Shown: positions 1-42,676 of the stretch, one piece after another
Layout of the letters: the number at the start of each line of letters is the position of its first letter
How positions within the stretch are numbered: the first letter of the stretch is position 1
NCBI RefSeq assembly: GCF_008016535.1
Contig: NZ_SAXY01000061.1
Coordinates: 1-42,676, forward strand
Reading direction: 5' to 3'
From: Brachyspira pilosicoli
Lineage (GTDB): Bacteria > Spirochaetota > Brachyspiria > Brachyspirales > Brachyspiraceae
DNA length: 42,676 nucleotides
Made by a program: the position numbers and the translations under genes
The notes under the pieces: model-generated
What the model was told of the DNA's origin: nothing
What the model saw: the letters and a program-made list of their open reading frames with translations, nothing else
The model's database searches: none

Positions 1-790
1 TCTTAACTGCATTTTCAAATAAAGACCCATTAATATAAGGAAACTCTTTTAATGTTTCATCTAAATTAGTTTGTCTCTCTTCTATTTTTGTATCAAGCAC
101 TTCAAATAATTGATGAAGCCATATTCCAGTATCGCTTCCGTCTTCTTTTGTTTTATCTTCTATTAAATATTTAAAATCTTCATTTTTAAATATTCCCGTA
201 TCATCAGCAAACAAACAAAAAAGCACCCTCACCAAAAATAATTCCAAATCATGCTGTTTATAATTATTTTTTGCAAGTCTGTCATATAGCTTTCCCATAA
301 GTTCTGAAGCTTTTATGTTGGCAGGCTCTAAATCTTTATAAACTCTTTTCTGATATCCTGCTATAAAGCCGAATAATTTTATATTTTTATAGAAATCTTT
401 AAACTCAAATTTGTATTCTTCATTTTCATCTAAATCAAAAAGTTCAAAATTATTAAAGTCAGAAACTAATATATATCTTGGAAGTTCTCCTTCTTTTAAT
501 CCTTCAAAATATTCAAATGCCTGAGCTTTAGCTTCTTGTAAGTTTTTTCCTAAAGATTTATGCTCAACTATTAAAACTCCTTTCCAAAATAAATCTATAA
601 ATCCTTGTTTGTTATTTAATTTTTTTACAGGTTCTTCAAAACTAGCAACTCTTCTTCTGCTTAATCCAAAAACTTCAAAAAACTCGTTATAAAAAGTTTG
701 TTTTTCGGCATTTTCTCTTTTTTCATTTTCCCATTTCTTTTGAAAATCCAAAGCTCTGTTTTTTATTTCATTCCAAGATAAATTAGCCAT
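1..790 (-). CDS. MmeI-like type IIL restriction-modification enzyme, N-terminal part (cut by window edge)
   Basis: The frame is open from the ATG at 790 to the left edge (about 263 codons, no stop). The product resembles the N-terminal endonuclease and linker region of MmeI-type enzymes, single chains that both cut and methylate DNA. The nuclease core is visible as D66 followed by E76-H-K78, the D-x9-ExK arrangement of that family, inside a GFIDLFWKG stretch. A W-x3-W-like N-terminal helix and the LFGFIAGYQ segment near residue 135 also fit. The methyltransferase and target-recognition parts would lie beyond the left edge. It is divergent from the nfeD-like gene to its right. Family assignment is from remembered sequence character; completeness cannot be judged. 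Confidence 0.8.
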   Translation of the reverse strand, partial: MANLSWNEIKNRALDFQKKWENEKRENAEKQTFYNEFFEVFGLSRRRVASFEEPVKKLNNKQGFIDLFWKGVLIVEHKSLGKNLQEAKAQAFEYFEGLKEGELPRYILVSDFNNFELFDLDENEEYKFEFKDFYKNIKLFGFIAGYQKRVYKDLEPANIKASELMGKLYDRLAKNNYKQHDLELFLVRVLFCLFADDTGIFKNEDFKYLIEDKTKEDGSDTGIWLHQLFEVLDTKIEERQTNLDETLKEFPYINGSLFENAVK

Positions 791-919
791 AAATATAAAC
801 TCCTAATCTATTCTTTATTATAACATATTTTTATAAATACTAATTCATTTAGCAAGTAATTTTAAAATTTTTTATTTTTAATATATAATATAATAAATAA
901 CATAAACGGACGAACAATT

Positions 920-2242
920 ATGAAAAAAGTTTTTTATATAGCTATTCTTTTTACTCTTATTTTCTCAAACATATATGCTAAAGATAAAGTGTATGTTATA
1001 AAAAAATTAGAGTTTCAGGAGGTAAATAGATGGTACGCCTCATATATAAAAAATGGATTAGAAGAGGCTAAAGAAAATAATGCTTCTTTGATAATACTTG
1101 AGATTGATACACCGGGCGGGCTTTTGTCATCTGCATTAGAGATAAAAAATGCATTGATAGAAAGCGATATACCAGTGGCAGCATATATTAACAAAAATGC
1201 ATTATCTGCGGGAGCTTTAATATCTTTAAGCTGCTTAGAGATTTATATGTCTGACGGAAGTATTATAGGGGCAGCTACTCCTGTATATCTTCAAGGCGGA
1301 GAGCCAAAGAAGGCAAGCGAAAAAGAAGTTAGTGCTATGCGTGCTGCTATGAGGGCTTCTGCTGAAAACTCTAAAAAAAATGCAAAAGCTGCTGAGGCTA
1401 TGGTTGATGAAACTATTGTATTAACTAAAAGAGATGACGGCATTGATTTAGACGATAAAACATTACTTACATTAAGTGCTGATGAGGCTGTTCAAATAAA
1501 TATTGCAAATAGTAAAGCAAACTCTGTAGAAGAAATCTTAAAAATAAAAAATATTGATGATTATGAGATAATAAATTTTGAAGAAGGTCAGTATGATTTT
1601 ATTTTAAGATTTTTAAGTAATCCTGCTGTATTAAGCATATTAATATCAATTGCCATAGCTGGTATATATTTAGAGATAAAAACACCTGGTTTTGGTGTAG
1701 GCGGTGTGATTGCTATTGTATGTTTCTTTTTGTTTTTTACGGCACAATTTTTTGTTGGTGACAGCGGATTTATTACACCTGCTGTGTTTGTGCTTGGTAT
1801 AGTTTTACTTGCTTTAGAGATTTTCGTTATACCGGGCTTTGGAGTTACAGGAATTGCTGGAATAATTGCTATATTTGCAAGCATATTTATGTCTTTTGGT
1901 ATAGCTAATATATCTCAGGCTGTATTTGTAATTTTTGTTTCACTTATAATAGACATTATACTTGTTATATTAATGGCAAGATTTATGACAAAATCTAAAG
2001 TGTTTAAAAGTAAAATGTTCTTAGAAACAGATACATCAGGCTATCATTCAAGTGAGTCTTATGATGATTTACTTGGACTTGAAGGAATAGCTTATACACC
2101 TTTTAGACCGTCAGGAAACATTTTAATTGATGATAAAAAATATGATGCTATTAGTGAAGGCGAGTTTATACAAAAAGATGCCAAATTAAAAGTAATACTT
2201 GTAAATGGAAATAAGATAGTAGTAAAAGAGATAAAAGAATAA
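920..2242 (+). CDS. NfeD family membrane-bound ClpP-class serine protease
   Basis: A 440-residue protein with a signal peptide (cleavage probably after residue 20), a ClpP-like protease domain (about 24-215), four or five membrane segments (about 230-365) and a C-terminal NfeD OB-fold domain (about 385-440). The DTPGG motif (63-67) and ALSAGA with nucleophile Ser96 are plain; the partner Lys would be one of K130, K131 or K135. The long form of this family joins protease and OB domain, as here, and is thought to act in membrane protein quality control together with stomatin-like proteins. No stomatin gene is adjacent in the window. It is monocistronic, facing a small gene on the opposite strand with a hairpin between them. 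Confidence 0.9.
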   Translation: MKKVFYIAILFTLIFSNIYAKDKVYVIKKLEFQEVNRWYASYIKNGLEEAKENNASLIILEIDTPGGLLSSALEIKNALIESDIPVAAYINKNALSAGALISLSCLEIYMSDGSIIGAATPVYLQGGEPKKASEKEVSAMRAAMRASAENSKKNAKAAEAMVDETIVLTKRDDGIDLDDKTLLTLSADEAVQINIANSKANSVEEILKIKNIDDYEIINFEEGQYDFILRFLSNPAVLSILISIAIAGIYLEIKTPGFGVGGVIAIVCFFLFFTAQFFVGDSGFITPAVFVLGIVLLALEIFVIPGFGVTGIAGIIAIFASIFMSFGIANISQAVFVIFVSLIIDIILVILMARFMTKSKVFKSKMFLETDTSGYHSSESYDDLLGLEGIAYTPFRPSGNILIDDKKYDAISEGEFIQKDAKLKVILVNGNKIVVKEIKE

Positions 2243-2244
2243 AA

Positions 2245-2274
2245 CAATATACAGGCAAGTTTACCTGCATATTG
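2245..2274. terminator. Hairpin between convergent genes
   Basis: Imperfect inverted repeat: CAATAT then CAGG in the left arm pair with the right arm around a very short loop, with two mismatches. It lies directly after the nfeD-like stop and before the stop of the convergent small gene, so it could end transcription from both sides. No strong U-run. Confidence 0.5.
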
Positions 2275-2300
2275 TAATTATATTTTTTGTAATTATATTA

Positions 2301-2531
2301 TTAAGCTAAAGTACTAAAAGCTCTTACTGAAGCTATATCTATTCTAAGCTGAAGTATATATCTTTTACCGTCTCTTCCCATAGCATAAGTATATCTGCTG
2401 GAAAGAGGAGACATATTTTGAGCCTGCTGATTAATATTAGTAGGTTTTACTTCTACTATATTAGGTTTAGTATTAAGTGAAGTTGCACTCATTTGCATAA
2501 CATTGTTAGAAGATATACCGCTTATAGTCAT
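2301..2531 (-). CDS. Small protein of unknown function (76 aa)
   Basis: A 76-residue frame with a good AAGGAG ribosome site seven bases before its ATG, which is the main reason to accept it. The N-terminal half is rich in Ser, Asn, Thr and Gln and looks disordered. The C-terminal half has YTYAMGRDGKRYIL followed by an Ile/Val-rich tail. The pattern around GRDGKRY recalls short motifs in SprA-like putative metalloprotease proteins, but the zinc-binding part of such proteins is absent and I do not assign the function. No signal peptide or membrane segment is seen. Confidence 0.6.
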   Translation of the reverse strand: MTISGISSNNVMQMSATSLNTKPNIVEVKPTNINQQAQNMSPLSSRYTYAMGRDGKRYILQLRIDIASVRAFSTLA

Positions 2532-2780
2532 ATAATTTCTCCTTAAATTAATTAACTATAATAATTAACGGCAATCTATAAAAAAGTTTAGTATTTTATT
2601 TAATTATTTTGCAAAAAAAAATAAATATTGTATTGAATGATGTTTTATGAAGCAAATATTTTTGTATAAACAATCAATTTATTTTTGTTGCATATAGTTG
2701 TGTAGTTTTAAAGCTTGTAAATTATTAAAGTTTTGTTTGAAATATATTTTTTATATATAAATTAATAAAAATGTTTTAAA

Positions 2781-2813
2781 TTAAAAAGCCATAGCGTAAA
2801 AATATACTATGGC
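2781..2813 (-). terminator. Rho-independent terminator after the SDR gene
   Basis: A perfect 7-bp stem (GCCATAG with CTATGGC, 2788-2794 and 2807-2813) is followed on the minus strand by a run of five T. It lies 12 bases past the distal TGA stop of the SDR frame. This supports the view that the gene originally extended to 2825. Confidence 0.8.
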
Positions 2814-2824
2814 CTATAATTTTA

Positions 2825-3544
2825 TCAGTCTATTTGTTTTGTCTTCGCTATAACTAATTCTCTTACGCATATATCTTGAGGCATATTATAAACGAATTCT
2901 ATGCAATTAACTATATCAGAAGCATTTAAACCATTTCCTATACTCTTTTTCCATTCAGCATAATCAGCTTTGATATTTTTATCTGTTGTATGCTCTAAAA
3001 GATTAGTTTCTACAACTCCGGGTGCTAATACTATAACTCTTACATTTTTATCGGCTACTTCTTATCTAATACTTTCAGTTATGGCATGCACAGCAAATTT
3101 ACTTCCGCAATACACTCCATGATTTTTAAATGTTTTTATTCCTGCTATTGAACTTATATTTATAATAGTGCCTTCATTTCTTTTTATCATATCTGGAAGT
3201 ATTATATTTGTAGTTGTTAGTATTCCATTTATATTAATATCTATCATGTTTTTCCATTCTTCATAGCTTTGTTTATCAATATTTCCAATAAGCATTACTC
3301 CTGCACAGTTTATAAGCAAATCAGTTTTTCCATATTTATCTTCAGCCATTTCTACTGCTGCTCTTATTTCTTCTAAATTTGTAACATCTGCTTTTACACT
3401 TATTGAATCTTTTAAATTTAAATTATCCATTATTTCTTTGCGTCTTGATATTAAAAGTGTAGGGTGTCTATTTGCTGAAAACTTTTTTGCTGTTTCCATT
3501 CCTATTCCAGAGCTTGCCCCCGTAATAACCACTAATTTTTTCAT
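2825..3544 (-). pseudogene. Short-chain dehydrogenase/reductase interrupted by an in-frame TAA
   Basis: The first 160 residues hold the Rossmann motif TGASSGIG (9-16), NCAG (79-82), catalytic Ser131/132 and the Y145-x3-K149 pair. A TAA at 3062-3064 stops the frame after ESIR. The same frame then continues without shift for 78 codons to TGA at 2825, giving the expected SDR C-terminus (V-R-V-I-V-L-A-P-G-V-V-E-T-N). A single GAA to TAA change would explain it. The intact product (about 239 aa) would resemble YdfG-like NADP-dependent 3-hydroxy acid dehydrogenases. The truncated product would lack the C-terminal substrate-binding part. AAGGAG ribosome site upstream. Whether this is a real mutation or a sequencing error cannot be told from one sequence. 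Confidence 0.85.
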
Positions 3545-3785
3545 AATAAAAAACTCCTTTATAAAAAATAATTATGCCTTATAATATATTAATAAATTGC
3601 TTACACAAGAACGGAAATAATTGTTATTAAGTAACAATATTCAATATATTGATAATATTTTAATTTTTTATTGATTGATATTGAAATACTTTAAATTTTA
3701 CAGCTTTTAACTATTAATATAATAATAAAAGCCATAATCTTTTCATTTAAGACTACAGCTTTATTTTGAATAAGTTTATATATTT

Positions 3786-6700
3786 TTATTTAAAATAGTT
3801 TACACCATTTTCAAATATGTTGTAAATATCTTTTGTAATGATGTTTTTGTATAAATTATCTCCATATCTCTCGCTATGCCCCATCTTTCCAAACACTTTT
3901 CCATCTTCTGAAAGTATGCCCTCTATAGCATAAACTGAACCATTAGGGTTAAACCTAAACTCATTAGTAGGCTTTGATTCAAAATTAACATACTGAGTGG
4001 CAATCTGACCTTTTTTGATTAACTCTTTTATTATCTCTTCATCAGCAAAGAATCTTCCCTCACCATGAGAAACAGGAACAACTAATTCGCTTCCTACAGG
4101 TATATTGTATAACCAAGGAGAATTGTTTGATACTACCTTTGTTGTTACCATTTGTGAAATATGTCTGCCTATTTTATTGAATGTAAGTGTAGGAGATTTT
4201 TCTGTAATGTTTCCTATCTTTCCATATGGAAGAAGACCTGATTTTATTAGTGCTTGAAAACCGTTACATATACCAAAAACAAGCCCGTCACGTTCTAACA
4301 GTTTATGTATAGAAGTTTTTATTTTTTCATTTGTAAGTATTGCAGAAATAAATTTTCCAGAACCGTCAGGCTCATCTGCCGCACTAAAACCTCCGGGTAT
4401 CATAAATATTTGAGAGTTATCAATTTTTTTAGACATCTCTTCAATAGATTCTTTTATGTACTCTGGCTTAATGTTTCTAAATACAAAAATATCAGTATTA
4501 GCACCAGCATCAGAGAAAGCTTTTTGAGTGTCGTATTCGCAGTTAGTGCCGAGGAACGAAGTTATTAAAACATTAGGTTTAGCTGTTTTATTTTTGCATA
4601 TAAATGGTGCTTCTCTTTTATATTCTGCTAGCTTGTAAGTTTCTATATCTTCATAAGTTTTATAAGGGAATACTGTTGATAATTTATCAAGCCATAATTT
4701 TTCTGCTTCTTCTAAGTCCACTGTTTCCCCGCATACTTTTATTTTGTATTCATTGATAGTTTTTCCTATTAAGATAGCATTTTTATAATTTAACTCTTCT
4801 TTAGTTTCTACTATAAATGAAGCAGGCATCAAATTAAAGAAATAAAGCTCATCTTTTATATCAACACCTATTCTGTTACCGAAAGACATTTTTGTTAAAG
4901 CTTCAGCAATACCTCCGAATTTAATTGTGTATGCTGATAATATTTTTTTGTCTTTTATGTTTTGATATATAAAGTCAAAGTTCTCTTTTATTTCGGCAAT
5001 ATTAGGCATATAGTTATCAAGCATATTATGCTTTATTAAATACACATAATTATTAGCAGATTTGAACTCTGGAGATATAACATCACTACTGTCAACAGTT
5101 GATACTGCAAATGATATCAAAGTGGAAGGCACTGATATATTATTAAAAGTACCGCTCATAGAGTCTTTTCCGCCTATAGCAGGTATATCAAATTCAGTCT
5201 GAGCATATATTGTGCCGAGCAATGCAGAATAAACTTTACCCCATTTTTTAGCATCGCTTCCTAATTTCTCAAAATACTCTTGGAATGATAATCTTATCTT
5301 TTTGTAATCAGCACCTATAGAAACAAGTTTTGACATTGATTCTATTACAGAATATATTCCTCCGTGAAACTCTGACCATTTCATTATAGAAGGATTATAA
5401 CCCCAAGATATAGCGGAAGCTGTATTTATTTGTTTTGCATTGTTATCAAATATTGGTATTTTTTGAATGCTTACATCGCTTGGGGTCATTTGATATTTTC
5501 CGCCGAAAGGCATGAGTACAGTAGCGGCCCCTATTGATGAGTCAAACATTTCAATTAGTCCCTTTTGAGAAGCAATATTTAAATCTTCTACCATATTAAA
5601 CCAATGAGAAGTTAGAGAGCAAGCATTTTTTGTGTTGAATGGATTATTGTCAAAGTTAATATCTTTAAGAACTGCATTAGTCTCTTGTTTAGCTCCGTTA
5701 GTGTCTAAAAACTTACGGCTTATATCTACAATCTTTTTGCCTTTCAAATACATTACAAGTCTGTTAGTGTCTGTTATAGTAGCAACCTTTGTAGATTCAA
5801 TGTTTTCTTTGTTGGCAAGCTTTATAAAATTATCTGCATCCTTACTTTCAACAACAACAGCCATTCTCTCCTGAGATTCCGATATTGCTAACTCAGTGCC
5901 GTTTAAACCTAAATATTTAACAGGCAACACATCAAGGTTAATATCAATTCCGTCTGATAATTCACCAATTGCAACAGAAACTCCGCCCGCACCAAAGTCA
6001 TTACATTTCTTTATTAATTTAGTAACCTCTTTATTTCTGAAAAGTCTCTGAATCTTTCTCTCTTCTGGGGCATTACCTTTTTGTACTTCAGCACCGCAAA
6101 GTCTTAAAGATGTATCAGTGTGGCTTTTTGATGAACCTGTAGCACCGCCGCAGCCGTCTCTTCCTGTTCTTCCGCCAAGCACTATAACTATGTCTCCTGC
6201 CCTTGGTTTTTCTCTGCGTACATAGTCCACAGGAACAGCTCCCACAACAGCACCAACCTCAAGCCTTTTTGCTTTATATCCTTCATCATATATTTCATTA
6301 ACTAAACAAGTTGTAAGCCCTATTTGGTTGCCGTAAGAAGAATATCCTGCAGCTGCTGTGGTAGTAATTTTCTTTTGAGGAAGTTTTCCAGCTAAAGTAT
6401 CTTCTAATTTCTCTAGTGGGTTTGCACTTCCTGTAACCCTTATAGCTTGATATACATAACTTCTTCCAGAAAGCGGGTCTCTTATAGCTCCTCCCAAACA
6501 TGTAGAAGCTCCGCCGAAAGGCTCTATCTCTGTAGGGTGATTATGAGTTTCGTTTTTAAACATCAATAAATATTTTTCTGTTTTGTTTTTCCCGTTTTCA
6601 TCAACAGCATCAACATCTATATATATTGAACAAGCGTTTATCTCATCAGAAATCTCTAAATCTTCAAGCTTTCCTTTTTTCTTTATATATTTAGCAGCCA

Positions 6701-7541
6701 CTGTTGCCATGTCCATTAAATTAATATCTCTTTTACTGTCAACATCTTCACCGTAAAGCTCTTTTCTCATACTATAATATCTATTAATAGCATTGAGTAT
6801 CACTTCTGAAAAATTGCTCTTATCATTTTCTAATTTTACATCATTAATCTTTGTCATAAATGTAGTATGCCTGCAATGGTCAGACCAATATGTATCAAGA
6901 ACTTTTATTTCTGTTTCTGTTGGGTTTCTTTTCTCTTCATTTTTGAAATAATTCTGCACAAACTCTATATCTTTATAAGTCATTGCCAAATCAAGATTAT
7001 CTCTATATTTATGAAGCTCTTCTGTATTTAAATTAATAAAGTTTTCTACGTCTTTTATATCATCAGCTTTTTGATGAGGCTCTATTTCTAATTTGCTTAA
7101 ATCTTTTTCTCTGCTTTCTACAGGGTTAATATAGAACTTTTTTATTTTCTCTATGGTGCTGTCATCTACATTACCTATATTTCCGTCAAAAATAACTACT
7201 TTTCCGCTTACTATAGTTACTTCTTCAATATCATTATAAATAAGCTTCAAACACTGCAATGCAGAATCAGCCCTCTGGTCAAATTGTCCGGGCAAATATT
7301 CTACAGCAAAATGTTTTAAACTATCAAAATCTTTTTTTTCAACTATCCTATCTGTAGGAGGCTCTGAAAATATTACATTAATAGAATTAGCTAATTTACT
7401 TTCATCTATATTAAAAATGTCATAAACGTTAAGAAGTCTTACACTGCTTTTTATTTGAAAATTCTCTTTTAATTGGCTTTCTAATCTTTTAGCCTCTAAA
7501 TCAAAGCCTTCTTTTTTCTCTATAAAGATACGATAGTTCAT
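3786..7541 (-). CDS. purL: Phosphoribosylformylglycinamidine synthase, single-chain type
   Basis: A 1251-residue enzyme for step four of purine synthesis: FGAR plus glutamine and ATP give FGAM. It is the long single-chain form, with linker motif YWSDHCRHTTF near 220, ATP-site motif KNETHNHPTEIEPFGGA near 330, two AIRS-like halves, and a C-terminal class I glutaminase. In the glutaminase the nucleophile is C1092 (GICNGFQ) and the His/Glu pair are H1159 and E1161 (SHGEGRF). Length and motif spelling match the clade seen in Clostridia, Bacteroidetes and spirochaetes. It stands alone; purH is 15 kb away, so the purine genes are scattered. The ribosome site is a weak GATGAGGT. Complete, no defects seen. 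Confidence 0.97.
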   Translation of the reverse strand: MNYRIFIEKKEGFDLEAKRLESQLKENFQIKSSVRLLNVYDIFNIDESKLANSINVIFSEPPTDRIVEKKDFDSLKHFAVEYLPGQFDQRADSALQCLKLIYNDIEEVTIVSGKVVIFDGNIGNVDDSTIEKIKKFYINPVESREKDLSKLEIEPHQKADDIKDVENFINLNTEELHKYRDNLDLAMTYKDIEFVQNYFKNEEKRNPTETEIKVLDTYWSDHCRHTTFMTKINDVKLENDKSNFSEVILNAINRYYSMRKELYGEDVDSKRDINLMDMATVAAKYIKKKGKLEDLEISDEINACSIYIDVDAVDENGKNKTEKYLLMFKNETHNHPTEIEPFGGASTCLGGAIRDPLSGRSYVYQAIRVTGSANPLEKLEDTLAGKLPQKKITTTAAAGYSSYGNQIGLTTCLVNEIYDEGYKAKRLEVGAVVGAVPVDYVRREKPRAGDIVIVLGGRTGRDGCGGATGSSKSHTDTSLRLCGAEVQKGNAPEERKIQRLFRNKEVTKLIKKCNDFGAGGVSVAIGELSDGIDINLDVLPVKYLGLNGTELAISESQERMAVVVESKDADNFIKLANKENIESTKVATITDTNRLVMYLKGKKIVDISRKFLDTNGAKQETNAVLKDINFDNNPFNTKNACSLTSHWFNMVEDLNIASQKGLIEMFDSSIGAATVLMPFGGKYQMTPSDVSIQKIPIFDNNAKQINTASAISWGYNPSIMKWSEFHGGIYSVIESMSKLVSIGADYKKIRLSFQEYFEKLGSDAKKWGKVYSALLGTIYAQTEFDIPAIGGKDSMSGTFNNISVPSTLISFAVSTVDSSDVISPEFKSANNYVYLIKHNMLDNYMPNIAEIKENFDFIYQNIKDKKILSAYTIKFGGIAEALTKMSFGNRIGVDIKDELYFFNLMPASFIVETKEELNYKNAILIGKTINEYKIKVCGETVDLEEAEKLWLDKLSTVFPYKTYEDIETYKLAEYKREAPFICKNKTAKPNVLITSFLGTNCEYDTQKAFSDAGANTDIFVFRNIKPEYIKESIEEMSKKIDNSQIFMIPGGFSAADEPDGSGKFISAILTNEKIKTSIHKLLERDGLVFGICNGFQALIKSGLLPYGKIGNITEKSPTLTFNKIGRHISQMVTTKVVSNNSPWLYNIPVGSELVVPVSHGEGRFFADEEIIKELIKKGQIATQYVNFESKPTNEFRFNPNGSVYAIEGILSEDGKVFGKMGHSERYGDNLYKNIITKDIYNIFENGVNYFK

Positions 7542-7702
7542 TGAATATACCTCATCATTTGAATGTAGTTTTTATTAGTAATGATTATATATTATATTAT
7601 TAGTTTTATAAAGTGATTTTTATTATTAAAAGTTTTTTGTGATAAATTATATTCAATATAGTTTTTATTAATAAAATAGATTTGAAAATATTAATTTTTA
7701 AG

Positions 7703-7760
7703 AATGACTTGCCTGCAAAAATAAATAAAAATAATTATTAATATATTTTCCAGCAAGTCA
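7703..7760 (-). terminator. Possible terminator hairpin after pcp
   Basis: GACTTGC at about 7706-7712 can pair with GCAAGTC at about 7753-7759, with a large AT-rich loop. On the minus strand it lies shortly past the pcp stop and is followed by a T-rich stretch. The long loop makes this only a moderate candidate. Confidence 0.4.
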
Positions 7761-7775
7761 TATTACAATTTTTTA

Positions 7776-8384
7776 TTAATTATTATTTACTGTAGTTTTT
7801 ATAACTGTTTCAAGAGCTTTTACTATCATTTCTTTTGGCATATAGGCTGTATTAGGCTTATCAAGTATTTGCTCTATTATATAAGGAACATGTATAAATC
7901 CGCCTTTGATATTTAAATTATTTTTATTTATATAATATAACAAAGAATACATTATATGATTGCATACAAAAGTCCCCGCTGTGTTTGATACTGCTGCTGG
8001 TATAGGGATATTTTTTAATTCATCTCTAATAGCTTTTATAGGAAGTTTAGAGAAATAAGCACTATCTCCGTCACTGAATATTGTTTCATCTATAGGCTGA
8101 TTTCCTTCATTGTCTTTTATTCTTGCATCATCTATATTTATGGCTACTCTTTCTAATGATATCTCATATCTTCCGCCTGCTTGACCTACGCATATAACTA
8201 CATCAGGTTTAAGATTTTTTATATTTTCAAAAAGTTTTTCTGCAGATTTTTTAAATACTGTTGGAAGCTGTAATTTTATTATTTCATTGCCTTCTATGTT
8301 ATTAGGCAAGCTATTAACTGCCTCCCATGAAGGATTAACTTTTTCTTTATCGAATGGGTCAAATCCTGTTATTAATACTTTCAT
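7776..8384 (-). CDS. pcp: Pyrrolidone-carboxylate (pyroglutamyl) peptidase, family C15
   Basis: Removes N-terminal pyroglutamate from peptides in the cytoplasm. The frame extends upstream to 8462, but the start is set at the ATG at 8384: it has an AAAGGAGC ribosome site and gives the usual N-terminus ([11 protein letters not shown]). The 202-residue product has the catalytic triad Glu78 (SLERVA), Cys141 (AGTFVCN) and His165 (FIHVPY), all present. It is the last gene of an operon with the DUF979 and DUF969 membrane proteins, 64 bases after DUF979. That context suggests that pyroglutamate or its peptides are taken up or handled together. Confidence 0.95.
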
Positions 8385-8448
8385 TTTATTAGCTCCTTTT
8401 ATAAAAATAATTTTTAACAATTTTAATAATTTCTTTAATAATAATTTT

Positions 8449-9366
8449 TTATCTAAAAGCAAATAAATACATTATAGTTGTGTTTATTACAAGAAGTATT
8501 AAAGCTACTGGTATTTGTTCTAATATAACGCCGTTCTTATTTTCCATTTCCAATATAGAAGCAGGTATCATATTAAAATTGGCAGCCATAGGTGTCATTA
8601 ATGTGCCGCAAAAACCTGCAGTTAAACCTAAAGCAGAAACAATATTCGGATCTCCTCCCAAACCAATAACAAAAGGTATGCCTATTCCAGCAGTTATTAC
8701 AGCGAAAGCAGCAAAGGCATTTCCCATCACTATAGTAAATACAGCCATAGATACGCAATAACCAATAACCCCAAAAAGTTTATTATCTGCAGGTATAACG
8801 CCTTTCATTATATTTGCTACTATCTCACCAACTCCAGCCTCTGCAAATAATCCTCCTAATGAAGCTAATAACTGCGGAAGTATAACGCTTGGCCCCATCT
8901 GCTGAAGCATTCTTGATGATTCATAAGGAACAGTTGAAGCTTTTTCTTTTGTTATTATCATACATAAAATTAATGATGACATTGCCCCTATACCTAAGCC
9001 TATTAATCCGCCTAATTTTGTAAATTGTGCAACCAAAAATGCTATTAAGCCTATTGATATAGCTGGTATAAAAAGTAAGTTTTTGAATAGCTTTTCTTTT
9101 TCTTCTTTGTAGGCATCAGAAACAGGTTTTAAAGATTGTAATGACACATTTTTTGTAGCGGTTAATAATGCTAACACTATTAAAAGTATACCCACAACAA
9201 ACGAAGGAATAACTTTACCAAAAATAAATATAAACCCCAATATTATCCAAAATAATGCACTTCCTATTCTTTTTTTATTTTCTTTGTTTTTATATGCATA
9301 TATACCGCATACTAATATTATGATTCCAGAAATTATATATAAAACTTCTAAAAGATTATTTACCAT
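8449..9366 (-). CDS. DUF979 family membrane protein, probable 5-oxoproline transporter subunit
   Basis: A very hydrophobic protein of about 305 residues with some eight or more membrane segments and Gly/Pro-rich loops (for example [17 protein letters not shown]), as in ion-coupled carboxylate transporters. The frame can start at 9393, overlapping the DUF969 stop, but the ATG at 9366 has a GGAGAA ribosome site eight bases upstream, so I prefer it. DUF969 and DUF979 proteins occur as a pair and have been named subunits of a 5-oxoproline transporter in recent annotation. The adjacent pcp gene, whose enzyme releases 5-oxoproline, agrees with this. The substrate is inferred from context, not from residues. 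Confidence 0.85.
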
Positions 9367-9392
9367 ATTTATATTCTCCAAAATTATACTCA

Positions 9393-10076
9393 TTAATTTT
9401 TATTTTCTTTTAATGAATCTATTAATTTTTTTAATTTCAAATCAAATAAATAATTTCTTATTACAGAAACTATCATAGCAACTATTGCCATTGGTATGCT
9501 TGAGATTGCTATAGAATATGCATCTACATTCTTTATTCCTAATTCTTGCAAAGTGCTTAACACTAACAGTACCCCAGCAGATGCTATAAAAACATTCTGC
9601 CCAAAAAAGTTTCCATAGTTTTCAACGCTGTTTGATATTGCCTTCACTTTCTCATCTAATTGCTTATCATAAATACCGTATTTCTCTAAAGCACCCCTTG
9701 CCATAGGGTAAATTAAAGGTCTTATAAAATTAACATGCCCTCCTATTCTAATAGATAATGCTGATGCAATAGTTCTTATAATTACATAAAGACTTAATAT
9801 CTTGCCGCAAGTAGCCCCTCTTATACCCATAATACATTTTGTAGCTCTTTCTCTTAAGCCATTTCTCTCTAATATGCCTATAGTAGCTAAAGTTAAAACT
9901 AATAATGTGGCAAATCTGTTAGCAACAAATGCATTGCCCAAAAATGACAATATTTCAATAATGCCCATTCCAGAAACAATACCTGTTATTATTCCAGCAA
10001 GTAAAACTATGCTTATAGTATCTAACTTCAAAGCAAAGCCTACTATTATAACTAATATGCCTATAAGTTTAATCAT
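9393..10076 (-). CDS. DUF969 family membrane protein, probable 5-oxoproline transporter subunit
   Basis: A 227-residue integral membrane protein with about six hydrophobic segments, a central RIGGHVNFIRPLIYP loop typical of DUF969, and a short basic C-terminus. The ATG at 10076 has GGAG seven bases upstream. Its stop overlaps the longest possible DUF979 frame by one base, so the two are likely translationally coupled. It is the first gene of the DUF969-DUF979-pcp operon. Its upstream region is only about 115 bases before an IS1595-like element. Confidence 0.85.
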   Translation of the reverse strand: MIKLIGILVIIVGFALKLDTISIVLLAGIITGIVSGMGIIEILSFLGNAFVANRFATLLVLTLATIGILERNGLRERATKCIMGIRGATCGKILSLYVIIRTIASALSIRIGGHVNFIRPLIYPMARGALEKYGIYDKQLDEKVKAISNSVENYGNFFGQNVFIASAGVLLVLSTLQELGIKNVDAYSIAISSIPMAIVAMIVSVIRNYLFDLKLKKLIDSLKENKN

Positions 10077-10191
10077 AAGATAACTCCATAACCTATTATA
10101 TGTAATATTATTATTGGTCTAATATATAATATTTAAATAATAATTGTAACTGTTAATTTATGTTTTTTTATTATTTTTGAATATTTATTTT

Positions 10192-10906
10192 GGGGCTGTC
10201 CTAGATAACTAAAAAAGCTCCTTTTTTGCTAAATTATATATAATTTCCAACTGTTTGTCAACTTTTGTATTATTAAATCTAAATTGACATTCTTTAATAA
10301 ATAAGTGAAAATGTTCTTTTGGTATTCCATTAAATTTACGAAGATGTCTTTTCGCTTGATTCCAAAAATTCTCTATACCATTAATATGGTTCTTTTCTTC
10401 AGCAAACTTTTCACTATGATTAATTCTAAAGTGCTTAAATTCTGATACATCTAATACATCATAACTATGATAATAATCTGAATAAACTATACTATCAGGC
10501 TGTACTTTTTGCCTAATAATTGGTATTAAAGTGCTTATTTTAGTATTATTTATCATTTTTACATATACTTTTCCTCCTCTTTTTAACAAACCAAACACTG
10601 GTATTTTATATGCAAGCTCCTCTTCCTCTTTTTCCTTTTCTTTTACCGCCAAAATAACTTTCATCTGCTTCTATTTCTCCATTAAAAATTTCTTCTTCTT
10701 TTTCTTTCTCATATTCAAATATTAATTCTCGTAAATGATGATAATATAATATTGCTGTTTTACGATTAATTCCAATAAGAGCAGAGGCAGTCCTTGCTGT
10801 AGTTCCTGCTACAAAATGCTCTATTAATTTAAATTGTTTTTCTTCACTTAATTTACTGCGTTTCATACTTAAATTTTAACAAATTTAAGTTATCTAGGAC
10901 AGCCCC
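10192..10906 (-). mobile_element. IS1595-like insertion sequence (715 bp)
   Basis: Bounded by perfect 19-bp inverted repeats (GGGGCTGTCCTAGATAACT at 10192-10210 and its complement at 10888-10906). It carries a single frameshifted transposase. The 8 bases on either side (TTTATTTT and ATAAATAA) do not match, although this family makes 8-bp duplications. The right edge cuts directly into a dehydrogenase gene. Together these suggest a deletion next to the element after insertion. Confidence 0.92.
10209..10866 (-). pseudogene. IS1595 family transposase with a single-base frameshift
   Basis: The first frame (10866 to 10606, 86 codons) has a helix-turn-helix-like N-terminus and the first catalytic Asp in ADESYFGGKRKG. 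The second frame (to 10209) resumes with KIPVFGLLKRGGKV, the second Asp in YSDYYHSYD and the last acidic residue in HINGIENFW. The frames join if one T is removed from the GCTTGC near 10614, restoring RGRGAAYKIPVFG. The total length is one more than a multiple of three, as expected for one inserted base. The element is therefore probably unable to move by itself unless the ribosome slips. Confidence 0.88.
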
Positions 10907-11404
10907 ATAAATAATGCTTGTTATTCAAATATGGGCTTATTAAGTAATTGCAGCTATGATGACTTTTTAGAGATTTTTAAAGTATCAGTTGCATCTGCTT
11001 ATCAAATAACAAAAAACTTAATAAACAATTTTAATAAAAATGCATGCATAATAAATATATCTTCCACAAGAGCTTTTATGTCGCAAAAAGACAGTGAAAG
11101 CTATAGTGCTTCAAAAGGTGCAATTATGGCTCTTACTCATTCTATGGCCATTAGCTTATCGCATAAAGTTCGCGTAAACTCTATTAGCCCGGGTTGGATA
11201 AACACCTCTAATGAATCTAACTTTAGTAAAGAAGATATACTTCAGCATCCATCTGCTAAAATAGGCGAAGTTTCAGACATAGCTACTACCGCTTGGTTTA
11301 TTTGCAATAACAATTTTATAAATGCTCAAAATATTACAGTAGACGGCGGCATGACAAAATTAATGATATATCATAATGATGAAAATTGGAGTTTAAGTAT
11401 TTAA
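10907..11404 (+). pseudogene. Short-chain dehydrogenase, front end removed at the IS1595 edge
   Basis: The frame is open right from the last IS base and reads I-N-N-A-C, the NNAG-like motif normally near residue 80-90 of an SDR, so the Rossmann TGxxxGIG part is missing. The rest is intact: NISSTRA with catalytic Ser, YSASK (Tyr and Lys), SPGWINT, and the VDGGM C-terminal motif of classical SDRs. An ATG at 10931 could start a 157-residue protein, but it would lack the NAD(P)-binding part and no good ribosome site precedes it. No matching N-terminal half is found to the left of the IS, so that piece was deleted and not just separated. Confidence 0.88.
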
Positions 11405-11462
11405 TAAAAGTATGATTAAATTATTTGTTTTTAGTTATAAATATATGTTTGCTTATAAAATA

Positions 11463-11477
11463 ATTAAACTTCTAAAA
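11463..11477 (+). repeat. 15-bp target duplication, left copy, of the IS481-like element
   Basis: ATTAAACTTCTAAAA occurs here and again at 12505-12519, immediately outside both ends of the element. An intact duplication means this copy is still at its original insertion site. Confidence 0.9.
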
Positions 11478-12504
11478 TGCACGGGTGCCAAACATATTGC
11501 AGTTAGGAATTCCTTAATTTATAAAAGTATAGCATAGGTGTATCATAATTTAAAGCAGAATGTATTCGTTTATAATTGAAAAAATGATTATATTTTTGTA
11601 TGTTTTTATTTGCTTTCTTTAAGGTTAATTCTTTAGTACAAAAATCATAAAATTCTTTTTGGTCTTGTCCTTGTGTACTCTCTACTACTCCATTATACCA
11701 AGGTGATGCAATTGGACTATAAACCCTTTTAATATAGTTTTTCTTACAAAATATATCTAATGGATGTTTGGTATTAAATGAATGTTTACGGTAAGTAAAT
11801 TCTGTACCATTGTCCGTTTGAATACAATGTATTCTAAAAGGAAAATAATCTATAAGCCGTTTCATAAAATCAATGGTACTGTATGGACTTTTTTCATCAT
11901 ATAAATATCTAAAGCTCATTCTTGTTGCTAAATCTACAGCAGTAAACTGATAATAGCGTATTTCACCAAAAAAAGCATATTTGACATCTATTTGTACCTT
12001 TTCCCCTGCCTCCTTGATATAAATTGCATGTTTTCCTTTATGCTTTCTCTTAATTTTTTTCTTTTTGCTCCTATACAAATTATTTTCTTTTAGGACAGTT
12101 TCTATAGCTGTTGTTCCTACTTTAATGTCTTCTAACTCTAATTGTTTTTTTATTTTTAATTTACCATAACCGTATAATTTTCTTATTTCAATTATTCTTT
12201 TAATAATCTTTTTATTTTTCAATTTATTTTTATTAGTTTTAGGTGCAGTAGATTTAGGTTTTATAATAGAATAAGTTTCTAATTGGCTTTTCCAATAATA
12301 ATATGTTCTAATACTAATCTTATATTTTAAAGCTAATACTTCTTTATTCTTAACTTTATTGATTTTTATAACTATCTTTTTTCTTTGATTTGAAGTATAT
12401 TCTTTCATAGGTATTCCTTTTGTTTTATTTTAATTAATTAAATTATAAGGAATACCTGCTTTTTTTAAACTAAAAAAACGTGCAATATCTATGGCTCCTA
12501 AACA
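11478..12504 (-). mobile_element. IS481-like insertion sequence, copy 1 (1027 bp)
   Basis: Ends are imperfect inverted repeats that begin with TG (TGTTTAGGAGCCATAG on the transposase start side, TGCACGGGTGCC on the other) and share an ATATTGCA core. It carries one intact transposase and is flanked by a 15-bp direct repeat. It is a different member from the copies at 33.4, 39.8 and 42.5 kb, with related ends and about the same length. Its right end is 20 bases upstream of the tRNA-Gly promoter. Confidence 0.92.
11503..12408 (-). CDS. IS481-like (rve integrase core) transposase, copy 1
   Basis: A 301-residue transposase. A basic N-terminal helix-turn-helix region (1-110) is followed by an integrase core with Asp141 (QIDVKY), Asp199 (QTDNGTEF) and Glu243 (NGVVES), so the DDE triad is present. 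The frame is intact from ATG to stop with both IS ends in place, so this copy may be active. Like many such genes it is extremely Lys-rich. Related to the transposases at 33.4 and 39.8 kb but clearly diverged from them. Confidence 0.93.
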   Translation of the reverse strand: MKEYTSNQRKKIVIKINKVKNKEVLALKYKISIRTYYYWKSQLETYSIIKPKSTAPKTNKNKLKNKKIIKRIIEIRKLYGYGKLKIKKQLELEDIKVGTTAIETVLKENNLYRSKKKKIKRKHKGKHAIYIKEAGEKVQIDVKYAFFGEIRYYQFTAVDLATRMSFRYLYDEKSPYSTIDFMKRLIDYFPFRIHCIQTDNGTEFTYRKHSFNTKHPLDIFCKKNYIKRVYSPIASPWYNGVVESTQGQDQKEFYDFCTKELTLKKANKNIQKYNHFFNYKRIHSALNYDTPMLYFYKLRNS

Positions 12505-12524
12505 ATTAAACTTCTAAAAAAGTA

Positions 12525-12553
12525 TTGACATTTAAATATGTTTATGTTATAAT
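12525..12553 (+). promoter_or_regulatory. Perfect-consensus sigma-70 promoter of tRNA-Gly
   Basis: TTGACA (12525-12530) and TATAAT (12548-12553) are separated by exactly 17 bases, the textbook optimum. The tRNA starts 17 bases after the -10 box. The IS481-like insertion and its duplicated 15 bp end only 5 bases before the -35 box, so any UP-element was replaced by duplicated target DNA. Confidence 0.93.
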
Positions 12554-12569
12554 ACTTCACAAGTCTAAT

Positions 12570-12642
12570 GCGGGAATAACTCAGTTGGTAGAGTTTCTGC
12601 TTGCCATGCAGACTGTCGCGGGTTCGAGTCCCGTTTCCCGCT
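12570..12642 (+). tRNA. tRNA-Gly (anticodon GCC)
   Basis: 73 bases fold as a cloverleaf: acceptor GCGGGAA with TTCCCGC, D-arm with AGTTGGTAGA, anticodon stem TCTGC/GCAGA around the loop TTGCCAT (anticodon GCC), and T-arm GCGGG-TTCGAGT-CCCGT. The discriminator is U, usual for bacterial glycine tRNA. CCA is not encoded. It stands alone and is followed 9 bases later by a terminator. Confidence 0.97.
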
Positions 12643-12651
12643 CATCAGATA

Positions 12652-12687
12652 ACCCTCGATAGAATTATTTCTGTTGAGGGTTTTTTA
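12652..12687 (+). terminator. Rho-independent terminator after tRNA-Gly
   Basis: Stem ACCCTC (12652-12657) with GAGGGT (12676-12681), extended by weaker pairs, followed by a run of T. It separates the tRNA from tig. Confidence 0.88.
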
Positions 12688-12713
12688 ATTTTTTATATAA
12701 AGGTTGTGTATTA

Positions 12714-14024
12714 ATGGAAATTAAAGATTTTAACTTCGAAACTTCTACAGATGATAAGGATTTAGTTACTCTAAAAGTTGTTGTTTCTAAAGACGCTTAT
12801 AATAAAGAATTAGAAAAACAAATTGAATATTATAAACCTAAAGTTAATATTAAAGGTTTTAGAATTGGACATGCTCCTAACAATATTATACTTTCAAGAT
12901 ATAAAGATGGTTTAGAATCAGCTACTAATGAAGTGATGATAGAAAATGTTTGGAATACTTACAGCGATGAAAAAAATGCTAAATGTATTGCTACTCCTAA
13001 ATTGTCATATTTAGAAAATAAAGATGACGGGCTTCACCTTACTTATGAATATTATCCGCTTCCTGATATTACTTTGCCTGAACTTTCATCTATAAGTTTA
13101 GAAAAAAATAAATATGATGTTGATGACGAGGCTGTTGAAAAAGCATATAAATTATCTTTACAGAGATTTTCTCCTTTTGAAGAGAGCGAATTAAAATCTG
13201 AGCTTGGCGATAAAGTATATGTAAAAATTGAGTTTGATGATGAAGAAAACAAAAAATATAATAAAGAATTAACTCTTATAGCTACAGATAATGAAAATGA
13301 AACTATATTTGCTAAAAATGCTGTAGATGTTAAAAAAGGCGATAAAAAGCTTTTAACTACTTATGTTAATGACAGAGAAGCTACTTTAATTATGGAAGTA
13401 TTAAAAGTAGAAAAGCCGAATATTAAAGATGACTCTAAAGAAGAGGAAGTAAAAAAAGTAAAAGAGGGCTTAAAAGAGCATTTAGCTAAAAGAGCAGAAG
13501 CTAGAGCAGATTCTGAGCTTATAAATGATGCTATTTTTAATAAAATGTTAGAACTTGTTAAAGTGGATATACCTAAAGGCTATTATGAAATGGAATTAGA
13601 TAGATCTTTAGAGGACTTTGAAAGACAAGTTTCTGGAAACGGAATGACTAAAACAGATTTCTTTATTTCTGTTGGTAAAAAAGAAGAAGATATCAAAAAA
13701 GAATATGAAGAAAATGTTAAAAAACAAATTAGTTTTGATTTGATTATGGCTAAGTTTGCTGATGTTTATAAAGATTCTCTTAACATAAATGAGGATAAAG
13801 CTAGAGAATATGCTAACAGACTTTATCAATATCAAAGCTATTTAGGATTATCAAAAAGACCTAAAGAAGAGCAGCAAGACATTATTAATCATATAATGAA
13901 AGAAGCAGAAAACAGAGCTGTATCAGAGGCTATATTAGATTATATAAAAGAGCATATCAATATCACAGAAAAAGATGCTGGAAGATTTGTTGCTAATGAA
14001 AATGATCTTTGGGCTGGCTATTAA
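12714..14024 (+). CDS. tig: Trigger factor, ribosome-bound chaperone
   Basis: A 436-residue chaperone that binds nascent chains at the ribosome exit. The ribosome-binding N-domain (1-115) has the signature GFRIGHAP at 48-55 (usually GFRKGKAP). A shortened and poorly conserved FKBP-type middle domain follows (about 150-235), then a helical C-terminal substrate domain (about 240-420). An AAAGG stretch precedes the ATG. clpP follows after 34 bases, the common tig-clpP arrangement that links folding and proteolysis; clpX is not next in this window. Prolyl isomerase activity may be weak given the reduced middle domain. Confidence 0.95.
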   Translation: MEIKDFNFETSTDDKDLVTLKVVVSKDAYNKELEKQIEYYKPKVNIKGFRIGHAPNNIILSRYKDGLESATNEVMIENVWNTYSDEKNAKCIATPKLSYLENKDDGLHLTYEYYPLPDITLPELSSISLEKNKYDVDDEAVEKAYKLSLQRFSPFEESELKSELGDKVYVKIEFDDEENKKYNKELTLIATDNENETIFAKNAVDVKKGDKKLLTTYVNDREATLIMEVLKVEKPNIKDDSKEEEVKKVKEGLKEHLAKRAEARADSELINDAIFNKMLELVKVDIPKGYYEMELDRSLEDFERQVSGNGMTKTDFFISVGKKEEDIKKEYEENVKKQISFDLIMAKFADVYKDSLNINEDKAREYANRLYQYQSYLGLSKRPKEEQQDIINHIMKEAENRAVSEAILDYIKEHINITEKDAGRFVANENDLWAGY

Positions 14025-14058
14025 TTTTTAGATAATTTATTTTAATAAAGGGTTTATT

Positions 14059-14688
14059 ATGTACAAATTTGACAGAGTTGATAAAAAATATATAGAAAAA
14101 AGCTATATGACTATACCTTATGTTATAGAACAAACAAGCAGAGGCGAACGTTCTTATGACATTTACTCAAGACTTTTAAAAGATAGAATTATATTCTTGG
14201 GCGGTGAGATTAATGATGATGTTGCTAATGTTGTTATAGCACAGTTATTATTCTTGGAATCTGCTGACCCTGAAAAAGATATTTCTTTATATATAAACAG
14301 TCCCGGTGGCGTTGTTACTGCTGCTTTAGGTATGTATGACACTATGCAATATGTAAAACCTGATGTTGCTACTTTATGTGTTGGTCAGGCTGCTTCTGCT
14401 GGTGCTTTACTTCTTGCAGGCGGTGCTAGCGGTAAGAGATTTGCTACTGTAAACTCTAGAATTATGATACACCAGCCTTCAGGCGGTTCTAGAGGTATGG
14501 TTACTGATATGGAAATACAATTAAGAGAAACTATAAGATTAAAAGCTATATTAAATGACATATTTGTTAAGCATACTGGTCAGGAACTTAAAAAACTTGA
14601 AGCTGATATGGATAGAGATTATTTTATGAGTGCTGAAGAGGCTAAAGAATACGGCATCATAGATAAAGTTTTCTCAAGCAGAGAATAA
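14059..14688 (+). CDS. clpP: ATP-dependent Clp protease proteolytic subunit
   Basis: A 209-residue ClpP with the full triad Ser113 ([11 protein letters not shown]), His138 (MIHQPSGG) and Asp187 (DMDRDYFMS). It forms the tetradecameric chamber that degrades proteins fed by ClpX or ClpA-type ATPases. The start at 14059 has an AAAGGG ribosome site; starting at the inner Met17 would give the more usual N-terminal length, so the first 16 residues may be an extension or propeptide. It is cotranscribed with tig and ends before a long hairpin shared with the convergent gene. Confidence 0.97.
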
Positions 14689-14765
14689 TTTTTTATATAC
14701 AATTAATAAAGTTAAAACTGTTATTTGCTTATATAGCATATAATTTAGAGAAAAAGTTTTATATA

Positions 14766-14804
14766 CGTATTTATTGTTAAAAGTAATTTTTAATAATAAA
14801 TACG
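14766..14804. terminator. Long AT-rich hairpin between convergent genes
   Basis: CGTATTTATTGTTAAAA (14766-14782) pairs with its near-complement ending at 14804, with one mismatch, around a short GTAA loop. The ends of the stem give U-runs on both strands, so it can end clpP and the opposite outer-membrane gene. Confidence 0.75.
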
Positions 14805-14810
14805 CATTAA

Positions 14811-15422
14811 TTAAAAATAATATCTAGCTCCAATGCTCATTCTTCCAAACCCAGCTTTGTTTATTTTCTCAGGATATCCTAATTCTTTTCCATTTATTAC
14901 CATATGAAGTCCGCCTCCAAATTCTAATATTATACCCACATGCTCACTTACATTTATATTAAAACCAGCCCCTCCGCCAACTTCAAAATAATATGGAGCA
15001 CTAAATAAAAACTTTCCGTCTTTATCAGCATCAAAAGATAAAAATCCAAAACTTCCAAAAGCAAACCCATATCTTGATACGCTTATAGTTCCTTTATACT
15101 CATCATCGCCTCCAAATATAAACTTTTGCATAAGGCCTAATTGATACATTTGAGGACTGTCATCATATATCTTTGAGCCTACAACAGAAGTGTAGCTTTT
15201 TATCTGAAAGTTATTGTATTTCATTAACTTAAAACCAAATTCTATATTAACAGATGTTTTTATCGAATCTGCACTGCTGAATAAACCTATAGAAAAAAAT
15301 CTATTATCAAGCACAGACTGAAAACCTTTTTTTTCATTATTATTATTATTTTCTTCTTGAGAGTATAATATATCAAACAAAGATAAAAATATTATATTTA
15401 TTACAAGTATATATTTCACCAT
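14811..15422 (-). CDS. Small outer-membrane beta-barrel-like protein, unknown function
   Basis: 203 residues with a clear signal peptide (cleavage near LYSQ, residue 21-22), an Asn-rich linker, then alternating hydrophobic strands with aromatic girdles and a C-terminal IGARYYF, the terminal Phe of outer-membrane barrels. Gly-rich strand pairs such as EVGGGAGFNINVSEHVGIILEFGGGLHM fit an eight-stranded barrel. The ribosome site is AGGGGA. No specific family is recognised. It is convergent with clpP. Confidence 0.75.
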   Translation of the reverse strand: MVKYILVINIIFLSLFDILYSQEENNNNNEKKGFQSVLDNRFFSIGLFSSADSIKTSVNIEFGFKLMKYNNFQIKSYTSVVGSKIYDDSPQMYQLGLMQKFIFGGDDEYKGTISVSRYGFAFGSFGFLSFDADKDGKFLFSAPYYFEVGGGAGFNINVSEHVGIILEFGGGLHMVINGKELGYPEKINKAGFGRMSIGARYYF

Positions 15423-15502
15423 AAATTATTTCCCCTAAACAAAATTAAAGTATTTTTGTGTATGTATTTAAAAGTTATTTTTATTTGTTTTTTTATTATT
15501 AT

Positions 15503-15865
15503 TTATTCTTTTATTGTTTTTATTTGCGTGAAAAAATACAGATATTTGCCTATAAATAAAATAACTAATAAAATCCTCGCATGCAAATTATTAACAAATA
15601 TAAATGTAATTATAAGCATACAGCTGACAGGGATAAGTATTGTTAATTTAGATTTTAATGTCATAGCTCTTGAATTAACAAAACTCTCTAAGTGTTTTTT
15701 GTATAGTTTTGTAGACATAAACCAATCATGAAACTTTTTAGAGCCTTTTGCAAAAAAGAAAGATGCTAATAACAAAAAAGGCGTTGTTGGTAGTATTGGC
15801 ACTACTATTCCAATAGCTCCTATAGCCACACAAATAAAACCTAAAATTATTAACAATGTTTTCAT
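15503..15865 (-). CDS. YbaN (DUF454) family inner-membrane protein
   Basis: 120 residues with an N-terminal membrane segment followed by the DUF454 hallmark PILPTTPFLLLASFFFAKGS (24-43), and two more membrane segments near 75-110. The role of this family is not known. The ATG overlaps the stop of the ygbA-like gene as ATGA, so the two are translationally coupled. The pairing may place it under the same nitrosative-stress control as ygbA. Confidence 0.88.
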   Translation of the reverse strand: MKTLLIILGFICVAIGAIGIVVPILPTTPFLLLASFFFAKGSKKFHDWFMSTKLYKKHLESFVNSRAMTLKSKLTILIPVSCMLIITFIFVNNLHARILLVILFIGKYLYFFTQIKTIKE

Positions 15866-16269
15866 ATAATGCCTTTAAAATCTAATTTTTTATTTTTTAT
15901 AAGATTATGTCTTATCATAACAAATACATGCTTTAGTGCTATTATAGGGTGGTAAATCAGCATTATTTTTCCAGAAAAAGACATAATTTGTTTTACTTTA
16001 TTTTTTATGTTTGTTTTATAACATTGCTTTGGGCAAGCACTGCAGAAAGTTTTAGTTTTTATAAATCTGCAATTGTCTGTTCTCTCTATTGAGTAATTGT
16101 ATATTTCTTCGCATTCTTTGCATAAGAGCTTGCTTCCAAATGTTTTAGAGCAAATTTTTTGATAATCTTTATGATGATGTTTGCAGTAAAGATTAATCAT
16201 ATAAAACATTACTCTTTTTTCATTTTCTCTTTTTTTATATACTTTGTCGTTTGTTCTTTTAATGCACAT
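15862..16269 (-). CDS. YgbA-like nitrous-oxide-stimulated promoter family protein
   Basis: About 135 residues. The conserved cysteine-rich core is visible: YCKHHHKD, LCKECEEIYNY, then CRF...FCSACPKQCYK and a MSFSGKIMLIYHPIIALKH tail. These match the YgbA family, whose Escherichia coli member is induced by NO and the NsrR regulator. The Cys/His spacing suggests metal or Fe-S binding. Start at 16269 has only a weak GAG ribosome site; an inner Met near residue 21-24 is possible, but the family usually has the helical N-terminal stretch present here. It is coupled to the YbaN gene by an ATGA overlap. Confidence 0.85.
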   Translation of the reverse strand: MCIKRTNDKVYKKRENEKRVMFYMINLYCKHHHKDYQKICSKTFGSKLLCKECEEIYNYSIERTDNCRFIKTKTFCSACPKQCYKTNIKNKVKQIMSFSGKIMLIYHPIIALKHVFVMIRHNLIKNKKLDFKGII

Positions 16270-16287
16270 TTTTATAACTCTTTTTTA

Positions 16288-16323
16288 TATATTGGGCATC
16301 TTTTTTTAAGACACCCAATATAC
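16288..16323. other. Inverted repeat upstream of the ygbA-ybaN pair
   Basis: A 9-bp perfect stem (TATATTGGG with CCCAATATA) around an 18-base loop lies between the vsp-like stop and the ygbA-like start. There is no U-run after it on the minus strand, so it is either a weak terminator for the surface protein gene or an element in the ygbA leader. Confidence 0.5.
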
Positions 16324-16366
16324 TATTCCCAAAAATCAATATATTATAATAAAATTTTAAAACTTA

Positions 16367-17680
16367 TTAAAACTTCCAAGTGATACCAGTACTTCCATTG
16401 AATGCAAGTCCATTGTCAGCACTGTTTCCTATACCATCAACAGTAGTAGCTCCTCCAATTTGTGCCTCAAAATACCATTCCAAATTAGGCATAGGATTGA
16501 TGTATAATTCTCCATACACTAAATAACCCACAGAATAGAATATAGGAGGTATTCTCACCGGTTTAGCACTGCTTGCATAAGCATTAATTCCTCCAGTAAT
16601 CATAGAGAATGATACAGCAGGCTCTAAATAAAGTGTTATCAAATCACTTTCAGCAGTAAAACCAACAGGAACAGACACACCTACAAATTGAGGCTTAGTT
16701 ATATAATATTCTGTGCCTCCTATCTCTATAGCAGCTCCTTCCCCTGTAAAAGCTATGTTGTGAGCAGTAAAATCATAATAAGGAGCCATAGCAAAACCTG
16801 TATCGCCCAACTCAAAAGCACCTATAGGGTTTGAAGCATCTATATTATAAAGTCCAAATTCAGCAGCCCCATCTTTAGCGTCCATTCCCGGAGGTGTAAC
16901 TGTATATGAAGTTCCTTTAAAATCTGCTATAGAACCCTGATATATCACTCTTATTTGAGGCTCTATCAATATAGGGTCGGTTGCCGCTATAAAATATCCT
17001 CTAATATCTACACCTATAGAATGTGCTGTAGTATCTTCAGTAAATCCGTATAGTCCATTTTCTCCAACTGTGCCTAAATTCATATTTCCAATATTTAAAT
17101 TACCGCCATTAGCTAATTCGCCGCTTCTGCTTTCATTTGCTTTTAATTTATACATACCATATTTAAGATTAACTCTTATTCTGCTGAAAATATTATTACC
17201 TGTGTAATATTCTATTCTTGTATCTGTTGAAACTGCCATATCTCCGTCATTAACGCTTCCGCTTCCAACTCCTATTGTAACAGGTACATTAATTCTTAAA
17301 TTCTGATTAAGAAAAGCAGCCGTAAGTATAGGAGTATGTGCCTGCCAACTTCCGCTAACATATTTGAATTGATATCCAGCACCAATAGCAAAACTCTCTG
17401 TCTTATACCCAAATCCAGCTAAAGCAGCAGGTCTAAAAGTGCTTATTCCGCCCTTGCTTCCGTTATCTAAATTGTCTAACAAAACTCCAGCAGTCTCACC
17501 ATTTACCCCAACAACAAAACGTAAATTATCAGTACCCGCTAATACTCCAAATCTATCAAGTCTTACTCTTAATTGATTATCATCAACCAAAAAATCATTA
17601 AAATCCTCTACAACTGTGTAGCTAAATACACTATAAGCATTTATTATTAAAGCCGTTAAAATGATATATAAACGTCTCAT
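16367..17680 (-). CDS. Vsp-like variable surface protein, outer membrane
   Basis: 437 residues with a signal peptide (cleavage near VFSY, about residue 20). The N-terminal segment VEDFNDFLVDDNQLRVRLDRFGVLAG resembles the start of mature Brachyspira Vsp proteins. The remainder is Gly/Asn/Thr-rich amphipathic strands (for example GFGYKTESFAIGAGYQFKYVSG) ending in GITWKF, a terminal Phe, as in outer-membrane barrels. Ribosome site AAAGGAT. It follows a secreted TPR protein on the same strand by about 105 bases. Vsp proteins are major surface antigens in this genus; here there is one gene, not the tandem cluster described for some species. Confidence 0.7.
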   Translation of the reverse strand: MRRLYIILTALIINAYSVFSYTVVEDFNDFLVDDNQLRVRLDRFGVLAGTDNLRFVVGVNGETAGVLLDNLDNGSKGGISTFRPAALAGFGYKTESFAIGAGYQFKYVSGSWQAHTPILTAAFLNQNLRINVPVTIGVGSGSVNDGDMAVSTDTRIEYYTGNNIFSRIRVNLKYGMYKLKANESRSGELANGGNLNIGNMNLGTVGENGLYGFTEDTTAHSIGVDIRGYFIAATDPILIEPQIRVIYQGSIADFKGTSYTVTPPGMDAKDGAAEFGLYNIDASNPIGAFELGDTGFAMAPYYDFTAHNIAFTGEGAAIEIGGTEYYITKPQFVGVSVPVGFTAESDLITLYLEPAVSFSMITGGINAYASSAKPVRIPPIFYSVGYLVYGELYINPMPNLEWYFEAQIGGATTVDGIGNSADNGLAFNGSTGITWKF

Positions 17681-17785
17681 ATTTTTATCCTTTATTATGT
17701 TTATTTATTATTCTTTTTGTATTTCTTAATTATTCATACATATATATTTTATATTTTCATTTAAACTGATTAAACTGATATTTTT

Positions 17786-18451
17786 TTATAAAGGTTTCTT
17801 TTCGGTTTTGTTTCTCTCTATGGCCTCCTTTAATAATATCCCATCTTGGTATACACTTCTGCTCATATCAATATATTTTTGATAGTTCTCATCATCTTTT
17901 ATTTTGAAATAATATTGTGATAACCATACATAAGATAAATATTTTTGGTATTTTTCTTTAGAGTTGTTTAAAGCTCTATTGAAATATTCAAATGCTTTTT
18001 TATCGCTTCCTCCTGCTATGGCTGGAGCATGCATATAGCCTATAGCTGTTCCAAGAAGTGCAAAAAAGTTGCTGCTGTCAATTTTTAAAATATTTTGATA
18101 TATCTCTTTAGATTTTTTACCGTAAGAAATTTTATCAGGAAGTGATGAATAATATGCAATATAATTCATTAACTCTGATATGCTTATCAAATAATCTATA
18201 TCTTTTGATGTTATATAATCTTTATTTTCATCTATTGCCTTTTTTAAATAATTAAATTTTTCTTTATCGCTTGATATATTTTTTGAAGTTATTAAGTTAT
18301 ATATATTTTTATAAGTTTGAGAATTATTTGCTTTTAATAAATTAATATCATATTTTAAAGAATAGTAATTATTATAAAAATTATTTATTTCTTTTGAGTT
18401 GTAGCTATATAGTATGTTTGTTATAACAGCGATTAATATTATATATTTCAT
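17786..18451 (-). CDS. Secreted TPR-like protein, unknown function
   Basis: 221 residues. A signal peptide (1-16, ending ILYSYN) is followed by an all-helical protein. Helix pairs near 110-190, including NFFALLGTAIGYMHAPAIAGGSDKKAFEYFNRAL and YLSYVWLSQYYFKIKDDENYQKY, have TPR spacing. The GGSDKKAFEYFNRAL piece resembles TPR lipoproteins that partner transporters, but there is no lipobox Cys. Ribosome site AAAGGCG. It is upstream of the Vsp-like gene on the same strand and may be cotranscribed. Confidence 0.7.
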   Translation of the reverse strand: MKYIILIAVITNILYSYNSKEINNFYNNYYSLKYDINLLKANNSQTYKNIYNLITSKNISSDKEKFNYLKKAIDENKDYITSKDIDYLISISELMNYIAYYSSLPDKISYGKKSKEIYQNILKIDSSNFFALLGTAIGYMHAPAIAGGSDKKAFEYFNRALNNSKEKYQKYLSYVWLSQYYFKIKDDENYQKYIDMSRSVYQDGILLKEAIERNKTEKKPL

Positions 18452-18655
18452 AGCAACGCCTTTGTTTATGTTAGTTGATACTTAAATATTGTTAGTATAT
18501 TCTAACATTTATTTAAAAAATGTCAATATCATACCAAACATTTATTAATATATTCTTAAAAATATTTTATTATTATAAATTATTTATTATATTGTTCTAT
18601 TTATAGTTATTATATGCAAAAAGAGTATTTATATACTATATTACAATATTTACTC

Positions 18656-18683
18656 TTTACAATAGCTCTATTTATATTATAAT
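18656..18683 (+). promoter_or_regulatory. Promoter of purH with overlapping inverted repeat
   Basis: TTTACA (18656-18661), 16 bases, then TATAAT (18678-18683); the start codon is 37 bases downstream. An inverted repeat AAAGAGTA/TACTCTTT (about 18620-18658) runs into the -35 box and could be an operator. No known purine regulator site is recognised. Confidence 0.65.
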
Positions 18684-18719
18684 ATTTTCATTAAATACTA
18701 TATTTTATGGAGATTGTTT

Positions 18720-20249
18720 ATGATTAAAAGAGCATTGATATCTGTATTTTATAAAGACGGAATATTGGATTTTGCTAAGTTTTTAACTTCAAAGAATGTG
18801 GAAATAGTTTCTACAGGCGGAACTTATAAATATTTAAAAGAGAATAATATTCCTGTAATAGAGGTTGCTGAAGTTACAGGAGCTAAAGAGATGCTTGATG
18901 GAAGAGTAAAAACTTTGGACCCTAAAATACATGGTGCAATACTCGCTATAAGAGATAATCCTACTCATATGGAAACTATTAAAGAGAGGGGAATTACTCC
19001 TATTGATATGGTTATAGTTAATCTTTATCCTTTCTTTGAGAAGGTGCAAGATGAGAGTTTAAAATTTGAAGAGAAGATAGAGTTTATTGATATAGGCGGA
19101 CCTACTATGCTTCGTTCTGCTGCCAAGTCTTTTAAAGATGTTGTTGTTATAAGCGATGTAAAAGATTATGATTTGGTAAAAAGTGAAATGGAAAAAGGCG
19201 AAGTTAGTTTTGAAACAAAAAAATATTTAGCTTCTAAAGTATTTAATTTAACTTCTGCTTATGATGCTGCAGTGTCTGAGTTTATGTTTAGTTCATTAGA
19301 AAACAAAGAAGACAAAAAACTTAATTATTTGAATATGTCTTATGCATTAAAAGAAAAATTAAGATACGGGGAAAATCCTCATCAAAATGCAAGCTATTAT
19401 GTATCAACTACAGATAAAGGCTCTATGAAAGATTATGAACAGTTAAACGGAAAAGAGCTTTCATTTAACAATATTAGAGATATGGATATAGCTTTAAAAA
19501 TAGTGTTGGAATTTGATGAATCTAAAAAAGAATATGCATGCTCTGCTATAAAACACTCTACTCCTTGCGGTGCTGCTTTAGGAGGAAGTGTATTTGAGGC
19601 TTATAATAGAACTTATAACTGCGACCCTACTTCTATATTCGGCGGAATAGTAGCATTTAACAGCACTGTAGATGAAGATACAGCAAAAGAACTTATAAAA
19701 ATATTCTTAGAAATTGTTATTGCTAAAGATTTTACTCCAGAGGCTTTAGAAGTATTAAAAACAAAAAAGAATTTAAGAGTTATAAAGTATAAAACTAATA
19801 CTAATGATAAAATCAATCTTGTTAAAGTAGATGGAGGGTTACTTGTACAGGATGAAGACACTACTCTAATAGAAGATTATAAAGTTGTAACAGATAAAAA
19901 GCCTACAGAAGAAGAAATGAAGAATCTAGTATTCGGAATGAAGGTTGTAAAATATGCTAAGTCTAATGCTATAGTAGTTATAAAAGACTTTATGGCTAAG
20001 GGTATAGGAAGCGGACAGACTAACAGGATTTGGGCTTGCGAAGATGCTTTAGAGAGAGCAGGAGATGGGGTTGTAATGGCTTCTGATGCTTTCTTCCCAT
20101 TTAGAGATGTAGTGGACGCTTGTGCTAAATATAATATAAAAGCTATAATTCAGCCAGGAGGCTCTATGAGAGATCAAGAATCAATAGATGCTTGTAATGA
20201 ACATGGTATTGCTATGGTATTCACTGGCATAAGACATTTTAAGCATTAA
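18720..20249 (+). CDS. purH: Bifunctional AICAR transformylase / IMP cyclohydrolase
   Basis: Performs the last two steps of IMP synthesis. The frame can be read from a TTG at 18714, but the ATG at 18720 has GGAG at the right distance and gives the usual [10 protein letters not shown] start, so the product is 509 residues. The N-terminal cyclohydrolase domain has STGGT and [14 protein letters not shown]. The C-terminal transformylase domain has the catalytic Lys-His of IKHSTPCGA (K278, H279), FGGIVAFN and the C-terminal TGIRHFKH. Length and motifs are normal for the family. It is transcribed alone from its own promoter. Confidence 0.97.
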
Positions 20250-20263
20250 AAAATATATATTTT

Positions 20264-20280
20264 TTAGTAATTTTTACTAA
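20264..20280. promoter_or_regulatory. Perfect 7-3-7 palindrome upstream of ahpC
   Basis: TTAGTAA-TTT-TTACTAA is a perfect inverted repeat 17 bases before the ahpC -35 box and 15 bases after the purH stop. It could be an operator for a peroxide or iron regulator of the Fur/PerR type (which use palindromes of this size) or a weak AT-rich terminator for purH. The sequence alone does not decide. Confidence 0.45.
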
Positions 20281-20297
20281 TTTGTACATTTTTTTAC

Positions 20298-20326
20298 TTG
20301 ACAAAATTTATTATTTAATGTATTGT
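20298..20326 (+). promoter_or_regulatory. Sigma-70 promoter of ahpC
   Basis: TTGACA (20298-20303), 17 bases, TATTGT (20321-20326). The ahpC ATG is 35 bases further, with an AAAGGAG ribosome site. Confidence 0.85.
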
Positions 20327-20360
20327 TAGAACATACAAACATAAATAAAAGGAGTTTATA

Positions 20361-20924
20361 ATGAGTTTAATCAATAAAAAACTTATAGATTTCAAAGTTG
20401 ATGCTTATCAAAATGGAGAGTTTAAAGAAGTTAGCACAAAAGATGTATTAGGTAAATGGAGTGTATTTTTCTTCTATCCTGCAGACTTCACTTTTGTATG
20501 TCCTACAGAATTAGAAGATTTAGGTACTGTTTATGATGAACTTAAAAAAATTAACTGTGAAGTATATTCAGTATCTGCAGATACACATTTCGTACATAAA
20601 GCTTGGGCAGACGCTTCACCAACTATTAAAAATTTAAAATATACTATGCTTGGAGACCCTACAGGATTATTAGGAAGATTCTTTGAAGTATTTGTAGAAG
20701 AAGCTGGACAAGACTTACGCGGAAGCTTTATTGTAAATCCTGAAGGTGAAATTAAGGCTTATGAAGTACATGATATGGGCATTGGTAGAGATGCTAATGA
20801 ATTAGTTCGTAAAGTACAAGCTGCTCAATATGTAGCTGAGCATGGCGGCGAAGTTTGTCCTGCTAAATGGAAGCCAGGTGCTAAAACTTTAAAACCAGGA
20901 ATTGATTTAGTTGGAAAAATCTAA
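20361..20924 (+). CDS. ahpC: Peroxiredoxin AhpC, typical 2-Cys
   Basis: 187 residues. It reduces hydrogen peroxide and organic peroxides in the cytoplasm. The peroxidatic Cys47 is in FTFVCPTE and the resolving Cys166 in GEVCPAKWKPG; the C-terminal YF-type tail is short. Length and motifs match bacterial AhpC. No ahpF reductase gene is adjacent, so its electron donor must be encoded elsewhere. A strong promoter and an ideal ribosome site suggest high expression, as expected for an oxygen-sensitive gut spirochaete. Confidence 0.96.
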   Translation: MSLINKKLIDFKVDAYQNGEFKEVSTKDVLGKWSVFFFYPADFTFVCPTELEDLGTVYDELKKINCEVYSVSADTHFVHKAWADASPTIKNLKYTMLGDPTGLLGRFFEVFVEEAGQDLRGSFIVNPEGEIKAYEVHDMGIGRDANELVRKVQAAQYVAEHGGEVCPAKWKPGAKTLKPGIDLVGKI

Positions 20925-20950
20925 TTAGTTAAACATTTAAAATATAGTTA

Positions 20951-20982
20951 AAAAGGAGGCTCAAAAAGCCTCCTTTTTATTT
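20951..20982. terminator. Bidirectional rho-independent terminator
   Basis: A perfect 10-bp stem AAAAGGAGGC (20951-20960) with GCCTCCTTTT (20968-20977), T-run to the right and A-run to the left. It ends ahpC and, on the other strand, fabD. Confidence 0.95.
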
Positions 20983-21007
20983 TTATAAATATTAAAAAAA
21001 TTATTTT

Positions 21008-21916
21008 TTATTGTACTGAGTTTAGAGAGTCATTATCAAATACGCAAACAGCCTCTATTTCAGGAGCTATCTTTTTAGACATACCAACTAAAACTTTACC
21101 GGGTCCGCATTCATATATTTTATTAACTCCTTTGCTTTGAAGATTAATCATACTATCATACCATCTTACAGTAGAGAACATTTGTTTGTAAAGGTTGTCT
21201 TTTATATTATCGAAGTTATGTACATCTGCCGTAACATTAGATAAAACTTTATTACCGCTATTATTAAATTGAACATTATCCAAGAATTTTTTAAGTTCAT
21301 CAGCGGCAGGCTTCATAAAAGGTGAGTGGAAAGCACCAGAAACTTTTAAAGGCATAACCCTTTTAGCACCAGCCTCTTGAAGTTTAGGAGTAACAGTTTC
21401 TATAGCACTAAGTAAACCAGATATAACAATTTGGTCTTTTAAGTTATAGTTAGCAGCAACTACTTCTTTGCTTTCAGGCATGCATTTAGAAACGGTGTCA
21501 TAATCCAAACCAAGCACAGCAGCCATACCATAAGGAGCATCGGCACCGGCTTTTGCCATAAGAAGACCTCTTGTTCTTGCAATCTTTACAGCATCTTCAA
21601 AAGAGATGTATCCAGCAGCAGAAAGTGCAGTAATCTCTCCTAAACTATGTCCTGCAAAATAGTCTCCCTTTATTCCTTTAGCTTTTAAAGCCTCATAAAC
21701 AGCCATACCAACAGTAACCAAAGCAGGCTGAGTGTTTTCTGTTTTCTTTAAATCCTCTTCAGTTCCTTCAAAACATAATGCCTTAATATCTACATCATCT
21801 AAAATATTAGCAGCTTTATCAAATATAGCCTTAGACTCTGCTACATTATCATATAAAGATTTACCCATTCCAACAGTTTGAGAGCCTTGTCCCGGAAATA
21901 AAAATGCTATTGACAT
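21008..21916 (-). CDS. fabD: Malonyl-CoA:acyl carrier protein transacylase
   Basis: 302 residues. It moves malonyl groups from CoA to acyl carrier protein for fatty acid elongation. The family motifs are all present: FPGQGSQ (8-13 region), the active Ser91 in GHSLGE, Arg116, and His197 in GAFHSPFM. AAGGAG precedes the ATG. The other fab genes are not in the window, so it stands alone here, convergent with ahpC through a shared terminator. Confidence 0.96.
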   Translation of the reverse strand: MSIAFLFPGQGSQTVGMGKSLYDNVAESKAIFDKAANILDDVDIKALCFEGTEEDLKKTENTQPALVTVGMAVYEALKAKGIKGDYFAGHSLGEITALSAAGYISFEDAVKIARTRGLLMAKAGADAPYGMAAVLGLDYDTVSKCMPESKEVVAANYNLKDQIVISGLLSAIETVTPKLQEAGAKRVMPLKVSGAFHSPFMKPAADELKKFLDNVQFNNSGNKVLSNVTADVHNFDNIKDNLYKQMFSTVRWYDSMINLQSKGVNKIYECGPGKVLVGMSKKIAPEIEAVCVFDNDSLNSVQ

Positions 21917-22094
21917 AAGTATTATTCTCCTTCGTTTTTAACTTTATATATTTATAAGTTATATTAACTATATTCAAGATATTAACAATAAATTACGCTT
22001 TTATCAAGTAAGTTTTTATAACTCTATTAATAAAACCATTTATATTTTTATCAATAATTTATAAATAATAAAAAATTAATAAAGTTTATATTTC

Positions 22095-22185
22095 TTATTG
22101 TTCTTTTTCCCGCGTACGAGCTGTACCACCTTACCGCACGGTAATGCTATGCTTTAATTATAACTTATTAGTCGTGCGGGGGAGT
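22095..22185. repeat. GC-rich intergenic repeat (TTATTGTTCTTTTTCCCGC and CCGCACG modules)
   Basis: In otherwise very AT-rich DNA, 22095-22113 is identical for 19 bases to 36345-36363. It is followed by CCGCACG (22134-22140) and its complement CGTGCGG (22173-22179). The rest of this roughly 480-base gap between fabD and the DUF4340 gene is AT-rich, and I see nothing else in it. Confidence 0.75.
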
Positions 22186-22398
22186 GCATTTTAATGTACA
22201 ATTAAATGTTGTAGCTAAAATATAATATTTTTATTCATTTATGGTAATATAGTAAGTACATATATTAATGACAAAGTATAAAATATCAAAATAAATATAA
22301 TTGTTTAAATAATATATAATGCTATACTTCTAAATGCTTTACAATTTTGTTTATTTTTGTATAATAAATTTTAAATTTAAAAAATGGAGAATAATTTG

Positions 22399-23310
22399 AT
22401 GGCAAACATTCAAAAGAAATATATAATACTCTCTTCTATAGTTGTAGTTCTAGCAATAATTTTAATACTCACAATTACATTAAAAAATAAAGGCTATTCT
22501 TTGCCTAAATTTAAAACTATTAATACACAATTAAGCGAAATCACTATTACAAGAAACGGTAATGAAACAATTACAATAAAATTTAATGATAATAAATGGA
22601 TAGTAAATGATAAATATAATGCTGATTTTAATGCAATAGAATCAATAACAAATGCATTTAATAATATACAGCCAGTAGAATTATTATCCAGAGGAAGTGA
22701 TGAAATATTAGATAAATACAGACTATCAGATAATGAAGCTTTAATTGTAAAAGCAAAAGACATTTCATCTAAAGAAGTGAGAAATATAAGATTTGGTATG
22801 AAAGCTAATTTTGGTAATTTAGTATATGCACAAATTAATAATGATAAAAATGTTTATTTGATTGGCAACACACCTATTAATCCTAAAGATATATTTGATA
22901 AAACTGAAGATGACTTAATAAATAAAACTATATCATTTGTAAGAATTGATGATATAAATAAAATAACTATATCGTATAATAACAATTCATACACTATAGA
23001 AAAAACTGATTCTACTAATTGGACTAAAACTTGGAATAATAAAAATATTGACCAAAATGATATATATACTTCTTTATATTCTATTGCTAATTTAGAAGCA
23101 GATGGGCTTATAAAAGATAATACTCAAAAATCTAATTTATTATATAAAATAGAGATATATTTATTAGATAATAAAACAGTAAGTTATAATATATATTCTA
23201 AAACTGATAATTATGAAATAGAATTAGTAAATGATAATAATAGATACTATTTATTAGAATCTAGTTTTCAAAACTTAGAAGAGAAAATAAATGATATAAT
23301 AAACAATTAA
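22399..23310 (+). CDS. DUF4340-like membrane-anchored protein
   Basis: About 303 residues from the ATG at 22399 (GGAGAA ribosome site; a further ATG at 22384 overlaps that site and is less likely). One N-terminal membrane anchor (about residues 9-26) is followed by an extracytoplasmic domain of repeated beta-strand units: ITITRNGNETITIKFNDNKWIVND resembles the DUF4340 fold, as does KDIFDKTEDDLINKTISF. Such proteins often sit beside gliding-type ABC transporters, but none is adjacent here. The stop overlaps the stop of the convergent membrane protein gene. Function unknown. Confidence 0.75.
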   Translation: MANIQKKYIILSSIVVVLAIILILTITLKNKGYSLPKFKTINTQLSEITITRNGNETITIKFNDNKWIVNDKYNADFNAIESITNAFNNIQPVELLSRGSDEILDKYRLSDNEALIVKAKDISSKEVRNIRFGMKANFGNLVYAQINNDKNVYLIGNTPINPKDIFDKTEDDLINKTISFVRIDDINKITISYNNNSYTIEKTDSTNWTKTWNNKNIDQNDIYTSLYSIANLEADGLIKDNTQKSNLLYKIEIYLLDNKTVSYNIYSKTDNYEIELVNDNNRYYLLESSFQNLEEKINDIINN

Positions 23311-24077
23311 ATATCATCATCTATTGTTGCACTAGTAACAAAATCTCTATTTAAAAAATATAATGAGATTAATATTTTAAAATAAGTATCAAAGAAATAT
23401 AGTATTATCATGGATAAAAAATAATATAATACTCCCTCTCTTGTATCCATTGGTGCTGAAGGGAAAGTTATTATAAATGCATTTTGAAATAATACTATAA
23501 AAGCAAGCATAGATAATGATTTAAAAAACTTAGGTTTTACCAAAGAAAAAGAATATCTAATAGCATCTATACCCCAAGTATGCCTTAAAGCACATATGTT
23601 TGTAGTGAACATAAATAAAATCATAAGCACTATACCGGGAACTATAAAGAAAGAAAGTCCAAAGAAATATATAACTATTGTAATGATAGAAGTCACTAAT
23701 ATTGGAATTATCATTTGAAAAGTTTTAATTATTGCAAAAGAAGCGGTTCTAATTTTATCATAAATTAAGCCTTCTACTAATAATGCAATTGACACTGCCG
23801 AAATAATATCTAAAAACCAAGATAAAAATAAATTAATATAAAAACCTTCATTAACCTCATTTTGAAACCAATCAACAACATCTTTAAATGTTTGCATCTT
23901 TGTAGGGTCAAACATAGTAGGCGGGAAATATATAGTTGTAATTATTGTCGGCATCGCACATAAAAAACCAACTAATAAAAAATTAACAAAATTATGTCTA
24001 AAAAGTGAAAATGCTAAAGTAAATAAGTCTACTACTTCAAAATCTTTTTTTTCTAATGCTTTTCTTAATGACAGCAT
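23307..24077 (-). CDS. Multi-pass membrane protein, unknown function
   Basis: 256 residues with about six hydrophobic segments (near 30-50, 85-105, 118-140, 140-165, 190-210, 225-245) and a charged N-terminus. The pattern of long helices with a central FFIVPGIVLMILFMFTTNI and a RYSFSLVKPKFFKSL re-entrant part recalls the glycerophosphodiester phosphodiesterase membrane-domain or UPF0259-like proteins, without catalytic residues. Stop codons of this gene and the DUF4340 gene overlap tail to tail (23307-23310). No specific role is assigned. Confidence 0.7.
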   Translation of the reverse strand: MLSLRKALEKKDFEVVDLFTLAFSLFRHNFVNFLLVGFLCAMPTIITTIYFPPTMFDPTKMQTFKDVVDWFQNEVNEGFYINLFLSWFLDIISAVSIALLVEGLIYDKIRTASFAIIKTFQMIIPILVTSIITIVIYFFGLSFFIVPGIVLMILFMFTTNICALRHTWGIDAIRYSFSLVKPKFFKSLSMLAFIVLFQNAFIITFPSAPMDTREGVLYYFLSMIILYFFDTYFKILISLYFLNRDFVTSATIDDDI

Positions 24078-24134
24078 AATAATCCTTAAATAAAATAATA
24101 CTACATTATATATTATAAAAAATTAAATACAATT

Positions 24135-25379
24135 TTATTCTAAGCCGTATATTTTAAAAAACTCACTTAATATTGTATGCATTATTATTCTTTTTTTGTC
24201 ATAATCCAGATTACGGGTAAGCTCTATACCATATGCATCTATTCCTTTTTCTGCGGCATAGTAGGTTATAGTTGTTGGCATCGGATAATACATTTGTTTG
24301 AATTTAAACTTCATAGGCTCTATTCTTGAATTGATATTATCAAGTACTTTTTTTACATTATCATCTAGCTTCCTAGTGTCATATATAATAGAGTCTCCAA
24401 AAAACTCTTTAAATCCATTACCCTCATGAAGCGTAAGTACAACATCTATATCATATTCATCAAGCATATCCATATATTTTTGTGCTAATTTATCCGTATC
24501 TGTTCTGTTAATCTTTTTATCAAAAAATCTGTTATTAATGTCTTGTCCTTCTATGGCACGAGTATTTAATCTATAAGCCTCAGGAACTGCTATAGGTATT
24601 ATAGTTAGACTTCCCTTTTTTATAGGCATATTAAGTCTTTCTATTGCAACATCTGTACCAACTCTCTCGCTTCCATGCGGAACTATTAAAAATACATTAG
24701 GTCCTTTTTTAGGATGTACTATTCTATATATTGTAGTTTCATTTTTACTGCCTTCTAATATAGTAAAGTTATATCTCTCTATACCCTCGTTTAAATGGTC
24801 ATTCATCTCTATTTCTAATTGTCTTGATACATTCTCTAATAAAGTCTTTTCGTTTTCATTAATATTATAAGGTCCATTCATAGAAGAGTTTATTAATGTT
24901 TTATTAAAAGGCTCTAAATAATATGATATGCCTAGAGATTGAGCAGGCTCTATTTTTACTGCATTATTATGGCTTAATACTGTCATATCATTATTATAAG
25001 AAATTATGGCAAATGATTTTCCTTTGAAACCATATGCTTTATTATCTTTAGTTAGTGTGATTTTTACTTCATCATTATGTTTGCTTTTTATATATATATA
25101 TCCAAAATGAAGTGTAAATTGATTGTTTTGAAATGTTAATTTAGATTCAGGCATTAATATTATCGATTTCTCGCCATTATCTATTACCATATATGAAGAT
25201 TCTTTTGTTGATATTGAAAAATAATCTTCAGGAAAACTTTTTTTTATATCTATATGAGAATGCTCCTTATTTACAATAACAGAAGCCTCGCCTTGTCTTG
25301 ATATTACCTTAAAATTATTAGCAAGAAGAGAATTAATACTAATGATAAATATTATAATTATATTTTGTAGTTTTTTCAT
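24135..25379 (-). CDS. Secreted FecR-like plus M14-type zinc carboxypeptidase/amidase
   Basis: 414 residues. The signal peptide is 1-20 (ending SLLA). Residues about 25-145 are strand-rich with a FecR-like flavour (GEASVIV, SYMVIDNGEKSIILMPES, YGFKGKSFAIIS). Residues about 220-410 form an M14-like metallopeptidase: zinc ligands H235 and E238 (PHGSERVGTD) and H318 (LTLHEG), substrate-site DINNRF (280-285), and catalytic Glu386 (YGIELTRN). All key positions are filled, so it is probably active in the periplasm. Peptidoglycan DL-carboxypeptidases that set helical cell shape belong to related M14/M99 groups. Weak ribosome site. It lies downstream of a decayed lipoprotein gene, with a terminator between. 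Confidence 0.75.
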   Translation of the reverse strand: MKKLQNIIIIFIISINSLLANNFKVISRQGEASVIVNKEHSHIDIKKSFPEDYFSISTKESSYMVIDNGEKSIILMPESKLTFQNNQFTLHFGYIYIKSKHNDEVKITLTKDNKAYGFKGKSFAIISYNNDMTVLSHNNAVKIEPAQSLGISYYLEPFNKTLINSSMNGPYNINENEKTLLENVSRQLEIEMNDHLNEGIERYNFTILEGSKNETTIYRIVHPKKGPNVFLIVPHGSERVGTDVAIERLNMPIKKGSLTIIPIAVPEAYRLNTRAIEGQDINNRFFDKKINRTDTDKLAQKYMDMLDEYDIDVVLTLHEGNGFKEFFGDSIIYDTRKLDDNVKKVLDNINSRIEPMKFKFKQMYYPMPTTITYYAAEKGIDAYGIELTRNLDYDKKRIIMHTILSEFFKIYGLE

Positions 25380-25437
25380 CTGCTATATACCAACTTTATA
25401 ATTTAGAGTATCGTTTTTATTGTCGTTTAAAAATAAA

Positions 25438-25472
25438 AATGCTTTAAATAAAAAGTTTTTATTTAAAGCATT
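25438..25472. terminator. Long perfect hairpin, bidirectional terminator
   Basis: AATGCTTTAAATAAA pairs perfectly with TTTATTTAAAGCATT around a short loop; T-runs lie outside both arms. It ends transcription of the lipoprotein gene before the metallopeptidase gene. Confidence 0.85.
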
Positions 25473-25494
25473 CTTTTTTATATGGCATCAGTAA

Positions 25495-26383
25495 TTATTG
25501 TCTAGTATATAACAAATTATCTGGTGATATAGTAGTTATTTTTTTATTGTATTTAGCAGAAATAGGTACTCCATCTTCATTTAATGTTATTTCTAATTTA
25601 TTATTATAATCCATGTAAATAAAATTTAATTGATTTACAGCTTCATTAATTTTACTGTTGGATGTATCAATAAAAACTACGCTATATAAAGGTCCATAAA
25701 ATACTGTATAACCTAAATTATTTTTATCATCTCTTGATAGTTCAAGAAAAGATGCTGGTATTTTTACCTTTGCAACTCCATTTTCTAAATATTCTACAAA
25801 CTCTTTTGTTATGTTTACATTTCTATTATCATTAGCATTGAATGTACCCTGAAAATAATCCTCAATGCCTTCTTTAACACTAGGTGCTTTATCTAGCATT
25901 CCAATTATTATTTCTGAAGTTTTTTTATTTGTTACATAAACATATCCAACTGTTTCATCATCATAAATAGGAAAATGTATCTCCCCAACCCAAGTGCCGT
26001 CACTTATTATATAACCAAAATATCTATCATAGTATTATTATCCTCTTTTTCTGGTTTGCTGTAAATATTCTCTTTTGCAAAACTTACTATATTTTGTGAT
26101 TTACCGTTTGATATTACTAAACCGCTTACTCCTCCGTCTTTTATAGTTATATCAACTCCATTGTTTCCTGTTTCATCAGAATTAAAAAATTTCCAAGTTC
26201 CGTTATATTTTTCATCTAGACCATTAATTGTATAAGATGTAGTAATAATTTTTGCATTATTATTGTTGTTATTATTGTATATATCATCTTTAGTAGGATT
26301 TGTTATGTCATTATTCTTTGAACTACAAGCCGCTATAGTAAAAATGCTAATACAAACCAGTACATATTGTAATTTTTTATCAT
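25495..26383 (-). pseudogene. Lipoprotein gene broken by two single-base deletions
   Basis: The ATG at 26383 has an AAAGGAT ribosome site. Reading it directly stops after 16 codons, but adding one A to the A6 tract just after the ATG gives KKLQYVLVCISIFTIAACSS, a good lipoprotein signal with lipobox IAAC. The frame then runs (GLDEKYNGTWKFFNSDETG) to about 26035, where a second one-base loss shifts it; the next frame reads YDRYFGYIISDGTWVGEIHF and joins the open frame to 25495. The length is two short of a multiple of three, as two deletions require. The intact product (about 296 aa) would be an exported lipoprotein of unknown role with lipocalin-like strands. Confidence 0.85.
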
Positions 26384-26483
26384 TTTATATCCTTTTTAGT
26401 AAATTACTTTTACAATAACTCTTTATATTGTTCCGTAATTATACAATATAATTATAAAAAAAGCTAGCATTTTTTATTACATA

Positions 26484-26681
26484 CCCCGCCCTTTATATTT
26501 ATTGCCTAAAATAAAAAATATAGTCTCTATTTTCTTATCAGATAATTAAGAATTATAAGCTGCCCGCCCAAGCTTTTTGAAATTTAAAAGACTCTCAACC
26601 GCACGTTAAATTAAACAAAAAACATAATAAAATTTATATTCTAATCTTGTTAATATAGTTTATTTTATACAGCGTGCGGTG
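26484..26681 (+). repeat. Composite intergenic element, copy A: four GC-rich blocks at fixed spacing
   Basis: Blocks CCCGCCCTTTAT (26485), CCCGCCCAAG (26563), CCGCACGTT (26599) and CGTGCGGTG (26673) stand in AT-rich DNA. The same blocks in the same order occur on the minus strand at 31514-31318; block-to-block distances are 78, 37 and 73 here against 77, 38 and 73 there. The third and fourth blocks are complementary to each other. Confidence 0.75.
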
Positions 26682-26728
26682 AATCATTTACTTATAATAA
26701 AAAATTTAAAAAAAATAAAAAAAATGCT

Positions 26729-26756
26729 AAACCCAATTTAAGTTTATGCCGATAGA
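26729..26756 (+). promoter_or_regulatory. Sigma-28-like promoter of flaB
   Basis: TAAA (26729-26732), 16 bases, then GCCGATAG (26749-26756). The flagellar sigma-28 consensus is TAAA-N15-GCCGATAA, so this is one base longer in spacing and one base off in the -10 box. It lies about 250 bases before the flagellin start, giving a long leader. Confidence 0.75.
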
Positions 26757-26777
26757 GCCGAGAACTAATATATAGAA

Positions 26778-26977
26778 AAACGAAGGTCCAAAGATTTGGC
26801 GGTCTCGAACCTTTCGTTTTTATTATTAATTGATAAACCATATTTAGGTATTTTTATTTGCAGATAAAAATGCCTTGAGAGTTTATGACTTACCAAAAAC
26901 CTTAATTTGTTTAAAATCTCGGAAAGTCATAAATTCTCTTTAATATTTTTTTGCCAATTAGGCACGGATGCCTTTTT
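26778..26977 (+). promoter_or_regulatory. Structured leader of flaB with four hairpins
   Basis: Hairpin 1: AAAACGAAGGT (26778) with ACCTTTCGTTTT (to 26821). Hairpin 2: AGGTATTTTTAT (26846-26857) with ATAAAAATGCCT (26864-26875). Hairpin 3: 15 bp, 26877-26891 with 26924-26938, one G-U pair, then a T7 run. Hairpin 4: AGGCA-CGGA-TGCCT (26960-26973) then T-run. In hairpin 4 GGCA can instead pair with TGCC at 26952-26955, so two pairings exclude each other, as in attenuators. No known riboswitch family is recognised. Confidence 0.6.
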
Positions 26978-27003
26978 GAATAAATATATCAGGGAGGATG
27001 ACA

Positions 27004-27864
27004 ATGATCATCAATAATAATATCAGTGCAGTAAATGCACAACGTACTTTAAAATTTAGGAATGTAGACCTTTCTAAAGATATGTCAACTTTAGCTTCTG
27101 GTATGAGAATTAACAGAGCTGGAGATGATGCTTCTGGATTAGCAGTATCAGAAAAAATGCGTACACAAATTCGCGGTTTACGTCAAGCTGAAAGAAATAC
27201 TCAAGATGGTATATCTTTCATTCAAACTACTGAAGGTTACCTTCAAGAAAGTCAAGACATCTTACAAAGAATTCGTGAATTAGCTGTACAATCTGCTAAC
27301 GGTATCTATACTGATGATGACAGAATGCTCATTCAAGTTGAAGTTTCTCAATTAGTAGATGAAGTTAATCGTATTGCTAGTCAAGCTCAGTTTAACACTC
27401 TTAATATGCTTACTGGTAGATTTGCTGATCCTAATGCCGGCGGAAACCCTGCTGCAAGTATGTGGTTTCACATGGGAGCTAATATGGACGAAAGAAGAAG
27501 AGTTTATATAGGTACTATGACTGCTGCTGCTTTAGGTTTACAAAATGCTAATGACGGTACTAGCCTTTCTATTTCTTCTATTGACAGTGCTAATACTGCT
27601 ATAGGTTTATTAGACGAAGCTTTAATGAAAGTTTCTAAACAAAGATCTAATCTTGGTGCTTATCAAAACAGATTAGAGCTTACTGCTCAAGGTTTGATGA
27701 TAGGTTATGAAAACACTATGGCTTCTGAAAGCAGAATAAGAGATACAGATATGGCTGAAGCTTCTGTTAAATTTGCTAAAGATCAAATACTTAGTCAAAC
27801 TAACTTAGCTATGCTTGCTCAAGCTAACACTATAACTCAAGGTGTATTACGCTTAGTTCAATGA
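27004..27864 (+). CDS. flaB: Flagellin, periplasmic flagellar core protein FlaB
   Basis: 286 residues from the ATG at 27004; an earlier in-frame ATG at 26998 touches the GGGAGG ribosome site, so it is not the start. The N-terminus [16 protein letters not shown] and the C-terminus ([11 protein letters not shown] ... [16 protein letters not shown]) are the conserved D0/D1 helices that build the filament. The central part is short, without the variable D2/D3 domains, as in spirochaete core flagellins. The product forms the core of the filaments that lie between the membranes and drive motility. A strong terminator follows. Confidence 0.96.
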
Positions 27865-27893
27865 TGATTTTTATTTATTGATTGATTGAAAAA

Positions 27894-27934
27894 AGAAAAA
27901 AGCTGTTCTCAAAAATGGGAGCAGCTTTTTTCTT
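27894..27934 (+). terminator. Rho-independent terminator of flaB
   Basis: AAAAAAGCTG and GGAG/TTCTC segments pair (27896-27910 with 27917-27933), and the right arm ends in six T. The A-run on the left may also serve the opposite strand. Confidence 0.92.
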
Positions 27935-27958
27935 AATATCTATTTTGTAAATATTTTT

Positions 27959-28585
27959 TTATTCTTTATTTTCTTTTACTAAATATATCATAGGCACACT
28001 TATAATAGTTACTGCATATTTTACAAAGAAGTTAAATACAAATATTCCAACTAAAGCCTCAAAAGGCAATGCTCCGTAAAATGCTATCACTACAAATAAT
28101 AAATTGTCAACAGGTATACTAAAAGCATTGCTAATTAATACTCTAAGCCATTGATATCTTTTAGTAATTTTTGTTACAAAGAAATGATATATCTCTGTAT
28201 CAACCAATTCTGCTACTGTAGAGCCAACAATTGAAGCTATTGATATTCTAAGTACTGGGCTTAATGTTAATTGAAAAGCTTCATTAAATTGCCAACTGCT
28301 GTCTGCTGGTATATTTGATATTATATAAAAATAAATAGGTGTAAATATATTTATTATAGCCGAAACTAATATAAGTTTTTGAGTATTTTTTTTGCCTATT
28401 GTTTTATGCGACATATCTCTTATTGTAAAAGCTAATGGATAGAGAAAAGTACCACCGTCTACAGCTAAATTTAATACATTTGCTATCTTTACGCTTGCTA
28501 TATTTGATATCATCTGACAAGCTATATAAGAACCAATAATGATTATACTAATAAATGAAATTTGATATTCGTAGTTTTTTTCCAT
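27959..28585 (-). CDS. VUT/YhhQ family transporter, probable queuosine precursor uptake
   Basis: About 208 residues, starting at the ATG at 28585 with AAGGA upstream; a TTG three bases earlier is possible. There are six membrane segments. The family pattern is visible in ISNIASVKI (N-terminal), VDGGTFLYPLAFTIRDMSHK, a central SIASIVGSTVAELVDTEIYHFF and a late NAFSIPVDNLLFVVIAF. YhhQ-type proteins import 7-deazaguanine precursors for tRNA queuosine. The usual TDVV motif after the first loop is altered to RDMS, so the substrate is an inference. Convergent with flaB. Confidence 0.85.
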   Translation of the reverse strand: MEKNYEYQISFISIIIIGSYIACQMISNIASVKIANVLNLAVDGGTFLYPLAFTIRDMSHKTIGKKNTQKLILVSAIINIFTPIYFYIISNIPADSSWQFNEAFQLTLSPVLRISIASIVGSTVAELVDTEIYHFFVTKITKRYQWLRVLISNAFSIPVDNLLFVVIAFYGALPFEALVGIFVFNFFVKYAVTIISVPMIYLVKENKE

Positions 28586-28710
28586 CAATGTTTTTCCTTT
28601 TTTTATTATAAAATATATTATAAAATAATAAAATAGATATTTATCCTATATTTTTTTATAAGTTTTTTAGTCAGTTTTTAGAAAGAAAATATTTTTTGAT
28701 AATTTTTTAT

Positions 28711-29025
28711 TTATTCTTTTAAGGTTACTTCATCTATGAGCTTAATAAGTTCATTAGATCTTGATACTATACTCTCTTTAAAAGCTGATAGAGTATCTTC
28801 TCCAGCTTTGGTATTTTTTAATTCTCTTTTAAAGGCATCAGCGATATTAAGACAAGCAAGTATAGCTATAACATCTCTAGGCTGTTTATCGCCGTAAATT
28901 TCTGATATCTCTTTCATACTTTCATCAACAAATGATGCTAATTCTTTTAAGTATTCAATATTTTCTTCATCATATTTAATACTCAAATTTCTTCCAAATA
29001 TATTAACCTCTAAATTACTTCCCAT
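28711..29025 (-). CDS. zapA: Cell division protein ZapA
   Basis: 104 residues. The N-terminal beta-alpha head VNIFGRNLSIKYDEENIEYLKELASFVDESMKEI matches the ZapA fold, followed by LACLNIADAFKREL and a C-terminal coiled coil. ZapA binds and bundles FtsZ at mid-cell. It lies 15 bases after the coiled-coil gene upstream, an order (zapB-like then zapA) seen in several bacteria. No ribosome site stronger than GGAAAT is seen, which fits translational coupling. Confidence 0.9.
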   Translation of the reverse strand: MGSNLEVNIFGRNLSIKYDEENIEYLKELASFVDESMKEISEIYGDKQPRDVIAILACLNIADAFKRELKNTKAGEDTLSAFKESIVSRSNELIKLIDEVTLKE

Positions 29026-29040
29026 AATATTTCCTAATTA

Positions 29041-30021
29041 TTATTTAGAATCATCATCAAAGAAAAAATCTTCCTCCTCATCATCACCAAACATATACTG
29101 ATCTTCTTCATTGACGTCAAAATCATAAGAAGAGTTATTATCTTGATGACTTACTTCTTTTTCTTCTTCAATGATACTCTCTGTATTATTATCTTCTATA
29201 TCTGAGTCCCAACTTGCATCATAAGCACTAGAAAAAGGATCCTCATCTTCATTCACTTTTACATTAGCAACATTACTATAATTTTTTTGAATATTATTAT
29301 TATATTCCTCTTTAATATCATCTGCCTTAATATTATCTGATTTAGTATTATCTGACACTTCGTTAACAATACTTTCTTCAATAATATTTGATTTTAATTC
29401 TTCTAATTGTACCTCTTTGTCTTCTATAGTATTGTCTACAAAAGAGCTATTTTCTATACTTTCTTTAATTTTTTTAATATCTAAATCAGTAATATTATTG
29501 TTTACATTTAATTTATCAGAGATATTATCATCTATCATAGCCTTGTCTATTTTGCTAATTAAACTAAATACACTACTTTGAACCTCTTCATTTTCTTTTT
29601 TAATATTATCTATATTACTGCTTATTGTTTGAATTTCTTTTTTGAGGTTATCATTTTCCTCCATAAGAGAGAAATAATCTTTTTCAAATCTTTCTACATT
29701 TGTTTTAAGGCTGTCTCTTTCTATTTTTGTAGCTTCTAATTCTTTCAATAGATTTTCTTTTTCTCTTAAAATATTATCTCTTTCTTCTTTGAGAGAATTA
29801 TAATTATCATTAATATTTCTTTTATCTGTTTCTAATATAGTTTTATCTTCTTTTATTGACTGCAATTGAGATTGTAATTCATTTATGCTATTTTGAAGAT
29901 TTTCTTTTTCTAAGATGAGTTCATTAATATTTTTATACAAAGCATTTTTTTCTGATGAGAGGATTTTCCATTCTTCTAACAAATCTTTTACTTTATTTTC
30001 CAATACACTAAATTCTTTCAC
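29041..30021 (-). CDS. Long coiled-coil ZapB-like protein with acidic tail
   Basis: About 326 residues starting at a GTG (30021) that has GGGGG six bases upstream; longer frames start at a TTG and have no ribosome site. Residues 1-165 are a continuous coiled coil with heptads of Leu, Ile, Glu, Lys and Asn (SVLENKVKDLLEEWKIL at the start). Residues about 190-326 are very acidic and low complexity, ending in EEDFFFDDDSK. The first 40 residues resemble short ZapB-type partners encoded before zapA; the extension is unusual. A role at the division ring with ZapA is inferred from position. Confidence 0.75.
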   Translation of the reverse strand: MKEFSVLENKVKDLLEEWKILSSEKNALYKNINELILEKENLQNSINELQSQLQSIKEDKTILETDKRNINDNYNSLKEERDNILREKENLLKELEATKIERDSLKTNVERFEKDYFSLMEENDNLKKEIQTISSNIDNIKKENEEVQSSVFSLISKIDKAMIDDNISDKLNVNNNITDLDIKKIKESIENSSFVDNTIEDKEVQLEELKSNIIEESIVNEVSDNTKSDNIKADDIKEEYNNNIQKNYSNVANVKVNEDEDPFSSAYDASWDSDIEDNNTESIIEEEKEVSHQDNNSSYDFDVNEEDQYMFGDDEEEDFFFDDDSK

Positions 30022-30137
30022 TTTCAGCCCCCAAAACAATAGTATAAAAAATTATATCACATATAATGCAATTGTCAATTTTTTATTTATATGGTAAAAT
30101 TAATCAAATAGAATAAAAACTTAATAAAACGTATATA

Positions 30138-31292
30138 ATGAAAAAACTAATATTTATTCTTCTTTTTTTTAATTGTTTAGCACTCTACGCACAATCACCA
30201 TATTCTGAGAAAGAACAGAGATTACTGAAAGGCGTAATAAATGTTTGGCCGTATATAGGTTTAGAGCCTATTAGACCAACTACATCATATATACCTTATG
30301 ATTATATACATGAAAGCTATAAAAGAGATAATCCAGACCCTAGAATTTTCTCTTCCAGATTATTATATGAATTATCAACTATAGAGCTTCATATGAATAC
30401 TGTTATAGGAGTAAATTTAAAAAACGGAAACTTTTCTATGCCTAACATGTATTTTTCTGTGGGAAAAAGTTTTCATTATGATTGGATATTTTCTGCAACT
30501 CCTTTTGTAACACTTTCAAGCAAATTAAATGTGTTTAGTGAAAATGGAAAAGTTAAGGCTAATGGAAACATAGAGGTTTATGATGCTGGTATAGAAACTG
30601 TAACATTAACAAGGCTTTTATTATCTTTTAGAATGAGAGCTGTTAATGATATTAATGAATCTACTTTTATGCTTTTGCCTTCTGTGGTTGATAGCTCTAC
30701 TAAAAGTTTTGAAGATGTTCCGCATTGGTATTTACCGAGGATAAACAATGCTATGGGGTTTAGAACTGGGTTTATTGGGCATTATTATGAGATTTCTTAT
30801 TCTCAAGGATTTACTGAAAACTCTTCTCCTTTGGCTGCGGTTTTTAAAATTAATGGAGATTATTTTAAATTACAATTTTTGTATCAGTACAATAAAAAAT
30901 CTTCTCTCTCTCCAGAGGCTTTCGATAATAACAATATTAATTATTATAATGATTATACTCATCATATAATACAGCTTTATGCTATGGGAAGAGTGCCTTT
31001 CTTAAATAATGAACTATGGCTTAATATGCTTGGAGAGTATACTTGGAGGGACAATGATGCTCATTATTTAAGGTTTGAATTAGGGCTTGAATGGAAAATG
31101 CTTAATATTGCAATACGTCCTTTGTTTTATATACCTATTGAACATGATGATGATAACAGAAATAGATTTGATAAAAGTAAGGATTTATTTTGTTTAGAAT
31201 ATAGTGCTTATGTAAAATTTGACCCTATTTACTTTGGTTTTCAAGGCTCAACAGATGGAAGATATTATATAGCTATGAAGGCTTTATTTTAA
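30138..31292 (+). CDS. Outer-membrane beta-barrel-like protein, unknown function
   Basis: 384 residues with a signal peptide (1-18, LALYAQ) and an early WPYIGLEPIRPTTSYIPYDYIHE segment, then about 14-16 amphipathic strands with aromatic ends (HYYEISYSQGF, YFKLQFLYQYNKK, AHYLRFELGLEWKM) and the final GRYYIAMKALF with terminal Phe. No family is recognised. It is divergent from the ZapB-like gene and is followed by the second copy of the composite intergenic element. The ribosome site is not evident; the ATG is chosen because the signal peptide starts there. Confidence 0.75.
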   Translation: MKKLIFILLFFNCLALYAQSPYSEKEQRLLKGVINVWPYIGLEPIRPTTSYIPYDYIHESYKRDNPDPRIFSSRLLYELSTIELHMNTVIGVNLKNGNFSMPNMYFSVGKSFHYDWIFSATPFVTLSSKLNVFSENGKVKANGNIEVYDAGIETVTLTRLLLSFRMRAVNDINESTFMLLPSVVDSSTKSFEDVPHWYLPRINNAMGFRTGFIGHYYEISYSQGFTENSSPLAAVFKINGDYFKLQFLYQYNKKSSLSPEAFDNNNINYYNDYTHHIIQLYAMGRVPFLNNELWLNMLGEYTWRDNDAHYLRFELGLEWKMLNIAIRPLFYIPIEHDDDNRNRFDKSKDLFCLEYSAYVKFDPIYFGFQGSTDGRYYIAMKALF

Positions 31293-31317
31293 TTTCTAAA
31301 TTTATAAAAAAAATTCA

Positions 31318-31514
31318 CACCGCACGTTAAACAAAATTTTTTAATTAAATTAGTTAACAATACAAATTTTATTAAATAATAAAGTCCGCTAACCGTGCGT
31401 TAAATAGATTTTTTTATTTAATAAAAACTTGGGCGGGAGTTAACATTTCTAAATAAGCAGTAAAACAATTTAAATTAGAATTTCAATAAAACGCTATAGA
31501 GAATAAAGGGCGGG
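31318..31514 (-). repeat. Composite intergenic element, copy B: four GC-rich blocks at fixed spacing
   Basis: Read on the minus strand: CCCGCCCTTTAT (from 31514), CCCGCCCAAG (from 31437), CGCACGG (from 31399), CGTGCGGTG (from 31326). Order and distances match copy A at 26484-26681, while the AT-rich DNA between the blocks is only loosely similar. It fills the space between a convergent outer-membrane gene and the DUF3226 gene. Confidence 0.75.
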
Positions 31515-31555
31515 ACTTCTAAATAATTTTTAAATATATAAAAAATAAAATTAAA

Positions 31556-32215
31556 CTAATTAAATAAATTTTTTAAAAAAACTATAAGTTCATTTAATAC
31601 TTTTGAATCTAAATAATCATTAAATTCCTGAAATAATCCGCCTATAGTATTTCTTTTTTTACATTTTACAGATATAAATGCAAGTATTTTAGATTTTAAT
31701 ATATGAGCTTCATTATCTCCTTGATTAATATAATTATTGGCACAATCAAAAAAATTATTAACACATTCATTATATAAATCTTTATCTTTTTCTAAAATAA
31801 TATCTTCAACTAAACATTCTAAACAGCCAGAAGTTTTATCATTAGTCTTTGTTGTTAGAAATAAGCCTTTATTATCATCATAGTATATATTTTGGTTTGC
31901 ATTATATTCAAGTTTTATAATATCATTAAAAATATTAAATCTTTTTTGAGCATTATCTTCAGCATCTACTAAAATACCGAGTTTTTCTATATTATTATAA
32001 TTAGGGCTTTTTATAAATGAAGTAATGTTGTTTTTATTATCAACTTCATTAATAGGTATAATATGAACAGTATCATTATCTTCTATAAAAGATTTATCAT
32101 ATTTTCCTGTTATATAGTTTAATCCTAATTTTTTACCAATTAAAAGAGAGCATAAATCTCTTTCATCATTACCCTCAACAAGAAGCACTTTTTTAGCCAT
32201 AGGATTATTGAGCAT
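31556..32215 (-). CDS. DUF3226 TOPRIM-like protein, partner of the AAA ATPase
   Basis: 219 residues. The N-terminus KVLLVEGNDERDLC has the TOPRIM glutamate (E14), and GILVDAEDN (80-88) supplies the acidic pair (D84, D87). The CLECLVEDIIL segment (131-141) and the helical C-terminus fit DUF3226. The start is four bases after the ATPase stop, with GAGG inside the end of that gene, so the two are coupled. TOPRIM proteins paired with OLD-type ATPases act as nucleases or toxins in phage-defence systems such as OLD, Gabija and PARIS. A defence role is inferred from architecture and from the neighbouring restriction genes. Confidence 0.8.
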   Translation of the reverse strand: MLNNPMAKKVLLVEGNDERDLCSLLIGKKLGLNYITGKYDKSFIEDNDTVHIIPINEVDNKNNITSFIKSPNYNNIEKLGILVDAEDNAQKRFNIFNDIIKLEYNANQNIYYDDNKGLFLTTKTNDKTSGCLECLVEDIILEKDKDLYNECVNNFFDCANNYINQGDNEAHILKSKILAFISVKCKKRNTIGGLFQEFNDYLDSKVLNELIVFLKNLFN

Positions 32216-32219
32216 TATT

Positions 32220-33278
32220 TTATCTTACCTCCCAATTATCCATAGCATTATTTAATTCTTCACTATTGTATATAACAGGGTAATATTTTTCTTCTTTGTC
32301 AGCTTCTATCCTTATACCTTGAATATCATCATTTGAATTATATTTATTTTTTACTTCGTTATAAACATCATTAAAAGCCTTTATGCATTCATAAGAATGA
32401 GTGGTGGCAAAAAGCTGGACATTATTTGTATAGCATACTTTAAATAAAGAAATCCATAAATTACTCAATGAACTGTAATGAAAACCGTTATCAATTTCAT
32501 CAATAAGTAAAACTCCATCTGGTACGAATAAAGTATTTACAATGTAATTAAATATTTTTAATATTCCATTTCCTAATGCATTTAGAGATAGATATCTATT
32601 AAGTCCAATATCTGCCTCGCATATTTTATTAGATGATATTCTAATTGACTGTAAATTTGGTATTATAGGTTTTAAACAATCTACAACTATTTTATCCATT
32701 TTTAGATTTTGAATTTTATCAAATCCTTCTATAATATTAATTTTAAATCTATTTTCCTTATAATTAGAATCATTAAAAAAAGAAAAATGAAATAATGGAT
32801 AATTTACAATTGATGATAGTATTGTTTTATTATTAAGTATGACATTATTATTAATAGACATAAAACTATTATCTAGTTTTCTATTACTATTTATAAGTAA
32901 TGGAAGTTTTATGGTTTTTCCATCATTATTTTTTACTTGATAGTAAATGCCATCTAATGGAGCAATTTCTAATGATTCTATAGGATATATATTTAATTCT
33001 TTCTTTGTAGTTTTTATATTTATTGGTTTACTATAATCAAAATTATGAAATATTAATTCCAAATTATTATTTAAAGGTATATCTCTCTGCAAAAAACTAG
33101 CTATAATAGTATTTGAGTTAAACATATCAGAATATATATGTAATGCCTCCAAAAAATTGGTTTTTCCTACGCTGTTTTTCCCAAATATTAAATTAAATCT
33201 TTTAAAACTATCTACTTTAAAGTCCTTGAAACATTTAAAATTACTTATGCTTATATTTGGTATTTGAATATTATCCAT
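32220..33278 (-). CDS. AAA ATPase of the OLD/AAA_15 type, putative phage-defence sensor
   Basis: 352 residues from the ATG at 33278 (MDNIQIPNISISNFKCFKDF, the usual start of this class). The frame continues upstream into the IS end, but that part is low-complexity and not counted. Walker A GKNSVGKT is 33-40, the ABC-type signature SLNALGNG is about 231-238, Walker B LLIDEID ends at 260-263, and the H-loop ATTHSYE has His294. It is an SMC/ABC-like ATPase without the fused TOPRIM domain of OLD proteins; that role is filled by the next gene. The promoter region was altered by the IS481-like element 100 bases upstream. Confidence 0.85.
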   Translation of the reverse strand: MDNIQIPNISISNFKCFKDFKVDSFKRFNLIFGKNSVGKTNFLEALHIYSDMFNSNTIIASFLQRDIPLNNNLELIFHNFDYSKPINIKTTKKELNIYPIESLEIAPLDGIYYQVKNNDGKTIKLPLLINSNRKLDNSFMSINNNVILNNKTILSSIVNYPLFHFSFFNDSNYKENRFKINIIEGFDKIQNLKMDKIVVDCLKPIIPNLQSIRISSNKICEADIGLNRYLSLNALGNGILKIFNYIVNTLFVPDGVLLIDEIDNGFHYSSLSNLWISLFKVCYTNNVQLFATTHSYECIKAFNDVYNEVKNKYNSNDDIQGIRIEADKEEKYYPVIYNSEELNNAMDNWEVR

Positions 33279-33377
33279 AAAAAACCCACATCTCTTTATA
33301 TAAAATAAATAATATATCAATAAACATTTATTGTCAAAATATTTAAATATATATAAATAATAAAAATCTTCAATAAA

Positions 33378-34412
33378 TGTCATGGAGCCATAGATATTGT
33401 ACTTTTACTTGCTATAATATTTTTGATTCTTTCTTTGATTGTAATATACAATAAAGAAGAAATCAATCTTTGATTGTTATAAAAATGTGTATATTCTTTT
33501 AATTTTTCTCTCAATAATTCTACTGTGATATTTTTATTTAATCGTGAATAAAATTCTCTTTCGTCTATGCCGTGTACTCTTTCTACTACGCCATTGTATC
33601 TTGGTGTTGCTATAGGAATATATCTCCTCTCTAATTTATTTTTTAAGCAGTATTCATCAAAAATATTTATTTTAGGAGTATTAATACAGCGATAAGTATA
33701 TTCTATACCATTGTCCGTTTGTATAGCCTGTATCTTAAAAGGTGAAGTTTTTAAGACATATTTTAAGAAAGATAAAGCACTAGAAGGTGTTTTATCTTCA
33801 TAGATTTCTCTCCAACTATAACGAGTAGCTAAATCTACAGCAGTGAACTGATAAACTCTTTTTCTGCCTAATTTGATATATTTAGTGTCTATTTGAACTA
33901 TTTTGCCTTCTTTTTGTATTTTAGAGACAAATTTACGCTTATCATATCGCTTCTTTTTCTTTTTTATTTTGTATCTCCAAAGATTATTTCTTTTTAGTAC
34001 ATTCTCTATAGCTGTAACCCCTATCTTAATGCCTTCACGGTTCAAATATGCTTTAATATAATGTTTTCCCCTATACTCTTCAGTATAGAGTTTAATAATT
34101 AAATTAATAGCTTTTTGGTTATTAAAGATATTTGGGGAAGTTTTTGGTCTAGTGCTAAAATTGGCGACAGTTCCAGTGTCTTTATATTTTTTAAGCCAAG
34201 CATAAAAAGTAGATTTGGGTATTTCTTCTATCTTTAAAAATCTTTTAATATTTTTAGTTTCTAATGCTTCATCCACTATAAATAATTTAAATTCTGTGCT
34301 ATAATCTTTTTTCATAGTAGTATCCTTTATTTATTTTCTATATCAAAATATTATAACAAGGATACTGCTTTTTTTATACTAAAAAATGTCCAATATCTCA
34401 TACTCCTAAACA
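33378..34412 (-). mobile_element. IS481-like insertion sequence, copy 2 (1035 bp)
   Basis: Left end TGTCATGGAGCCATAGATATTG and right end complementary to TGTTTAGGAGTGTGAGATATTG form the imperfect inverted repeats. The two flanks do not match each other. The right flank (34413-34427) instead equals, in reverse complement, the right flank of copy 3 (40809-40823). Confidence 0.93.
33380..34315 (-). CDS. IS481-like transposase, copy 2
   Basis: 311 residues with an intact frame. An N-terminal helix-turn-helix (about 10-55, STFYAWLKKYKDTG) and integrase core with Asp143 (QIDTKY), Asp201 (QTDNGIEY) and Glu245 (NGVVERVHG), so all catalytic residues are present. The stop codon lies in the terminal inverted repeat, two bases inside the element end. 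This is the most likely active member of its subfamily in the window. Copy 3 differs mainly in the first 45 residues and by the 8-residue insertion. Confidence 0.93.
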   Translation of the reverse strand: MKKDYSTEFKLFIVDEALETKNIKRFLKIEEIPKSTFYAWLKKYKDTGTVANFSTRPKTSPNIFNNQKAINLIIKLYTEEYRGKHYIKAYLNREGIKIGVTAIENVLKRNNLWRYKIKKKKKRYDKRKFVSKIQKEGKIVQIDTKYIKLGRKRVYQFTAVDLATRYSWREIYEDKTPSSALSFLKYVLKTSPFKIQAIQTDNGIEYTYRCINTPKINIFDEYCLKNKLERRYIPIATPRYNGVVERVHGIDEREFYSRLNKNITVELLREKLKEYTHFYNNQRLISSLLYITIKERIKNIIASKSTISMAP

Positions 34413-34427
34413 AACAACAAATAATAA
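34413..34427. repeat. Split 15-bp target duplication, first half
   Basis: AACAACAAATAATAA, directly outside the right end of copy 2. Its reverse complement TTATTATTTGTTGTT is directly outside the right end of copy 3 (40809-40823). Copy 1 of this IS type also made a 15-bp duplication, so the length fits. Confidence 0.85.
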
Positions 34428-34485
34428 CATATTGTTTAATATAAATATTATAGTACAATATAAAATATATGTTTTAGGTAATAAT

Positions 34486-35601
34486 ATGAAAGAATTTAGA
34501 ACTATAGAAATAGAAAATATTTATAATGATTCAGATATTAGTGCAGGAATAGAATCATTAAAAACAGCAGGAATAGAAACAATATTAAATAATAATAGCA
34601 TTATTTTAAATTTTGATATTGTAGATTTAAAATATCTTGAAACTATAAATAACAACAAATTAATAAAAAAAATAATAGAAGAATTATATAAAATTCGTTC
34701 ATTTTCAAGCAGTAATGGAAAAATAGTTTTTAAAAGCTTTAACAAAGATAAAAAAGTAAAAGACAAAGAAGAAAATAAGAAAAAAAGATTAGCTTATGAA
34801 TATTATAAAAAAGATTTTCAAAAAGAAAATAATGAAATAGATGAATCATTCATTAATAATATACATTGTTCTGATTCATTAGAATTTCTGCAAAAACTTC
34901 CTAATAATTCTATAGATATAGTATTAACTTCTCCGCCATATAATTTTGGTATTAGTTACGAAAACACAAACGATGTAAATATATGGGAAGATTATTTTGA
35001 TAAACTATTTTGTATATTTAAAGAATGCATAAGAATATTAAAAGATAGCGGAAGAATTATTATAAATGTGCAACCTATGTTTTCAGATTATATACCTACA
35101 CATCATTTAATAAGTAATTTCTTTATAAATCAAGGTATGATATGGAAAGGGGAAATTATATGGGAAAAAAATAATTATAATTGTAAATATTGTACTTGGG
35201 GAAGCTGGAATAGTCCTTCATCTCCATATTTAAAATATTCTTGGGAATTTATTGAAATATTTTGTAAAAATTCTTTAAAAAAAGAAGGAGATAAAAATAA
35301 TATAGATATAGTAGCAGATGAATTTAAAAAATGGGTATATTCAAAATGGTCAATAGCACCTGAAAGAAATATGAAAAAATACAATCATGATGCTATGTTT
35401 CCAGAAGAATTAGTTAGAAGAGCATTAAAACTTTTTTCATATCAAAATGATATTGTATTAGATCCGTTTAATGGTGCTGGCACTACTACAAAAATAGCAA
35501 AAGAACTAAATAGAAGATTTATAGGTATTGATATATCAGAAGAATATTGCAAAATAGCTAATGATAGGTTAAAAGAAGCAAACAATTTATTTAATAATTA
35601 G
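34486..35601 (+). CDS. DNA methyltransferase, beta-class, probably N4-cytosine
   Basis: 371 residues from the ATG at 34486 (AGGT upstream). Catalytic motif IV TSPPYNF (148-154) precedes the SAM-binding motif DPFNGAGTTT (326-335), the order of beta-class enzymes; SPPY is typical of N4-cytosine and some N6-adenine methylases. The FIGIDISEEYC stretch is the following strand and loop. The first 120 residues are a Lys/Asn-rich extension not usual for the family. The restriction gene starts 10 bases later, so the two form a type II system that marks and cuts the same site. The target sequence cannot be read from the protein. Confidence 0.9.
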   Translation: MKEFRTIEIENIYNDSDISAGIESLKTAGIETILNNNSIILNFDIVDLKYLETINNNKLIKKIIEELYKIRSFSSSNGKIVFKSFNKDKKVKDKEENKKKRLAYEYYKKDFQKENNEIDESFINNIHCSDSLEFLQKLPNNSIDIVLTSPPYNFGISYENTNDVNIWEDYFDKLFCIFKECIRILKDSGRIIINVQPMFSDYIPTHHLISNFFINQGMIWKGEIIWEKNNYNCKYCTWGSWNSPSSPYLKYSWEFIEIFCKNSLKKEGDKNNIDIVADEFKKWVYSKWSIAPERNMKKYNHDAMFPEELVRRALKLFSYQNDIVLDPFNGAGTTTKIAKELNRRFIGIDISEEYCKIANDRLKEANNLFNN

Positions 35602-35610
35602 GAGTATAAT

Positions 35611-36255
35611 ATGTCATCTATAGAAGAACTTATTAATGACTATAATAGTGTTGTAAAAGTAGTTAATAAAAATGCTGCAGAAGATGAGGATAGAGCTTAT
35701 GGCGGAGTAATAAGATCAGTTAAAGGAAAATTACAAGAACATATCACTGAAGAAATAATAAGAATAGCTTGGAATAATTTAAAAGGTGATATGAATAGAT
35801 TAGAAATTAATTCAAAAAAAATAAAACTTCCAATAAAAGAAAATTATATAAAATCTATAAAAAATAAAGAAGTTAGAGATTATATATTAAAAAATAAAGA
35901 CCATTATTATTATGGATTAAGTGTTGATAAACATGTATTTATAGATAATAATTTTGTTATTGGAATAGAATGTAAGGCATACACAGAAAATGCTATGATG
36001 AAACGTATATTAATTGATTTTCATTTATTAAAAACTCTTTATCCAAATATATCTTGTTATTTATTTCAATTAGAAAGTCAATTAGGAGGAGATTATTCAC
36101 AATTACCTGACATCGTTTATGGTTCTAAATCTACACATTCTATAATGAGCTATTTTGAAAATGTAGAATTAAATATATATACATTTTTAAAAGGTGAAAG
36201 AGATATAAATAATCCAATTCACAAAAATTTTAAACCATTAAAAAAAATGTATTAG
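35611..36255 (+). CDS. Type II restriction endonuclease, frame broken at an A8 tract near the end
   Basis: 214 residues with AGGAG before the ATG, 10 bases after the methylase. A PD-(D/E)xK nuclease core is seen: D106 (SVDKHVF) and E120-C-K122 (FVIGIECKAY) with a following helix (MKRILIDFHLLKT). The frame ends TAG right after a run of eight A (36240-36247). In the next frame the sequence continues NVLEKAVKLLENDLKQYL and stops with TAA at 36300-36302, so one more A would give a protein of about 233 residues. The core is complete in either version, so activity may be kept. Specificity unknown. Confidence 0.82.
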   Translation: MSSIEELINDYNSVVKVVNKNAAEDEDRAYGGVIRSVKGKLQEHITEEIIRIAWNNLKGDMNRLEINSKKIKLPIKENYIKSIKNKEVRDYILKNKDHYYYGLSVDKHVFIDNNFVIGIECKAYTENAMMKRILIDFHLLKTLYPNISCYLFQLESQLGGDYSQLPDIVYGSKSTHSIMSYFENVELNIYTFLKGERDINNPIHKNFKPLKKMY

Positions 36256-36344
36256 AAAAAGCTGTCAAATTATTAGAAAATGATTTAAAACAGTATTTAT
36301 AATTTTGAATAAATATAATAAAAATTTTTAAGTTAGTAATTTTT

Positions 36345-36455
36345 TTATTGTTCTTTTTCCCGCAGCTACACACCTAAAGGTACTTCCTTCGGTCGCCCTG
36401 AAGGACTCCTTTCAGTCGCGGTGTGGACTTCGTCAAAGAACGAAAAAGTGCAAGT
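36345..36455. repeat. GC-rich intergenic repeat with nested hairpins
   Basis: Begins with the 19-base module shared with 22095-22113, then CACACC...GGTGTG (about 36370 and 36421) and CCTTC/GAAGG inverted pairs, ending GAAAAAGTGCAAG. ACTTCCTTCGGTCGC (36382-36396) recurs exactly, on the other strand, inside the transposase insertion at 40447-40461. A 68-codon open frame across it is not believable as a gene. Confidence 0.75.
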
Positions 36456-36518
36456 ATTTTAATTTTATACATTTGTATAGGTATTGAATAAATATAATAC
36501 ATATATAAAGGTATAAGA

Positions 36519-36590
36519 ATGCAGTCCTTTTGCTTCTTTGGGTCACCAAAAGAAGTGGGGTGCGGGGCAAAGCCCTGCAAATATTTAAAA
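36519..36590. repeat. Second GC-rich intergenic block
   Basis: CTTCTTTGGGTCACCAAAAGAAG (about 36534-36556) is a self-complementary hairpin with CTTCTTT and AAAGAAG-like arms, followed by GGGGTGCGGGGCAAAGCCCTGCA with GGGC/GCCC pairing. It stands out sharply from the AT-rich surroundings. The remainder of the 36303-36649 gap shows nothing else. Confidence 0.6.
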
Positions 36591-36649
36591 TTTAAGTTAT
36601 TAGAAAATAAAAAATTTTTTAGTATATATATTATATTTAGGTGCTGCTT

Positions 36650-38179
36650 ATGAAAAACATGCTATTAACTTTTTTATTTACTTTTTTCTTTATAGTAAAC
36701 TGTAGTGCAAATGAAAAGGAGTTGGGAGAAAATATTATTGACCCTAATAAACTCACACCATTAGGTACTATAATATTAAATTCTTATGATATAGCTCCAT
36801 TATCTGCTTCTTATGTTATAAGCAATACTAATAATTACCCAATAACAGTAACTGTTAAAGGGCTATACAATGAACCTGATATAATTCATACCTATCCTGC
36901 TAACTACGGAAAAGAGTTTGAAATACATGGGCTTTTCTCAGAAGCTACTAATACAATTATTATCAATGATGCAGGAAGAGAGATTATAGAAAATCATTAT
37001 ATAAAAAAGATTTATCATGATGATGTGTACATTGATTCAAAATATACAGTAGAGATTAATAAACTTACTAACGATGACGGAAATAATCCTGATTTATATT
37101 TTATTCAATATTTTAATGGTTGGTATCCTACTGCTACTATAGGTATATCAAAAAATGGTTATGTGAGATATTTTATTAAAGGAGTTACTGCTTCAAAAAT
37201 CGCTATAGAGGGCAATAAGTTTTTAATATATCCTATGTATGAAGGAAAAATTCATAATATGCTTGGAAAGGAACTTGTAAAATATCCGAGCAATTCTCAT
37301 CATGACACTATAAAAAAAGATGATAATTATATTTATTTATCTGCAAGTAAATGGGGCGGAAATGATGAGATTACAGAGATTGACTTTTATGGAAATATAG
37401 TTAGAAAGATGAGTTTTGCGTCTATTATAAGAGATATAGTGCTTCCTAATAACGATAAAAATGAAATAAGAATATTAAACAGAATTGTGTTTGATAAAGA
37501 TAATATATTTGCAGATGAAAACAGAGAGCAGAAATCTATAGACTGGTTTCATGCTAATTCGCTTGTTTATGATAAAGAAACTGATATACTTTATATATCT
37601 TCAAGGAATTTAGGAGTATTTGCAATTGACTACAGTGATTGGAAATTGATATGATGGTTTGCAGATGAAACCTTAAACACAAGAACAGGAAATGCATATG
37701 GTCAGATTCCTTATAAAGATAGCTTAAAAGATTTGCCTTCATTAGATGCTTATAGAGTAAAAGGAGATGCACTCACAGACGGACCAAAAAATCAGCATGC
37801 ATTAATACTTTTTCCAAATGGTAATTTAGGAATGCTTGATAATCAGGGAGATGCTAACAGAAACTCTAAAGGCTCAAGATATGTAGAATATAGTATTACA
37901 GGTGAGCATGGTTCTTATACAGCAATTAAAACAGATGAGTTTAGAGAGGCTTCGCTTTATTCAAGAATTAATTCAGATGCTGACATAAAAGGAAATAACT
38001 TGCTTTTAACTTATGGTACTATAAGAACTGTATTGGAAGTGGATAAACAAACAAAAGAAGTTTTATTTAAAAATAAGTTTAATATGCCGAAATCTGAATT
38101 ATATTATAGAGCAGACAAATTGCCTTTATATTATGAAGAGGGAAGAGAGTACTTTGAAGACGCTAATATAAAGAATTGA
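36650..38179 (+). pseudogene. Arylsulfotransferase (AssT-like) with one in-frame TGA
   Basis: The whole frame from the ATG at 36650 (AGG upstream) to 38179 is in one phase, about 508 codons, broken only by TGA at 37652-37654 after YSDWKLI. TGG to TGA would explain it, since the expected residue there is Trp (KLI-W-WFAD). The protein has a signal peptide (ending NCSANE), an N-terminal beta domain, and beta-propeller motifs of PAPS-independent arylsulfate sulfotransferases: IDWFHANSLVYD with one active His, SSRNLG, then LTDGPKNQHAL with the second His after the stop. Periplasmic enzyme moving sulfate between phenols. The truncated part alone would be inactive. Confidence 0.85.
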
Positions 38180-38220
38180 TTGTTGATATATATTTGAAAT
38201 TTTTAGATTAGTGATTTTTT

Positions 38221-38300
38221 TATTGTTTTTTAGGGCTAGCCACCGTACTCCAGTTATTTTACTTTGCACTTTTTGCGGCGGGAAAAAGTTGAATAAAACA
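38221..38300. repeat. GC-rich intergenic repeat, third member
   Basis: TTATTGTTTTTTAGGGC at the left and TTGCACTTTTTGCGGCGGGAAAAAG at the right reuse the modules of 36345-36455 (the right module is in opposite orientation). It lies between the convergent arylsulfotransferase and the unknown gene. Confidence 0.6.
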
Positions 38301-38385
38301 AAAATTTATGTAATAAATTATATACTTGAAATTTTTAGGTTATTAATTTTTTAGAAATATAATTGAAATACTCTAGTCTAAAGAA

Positions 38386-39672
38386 TTAATTATCTATACT
38401 TATAGATTTTATAGCCTCTATGCATAACTCTTCATTTTCTTTGCCGTTGTATGTAAACCATGCAAGAAGGGCTAACTTTTTTGAAACGGCTACTACAGTA
38501 AATACATAATCATCATTGCCCATAGATTTTTTGTATACAGCAGATTTTATATCTTTTATTTTTATATCTGTAAGGTCGCCTTTCTCTTCATTTGTGATGT
38601 CCATTTGCTTTATAACATATTCCATTATAGCGTCAATTTCATCGTTTGCAAAAGAATATACCTGCATAGCAATGTAAGTATGTATATTTTTAAACTCTAC
38701 TAAGGTTTTATCATCTCTGTAAATATTAAAACTCATAGGAAGAGAAATATTAAATCCGCCTGCAATAGAGTATCTTGCATATTCTTTTCTAAATCCAATA
38801 TCTGTATTAGTCATTTGAATATTATTTTTTTTATTGGATTCTATAAACTTAGCTAAATTATCATCGTCCAAATAGTATGCTATATCAGAAAGTATCTTCC
38901 AAGGATATGGCAAATTTTTATCTTTTTTATAAGCCTCTTGAAAACAGTAAATTATTTTTTTGTATGTATCTCTCTCTTTGTCGTCTATAATCTCTCTAAA
39001 AGGAAAATAAAGCCATATAATACTATTTAAACTCTTAAACCAAAAATCGGCATTAATCTCTTCATCATTCCAAATAAAAAACTCTCTTGCAAAATTATAT
39101 TTATCTTCTAAAGGAGCATTAATTAAATTATTAAACCAAGATTTACCCCAATATCCCAAAGGAGAAAGAGCATAATATTCTTTTTCTATCATAGGATAAT
39201 CATAAGGCATAGATATCATAAAGTTTGTAAACTCTTCATTAGCAAGCAAACTCTCTGAATATTCGTTTAATGCTGCTGCAAAGAAATTTTTTAATTTATC
39301 AAAATTTTTTTCTTTAAAATATCCGCTGTAGTCTTTATATGTTTTATCTTCTTCAAATACAATATCTAATCTTGTTGAAATTCTGCCTAATACAGAAATG
39401 ATAAATCTATGATACCCAGCACCAAAAATACCGCTATTAATAGTTACATATAATGTACCTTCTTTATATTCAAAATACACAGGGTCAGCAGATGGGTGAA
39501 AAGAGTATATTAATGTGCTTGATTTCTCTTCATCTAAGATAGAATATTCTGAAAGCATAACAAGTGGATTAATATTTACTTCGTTTAGAGATGATACTAT
39601 TGATTTAAATAGTCTATCTTTTGTAGGAAGAGCCCTATTAAATTTAGCACTAAGTAAAAATTCAATATTCAT
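38386..39672 (-). CDS. Cytoplasmic protein of unknown function (428 aa)
   Basis: I do not recognise a family. The ATG at 39672 begins MNIEFLLSAKFNRALP; a longer frame to 39738 adds only an Ile/Tyr-rich stretch and is not preferred. No signal peptide or membrane segments. The centre contains GYFKEKNFDKLKNFFAAALNEY and MPYDYPMIEKEYYALSPLGYWGKSWF, the C-terminus a strand-rich domain (SIAGGFNISLPMSFNIYRDDKTL). Neither start has a clear ribosome site, and the second IS copy begins only 78 bases upstream of the ATG, so the native promoter may have been lost. If the inferred inversion is right, this gene was once close to the defence pair. Confidence 0.7.
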   Translation of the reverse strand: MNIEFLLSAKFNRALPTKDRLFKSIVSSLNEVNINPLVMLSEYSILDEEKSSTLIYSFHPSADPVYFEYKEGTLYVTINSGIFGAGYHRFIISVLGRISTRLDIVFEEDKTYKDYSGYFKEKNFDKLKNFFAAALNEYSESLLANEEFTNFMISMPYDYPMIEKEYYALSPLGYWGKSWFNNLINAPLEDKYNFAREFFIWNDEEINADFWFKSLNSIIWLYFPFREIIDDKERDTYKKIIYCFQEAYKKDKNLPYPWKILSDIAYYLDDDNLAKFIESNKKNNIQMTNTDIGFRKEYARYSIAGGFNISLPMSFNIYRDDKTLVEFKNIHTYIAMQVYSFANDEIDAIMEYVIKQMDITNEEKGDLTDIKIKDIKSAVYKKSMGNDDYVFTVVAVSKKLALLAWFTYNGKENEELCIEAIKSISIDN

Positions 39673-39750
39673 AAAAATTATATATAGTATTATAATATTA
39701 TATATAATAACATTTTTTATTAATATATCAATATACATTTTATACTTGAT

Positions 39751-40808
39751 TGTTTAGGAGTGTGAGATATTGGACATTTTTTAGTATAAAAAAGCAGTAT
39801 CCCTGTTATAATATTTTGATATAGAAAACAAATAAAGGATACTACTATGAAAAAAGATTATAGCACAGAATTTAAATTATTTATAGTGGATGAAGCATTA
39901 AAAACTAAAAATATTAAAAGATTTTTAAAGATGGAAAGAATAAATAAATCCACTTTTTATACTTGGATTAAGAAATATAAAGACACTGGAACTGTCGCCA
40001 ATTTTAGCACTAGACCAAAAACTTCCCCAAATATCTTTAATAATCAAAAAGCTATTAATTTAATTATTGAACTCTATACTAAAGAATATCGAGGTAAGCA
40101 TTATATTAAAGCATATTTAAATCGTGAAGGCATTAAGATAGGGGTTACAGCTATAGAGAATGTACTAAAAAGAAATAATCTTTGGAGATACAAAATAAAA
40201 AAGAAAAAGAAGCGATATGATAAACGAAAATTTGTCTCTAAAATACAAAAAGAAGGCAAAATAGTTCAAATAGACACTAAATATATCAAATTAGGCAGAA
40301 AAAGAGTTTATCAATTCACAGCTGTAGATTTAGCTACTCGCTATAGTTGGAGGCAAATCTATGAGGATAAAACACCTTATAGTGCTTTATCTTTCTTAAA
40401 ATATGTCTTAAAAACTTCACCTTTTAAGATACAGGCTATACAAACAGCGACCGAAGGAAGTGCCTGTGGTAACAATGGTATAGAATATACTTATCGCTGT
40501 ATTAATACTCCTAAAATCAATATTTTTGATGAATACTGCTTAAAAAATAAATTAGAGAGGAGATATATTCCTGTAGCTACACCAAGATACAATGGTGTAG
40601 TAGAAAGAGTACACGGCATAGACGAAAGAGAATTTTATTCACGATTAAATAAAAATATCACAGTAGAATTATTAAGAGAAAAATTAAAAGAATATACACA
40701 TTTTTATAACAATCAAAGATTGATTTCTTCGTTAGGTTATATTACAATCAAAGAAAGAATCAAAAATATTATAGCAAGTAAAAGTACAATATCTATGGCT
40801 CCATGACA
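39751..40808 (+). mobile_element. IS481-like insertion sequence, copy 3 (1058 bp)
   Basis: Begins TGTTTAGGAGTGTGAGATATTGG and ends in the complement of TGTCATGGAGCC; same subfamily as copy 2 in the opposite orientation. It is about 24 bases longer because of an internal insertion in the transposase. Left flank (ending TATACTTGAT) and right flank differ. Confidence 0.93.
39847..40806 (+). CDS. IS481-like transposase, copy 3, second catalytic Asp replaced by an insertion
   Basis: 319 residues, frame open. Asp143 (QIDTKY) and the final Glu are present, but where copy 2 has QTDNGIEY this copy has QTATEGSACGNNGIEY: 27 bases (40446-40472) replace three, a net gain of 8 residues, and the second Asp of the DDE triad is gone. 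The enzyme should therefore be inactive. The inserted DNA shares 15 exact bases with the intergenic repeat at 36382-36396. Compared with copy 2 the first 45 residues also differ at several positions. Confidence 0.92.
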   Translation: MKKDYSTEFKLFIVDEALKTKNIKRFLKMERINKSTFYTWIKKYKDTGTVANFSTRPKTSPNIFNNQKAINLIIELYTKEYRGKHYIKAYLNREGIKIGVTAIENVLKRNNLWRYKIKKKKKRYDKRKFVSKIQKEGKIVQIDTKYIKLGRKRVYQFTAVDLATRYSWRQIYEDKTPYSALSFLKYVLKTSPFKIQAIQTATEGSACGNNGIEYTYRCINTPKINIFDEYCLKNKLERRYIPVATPRYNGVVERVHGIDEREFYSRLNKNITVELLREKLKEYTHFYNNQRLISSLGYITIKERIKNIIASKSTISMAP

Positions 40809-40823
40809 TTATTATTTGTTGTT
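40809..40823. repeat. Split 15-bp target duplication, second half
   Basis: TTATTATTTGTTGTT directly after copy 3 is the exact reverse complement of 34413-34427 next to copy 2. The two now point toward each other across an inverted segment. Confidence 0.85.
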
Positions 40824-40854
40824 TATGCTGAAAATTTTTAAGTTTGTTACTGTG

Positions 40855-40920
40855 AGCATAAGCACATTTCCGCACGGATTAGCTTACTCCTGTCGAATGC
40901 CCTCTATACATACGGTTTAT
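40855..40920. repeat. GC-rich intergenic block with CCGCACG motif
   Basis: GAGCATAAGC, CCGCACGG (about 40873) and CTCCTGTCGAATGCCCTC stand in AT-rich DNA between the IS copy and the moxR stop. CCGCACG is the same core as in the 22.1, 26.6 and 31.3 kb elements. Confidence 0.5.
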
Positions 40921-40997
40921 TGCCTATTATCATACAAAATAAAGAAGTTATTTCATAATTTAAATATAAACTAAAATTTATATATACTTACAATTTT

Positions 40998-41981
40998 TTA
41001 AGGCACATTTATATTTGAAAGAAGCTCTTCTATAATCATATCGCTGCTCACATTCTCAGCTTGTGCCTCGTAACTTACACTAATTCTATGTCTTAAAACC
41101 TCATAAGCAACTGCCCTAATATCTTCCGGTATCACAAAACCTCTGCCGTTCATCATAGCATTAGCCTTAGCTGCTTTTGTAAGATATATACCAGCCCTAG
41201 GAGAAGCACCATAATCAATATACTCCTCTTTAAGTTTATATTCTATTGGGTTTCTTGTTGCATCTATTATATTAACTATATAATCTAACAACTTATCTTC
41301 TATATATATCTGTTTAGCTAATATTCTTAATTTGTTTATTGTTTCTATTGTTGTAATAGGTTTTACTTCCTCTGGTTTTGAAGAAGACATATTTTTTATT
41401 ATAGTTTTCTCTTCGCTTTTTAGAGGGTATTTAACAATTACCTTTAGCATAAATCTATCAACCTGTGCCTCTGGTAAAGGATAAGTACCTTCTTGCTCTA
41501 TTGGGTTTTGAGTAGCTAATACTAAAAACACTTCTGGAAGTTTATATGTTTTATCGCCTATTGTAACTTGATGTTCTTCCATAGCCTCAAGTAAAGCAGA
41601 TTGCACTTTAGCAGGTGAACGGTTTATCTCGTCAGCAAGTATGATGTTGGAAAATATTGGACCTTGCTTTGGTAAGAAAACTGAATTCTTAATATCATAT
41701 ATCTCTGTACCTATAATATCTGCAGGAAGCAAATCTGGCGTAAACTGTATTCTTTTAAAAGTTGCATCTATTGTAGAAGCTAAAGTTTTAACTGTAAGCG
41801 TTTTTGCAAGTCCCGGTACTCCTTCAAGCAATACATGCCCATCACATATTATGCCAAGCAAAAGCTTATCTATCATATTCTCTTGCCCAACTATCACTTT
41901 TTTAATTTCATCTTTTACTGCATTCACAACATCTAATGCCGCATTGGCTGCTTCTGAAATAGCCTGTAAATCTTTAGTCAT
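40998..41981 (-). CDS. MoxR family AAA+ ATPase
   Basis: 327 residues. Walker A GVPGLAKT (54-61), Walker B IILADEIN (113-120), sensor 1 ATQNP (156-160, Asn159), and the conserved FTPDLLPADIIGTEIYD and PLPEAQVDRF segments. MoxR proteins are chaperone-like ATPases that help mature metal- or VWA-domain proteins. It lies 12 bases after the BatD-like gene, forming a Bat-type operon; the VWA (BatA/BatB) and DUF58 partners are not in the window. Family sure; client protein unknown. Confidence 0.95.
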   Translation of the reverse strand: MTKDLQAISEAANAALDVVNAVKDEIKKVIVGQENMIDKLLLGIICDGHVLLEGVPGLAKTLTVKTLASTIDATFKRIQFTPDLLPADIIGTEIYDIKNSVFLPKQGPIFSNIILADEINRSPAKVQSALLEAMEEHQVTIGDKTYKLPEVFLVLATQNPIEQEGTYPLPEAQVDRFMLKVIVKYPLKSEEKTIIKNMSSSKPEEVKPITTIETINKLRILAKQIYIEDKLLDYIVNIIDATRNPIEYKLKEEYIDYGASPRAGIYLTKAAKANAMMNGRGFVIPEDIRAVAYEVLRHRISVSYEAQAENVSSDMIIEELLSNINVP

Positions 41982-41993
41982 AAACTCTCCATT

Positions 41994-42491
41994 TTAATTT
42001 TTATGCTGTTTTTTTATAAATTTATATAATAAGTATACTATAAGAACTATAAGTACCCACTGCCCAATCATTATAATTAAAAATGAATTGCCGAAAACTC
42101 TAATGTTATATTCACTTAAAGGCTCTTCATTTGGTATTAAATTGTTTCCCCTCTCAAGTTCATAATAACGAGCTTCTAATTCTGGTATTTTTAATTTGCC
42201 TTTATTAATTGGCTTTAATGTATATATTATTTTGTATATAGTTTTAATATCAGTATTTTCTTTATCTATTGTTTCACTTTCTATTCTTTTGTTTATTATC
42301 TCAAAATCGCTTATAGAGTTTTCGTCTAAACCTTCAGCCTTAAAACTATTAGCATCTCCTGTAAAAGTTAAAGTATATTTAATATTCTGCCATTTATATA
42401 TACTCTTTCTATTAACCTTACCTTCAACAGAAACCATAGAAAAAACTGTAGTATTAATAATCATTATAAGCAAAATAATATAATATCTCAT
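41994..42491 (-). CDS. BatD-like membrane-anchored protein
   Basis: 165 residues. A signal peptide (1-18) is followed by one beta-sandwich (VEGKVNRKSIYKWQNIKYTLTFTGDANSF ... YTLKPINKGKLKIPELEARYYE) and a single C-terminal membrane helix (about 133-157) with a short basic tail. The strand pattern with LKPINKGKLKIPE is the repeat unit of BatD proteins, but only one such domain is present, whereas BatD usually has several. Placement just before moxR supports the Bat-operon assignment. It may present clients to the MoxR complex from the membrane outer face. Confidence 0.65.
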   Translation of the reverse strand: MRYYIILLIMIINTTVFSMVSVEGKVNRKSIYKWQNIKYTLTFTGDANSFKAEGLDENSISDFEIINKRIESETIDKENTDIKTIYKIIYTLKPINKGKLKIPELEARYYELERGNNLIPNEEPLSEYNIRVFGNSFLIIMIGQWVLIVLIVYLLYKFIKKQHKN

Positions 42492-42549
42492 AGCTTTTTA
42501 GATTATAATAAAAAACAAAAAAGTCAACCTAATTAAGTGTATTATATAG

Positions 42550-42676
42550 TGTCATGGAGCCATAGATATTGTACTTTTACTTGCTATAATATTTTTGATT
42601 CTTTCTTTGATTGTAATATACAATAACGAAGAAATCAATCTTTGATTGTTATAAAAATGTGTATATTCTTTTAATT
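42550..42676 (-). mobile_element. IS481-like insertion sequence, copy 4 (left end only, cut by window edge)
   Basis: TGTCATGGAGCCATAGATATTG begins at 42550 and the following 127 bases match copy 2 with one difference seen (ATAACG against ATAAAG), including the C-terminal transposase codons on the minus strand. The left flank ends GTATTATATAG. The rest lies beyond the window. Confidence 0.92.

Follow-up and report, generated by a model that had tools for sequence, protein, structure and literature searches.

Among the intergenic repeats described so far in bacteria, the nearest known kind to the element reported here is the interspersed mosaic repeat of the REP/BIME type. The BOX elements of Streptococcus pneumoniae, which are modular intergenic repeats with a variable number of internal modules and are considered to be RNA-structured and mobilised in trans, also invite comparison, as do the sites of parS/ParB, Noc and similar systems, which are short, specific and repeated across an origin-proximal domain. 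As for REPs and BIMEs, found in enterobacteria and pseudomonads, they are described as binding sites for several proteins (PMC2817692).

The element in question was found in Brachyspira pilosicoli, in a stretch of 42 676 nucleotides (contig NZ_SAXY01000061.1, hereafter the window), and is made of short GC-rich cores arranged in arrays. With REPs and BIMEs these arrays share an intergenic location, more than 100 copies, regular spacing, alternating orientation and a mosaic make-up. They are nevertheless unlike REPs and BIMEs in having no individual stem-forming palindrome and no covariation of bases across the dyad, and in having a period of ~346 bp, short GC cores set in a fixed grammar and a clustering around the origin. 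Membership of the RAYT/REP group was considered and rejected on two counts, the missing stem-forming character and the missing transposase: the Y1 transposase TnpA_REP/RAYT (PF01797) was detected in 0/29 genomes, 5/14 control genomes being positive. For BOX, which was compared by description only, RNA structure and mobility in trans are a poor match for arrays that show no covariation and whose cores are constrained in place. The parS/ParB and Noc systems have other motifs and consist of single sites rather than ordered arrays; a Pfam search found exactly one ParB per genome, array-free genomes included, and a ParB paralogue or Noc-like second copy was therefore rejected as a candidate, none tracking the arrays. 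MITEs are similarly intergenic, non-coding and of high copy number, with an inverted-repeat character, but the arrays have no defined ends, target-site duplication was not seen in the pairs viewed and, instead of drifting neutrally after insertion, the cores are selected (1.4% divergence versus ~24% for spacer G/C). No known family fits the arrays, since the REP/BIME transposase is absent and Rfam is without a match. What they do present are duplex-DNA sites under selection at fixed positions and non-randomly placed with respect to the origin, as in the class of chromosome-organising arrays of protein sites.

Array copies in the window

The window contains two copies of the array. Copy 1 (26485–26681, plus strand) lies 5' of a flagellin gene (26998–27864, plus strand) and reads A> 78 A> 37 H> 73 <H, where A stands for CCC[G/A]CCC, H for CGCACG, and > and < for orientation. 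Its first A core, CCCGCCC (26485–26491), is followed by TTTAT, and then come the second A core CCCGCCCAAG (26563–26572), the left H core CGCACG (26600–26605) and the right H core CGTGCG (26673–26678), itself followed by GTG. Copy 2 (31318–31514, minus strand) is flanked by convergent ORFs at 30138–31292 (plus strand) and 31556–32215 (minus strand, DUF3226), and its cores, all given on the minus strand, are CCCGCCC (31508–31514), CCCGCCCAAG (31428–31437), CGCACG (31394–31399) and CGTGCG (31321–31326), with block starts at 31514, 31437, 31399 and 31326. The preliminary description had reported four blocks in the same order in both copies, with distances between block starts of 78/37/73 and 77/38/73, and all of this is borne out. 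The two copies are not the product of chance: CCCGCCC was seen five times in the window versus 0.15 expected and CGTGCGG six times versus 0.11, and an ordered four-block chain with spacing tolerance has an iid expectation of ~1.5e-13 per window versus the two observed. Orthologues of copy 2, with intact cores, are present at the matching site in genome G012, to which the aligned stretch is 88% identical, and in G004, where identity is 72% and the array is longer. The array of copy 1 is absent from the orthologous intergenic region in another Brachyspira (L078).

Some other features of the window deserve mention. A shorter inverted pair, CCGCACG..CGTGCGG, 39 bp apart at 22100–22190, stands beside CCCGCGTACGAGCTGTACC in the intergenic region 21917–22383 and is off the array grammar. 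An isolated GC-rich stretch, TTTCCGCACGGATTAGCTTACTCCTGTCGAATGCCC, lies between genes at 40865–40925 and has a single CCGCACG that belongs to no array. A long leader (26740–26998), possibly an RNA element, precedes the flagellin gene at 26998, and in it CGAAGGTCC..GAACCTTTCG form a strong inverted repeat; the upstream region of this gene is 84% conserved in L078 from 26705 on.

Architecture of the arrays

The four blocks had originally been regarded as one composite element. The blocks are real, but this frame is too small, as the alternating array to which they belong is longer, a point missed in the preliminary description, and either half (A–A or H–H) can stand alone. The unit of the array is H>-74-<H-36-<A-78-<A-43-A>-78-A>-37-H>, with a period of ~346 bp. 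An unbiased listing of all neighbouring motif pairs at most 100 bp apart, drawn from 400 kb of G004, gave ~190 pairs, of which only a few depart from this grammar by more than 1–2 bp. The H>..<H pairs were found at 72–75 bp (44/44), A>..A> at 77–80 bp (32/32), <A..<A at 76–79 bp (33/34), A>..H> at 36–39 bp (31/31), <H..<A at 35–37 bp (23/25) and <A..A> at 41–49 bp (18/18). The last of these distances is bimodal (41–43 and 47–49), which implies that strict helical phasing is not required. Random spacing between blocks, which the preliminary description had held would count against it, is not what was found, block spacings being tightly fixed across the genus. Pseudo-two-fold centres H..H and A..A alternate along the array, whose layout is identical when read from either strand, and array ends fall at differing modules, single A–A or H–H modules also existing.

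Between the cores, spacers retain a mean pairwise identity within a genome of 0.54–0.55 versus 0.39 when shuffled. In H modules, ATATAA occurs at +22 from CGCACG in 98/376 cases and TATAAT at +23 in 56/376, versus ~2.6 expected per offset for TATAAT, while the spacers of A modules contain a weaker conserved sub-site resembling ...GCTTAATTAGAAATT.... The fourth A base displays a G/T asymmetry that marks the polarity of the array, left arms being mostly CCCGCCC and right arms mostly GGGTGGG. In the G010/G015 clade, left and right A–A arms form two distinct subtypes, with spacing still near 79–80 bp, which again indicates that arrays have polarity; one of these subtypes contains an inverted repeat, TAGATTTAA..TTAAATCTA. 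A 10.5-bp phasing of the spacers was considered and rejected, as the top GC periodicity in A modules is ~9 bp, with no clean helical repeat, and comes mostly from two internal sub-sites 37 bp apart. A coding repeat was also rejected: the A–A distance of 78 is divisible by 3, yet 77 and 79 are common and stops are present.

Distribution

The preliminary description had proposed a pattern search for further copies, and in the genome of origin (2.755 Mb in 113 contigs; 27.7% G+C in the window) this returned 11 CCCGCCC..CCCGCCCAAG pairs and ~30 distinct CGCACG..CGTGCGG pairs, with 0 for a reversed-pattern control. Among 29 genomes of the family, H–H pairs were found in 24 and A–A–H chains in 23, all of them Brachyspira, and no arrays were found in two neighbouring genera. 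Within Brachyspira, arrays are present in 23–24 of 26 genomes, with up to ~130–140 pattern matches per genome, and are absent or nearly absent from three (G001, G003 and G019), which means that the genus can do without their function. When 84 980 species were scanned, the 45 stretches recovered all belonged to Brachyspira (hampsonii, innocens, alvinipulli, pilosicoli and uncultured species). A phage, plasmid or viral source was rejected, as there were no matches in IMG/VR or in phage and plasmid collections.

Many arrays occupy the matching place in different species, copy 2 of the window included. Some arrays have gained or lost one whole period (~340 bp) in G004 relative to its sister genome G005, and there is occupied/empty polymorphism as well, exemplified by a 548-bp block in L081 that is absent from both G004 and G005. 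Occupied/empty junctions are ragged and without target-site duplication in the cases viewed, which include few clean empty sites. The array family seems to be undescribed, as had been claimed: literature searches returned no description and the Brachyspira genome papers searched do not mention it, a provisional result because subscription papers were mostly outside that search.

Selection on the cores

Selective constraint was measured in 17 orthologous arrays that G004 and G005 share and that were anchored by their flanks. Only 7/494 core bases differ (1.4%); the case for strong constraint comes mainly from this one species pair and from arrays picked by intact motifs in G004. G/C differences between the same genomes amount to ~24% in the spacers, 17–20% in other noncoding DNA and ~7% in coding DNA, and the contrast between cores and spacers is highly significant (Fisher p=7e-31). 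The degenerate fourth A base differs in 10/55 cases (18%) and is thus free to vary. Spacer indels, mostly of 1 bp, number 6.1 per kb versus 10.9 per kb in other noncoding DNA. Four other species pairs agree in direction (15/100 versus 57/129 G/C bases, p=2e-6). It is unlikely that picking arrays by intact G004 motifs caused the low core divergence, because the flanks determined which places in G005 were scored for divergence and because mutation pressure in this AT-rich genome should speed rather than slow the divergence of G/C cores relative to spacers. The cores are therefore under strong selection in fixed orthologous copies. The selection on structure invoked in the preliminary description, as an RNA fold or a protein scaffold, consequently survives in its second form, cores being constrained in orthologous copies and spacing kept, but not in its first.

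Placement relative to genes and to the origin

In 400 kb of G004, none of 47 arrays lies inside an ORF. The 49 convergent intergenic regions hold 16 arrays, the 53 divergent ones 11 and the 214 tandem ones 20, with several arrays in a few of the regions, which corresponds to an enrichment in convergent versus tandem regions (p=1e-4). They are found near stop codons, often starting 12–30 bp past a stop, and their placement is not strand-specific.

On a larger scale, arrays are strongly clustered along the chromosome and concentrate in the half opposite dnaA, with Rayleigh p values of 3e-7 to 4e-15 in three genomes. Array positions in G004 have a circular mean of 1.63 Mb, and in this genome the skew at third codon positions switches from negative to positive at ~1.73 Mb, a position read from sampled tiles rather than a complete skew plot; 54/67 collapsed arrays lie within 0.5 Mb of this switch, i.e. 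in 31% of the chromosome. Clustering in G010 is like that in G004. The location opposite dnaA had raised the suspicion of clustering at the terminus, which was rejected since oriC in Brachyspira has been found to track GC skew and to lie away from dnaA (PMC3532143); together with the skew switch, this indicates that arrays are centred on the origin. It is also in the origin-proximal region that the gene content of Brachyspira chromosomes varies (PMC3532143), so that clustering could partly reflect tolerance. As an aside, dnaA and parB are roughly 0.7–1.1 Mb apart (2,956,816 and 844,961 in G004; 207 and 681,934 in G010; 1,329,691 and 2,416,972 in G009), dnaA lying close to the skew switch that is opposite the origin region rich in arrays. 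Another observation in G004 (~160–180 kb) is a single open frame of 6,451 aa that fills nearly a whole 20-kb tile (L169, 516–19871, minus strand).

Alternative explanations

The element might be a structured non-coding RNA or an mRNA element, in which the third and fourth blocks close a hairpin; the preliminary description had noted that these blocks could close a loop of about 65 bases, and CGCACG and CGTGCG are indeed complementary, with a consensus that is palindromic further in. The positions that would pair, however, vary independently. In 86 oriented H modules, Watson–Crick pairs over 32 inner positions of the hairpin number 14.98 versus 15.05 expected from column frequencies, and over 40 outer positions 16.74 versus 17.54; pairing is also at the column-marginal expectation in 38 symmetric H modules, and the palindrome at the A–A centre gives 7.24 versus 8.09. 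No covarying 5-bp stem in A or H modules was clearly above a permutation null, and the compensating changes for which the preliminary description had proposed a test were not found; an early impression of such changes, with a G–U preference at the fourth A base, did not withstand the test of pairing independence. In addition, the grammar is equal on both strands, which suits duplex DNA but not an RNA, placement is without strand preference, and a search of the site for CRISPR, tRNA and Rfam families returned nothing. An RNA element is thus barely credible. Since paired positions are independent, the palindrome belongs to the consensus and not to single copies, as in sites for dimeric proteins on duplex DNA, and this lack of covariation, combined with the low divergence of the cores, argues against both an RNA hairpin and decaying mobile DNA and in favour of duplex-DNA sites.

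A selfish or mobile mosaic repeat, similar to a MITE or BOX, would account for the many copies, the modular truncated forms, the whole-period gains and losses between species and the occupied/empty polymorphism, if a transposase acting in trans had spread modules whose cores are its binding sites and whose regular spacing is left over from an element that was once active. Against this, fixed copies do not decay, junctions are ragged with no target-site duplication in the cases viewed, no transposase-coding array was seen, the Y1/RAYT enzyme is missing from all 29 genomes, and phage, plasmid and viral collections hold no copies. This explanation is therefore unlikely. The absence of decay in fixed copies makes a purely mobile origin less likely, even if duplication or transposition may well have spread the family in the past. 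The AT-rich hexamers at +22 and +23 in H modules, and the position of copy 1 upstream of a flagellin gene, would suit transcriptional control, in which CGCACG and a AATATAAT-like box 16–17 bp further in would act in both directions as a promoter-like site, recognised by an alternative sigma factor or an activator. Yet two such sites face each other within every H module, A modules exist without H, and arrays are enriched between convergent genes and near stop rather than start codons, which makes a promoter role quite unlikely. Placement at 3' ends and between convergent genes would suit loading sites for gyrase or another topoisomerase that would relieve supercoiling in the wake of transcription units, a role proposed for BIME-2 of E. 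coli, and the mosaic layout of alternating orientation, with AT-rich DNA between cores, points the same way. We know of no such lattice of 6–7 bp GC cores at gyrase sites in E. coli, and related species without arrays must nonetheless have gyrase, so that this analogy, which would be a special case of an array of protein sites, has only a slim chance of being correct.

A putative nucleoprotein array around the origin

On balance, we favour, with moderate confidence, the view that the element belongs to an intergenic array, specific to the genus, of putative binding sites for an assembly of sequence-specific DNA-binding proteins. A protein, probably dimeric or oligomeric, would bind the GC cores, and the resulting two-fold symmetric assembly would bend or wrap the AT-rich DNA between them. 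With less certainty, such assemblies might organise the origin-proximal chromosome, whether by folding the nucleoid, insulating supercoils behind gene ends or segregating the origin. Chromosome organisation around the origin fits the placement, spacing and copy number of the arrays and their dispensability in some species. No canonical HU/IHF gene (Pfam PF00216) was found in any Brachyspira genome (G000–G025), only weak partial matches of ~50 residues inside long frames (mostly 530–650 aa) in some genomes. HU was accordingly rejected as the binder, and this apparent lack leaves room for another architectural protein. It is conceivable, if rather doubtful, that most Brachyspira possess an ordered nucleoprotein scaffold in which hundreds of short sites form a two-fold-symmetric intergenic lattice over ~1 Mb around oriC, built by a lineage-specific architectural protein.

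Were this scaffold real, it would represent a previously unknown kind of bacterial chromatin element, in bacteria apparently without HU/IHF. Brachyspira are spirochaetes that include animal and human gut pathogens, with an oriC oddly apart from dnaA, and the family of intergenic sites that runs through the genus is under tighter constraint between species than are G/C positions in coding DNA. The three array-free species allow a direct comparison, and the array itself offers a bait for its binding protein. If the arrays do organise the origin region, they would embody a new way of building bacterial chromosome architecture.

Follow-up and report, generated by a model that had tools for sequence, protein, structure and literature searches.

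The DNA analysed here (hereafter the window) is a stretch of 42,676 nucleotides from Brachyspira pilosicoli with a GC content of 28%, and its close relatives belong to a single genus. It carries a type II restriction–modification (R-M) cassette, in which a gene for a DNA methyltransferase is directly followed by a gene for a restriction endonuclease whose reading frame is cut short, and two copies of a transposase gene lie to either side (Table 1). The methyltransferase is given from its ATG codon, and the open reading frame list gives a TTG start at 34432. The 3' end of the endonuclease gene reads CCA TTA AAA AAA ATG TAT TAG, so that the protein ends in PLKKMY and the stop lies two codons past a run of eight adenines (A8), while the -1 frame entered at 36246 runs for 18 codons before its own stop; one additional A would fuse the two frames, as the original prediction had described. 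Another A8 run within the same gene, at 35814, is in frame. Such runs are not a statistical anomaly of the window, since eight A runs of at least 8 were counted against 10.3 expected, and seven T runs of 8 against 13.7, under a first-order Markov model. For a contingency locus, an A8 tract is at the low end of the length range and is present here at chance frequency; by these sequence counts, the run is at chance level, and it is the homology of the tail that exceeds chance.

Table 1. Features of the R-M cassette and its surroundings in the window.
Feature	Position	Strand	Basis or remark
Left-hand transposase copy, with rve integrase core	33380..34315	-	PF00665
Type II R-M cassette common to G012, 96.4% nucleotide identity	34416..36303	+	blastn block
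DNA methyltransferase (N6_N4_Mtase, TSPPY motif), 371 aa from ATG, open frame	34486..35601	+	PF01555, E 4.9e-43
Truncated type II restriction endonuclease, PD-(D/E)XK fold, 214 aa	35611..36255	+	PADLOC PDLC03499 REase_II, fold matches
A8 run at the frame change	36240..36247	+	in phase, A_AAA_AAA
Detached C-terminal helix NVLEKAVKLLENDLKQYL and TAA (36300-36302)	36246..36302	+	-1 frame
Premature TAG stop of the endonuclease	36253..36255	+	
Second, inverted copy of the same transposase	39847..40806	+	

The endonuclease belongs to the curated PADLOC family PDLC03499 REase_II (E 4.9e-108) and has no match in Pfam or NCBIfam; a comparison with PDB sequences returned a best E of 0.22 with the single sequence and nothing with the profile. 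Three residues (Asp106, Glu120, and Lys122) are invariant in all 12 aligned sequences and lie upstream of the break, and they form a D...E-x-K arrangement that we take to be the active-site motif of the PD-(D/E)XK nucleases. The structure predicted for an intact homologue (L005; mean pLDDT 85.6, pTM 0.83) is closest to BbvCI B2 (Foldseek E 4.3e-5; VIA Z 13.5, rmsd 4.8 over 205 residues), followed by NucC, SgrAI, PspGI, and Bse634I. The solved folds nearest to the intact homologue are thus those of BbvCI (B subunit), SgrAI, Bse634I, Cfr10I, and NgoMIV; the likeness to the BbvCI group is one of fold only, with 12% identity and no match at the sequence level. In the L005 model, the last helix (residues 223–240, pLDDT 93–95) is among the most confidently predicted parts of the protein. 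The model of the truncated protein from the window reaches a pLDDT of 78.4 and a pTM of 0.74 and matches a PD-(D/E)XK fold at an E of only 2.1e-3; its first 40 residues have a pLDDT of 49–64, compared with 70–86 for L005 residues 11–50, and its last 24 residues one of 53–57. This drop in confidence is only suggestive, as the two models are of different sequences and the comparison is uncontrolled. From the predicted structures, the endonuclease is a PD-(D/E)XK nuclease with an intact catalytic core and a missing last structural element.

Homologues were sought in 41 whole genomes, genome_contigs (84,980 species), IMG/VR, plasmids, phages, and 392 genomes of the phylum. The tail is in frame with the codons just upstream of it in all 13 other copies that have a readable 3' end, which are the intact G022 gene (L002), L005–L015, and a remnant in G006 (L059). 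L016 was left out because a contig end cuts it before the C-terminus, G092 (profile positions 118–211) and G372 (a stop-containing fragment of 39 codons) were set aside, and seven further loci are duplicates, of G012/L007 (L003, L004, L018, and L057) or of G022 (L019, L058, and L077). A fourteenth copy, G059, matches positions 6–240 of the 241 in the PADLOC profile; the window protein matches positions 6–223, with the last 18 out of frame, and is therefore a broken member of the family, without the complete protein that includes the C-terminal helix. The original prediction had named homologues that all end at KKMY as the outcome contrary to it; none of them ends there, and the helix that it proposed looking for in homologous enzymes is found at all 13 readable 3' ends. 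What had been described as a helix-like tail is a genuine C-terminal helix by homology and in the L005 model, and the truncation at the A tract is likewise borne out as a frameshift relative to the homologues.

The position of the tail is kept in every copy across several phyla, and its sequence is weakly conserved, with no alignment column after Lys208 reaching 90%. Because 13 of 13 copies encode the tail, because the helix is confidently predicted, and because the block shared with G012 ends just past the stop of the tail, the tail belongs to the enzyme proper and the window holds a one-base deletion; an optional extension was rejected, as the tail shares the frame of the preceding codons in all relatives. 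The system resembles other pairs of PDLC03499 REase_II and N6_N4_Mtase in its conserved D-ECK core and in the upstream position of the methyltransferase, which is found in nine copies (those of the window's genome, G012, G022, G006, L005, L006, L011, L012, and L014), and differs from them in a frameshift that removes the final 18 positions of the 241-position profile. The L010 methyltransferase gene runs convergently to that of the endonuclease, and none was found within the flank examined near the endonucleases of L008, L013, and L016. No relatives of the endonuclease were found in the viral contigs of IMG/VR or in plasmids. Hypothetical proteins of Synechococcus phages S-CAM1 and S-CAM3 (H1–H11) match 84% of the endonuclease at 26–27% identity (E 6e-8 to 3e-7), and these proteins, from 11 cyanophage records and without annotation, are possibly distant relatives.

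The nature of the deletion emerges from the nearest copy, that of G012 (L007), in which the site reads TTA GAA AAA AAT GTA, as opposed to TTA AAA AAA ATG TAT with one base fewer in the window; an A-G-A7 sequence in the former corresponds to A8 in the latter. The window sequence is most simply derived by the loss of the G, which is a single step, as a G-to-A substitution followed by the loss of an A requires two. Since the loss of one G yields A8, and since an A run of eight or longer occurs at this site in no other copy of the homologue alignment, the deletion most likely produced the A8 run and was not brought about by it.

The methyltransferase matches PADLOC MTase_II (E 4.8e-69), directly adjoins the endonuclease, and is 97.3% identical in amino acid sequence to its G012 counterpart, with a frame that is open throughout. 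Over 1889 aligned columns, the window and G012 cassettes differ by 66 mismatches and 2 gaps, and each gap shifts the frame of the endonuclease gene; the methyltransferase gene has none. The dN/dS values between the two are low in both genes (0.012/0.105 for the methyltransferase; 0.021/0.138 and 0.026/0.309 for the two parts of the endonuclease), suggesting that the endonuclease lesions in the window and in G012 are probably recent. Among 26 genomes of the genus, all have some match to the cassette, and long matches of at least 79%, counted by eye from the table, occur only in G000 (the window's own genome), G012, G022, and G006. The endonuclease is intact in just one of these four, G022 (230 aa). 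A different one-base deletion breaks the G012 gene, at GGAGGA near codon 159, and in G006 most of the gene has been deleted, leaving about 15 of its first codons and 23 of its last. The lesions of the other Brachyspira copies lie elsewhere in the gene and outside long homopolymers. The methyltransferase frame is open in four of four copies as far as covered, and in G006 the gene is kept, split over two contigs. The sample is small, with three of four copies broken, and two of the genomes are drafts: G006, of 990 contigs, and G012, of 160 contigs and titled as a metagenome-assembled genome (MAG). Outside the genus, the endonuclease frame of L009 (2-643; from an Elusimicrobiota MAG) is lost at about codons 80–100 of the locus frame, where stops occur, and is then regained.

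Different lesions at separate places in two further Brachyspira copies give a pattern of decay, and, together with the open methyltransferase frames, they favour repeated post-transfer loss of the endonuclease over a switch. The reading we favour, at a probability of about 0.62, is that a mobile type II R-M cassette has recently suffered a one-base deletion in its endonuclease gene, as one of several independent losses of restriction in which methylation is kept. Compared with all its relatives, the gene has lost one base near the 3' end, its frame stops after KKMY, and the conserved last helix lies out of frame. This helix probably packs against the N-terminal helices, and an enzyme lacking it would be inactive or unstable, so that the strain would methylate its own DNA and restrict little or not at all. 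As Asp106, Glu120, and Lys122 precede the break, the truncated endonuclease may possibly retain some activity. Such a history would mean that sister species independently lose restriction shortly after acquiring the cassette and retain an open methyltransferase frame. A comparable case is the eroded R-M repertoire of Mycoplasma agalactiae (PMC9465063), where, in the portion of the paper available, frameshift, erosion, and horizontal transfer have likewise shaped R-M content; the lesions described there fall mostly in methyltransferases, in contrast to the endonuclease lesion of the window.

The deletion could in principle be suppressed during expression, since TT[A AAA AAA]ATG has the canonical phase of a -1 slippery heptamer, and either -1 slippage of the ribosome or an extra A added to the mRNA by RNA polymerase leads straight into NVLEKAV..., so that a minority of full-length enzyme would provide weak restriction. 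The accessible text of PMC1088944 cites an A8 run in human apoB that gives about one-tenth full-length product and also infers that slippage at eight A is productive in some bacterial IS elements; in that of PMC3017870, frameshifted poly-A genes of Blochmannia are presented as possible cases of such correction. The Blochmannia genes share with the endonuclease an AT-rich genome, an indel at an A tract, and otherwise good conservation; however, the tracts discussed in that excerpt are of at least 9 (one of 11), as opposed to the A8 of the window, which is not common to lineages. The in-phase A_AAA_AAA heptamer is also a common sequence, occurring 16 times in the 39 main open reading frames of the window and 79 times in the 104 genes compared below, and the arrangement is found in no relative, all of which read the tail in frame. 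No notable structure follows the site (z -0.80, with 46 of 200 shuffles as stable; pseudoknots fall outside this test), on which basis a programmed frameshift with a downstream stem was rejected. The usual length at which selection against transcriptional slippage is seen is put at nine A in the same part of PMC1088944, and, as far as the available text of that paper and of PMC5009743 goes, prior work makes rescue possible and not likely. A leaky rescue is thus unlikely here. It is less likely still that the deletion is self-suppressing in the stronger sense, having created the very A_AAA_AAA that undoes it and that sets a small dose of full-length enzyme through ribosomal or RNA polymerase slippage. 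Were this the case, cutting would be dialled down and not off while methylation stayed full, possibly easing establishment after transfer, and slippage would be a simple way of keeping a dangerous nuclease at low dose. No restriction gene rescued by slippage was found in the titles and abstract openings of the open-licence literature searched.

A sequencing or assembly error, by which the true genome would have one base more and an intact gene, has to be weighed because the window's genome is a draft of 113 contigs. Single-base miscalls in homopolymers are a known artefact. The frames of at least 120 aa in G015 (n = 709) were compared with 398 kb of the window's genome, in which 104 of them have an orthologue: 99 of these are whole, 1 is a frameshift candidate, and 4 contain a stop, and in the reverse comparison 105 of 105 are whole (frames covered over less than 80%, 4 in the first comparison and 2 in the second, are not in these counts). 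The frameshift candidate is a start-site artefact caused by an upstream start before a flagellin-like gene; two of the stops fall early in the match (index 2 and 11), and the other two are real and inside the window. As these 104 orthologues contain 42 A/T runs of at least 8 and no real frameshift, the assembly does not generally miscall such runs, and pervasive homopolymer errors were rejected. The in-frame A8 elsewhere in the endonuclease gene argues in the same direction, and an error confined to this one site is quite improbable.

The original prediction had held that slippage in the run could switch between a short and a long enzyme; as phase variation, this would be an interconversion of A8 and A9 by replication slippage. 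The A8 run does exist and a single A does join the frames, and an A9 product might work, as L009 has a lysine at the position of the lost glutamate (LKKE). Phase-variable R-M genes are known in Helicobacter pylori, JHP1272 being one example, and the likeness lies in the homopolymer frameshift within an R-M gene; yet the excerpt of PMC3936762 that describes them names tracts of more than 8 bp as the likely switchers. The window differs from the H. pylori case in that its tract is not recurrent, no variation in length is seen, the endonuclease is encoded by a separate gene, and the methyltransferase is open. Against a switch stand the lack of an A8 or longer tract at the site in any homologue, the sufficiency of a single G deletion, the position of the other Brachyspira lesions away from long homopolymers, and the absence of frameshifts relative to G015 at the 42 A/T runs. 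This part of the earlier claim is accordingly left unsupported, with very little probability attached to it, and the locus serves as a warning that an A tract at a frameshift does not by itself make a switch. Phase variation of R-M in Brachyspira was not found in the open-licence literature searched. Least probable of all is that the 214-aa form works fully and the helix is dispensable, for even though every recognisable catalytic residue is retained and the tail varies in sequence, every copy, across several phyla, has it at the same position, and few parts of the intact L005 model are folded with as much confidence.

Between the window and G012, core-gene identity is 87% (one gene, 3756 bases), well below the 96.4% of the cassette, suggesting that the R-M pair has moved between species and was probably acquired horizontally. 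At 36303, one base past the stop of the tail, the shared block gives way to native intergenic sequence. The two transposase copies are inverted relative to each other and 93.6% identical in nucleotides over 1070 bp, and the segment 36283-39751 is inverted relative to G015, where its placement is the same as in G007 and G019. In these three genomes, MoxR-like genes (40989-42548 in the window; assigned by reading the protein and not by a family search) adjoin an arylsulfotransferase gene (36564-38220 in the window). The window itself has the segment between the two in inverted orientation, flanked by the transposase copies. The insertion of the cassette and an inversion between the two transposase copies would account for this arrangement.

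Several further features of the window may be recorded. Beside the cassette and the transposase lies a pair of genes for an AAA ATPase and a DUF3226 protein (31556-33383, minus strand). The ATPase has a match to AbiLi (E 7.9e-51), and the two together match PDC-M38A/M38B, a candidate defence pair in PADLOC. The arylsulfotransferase gene (PF05935; 36641-38179) is split by an in-frame TGA at 37652-37654 on the plus strand, where G007 and G001 have TGG, and the corresponding frames of G015, G019, and G001 run through. On the minus strand, a short-chain dehydrogenase of 239 codons is cut off at codon 161 by a TAA (3062-3064), where G015 has GAA; counting the arylsulfotransferase and the endonuclease, the window holds three fresh lesions. 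Finally, a 249-aa frame of G007, G015, and G019 is matched at 10898-11401 (plus strand) over residues 82–249 only, possibly as the result of a 5' truncation or a rearrangement.
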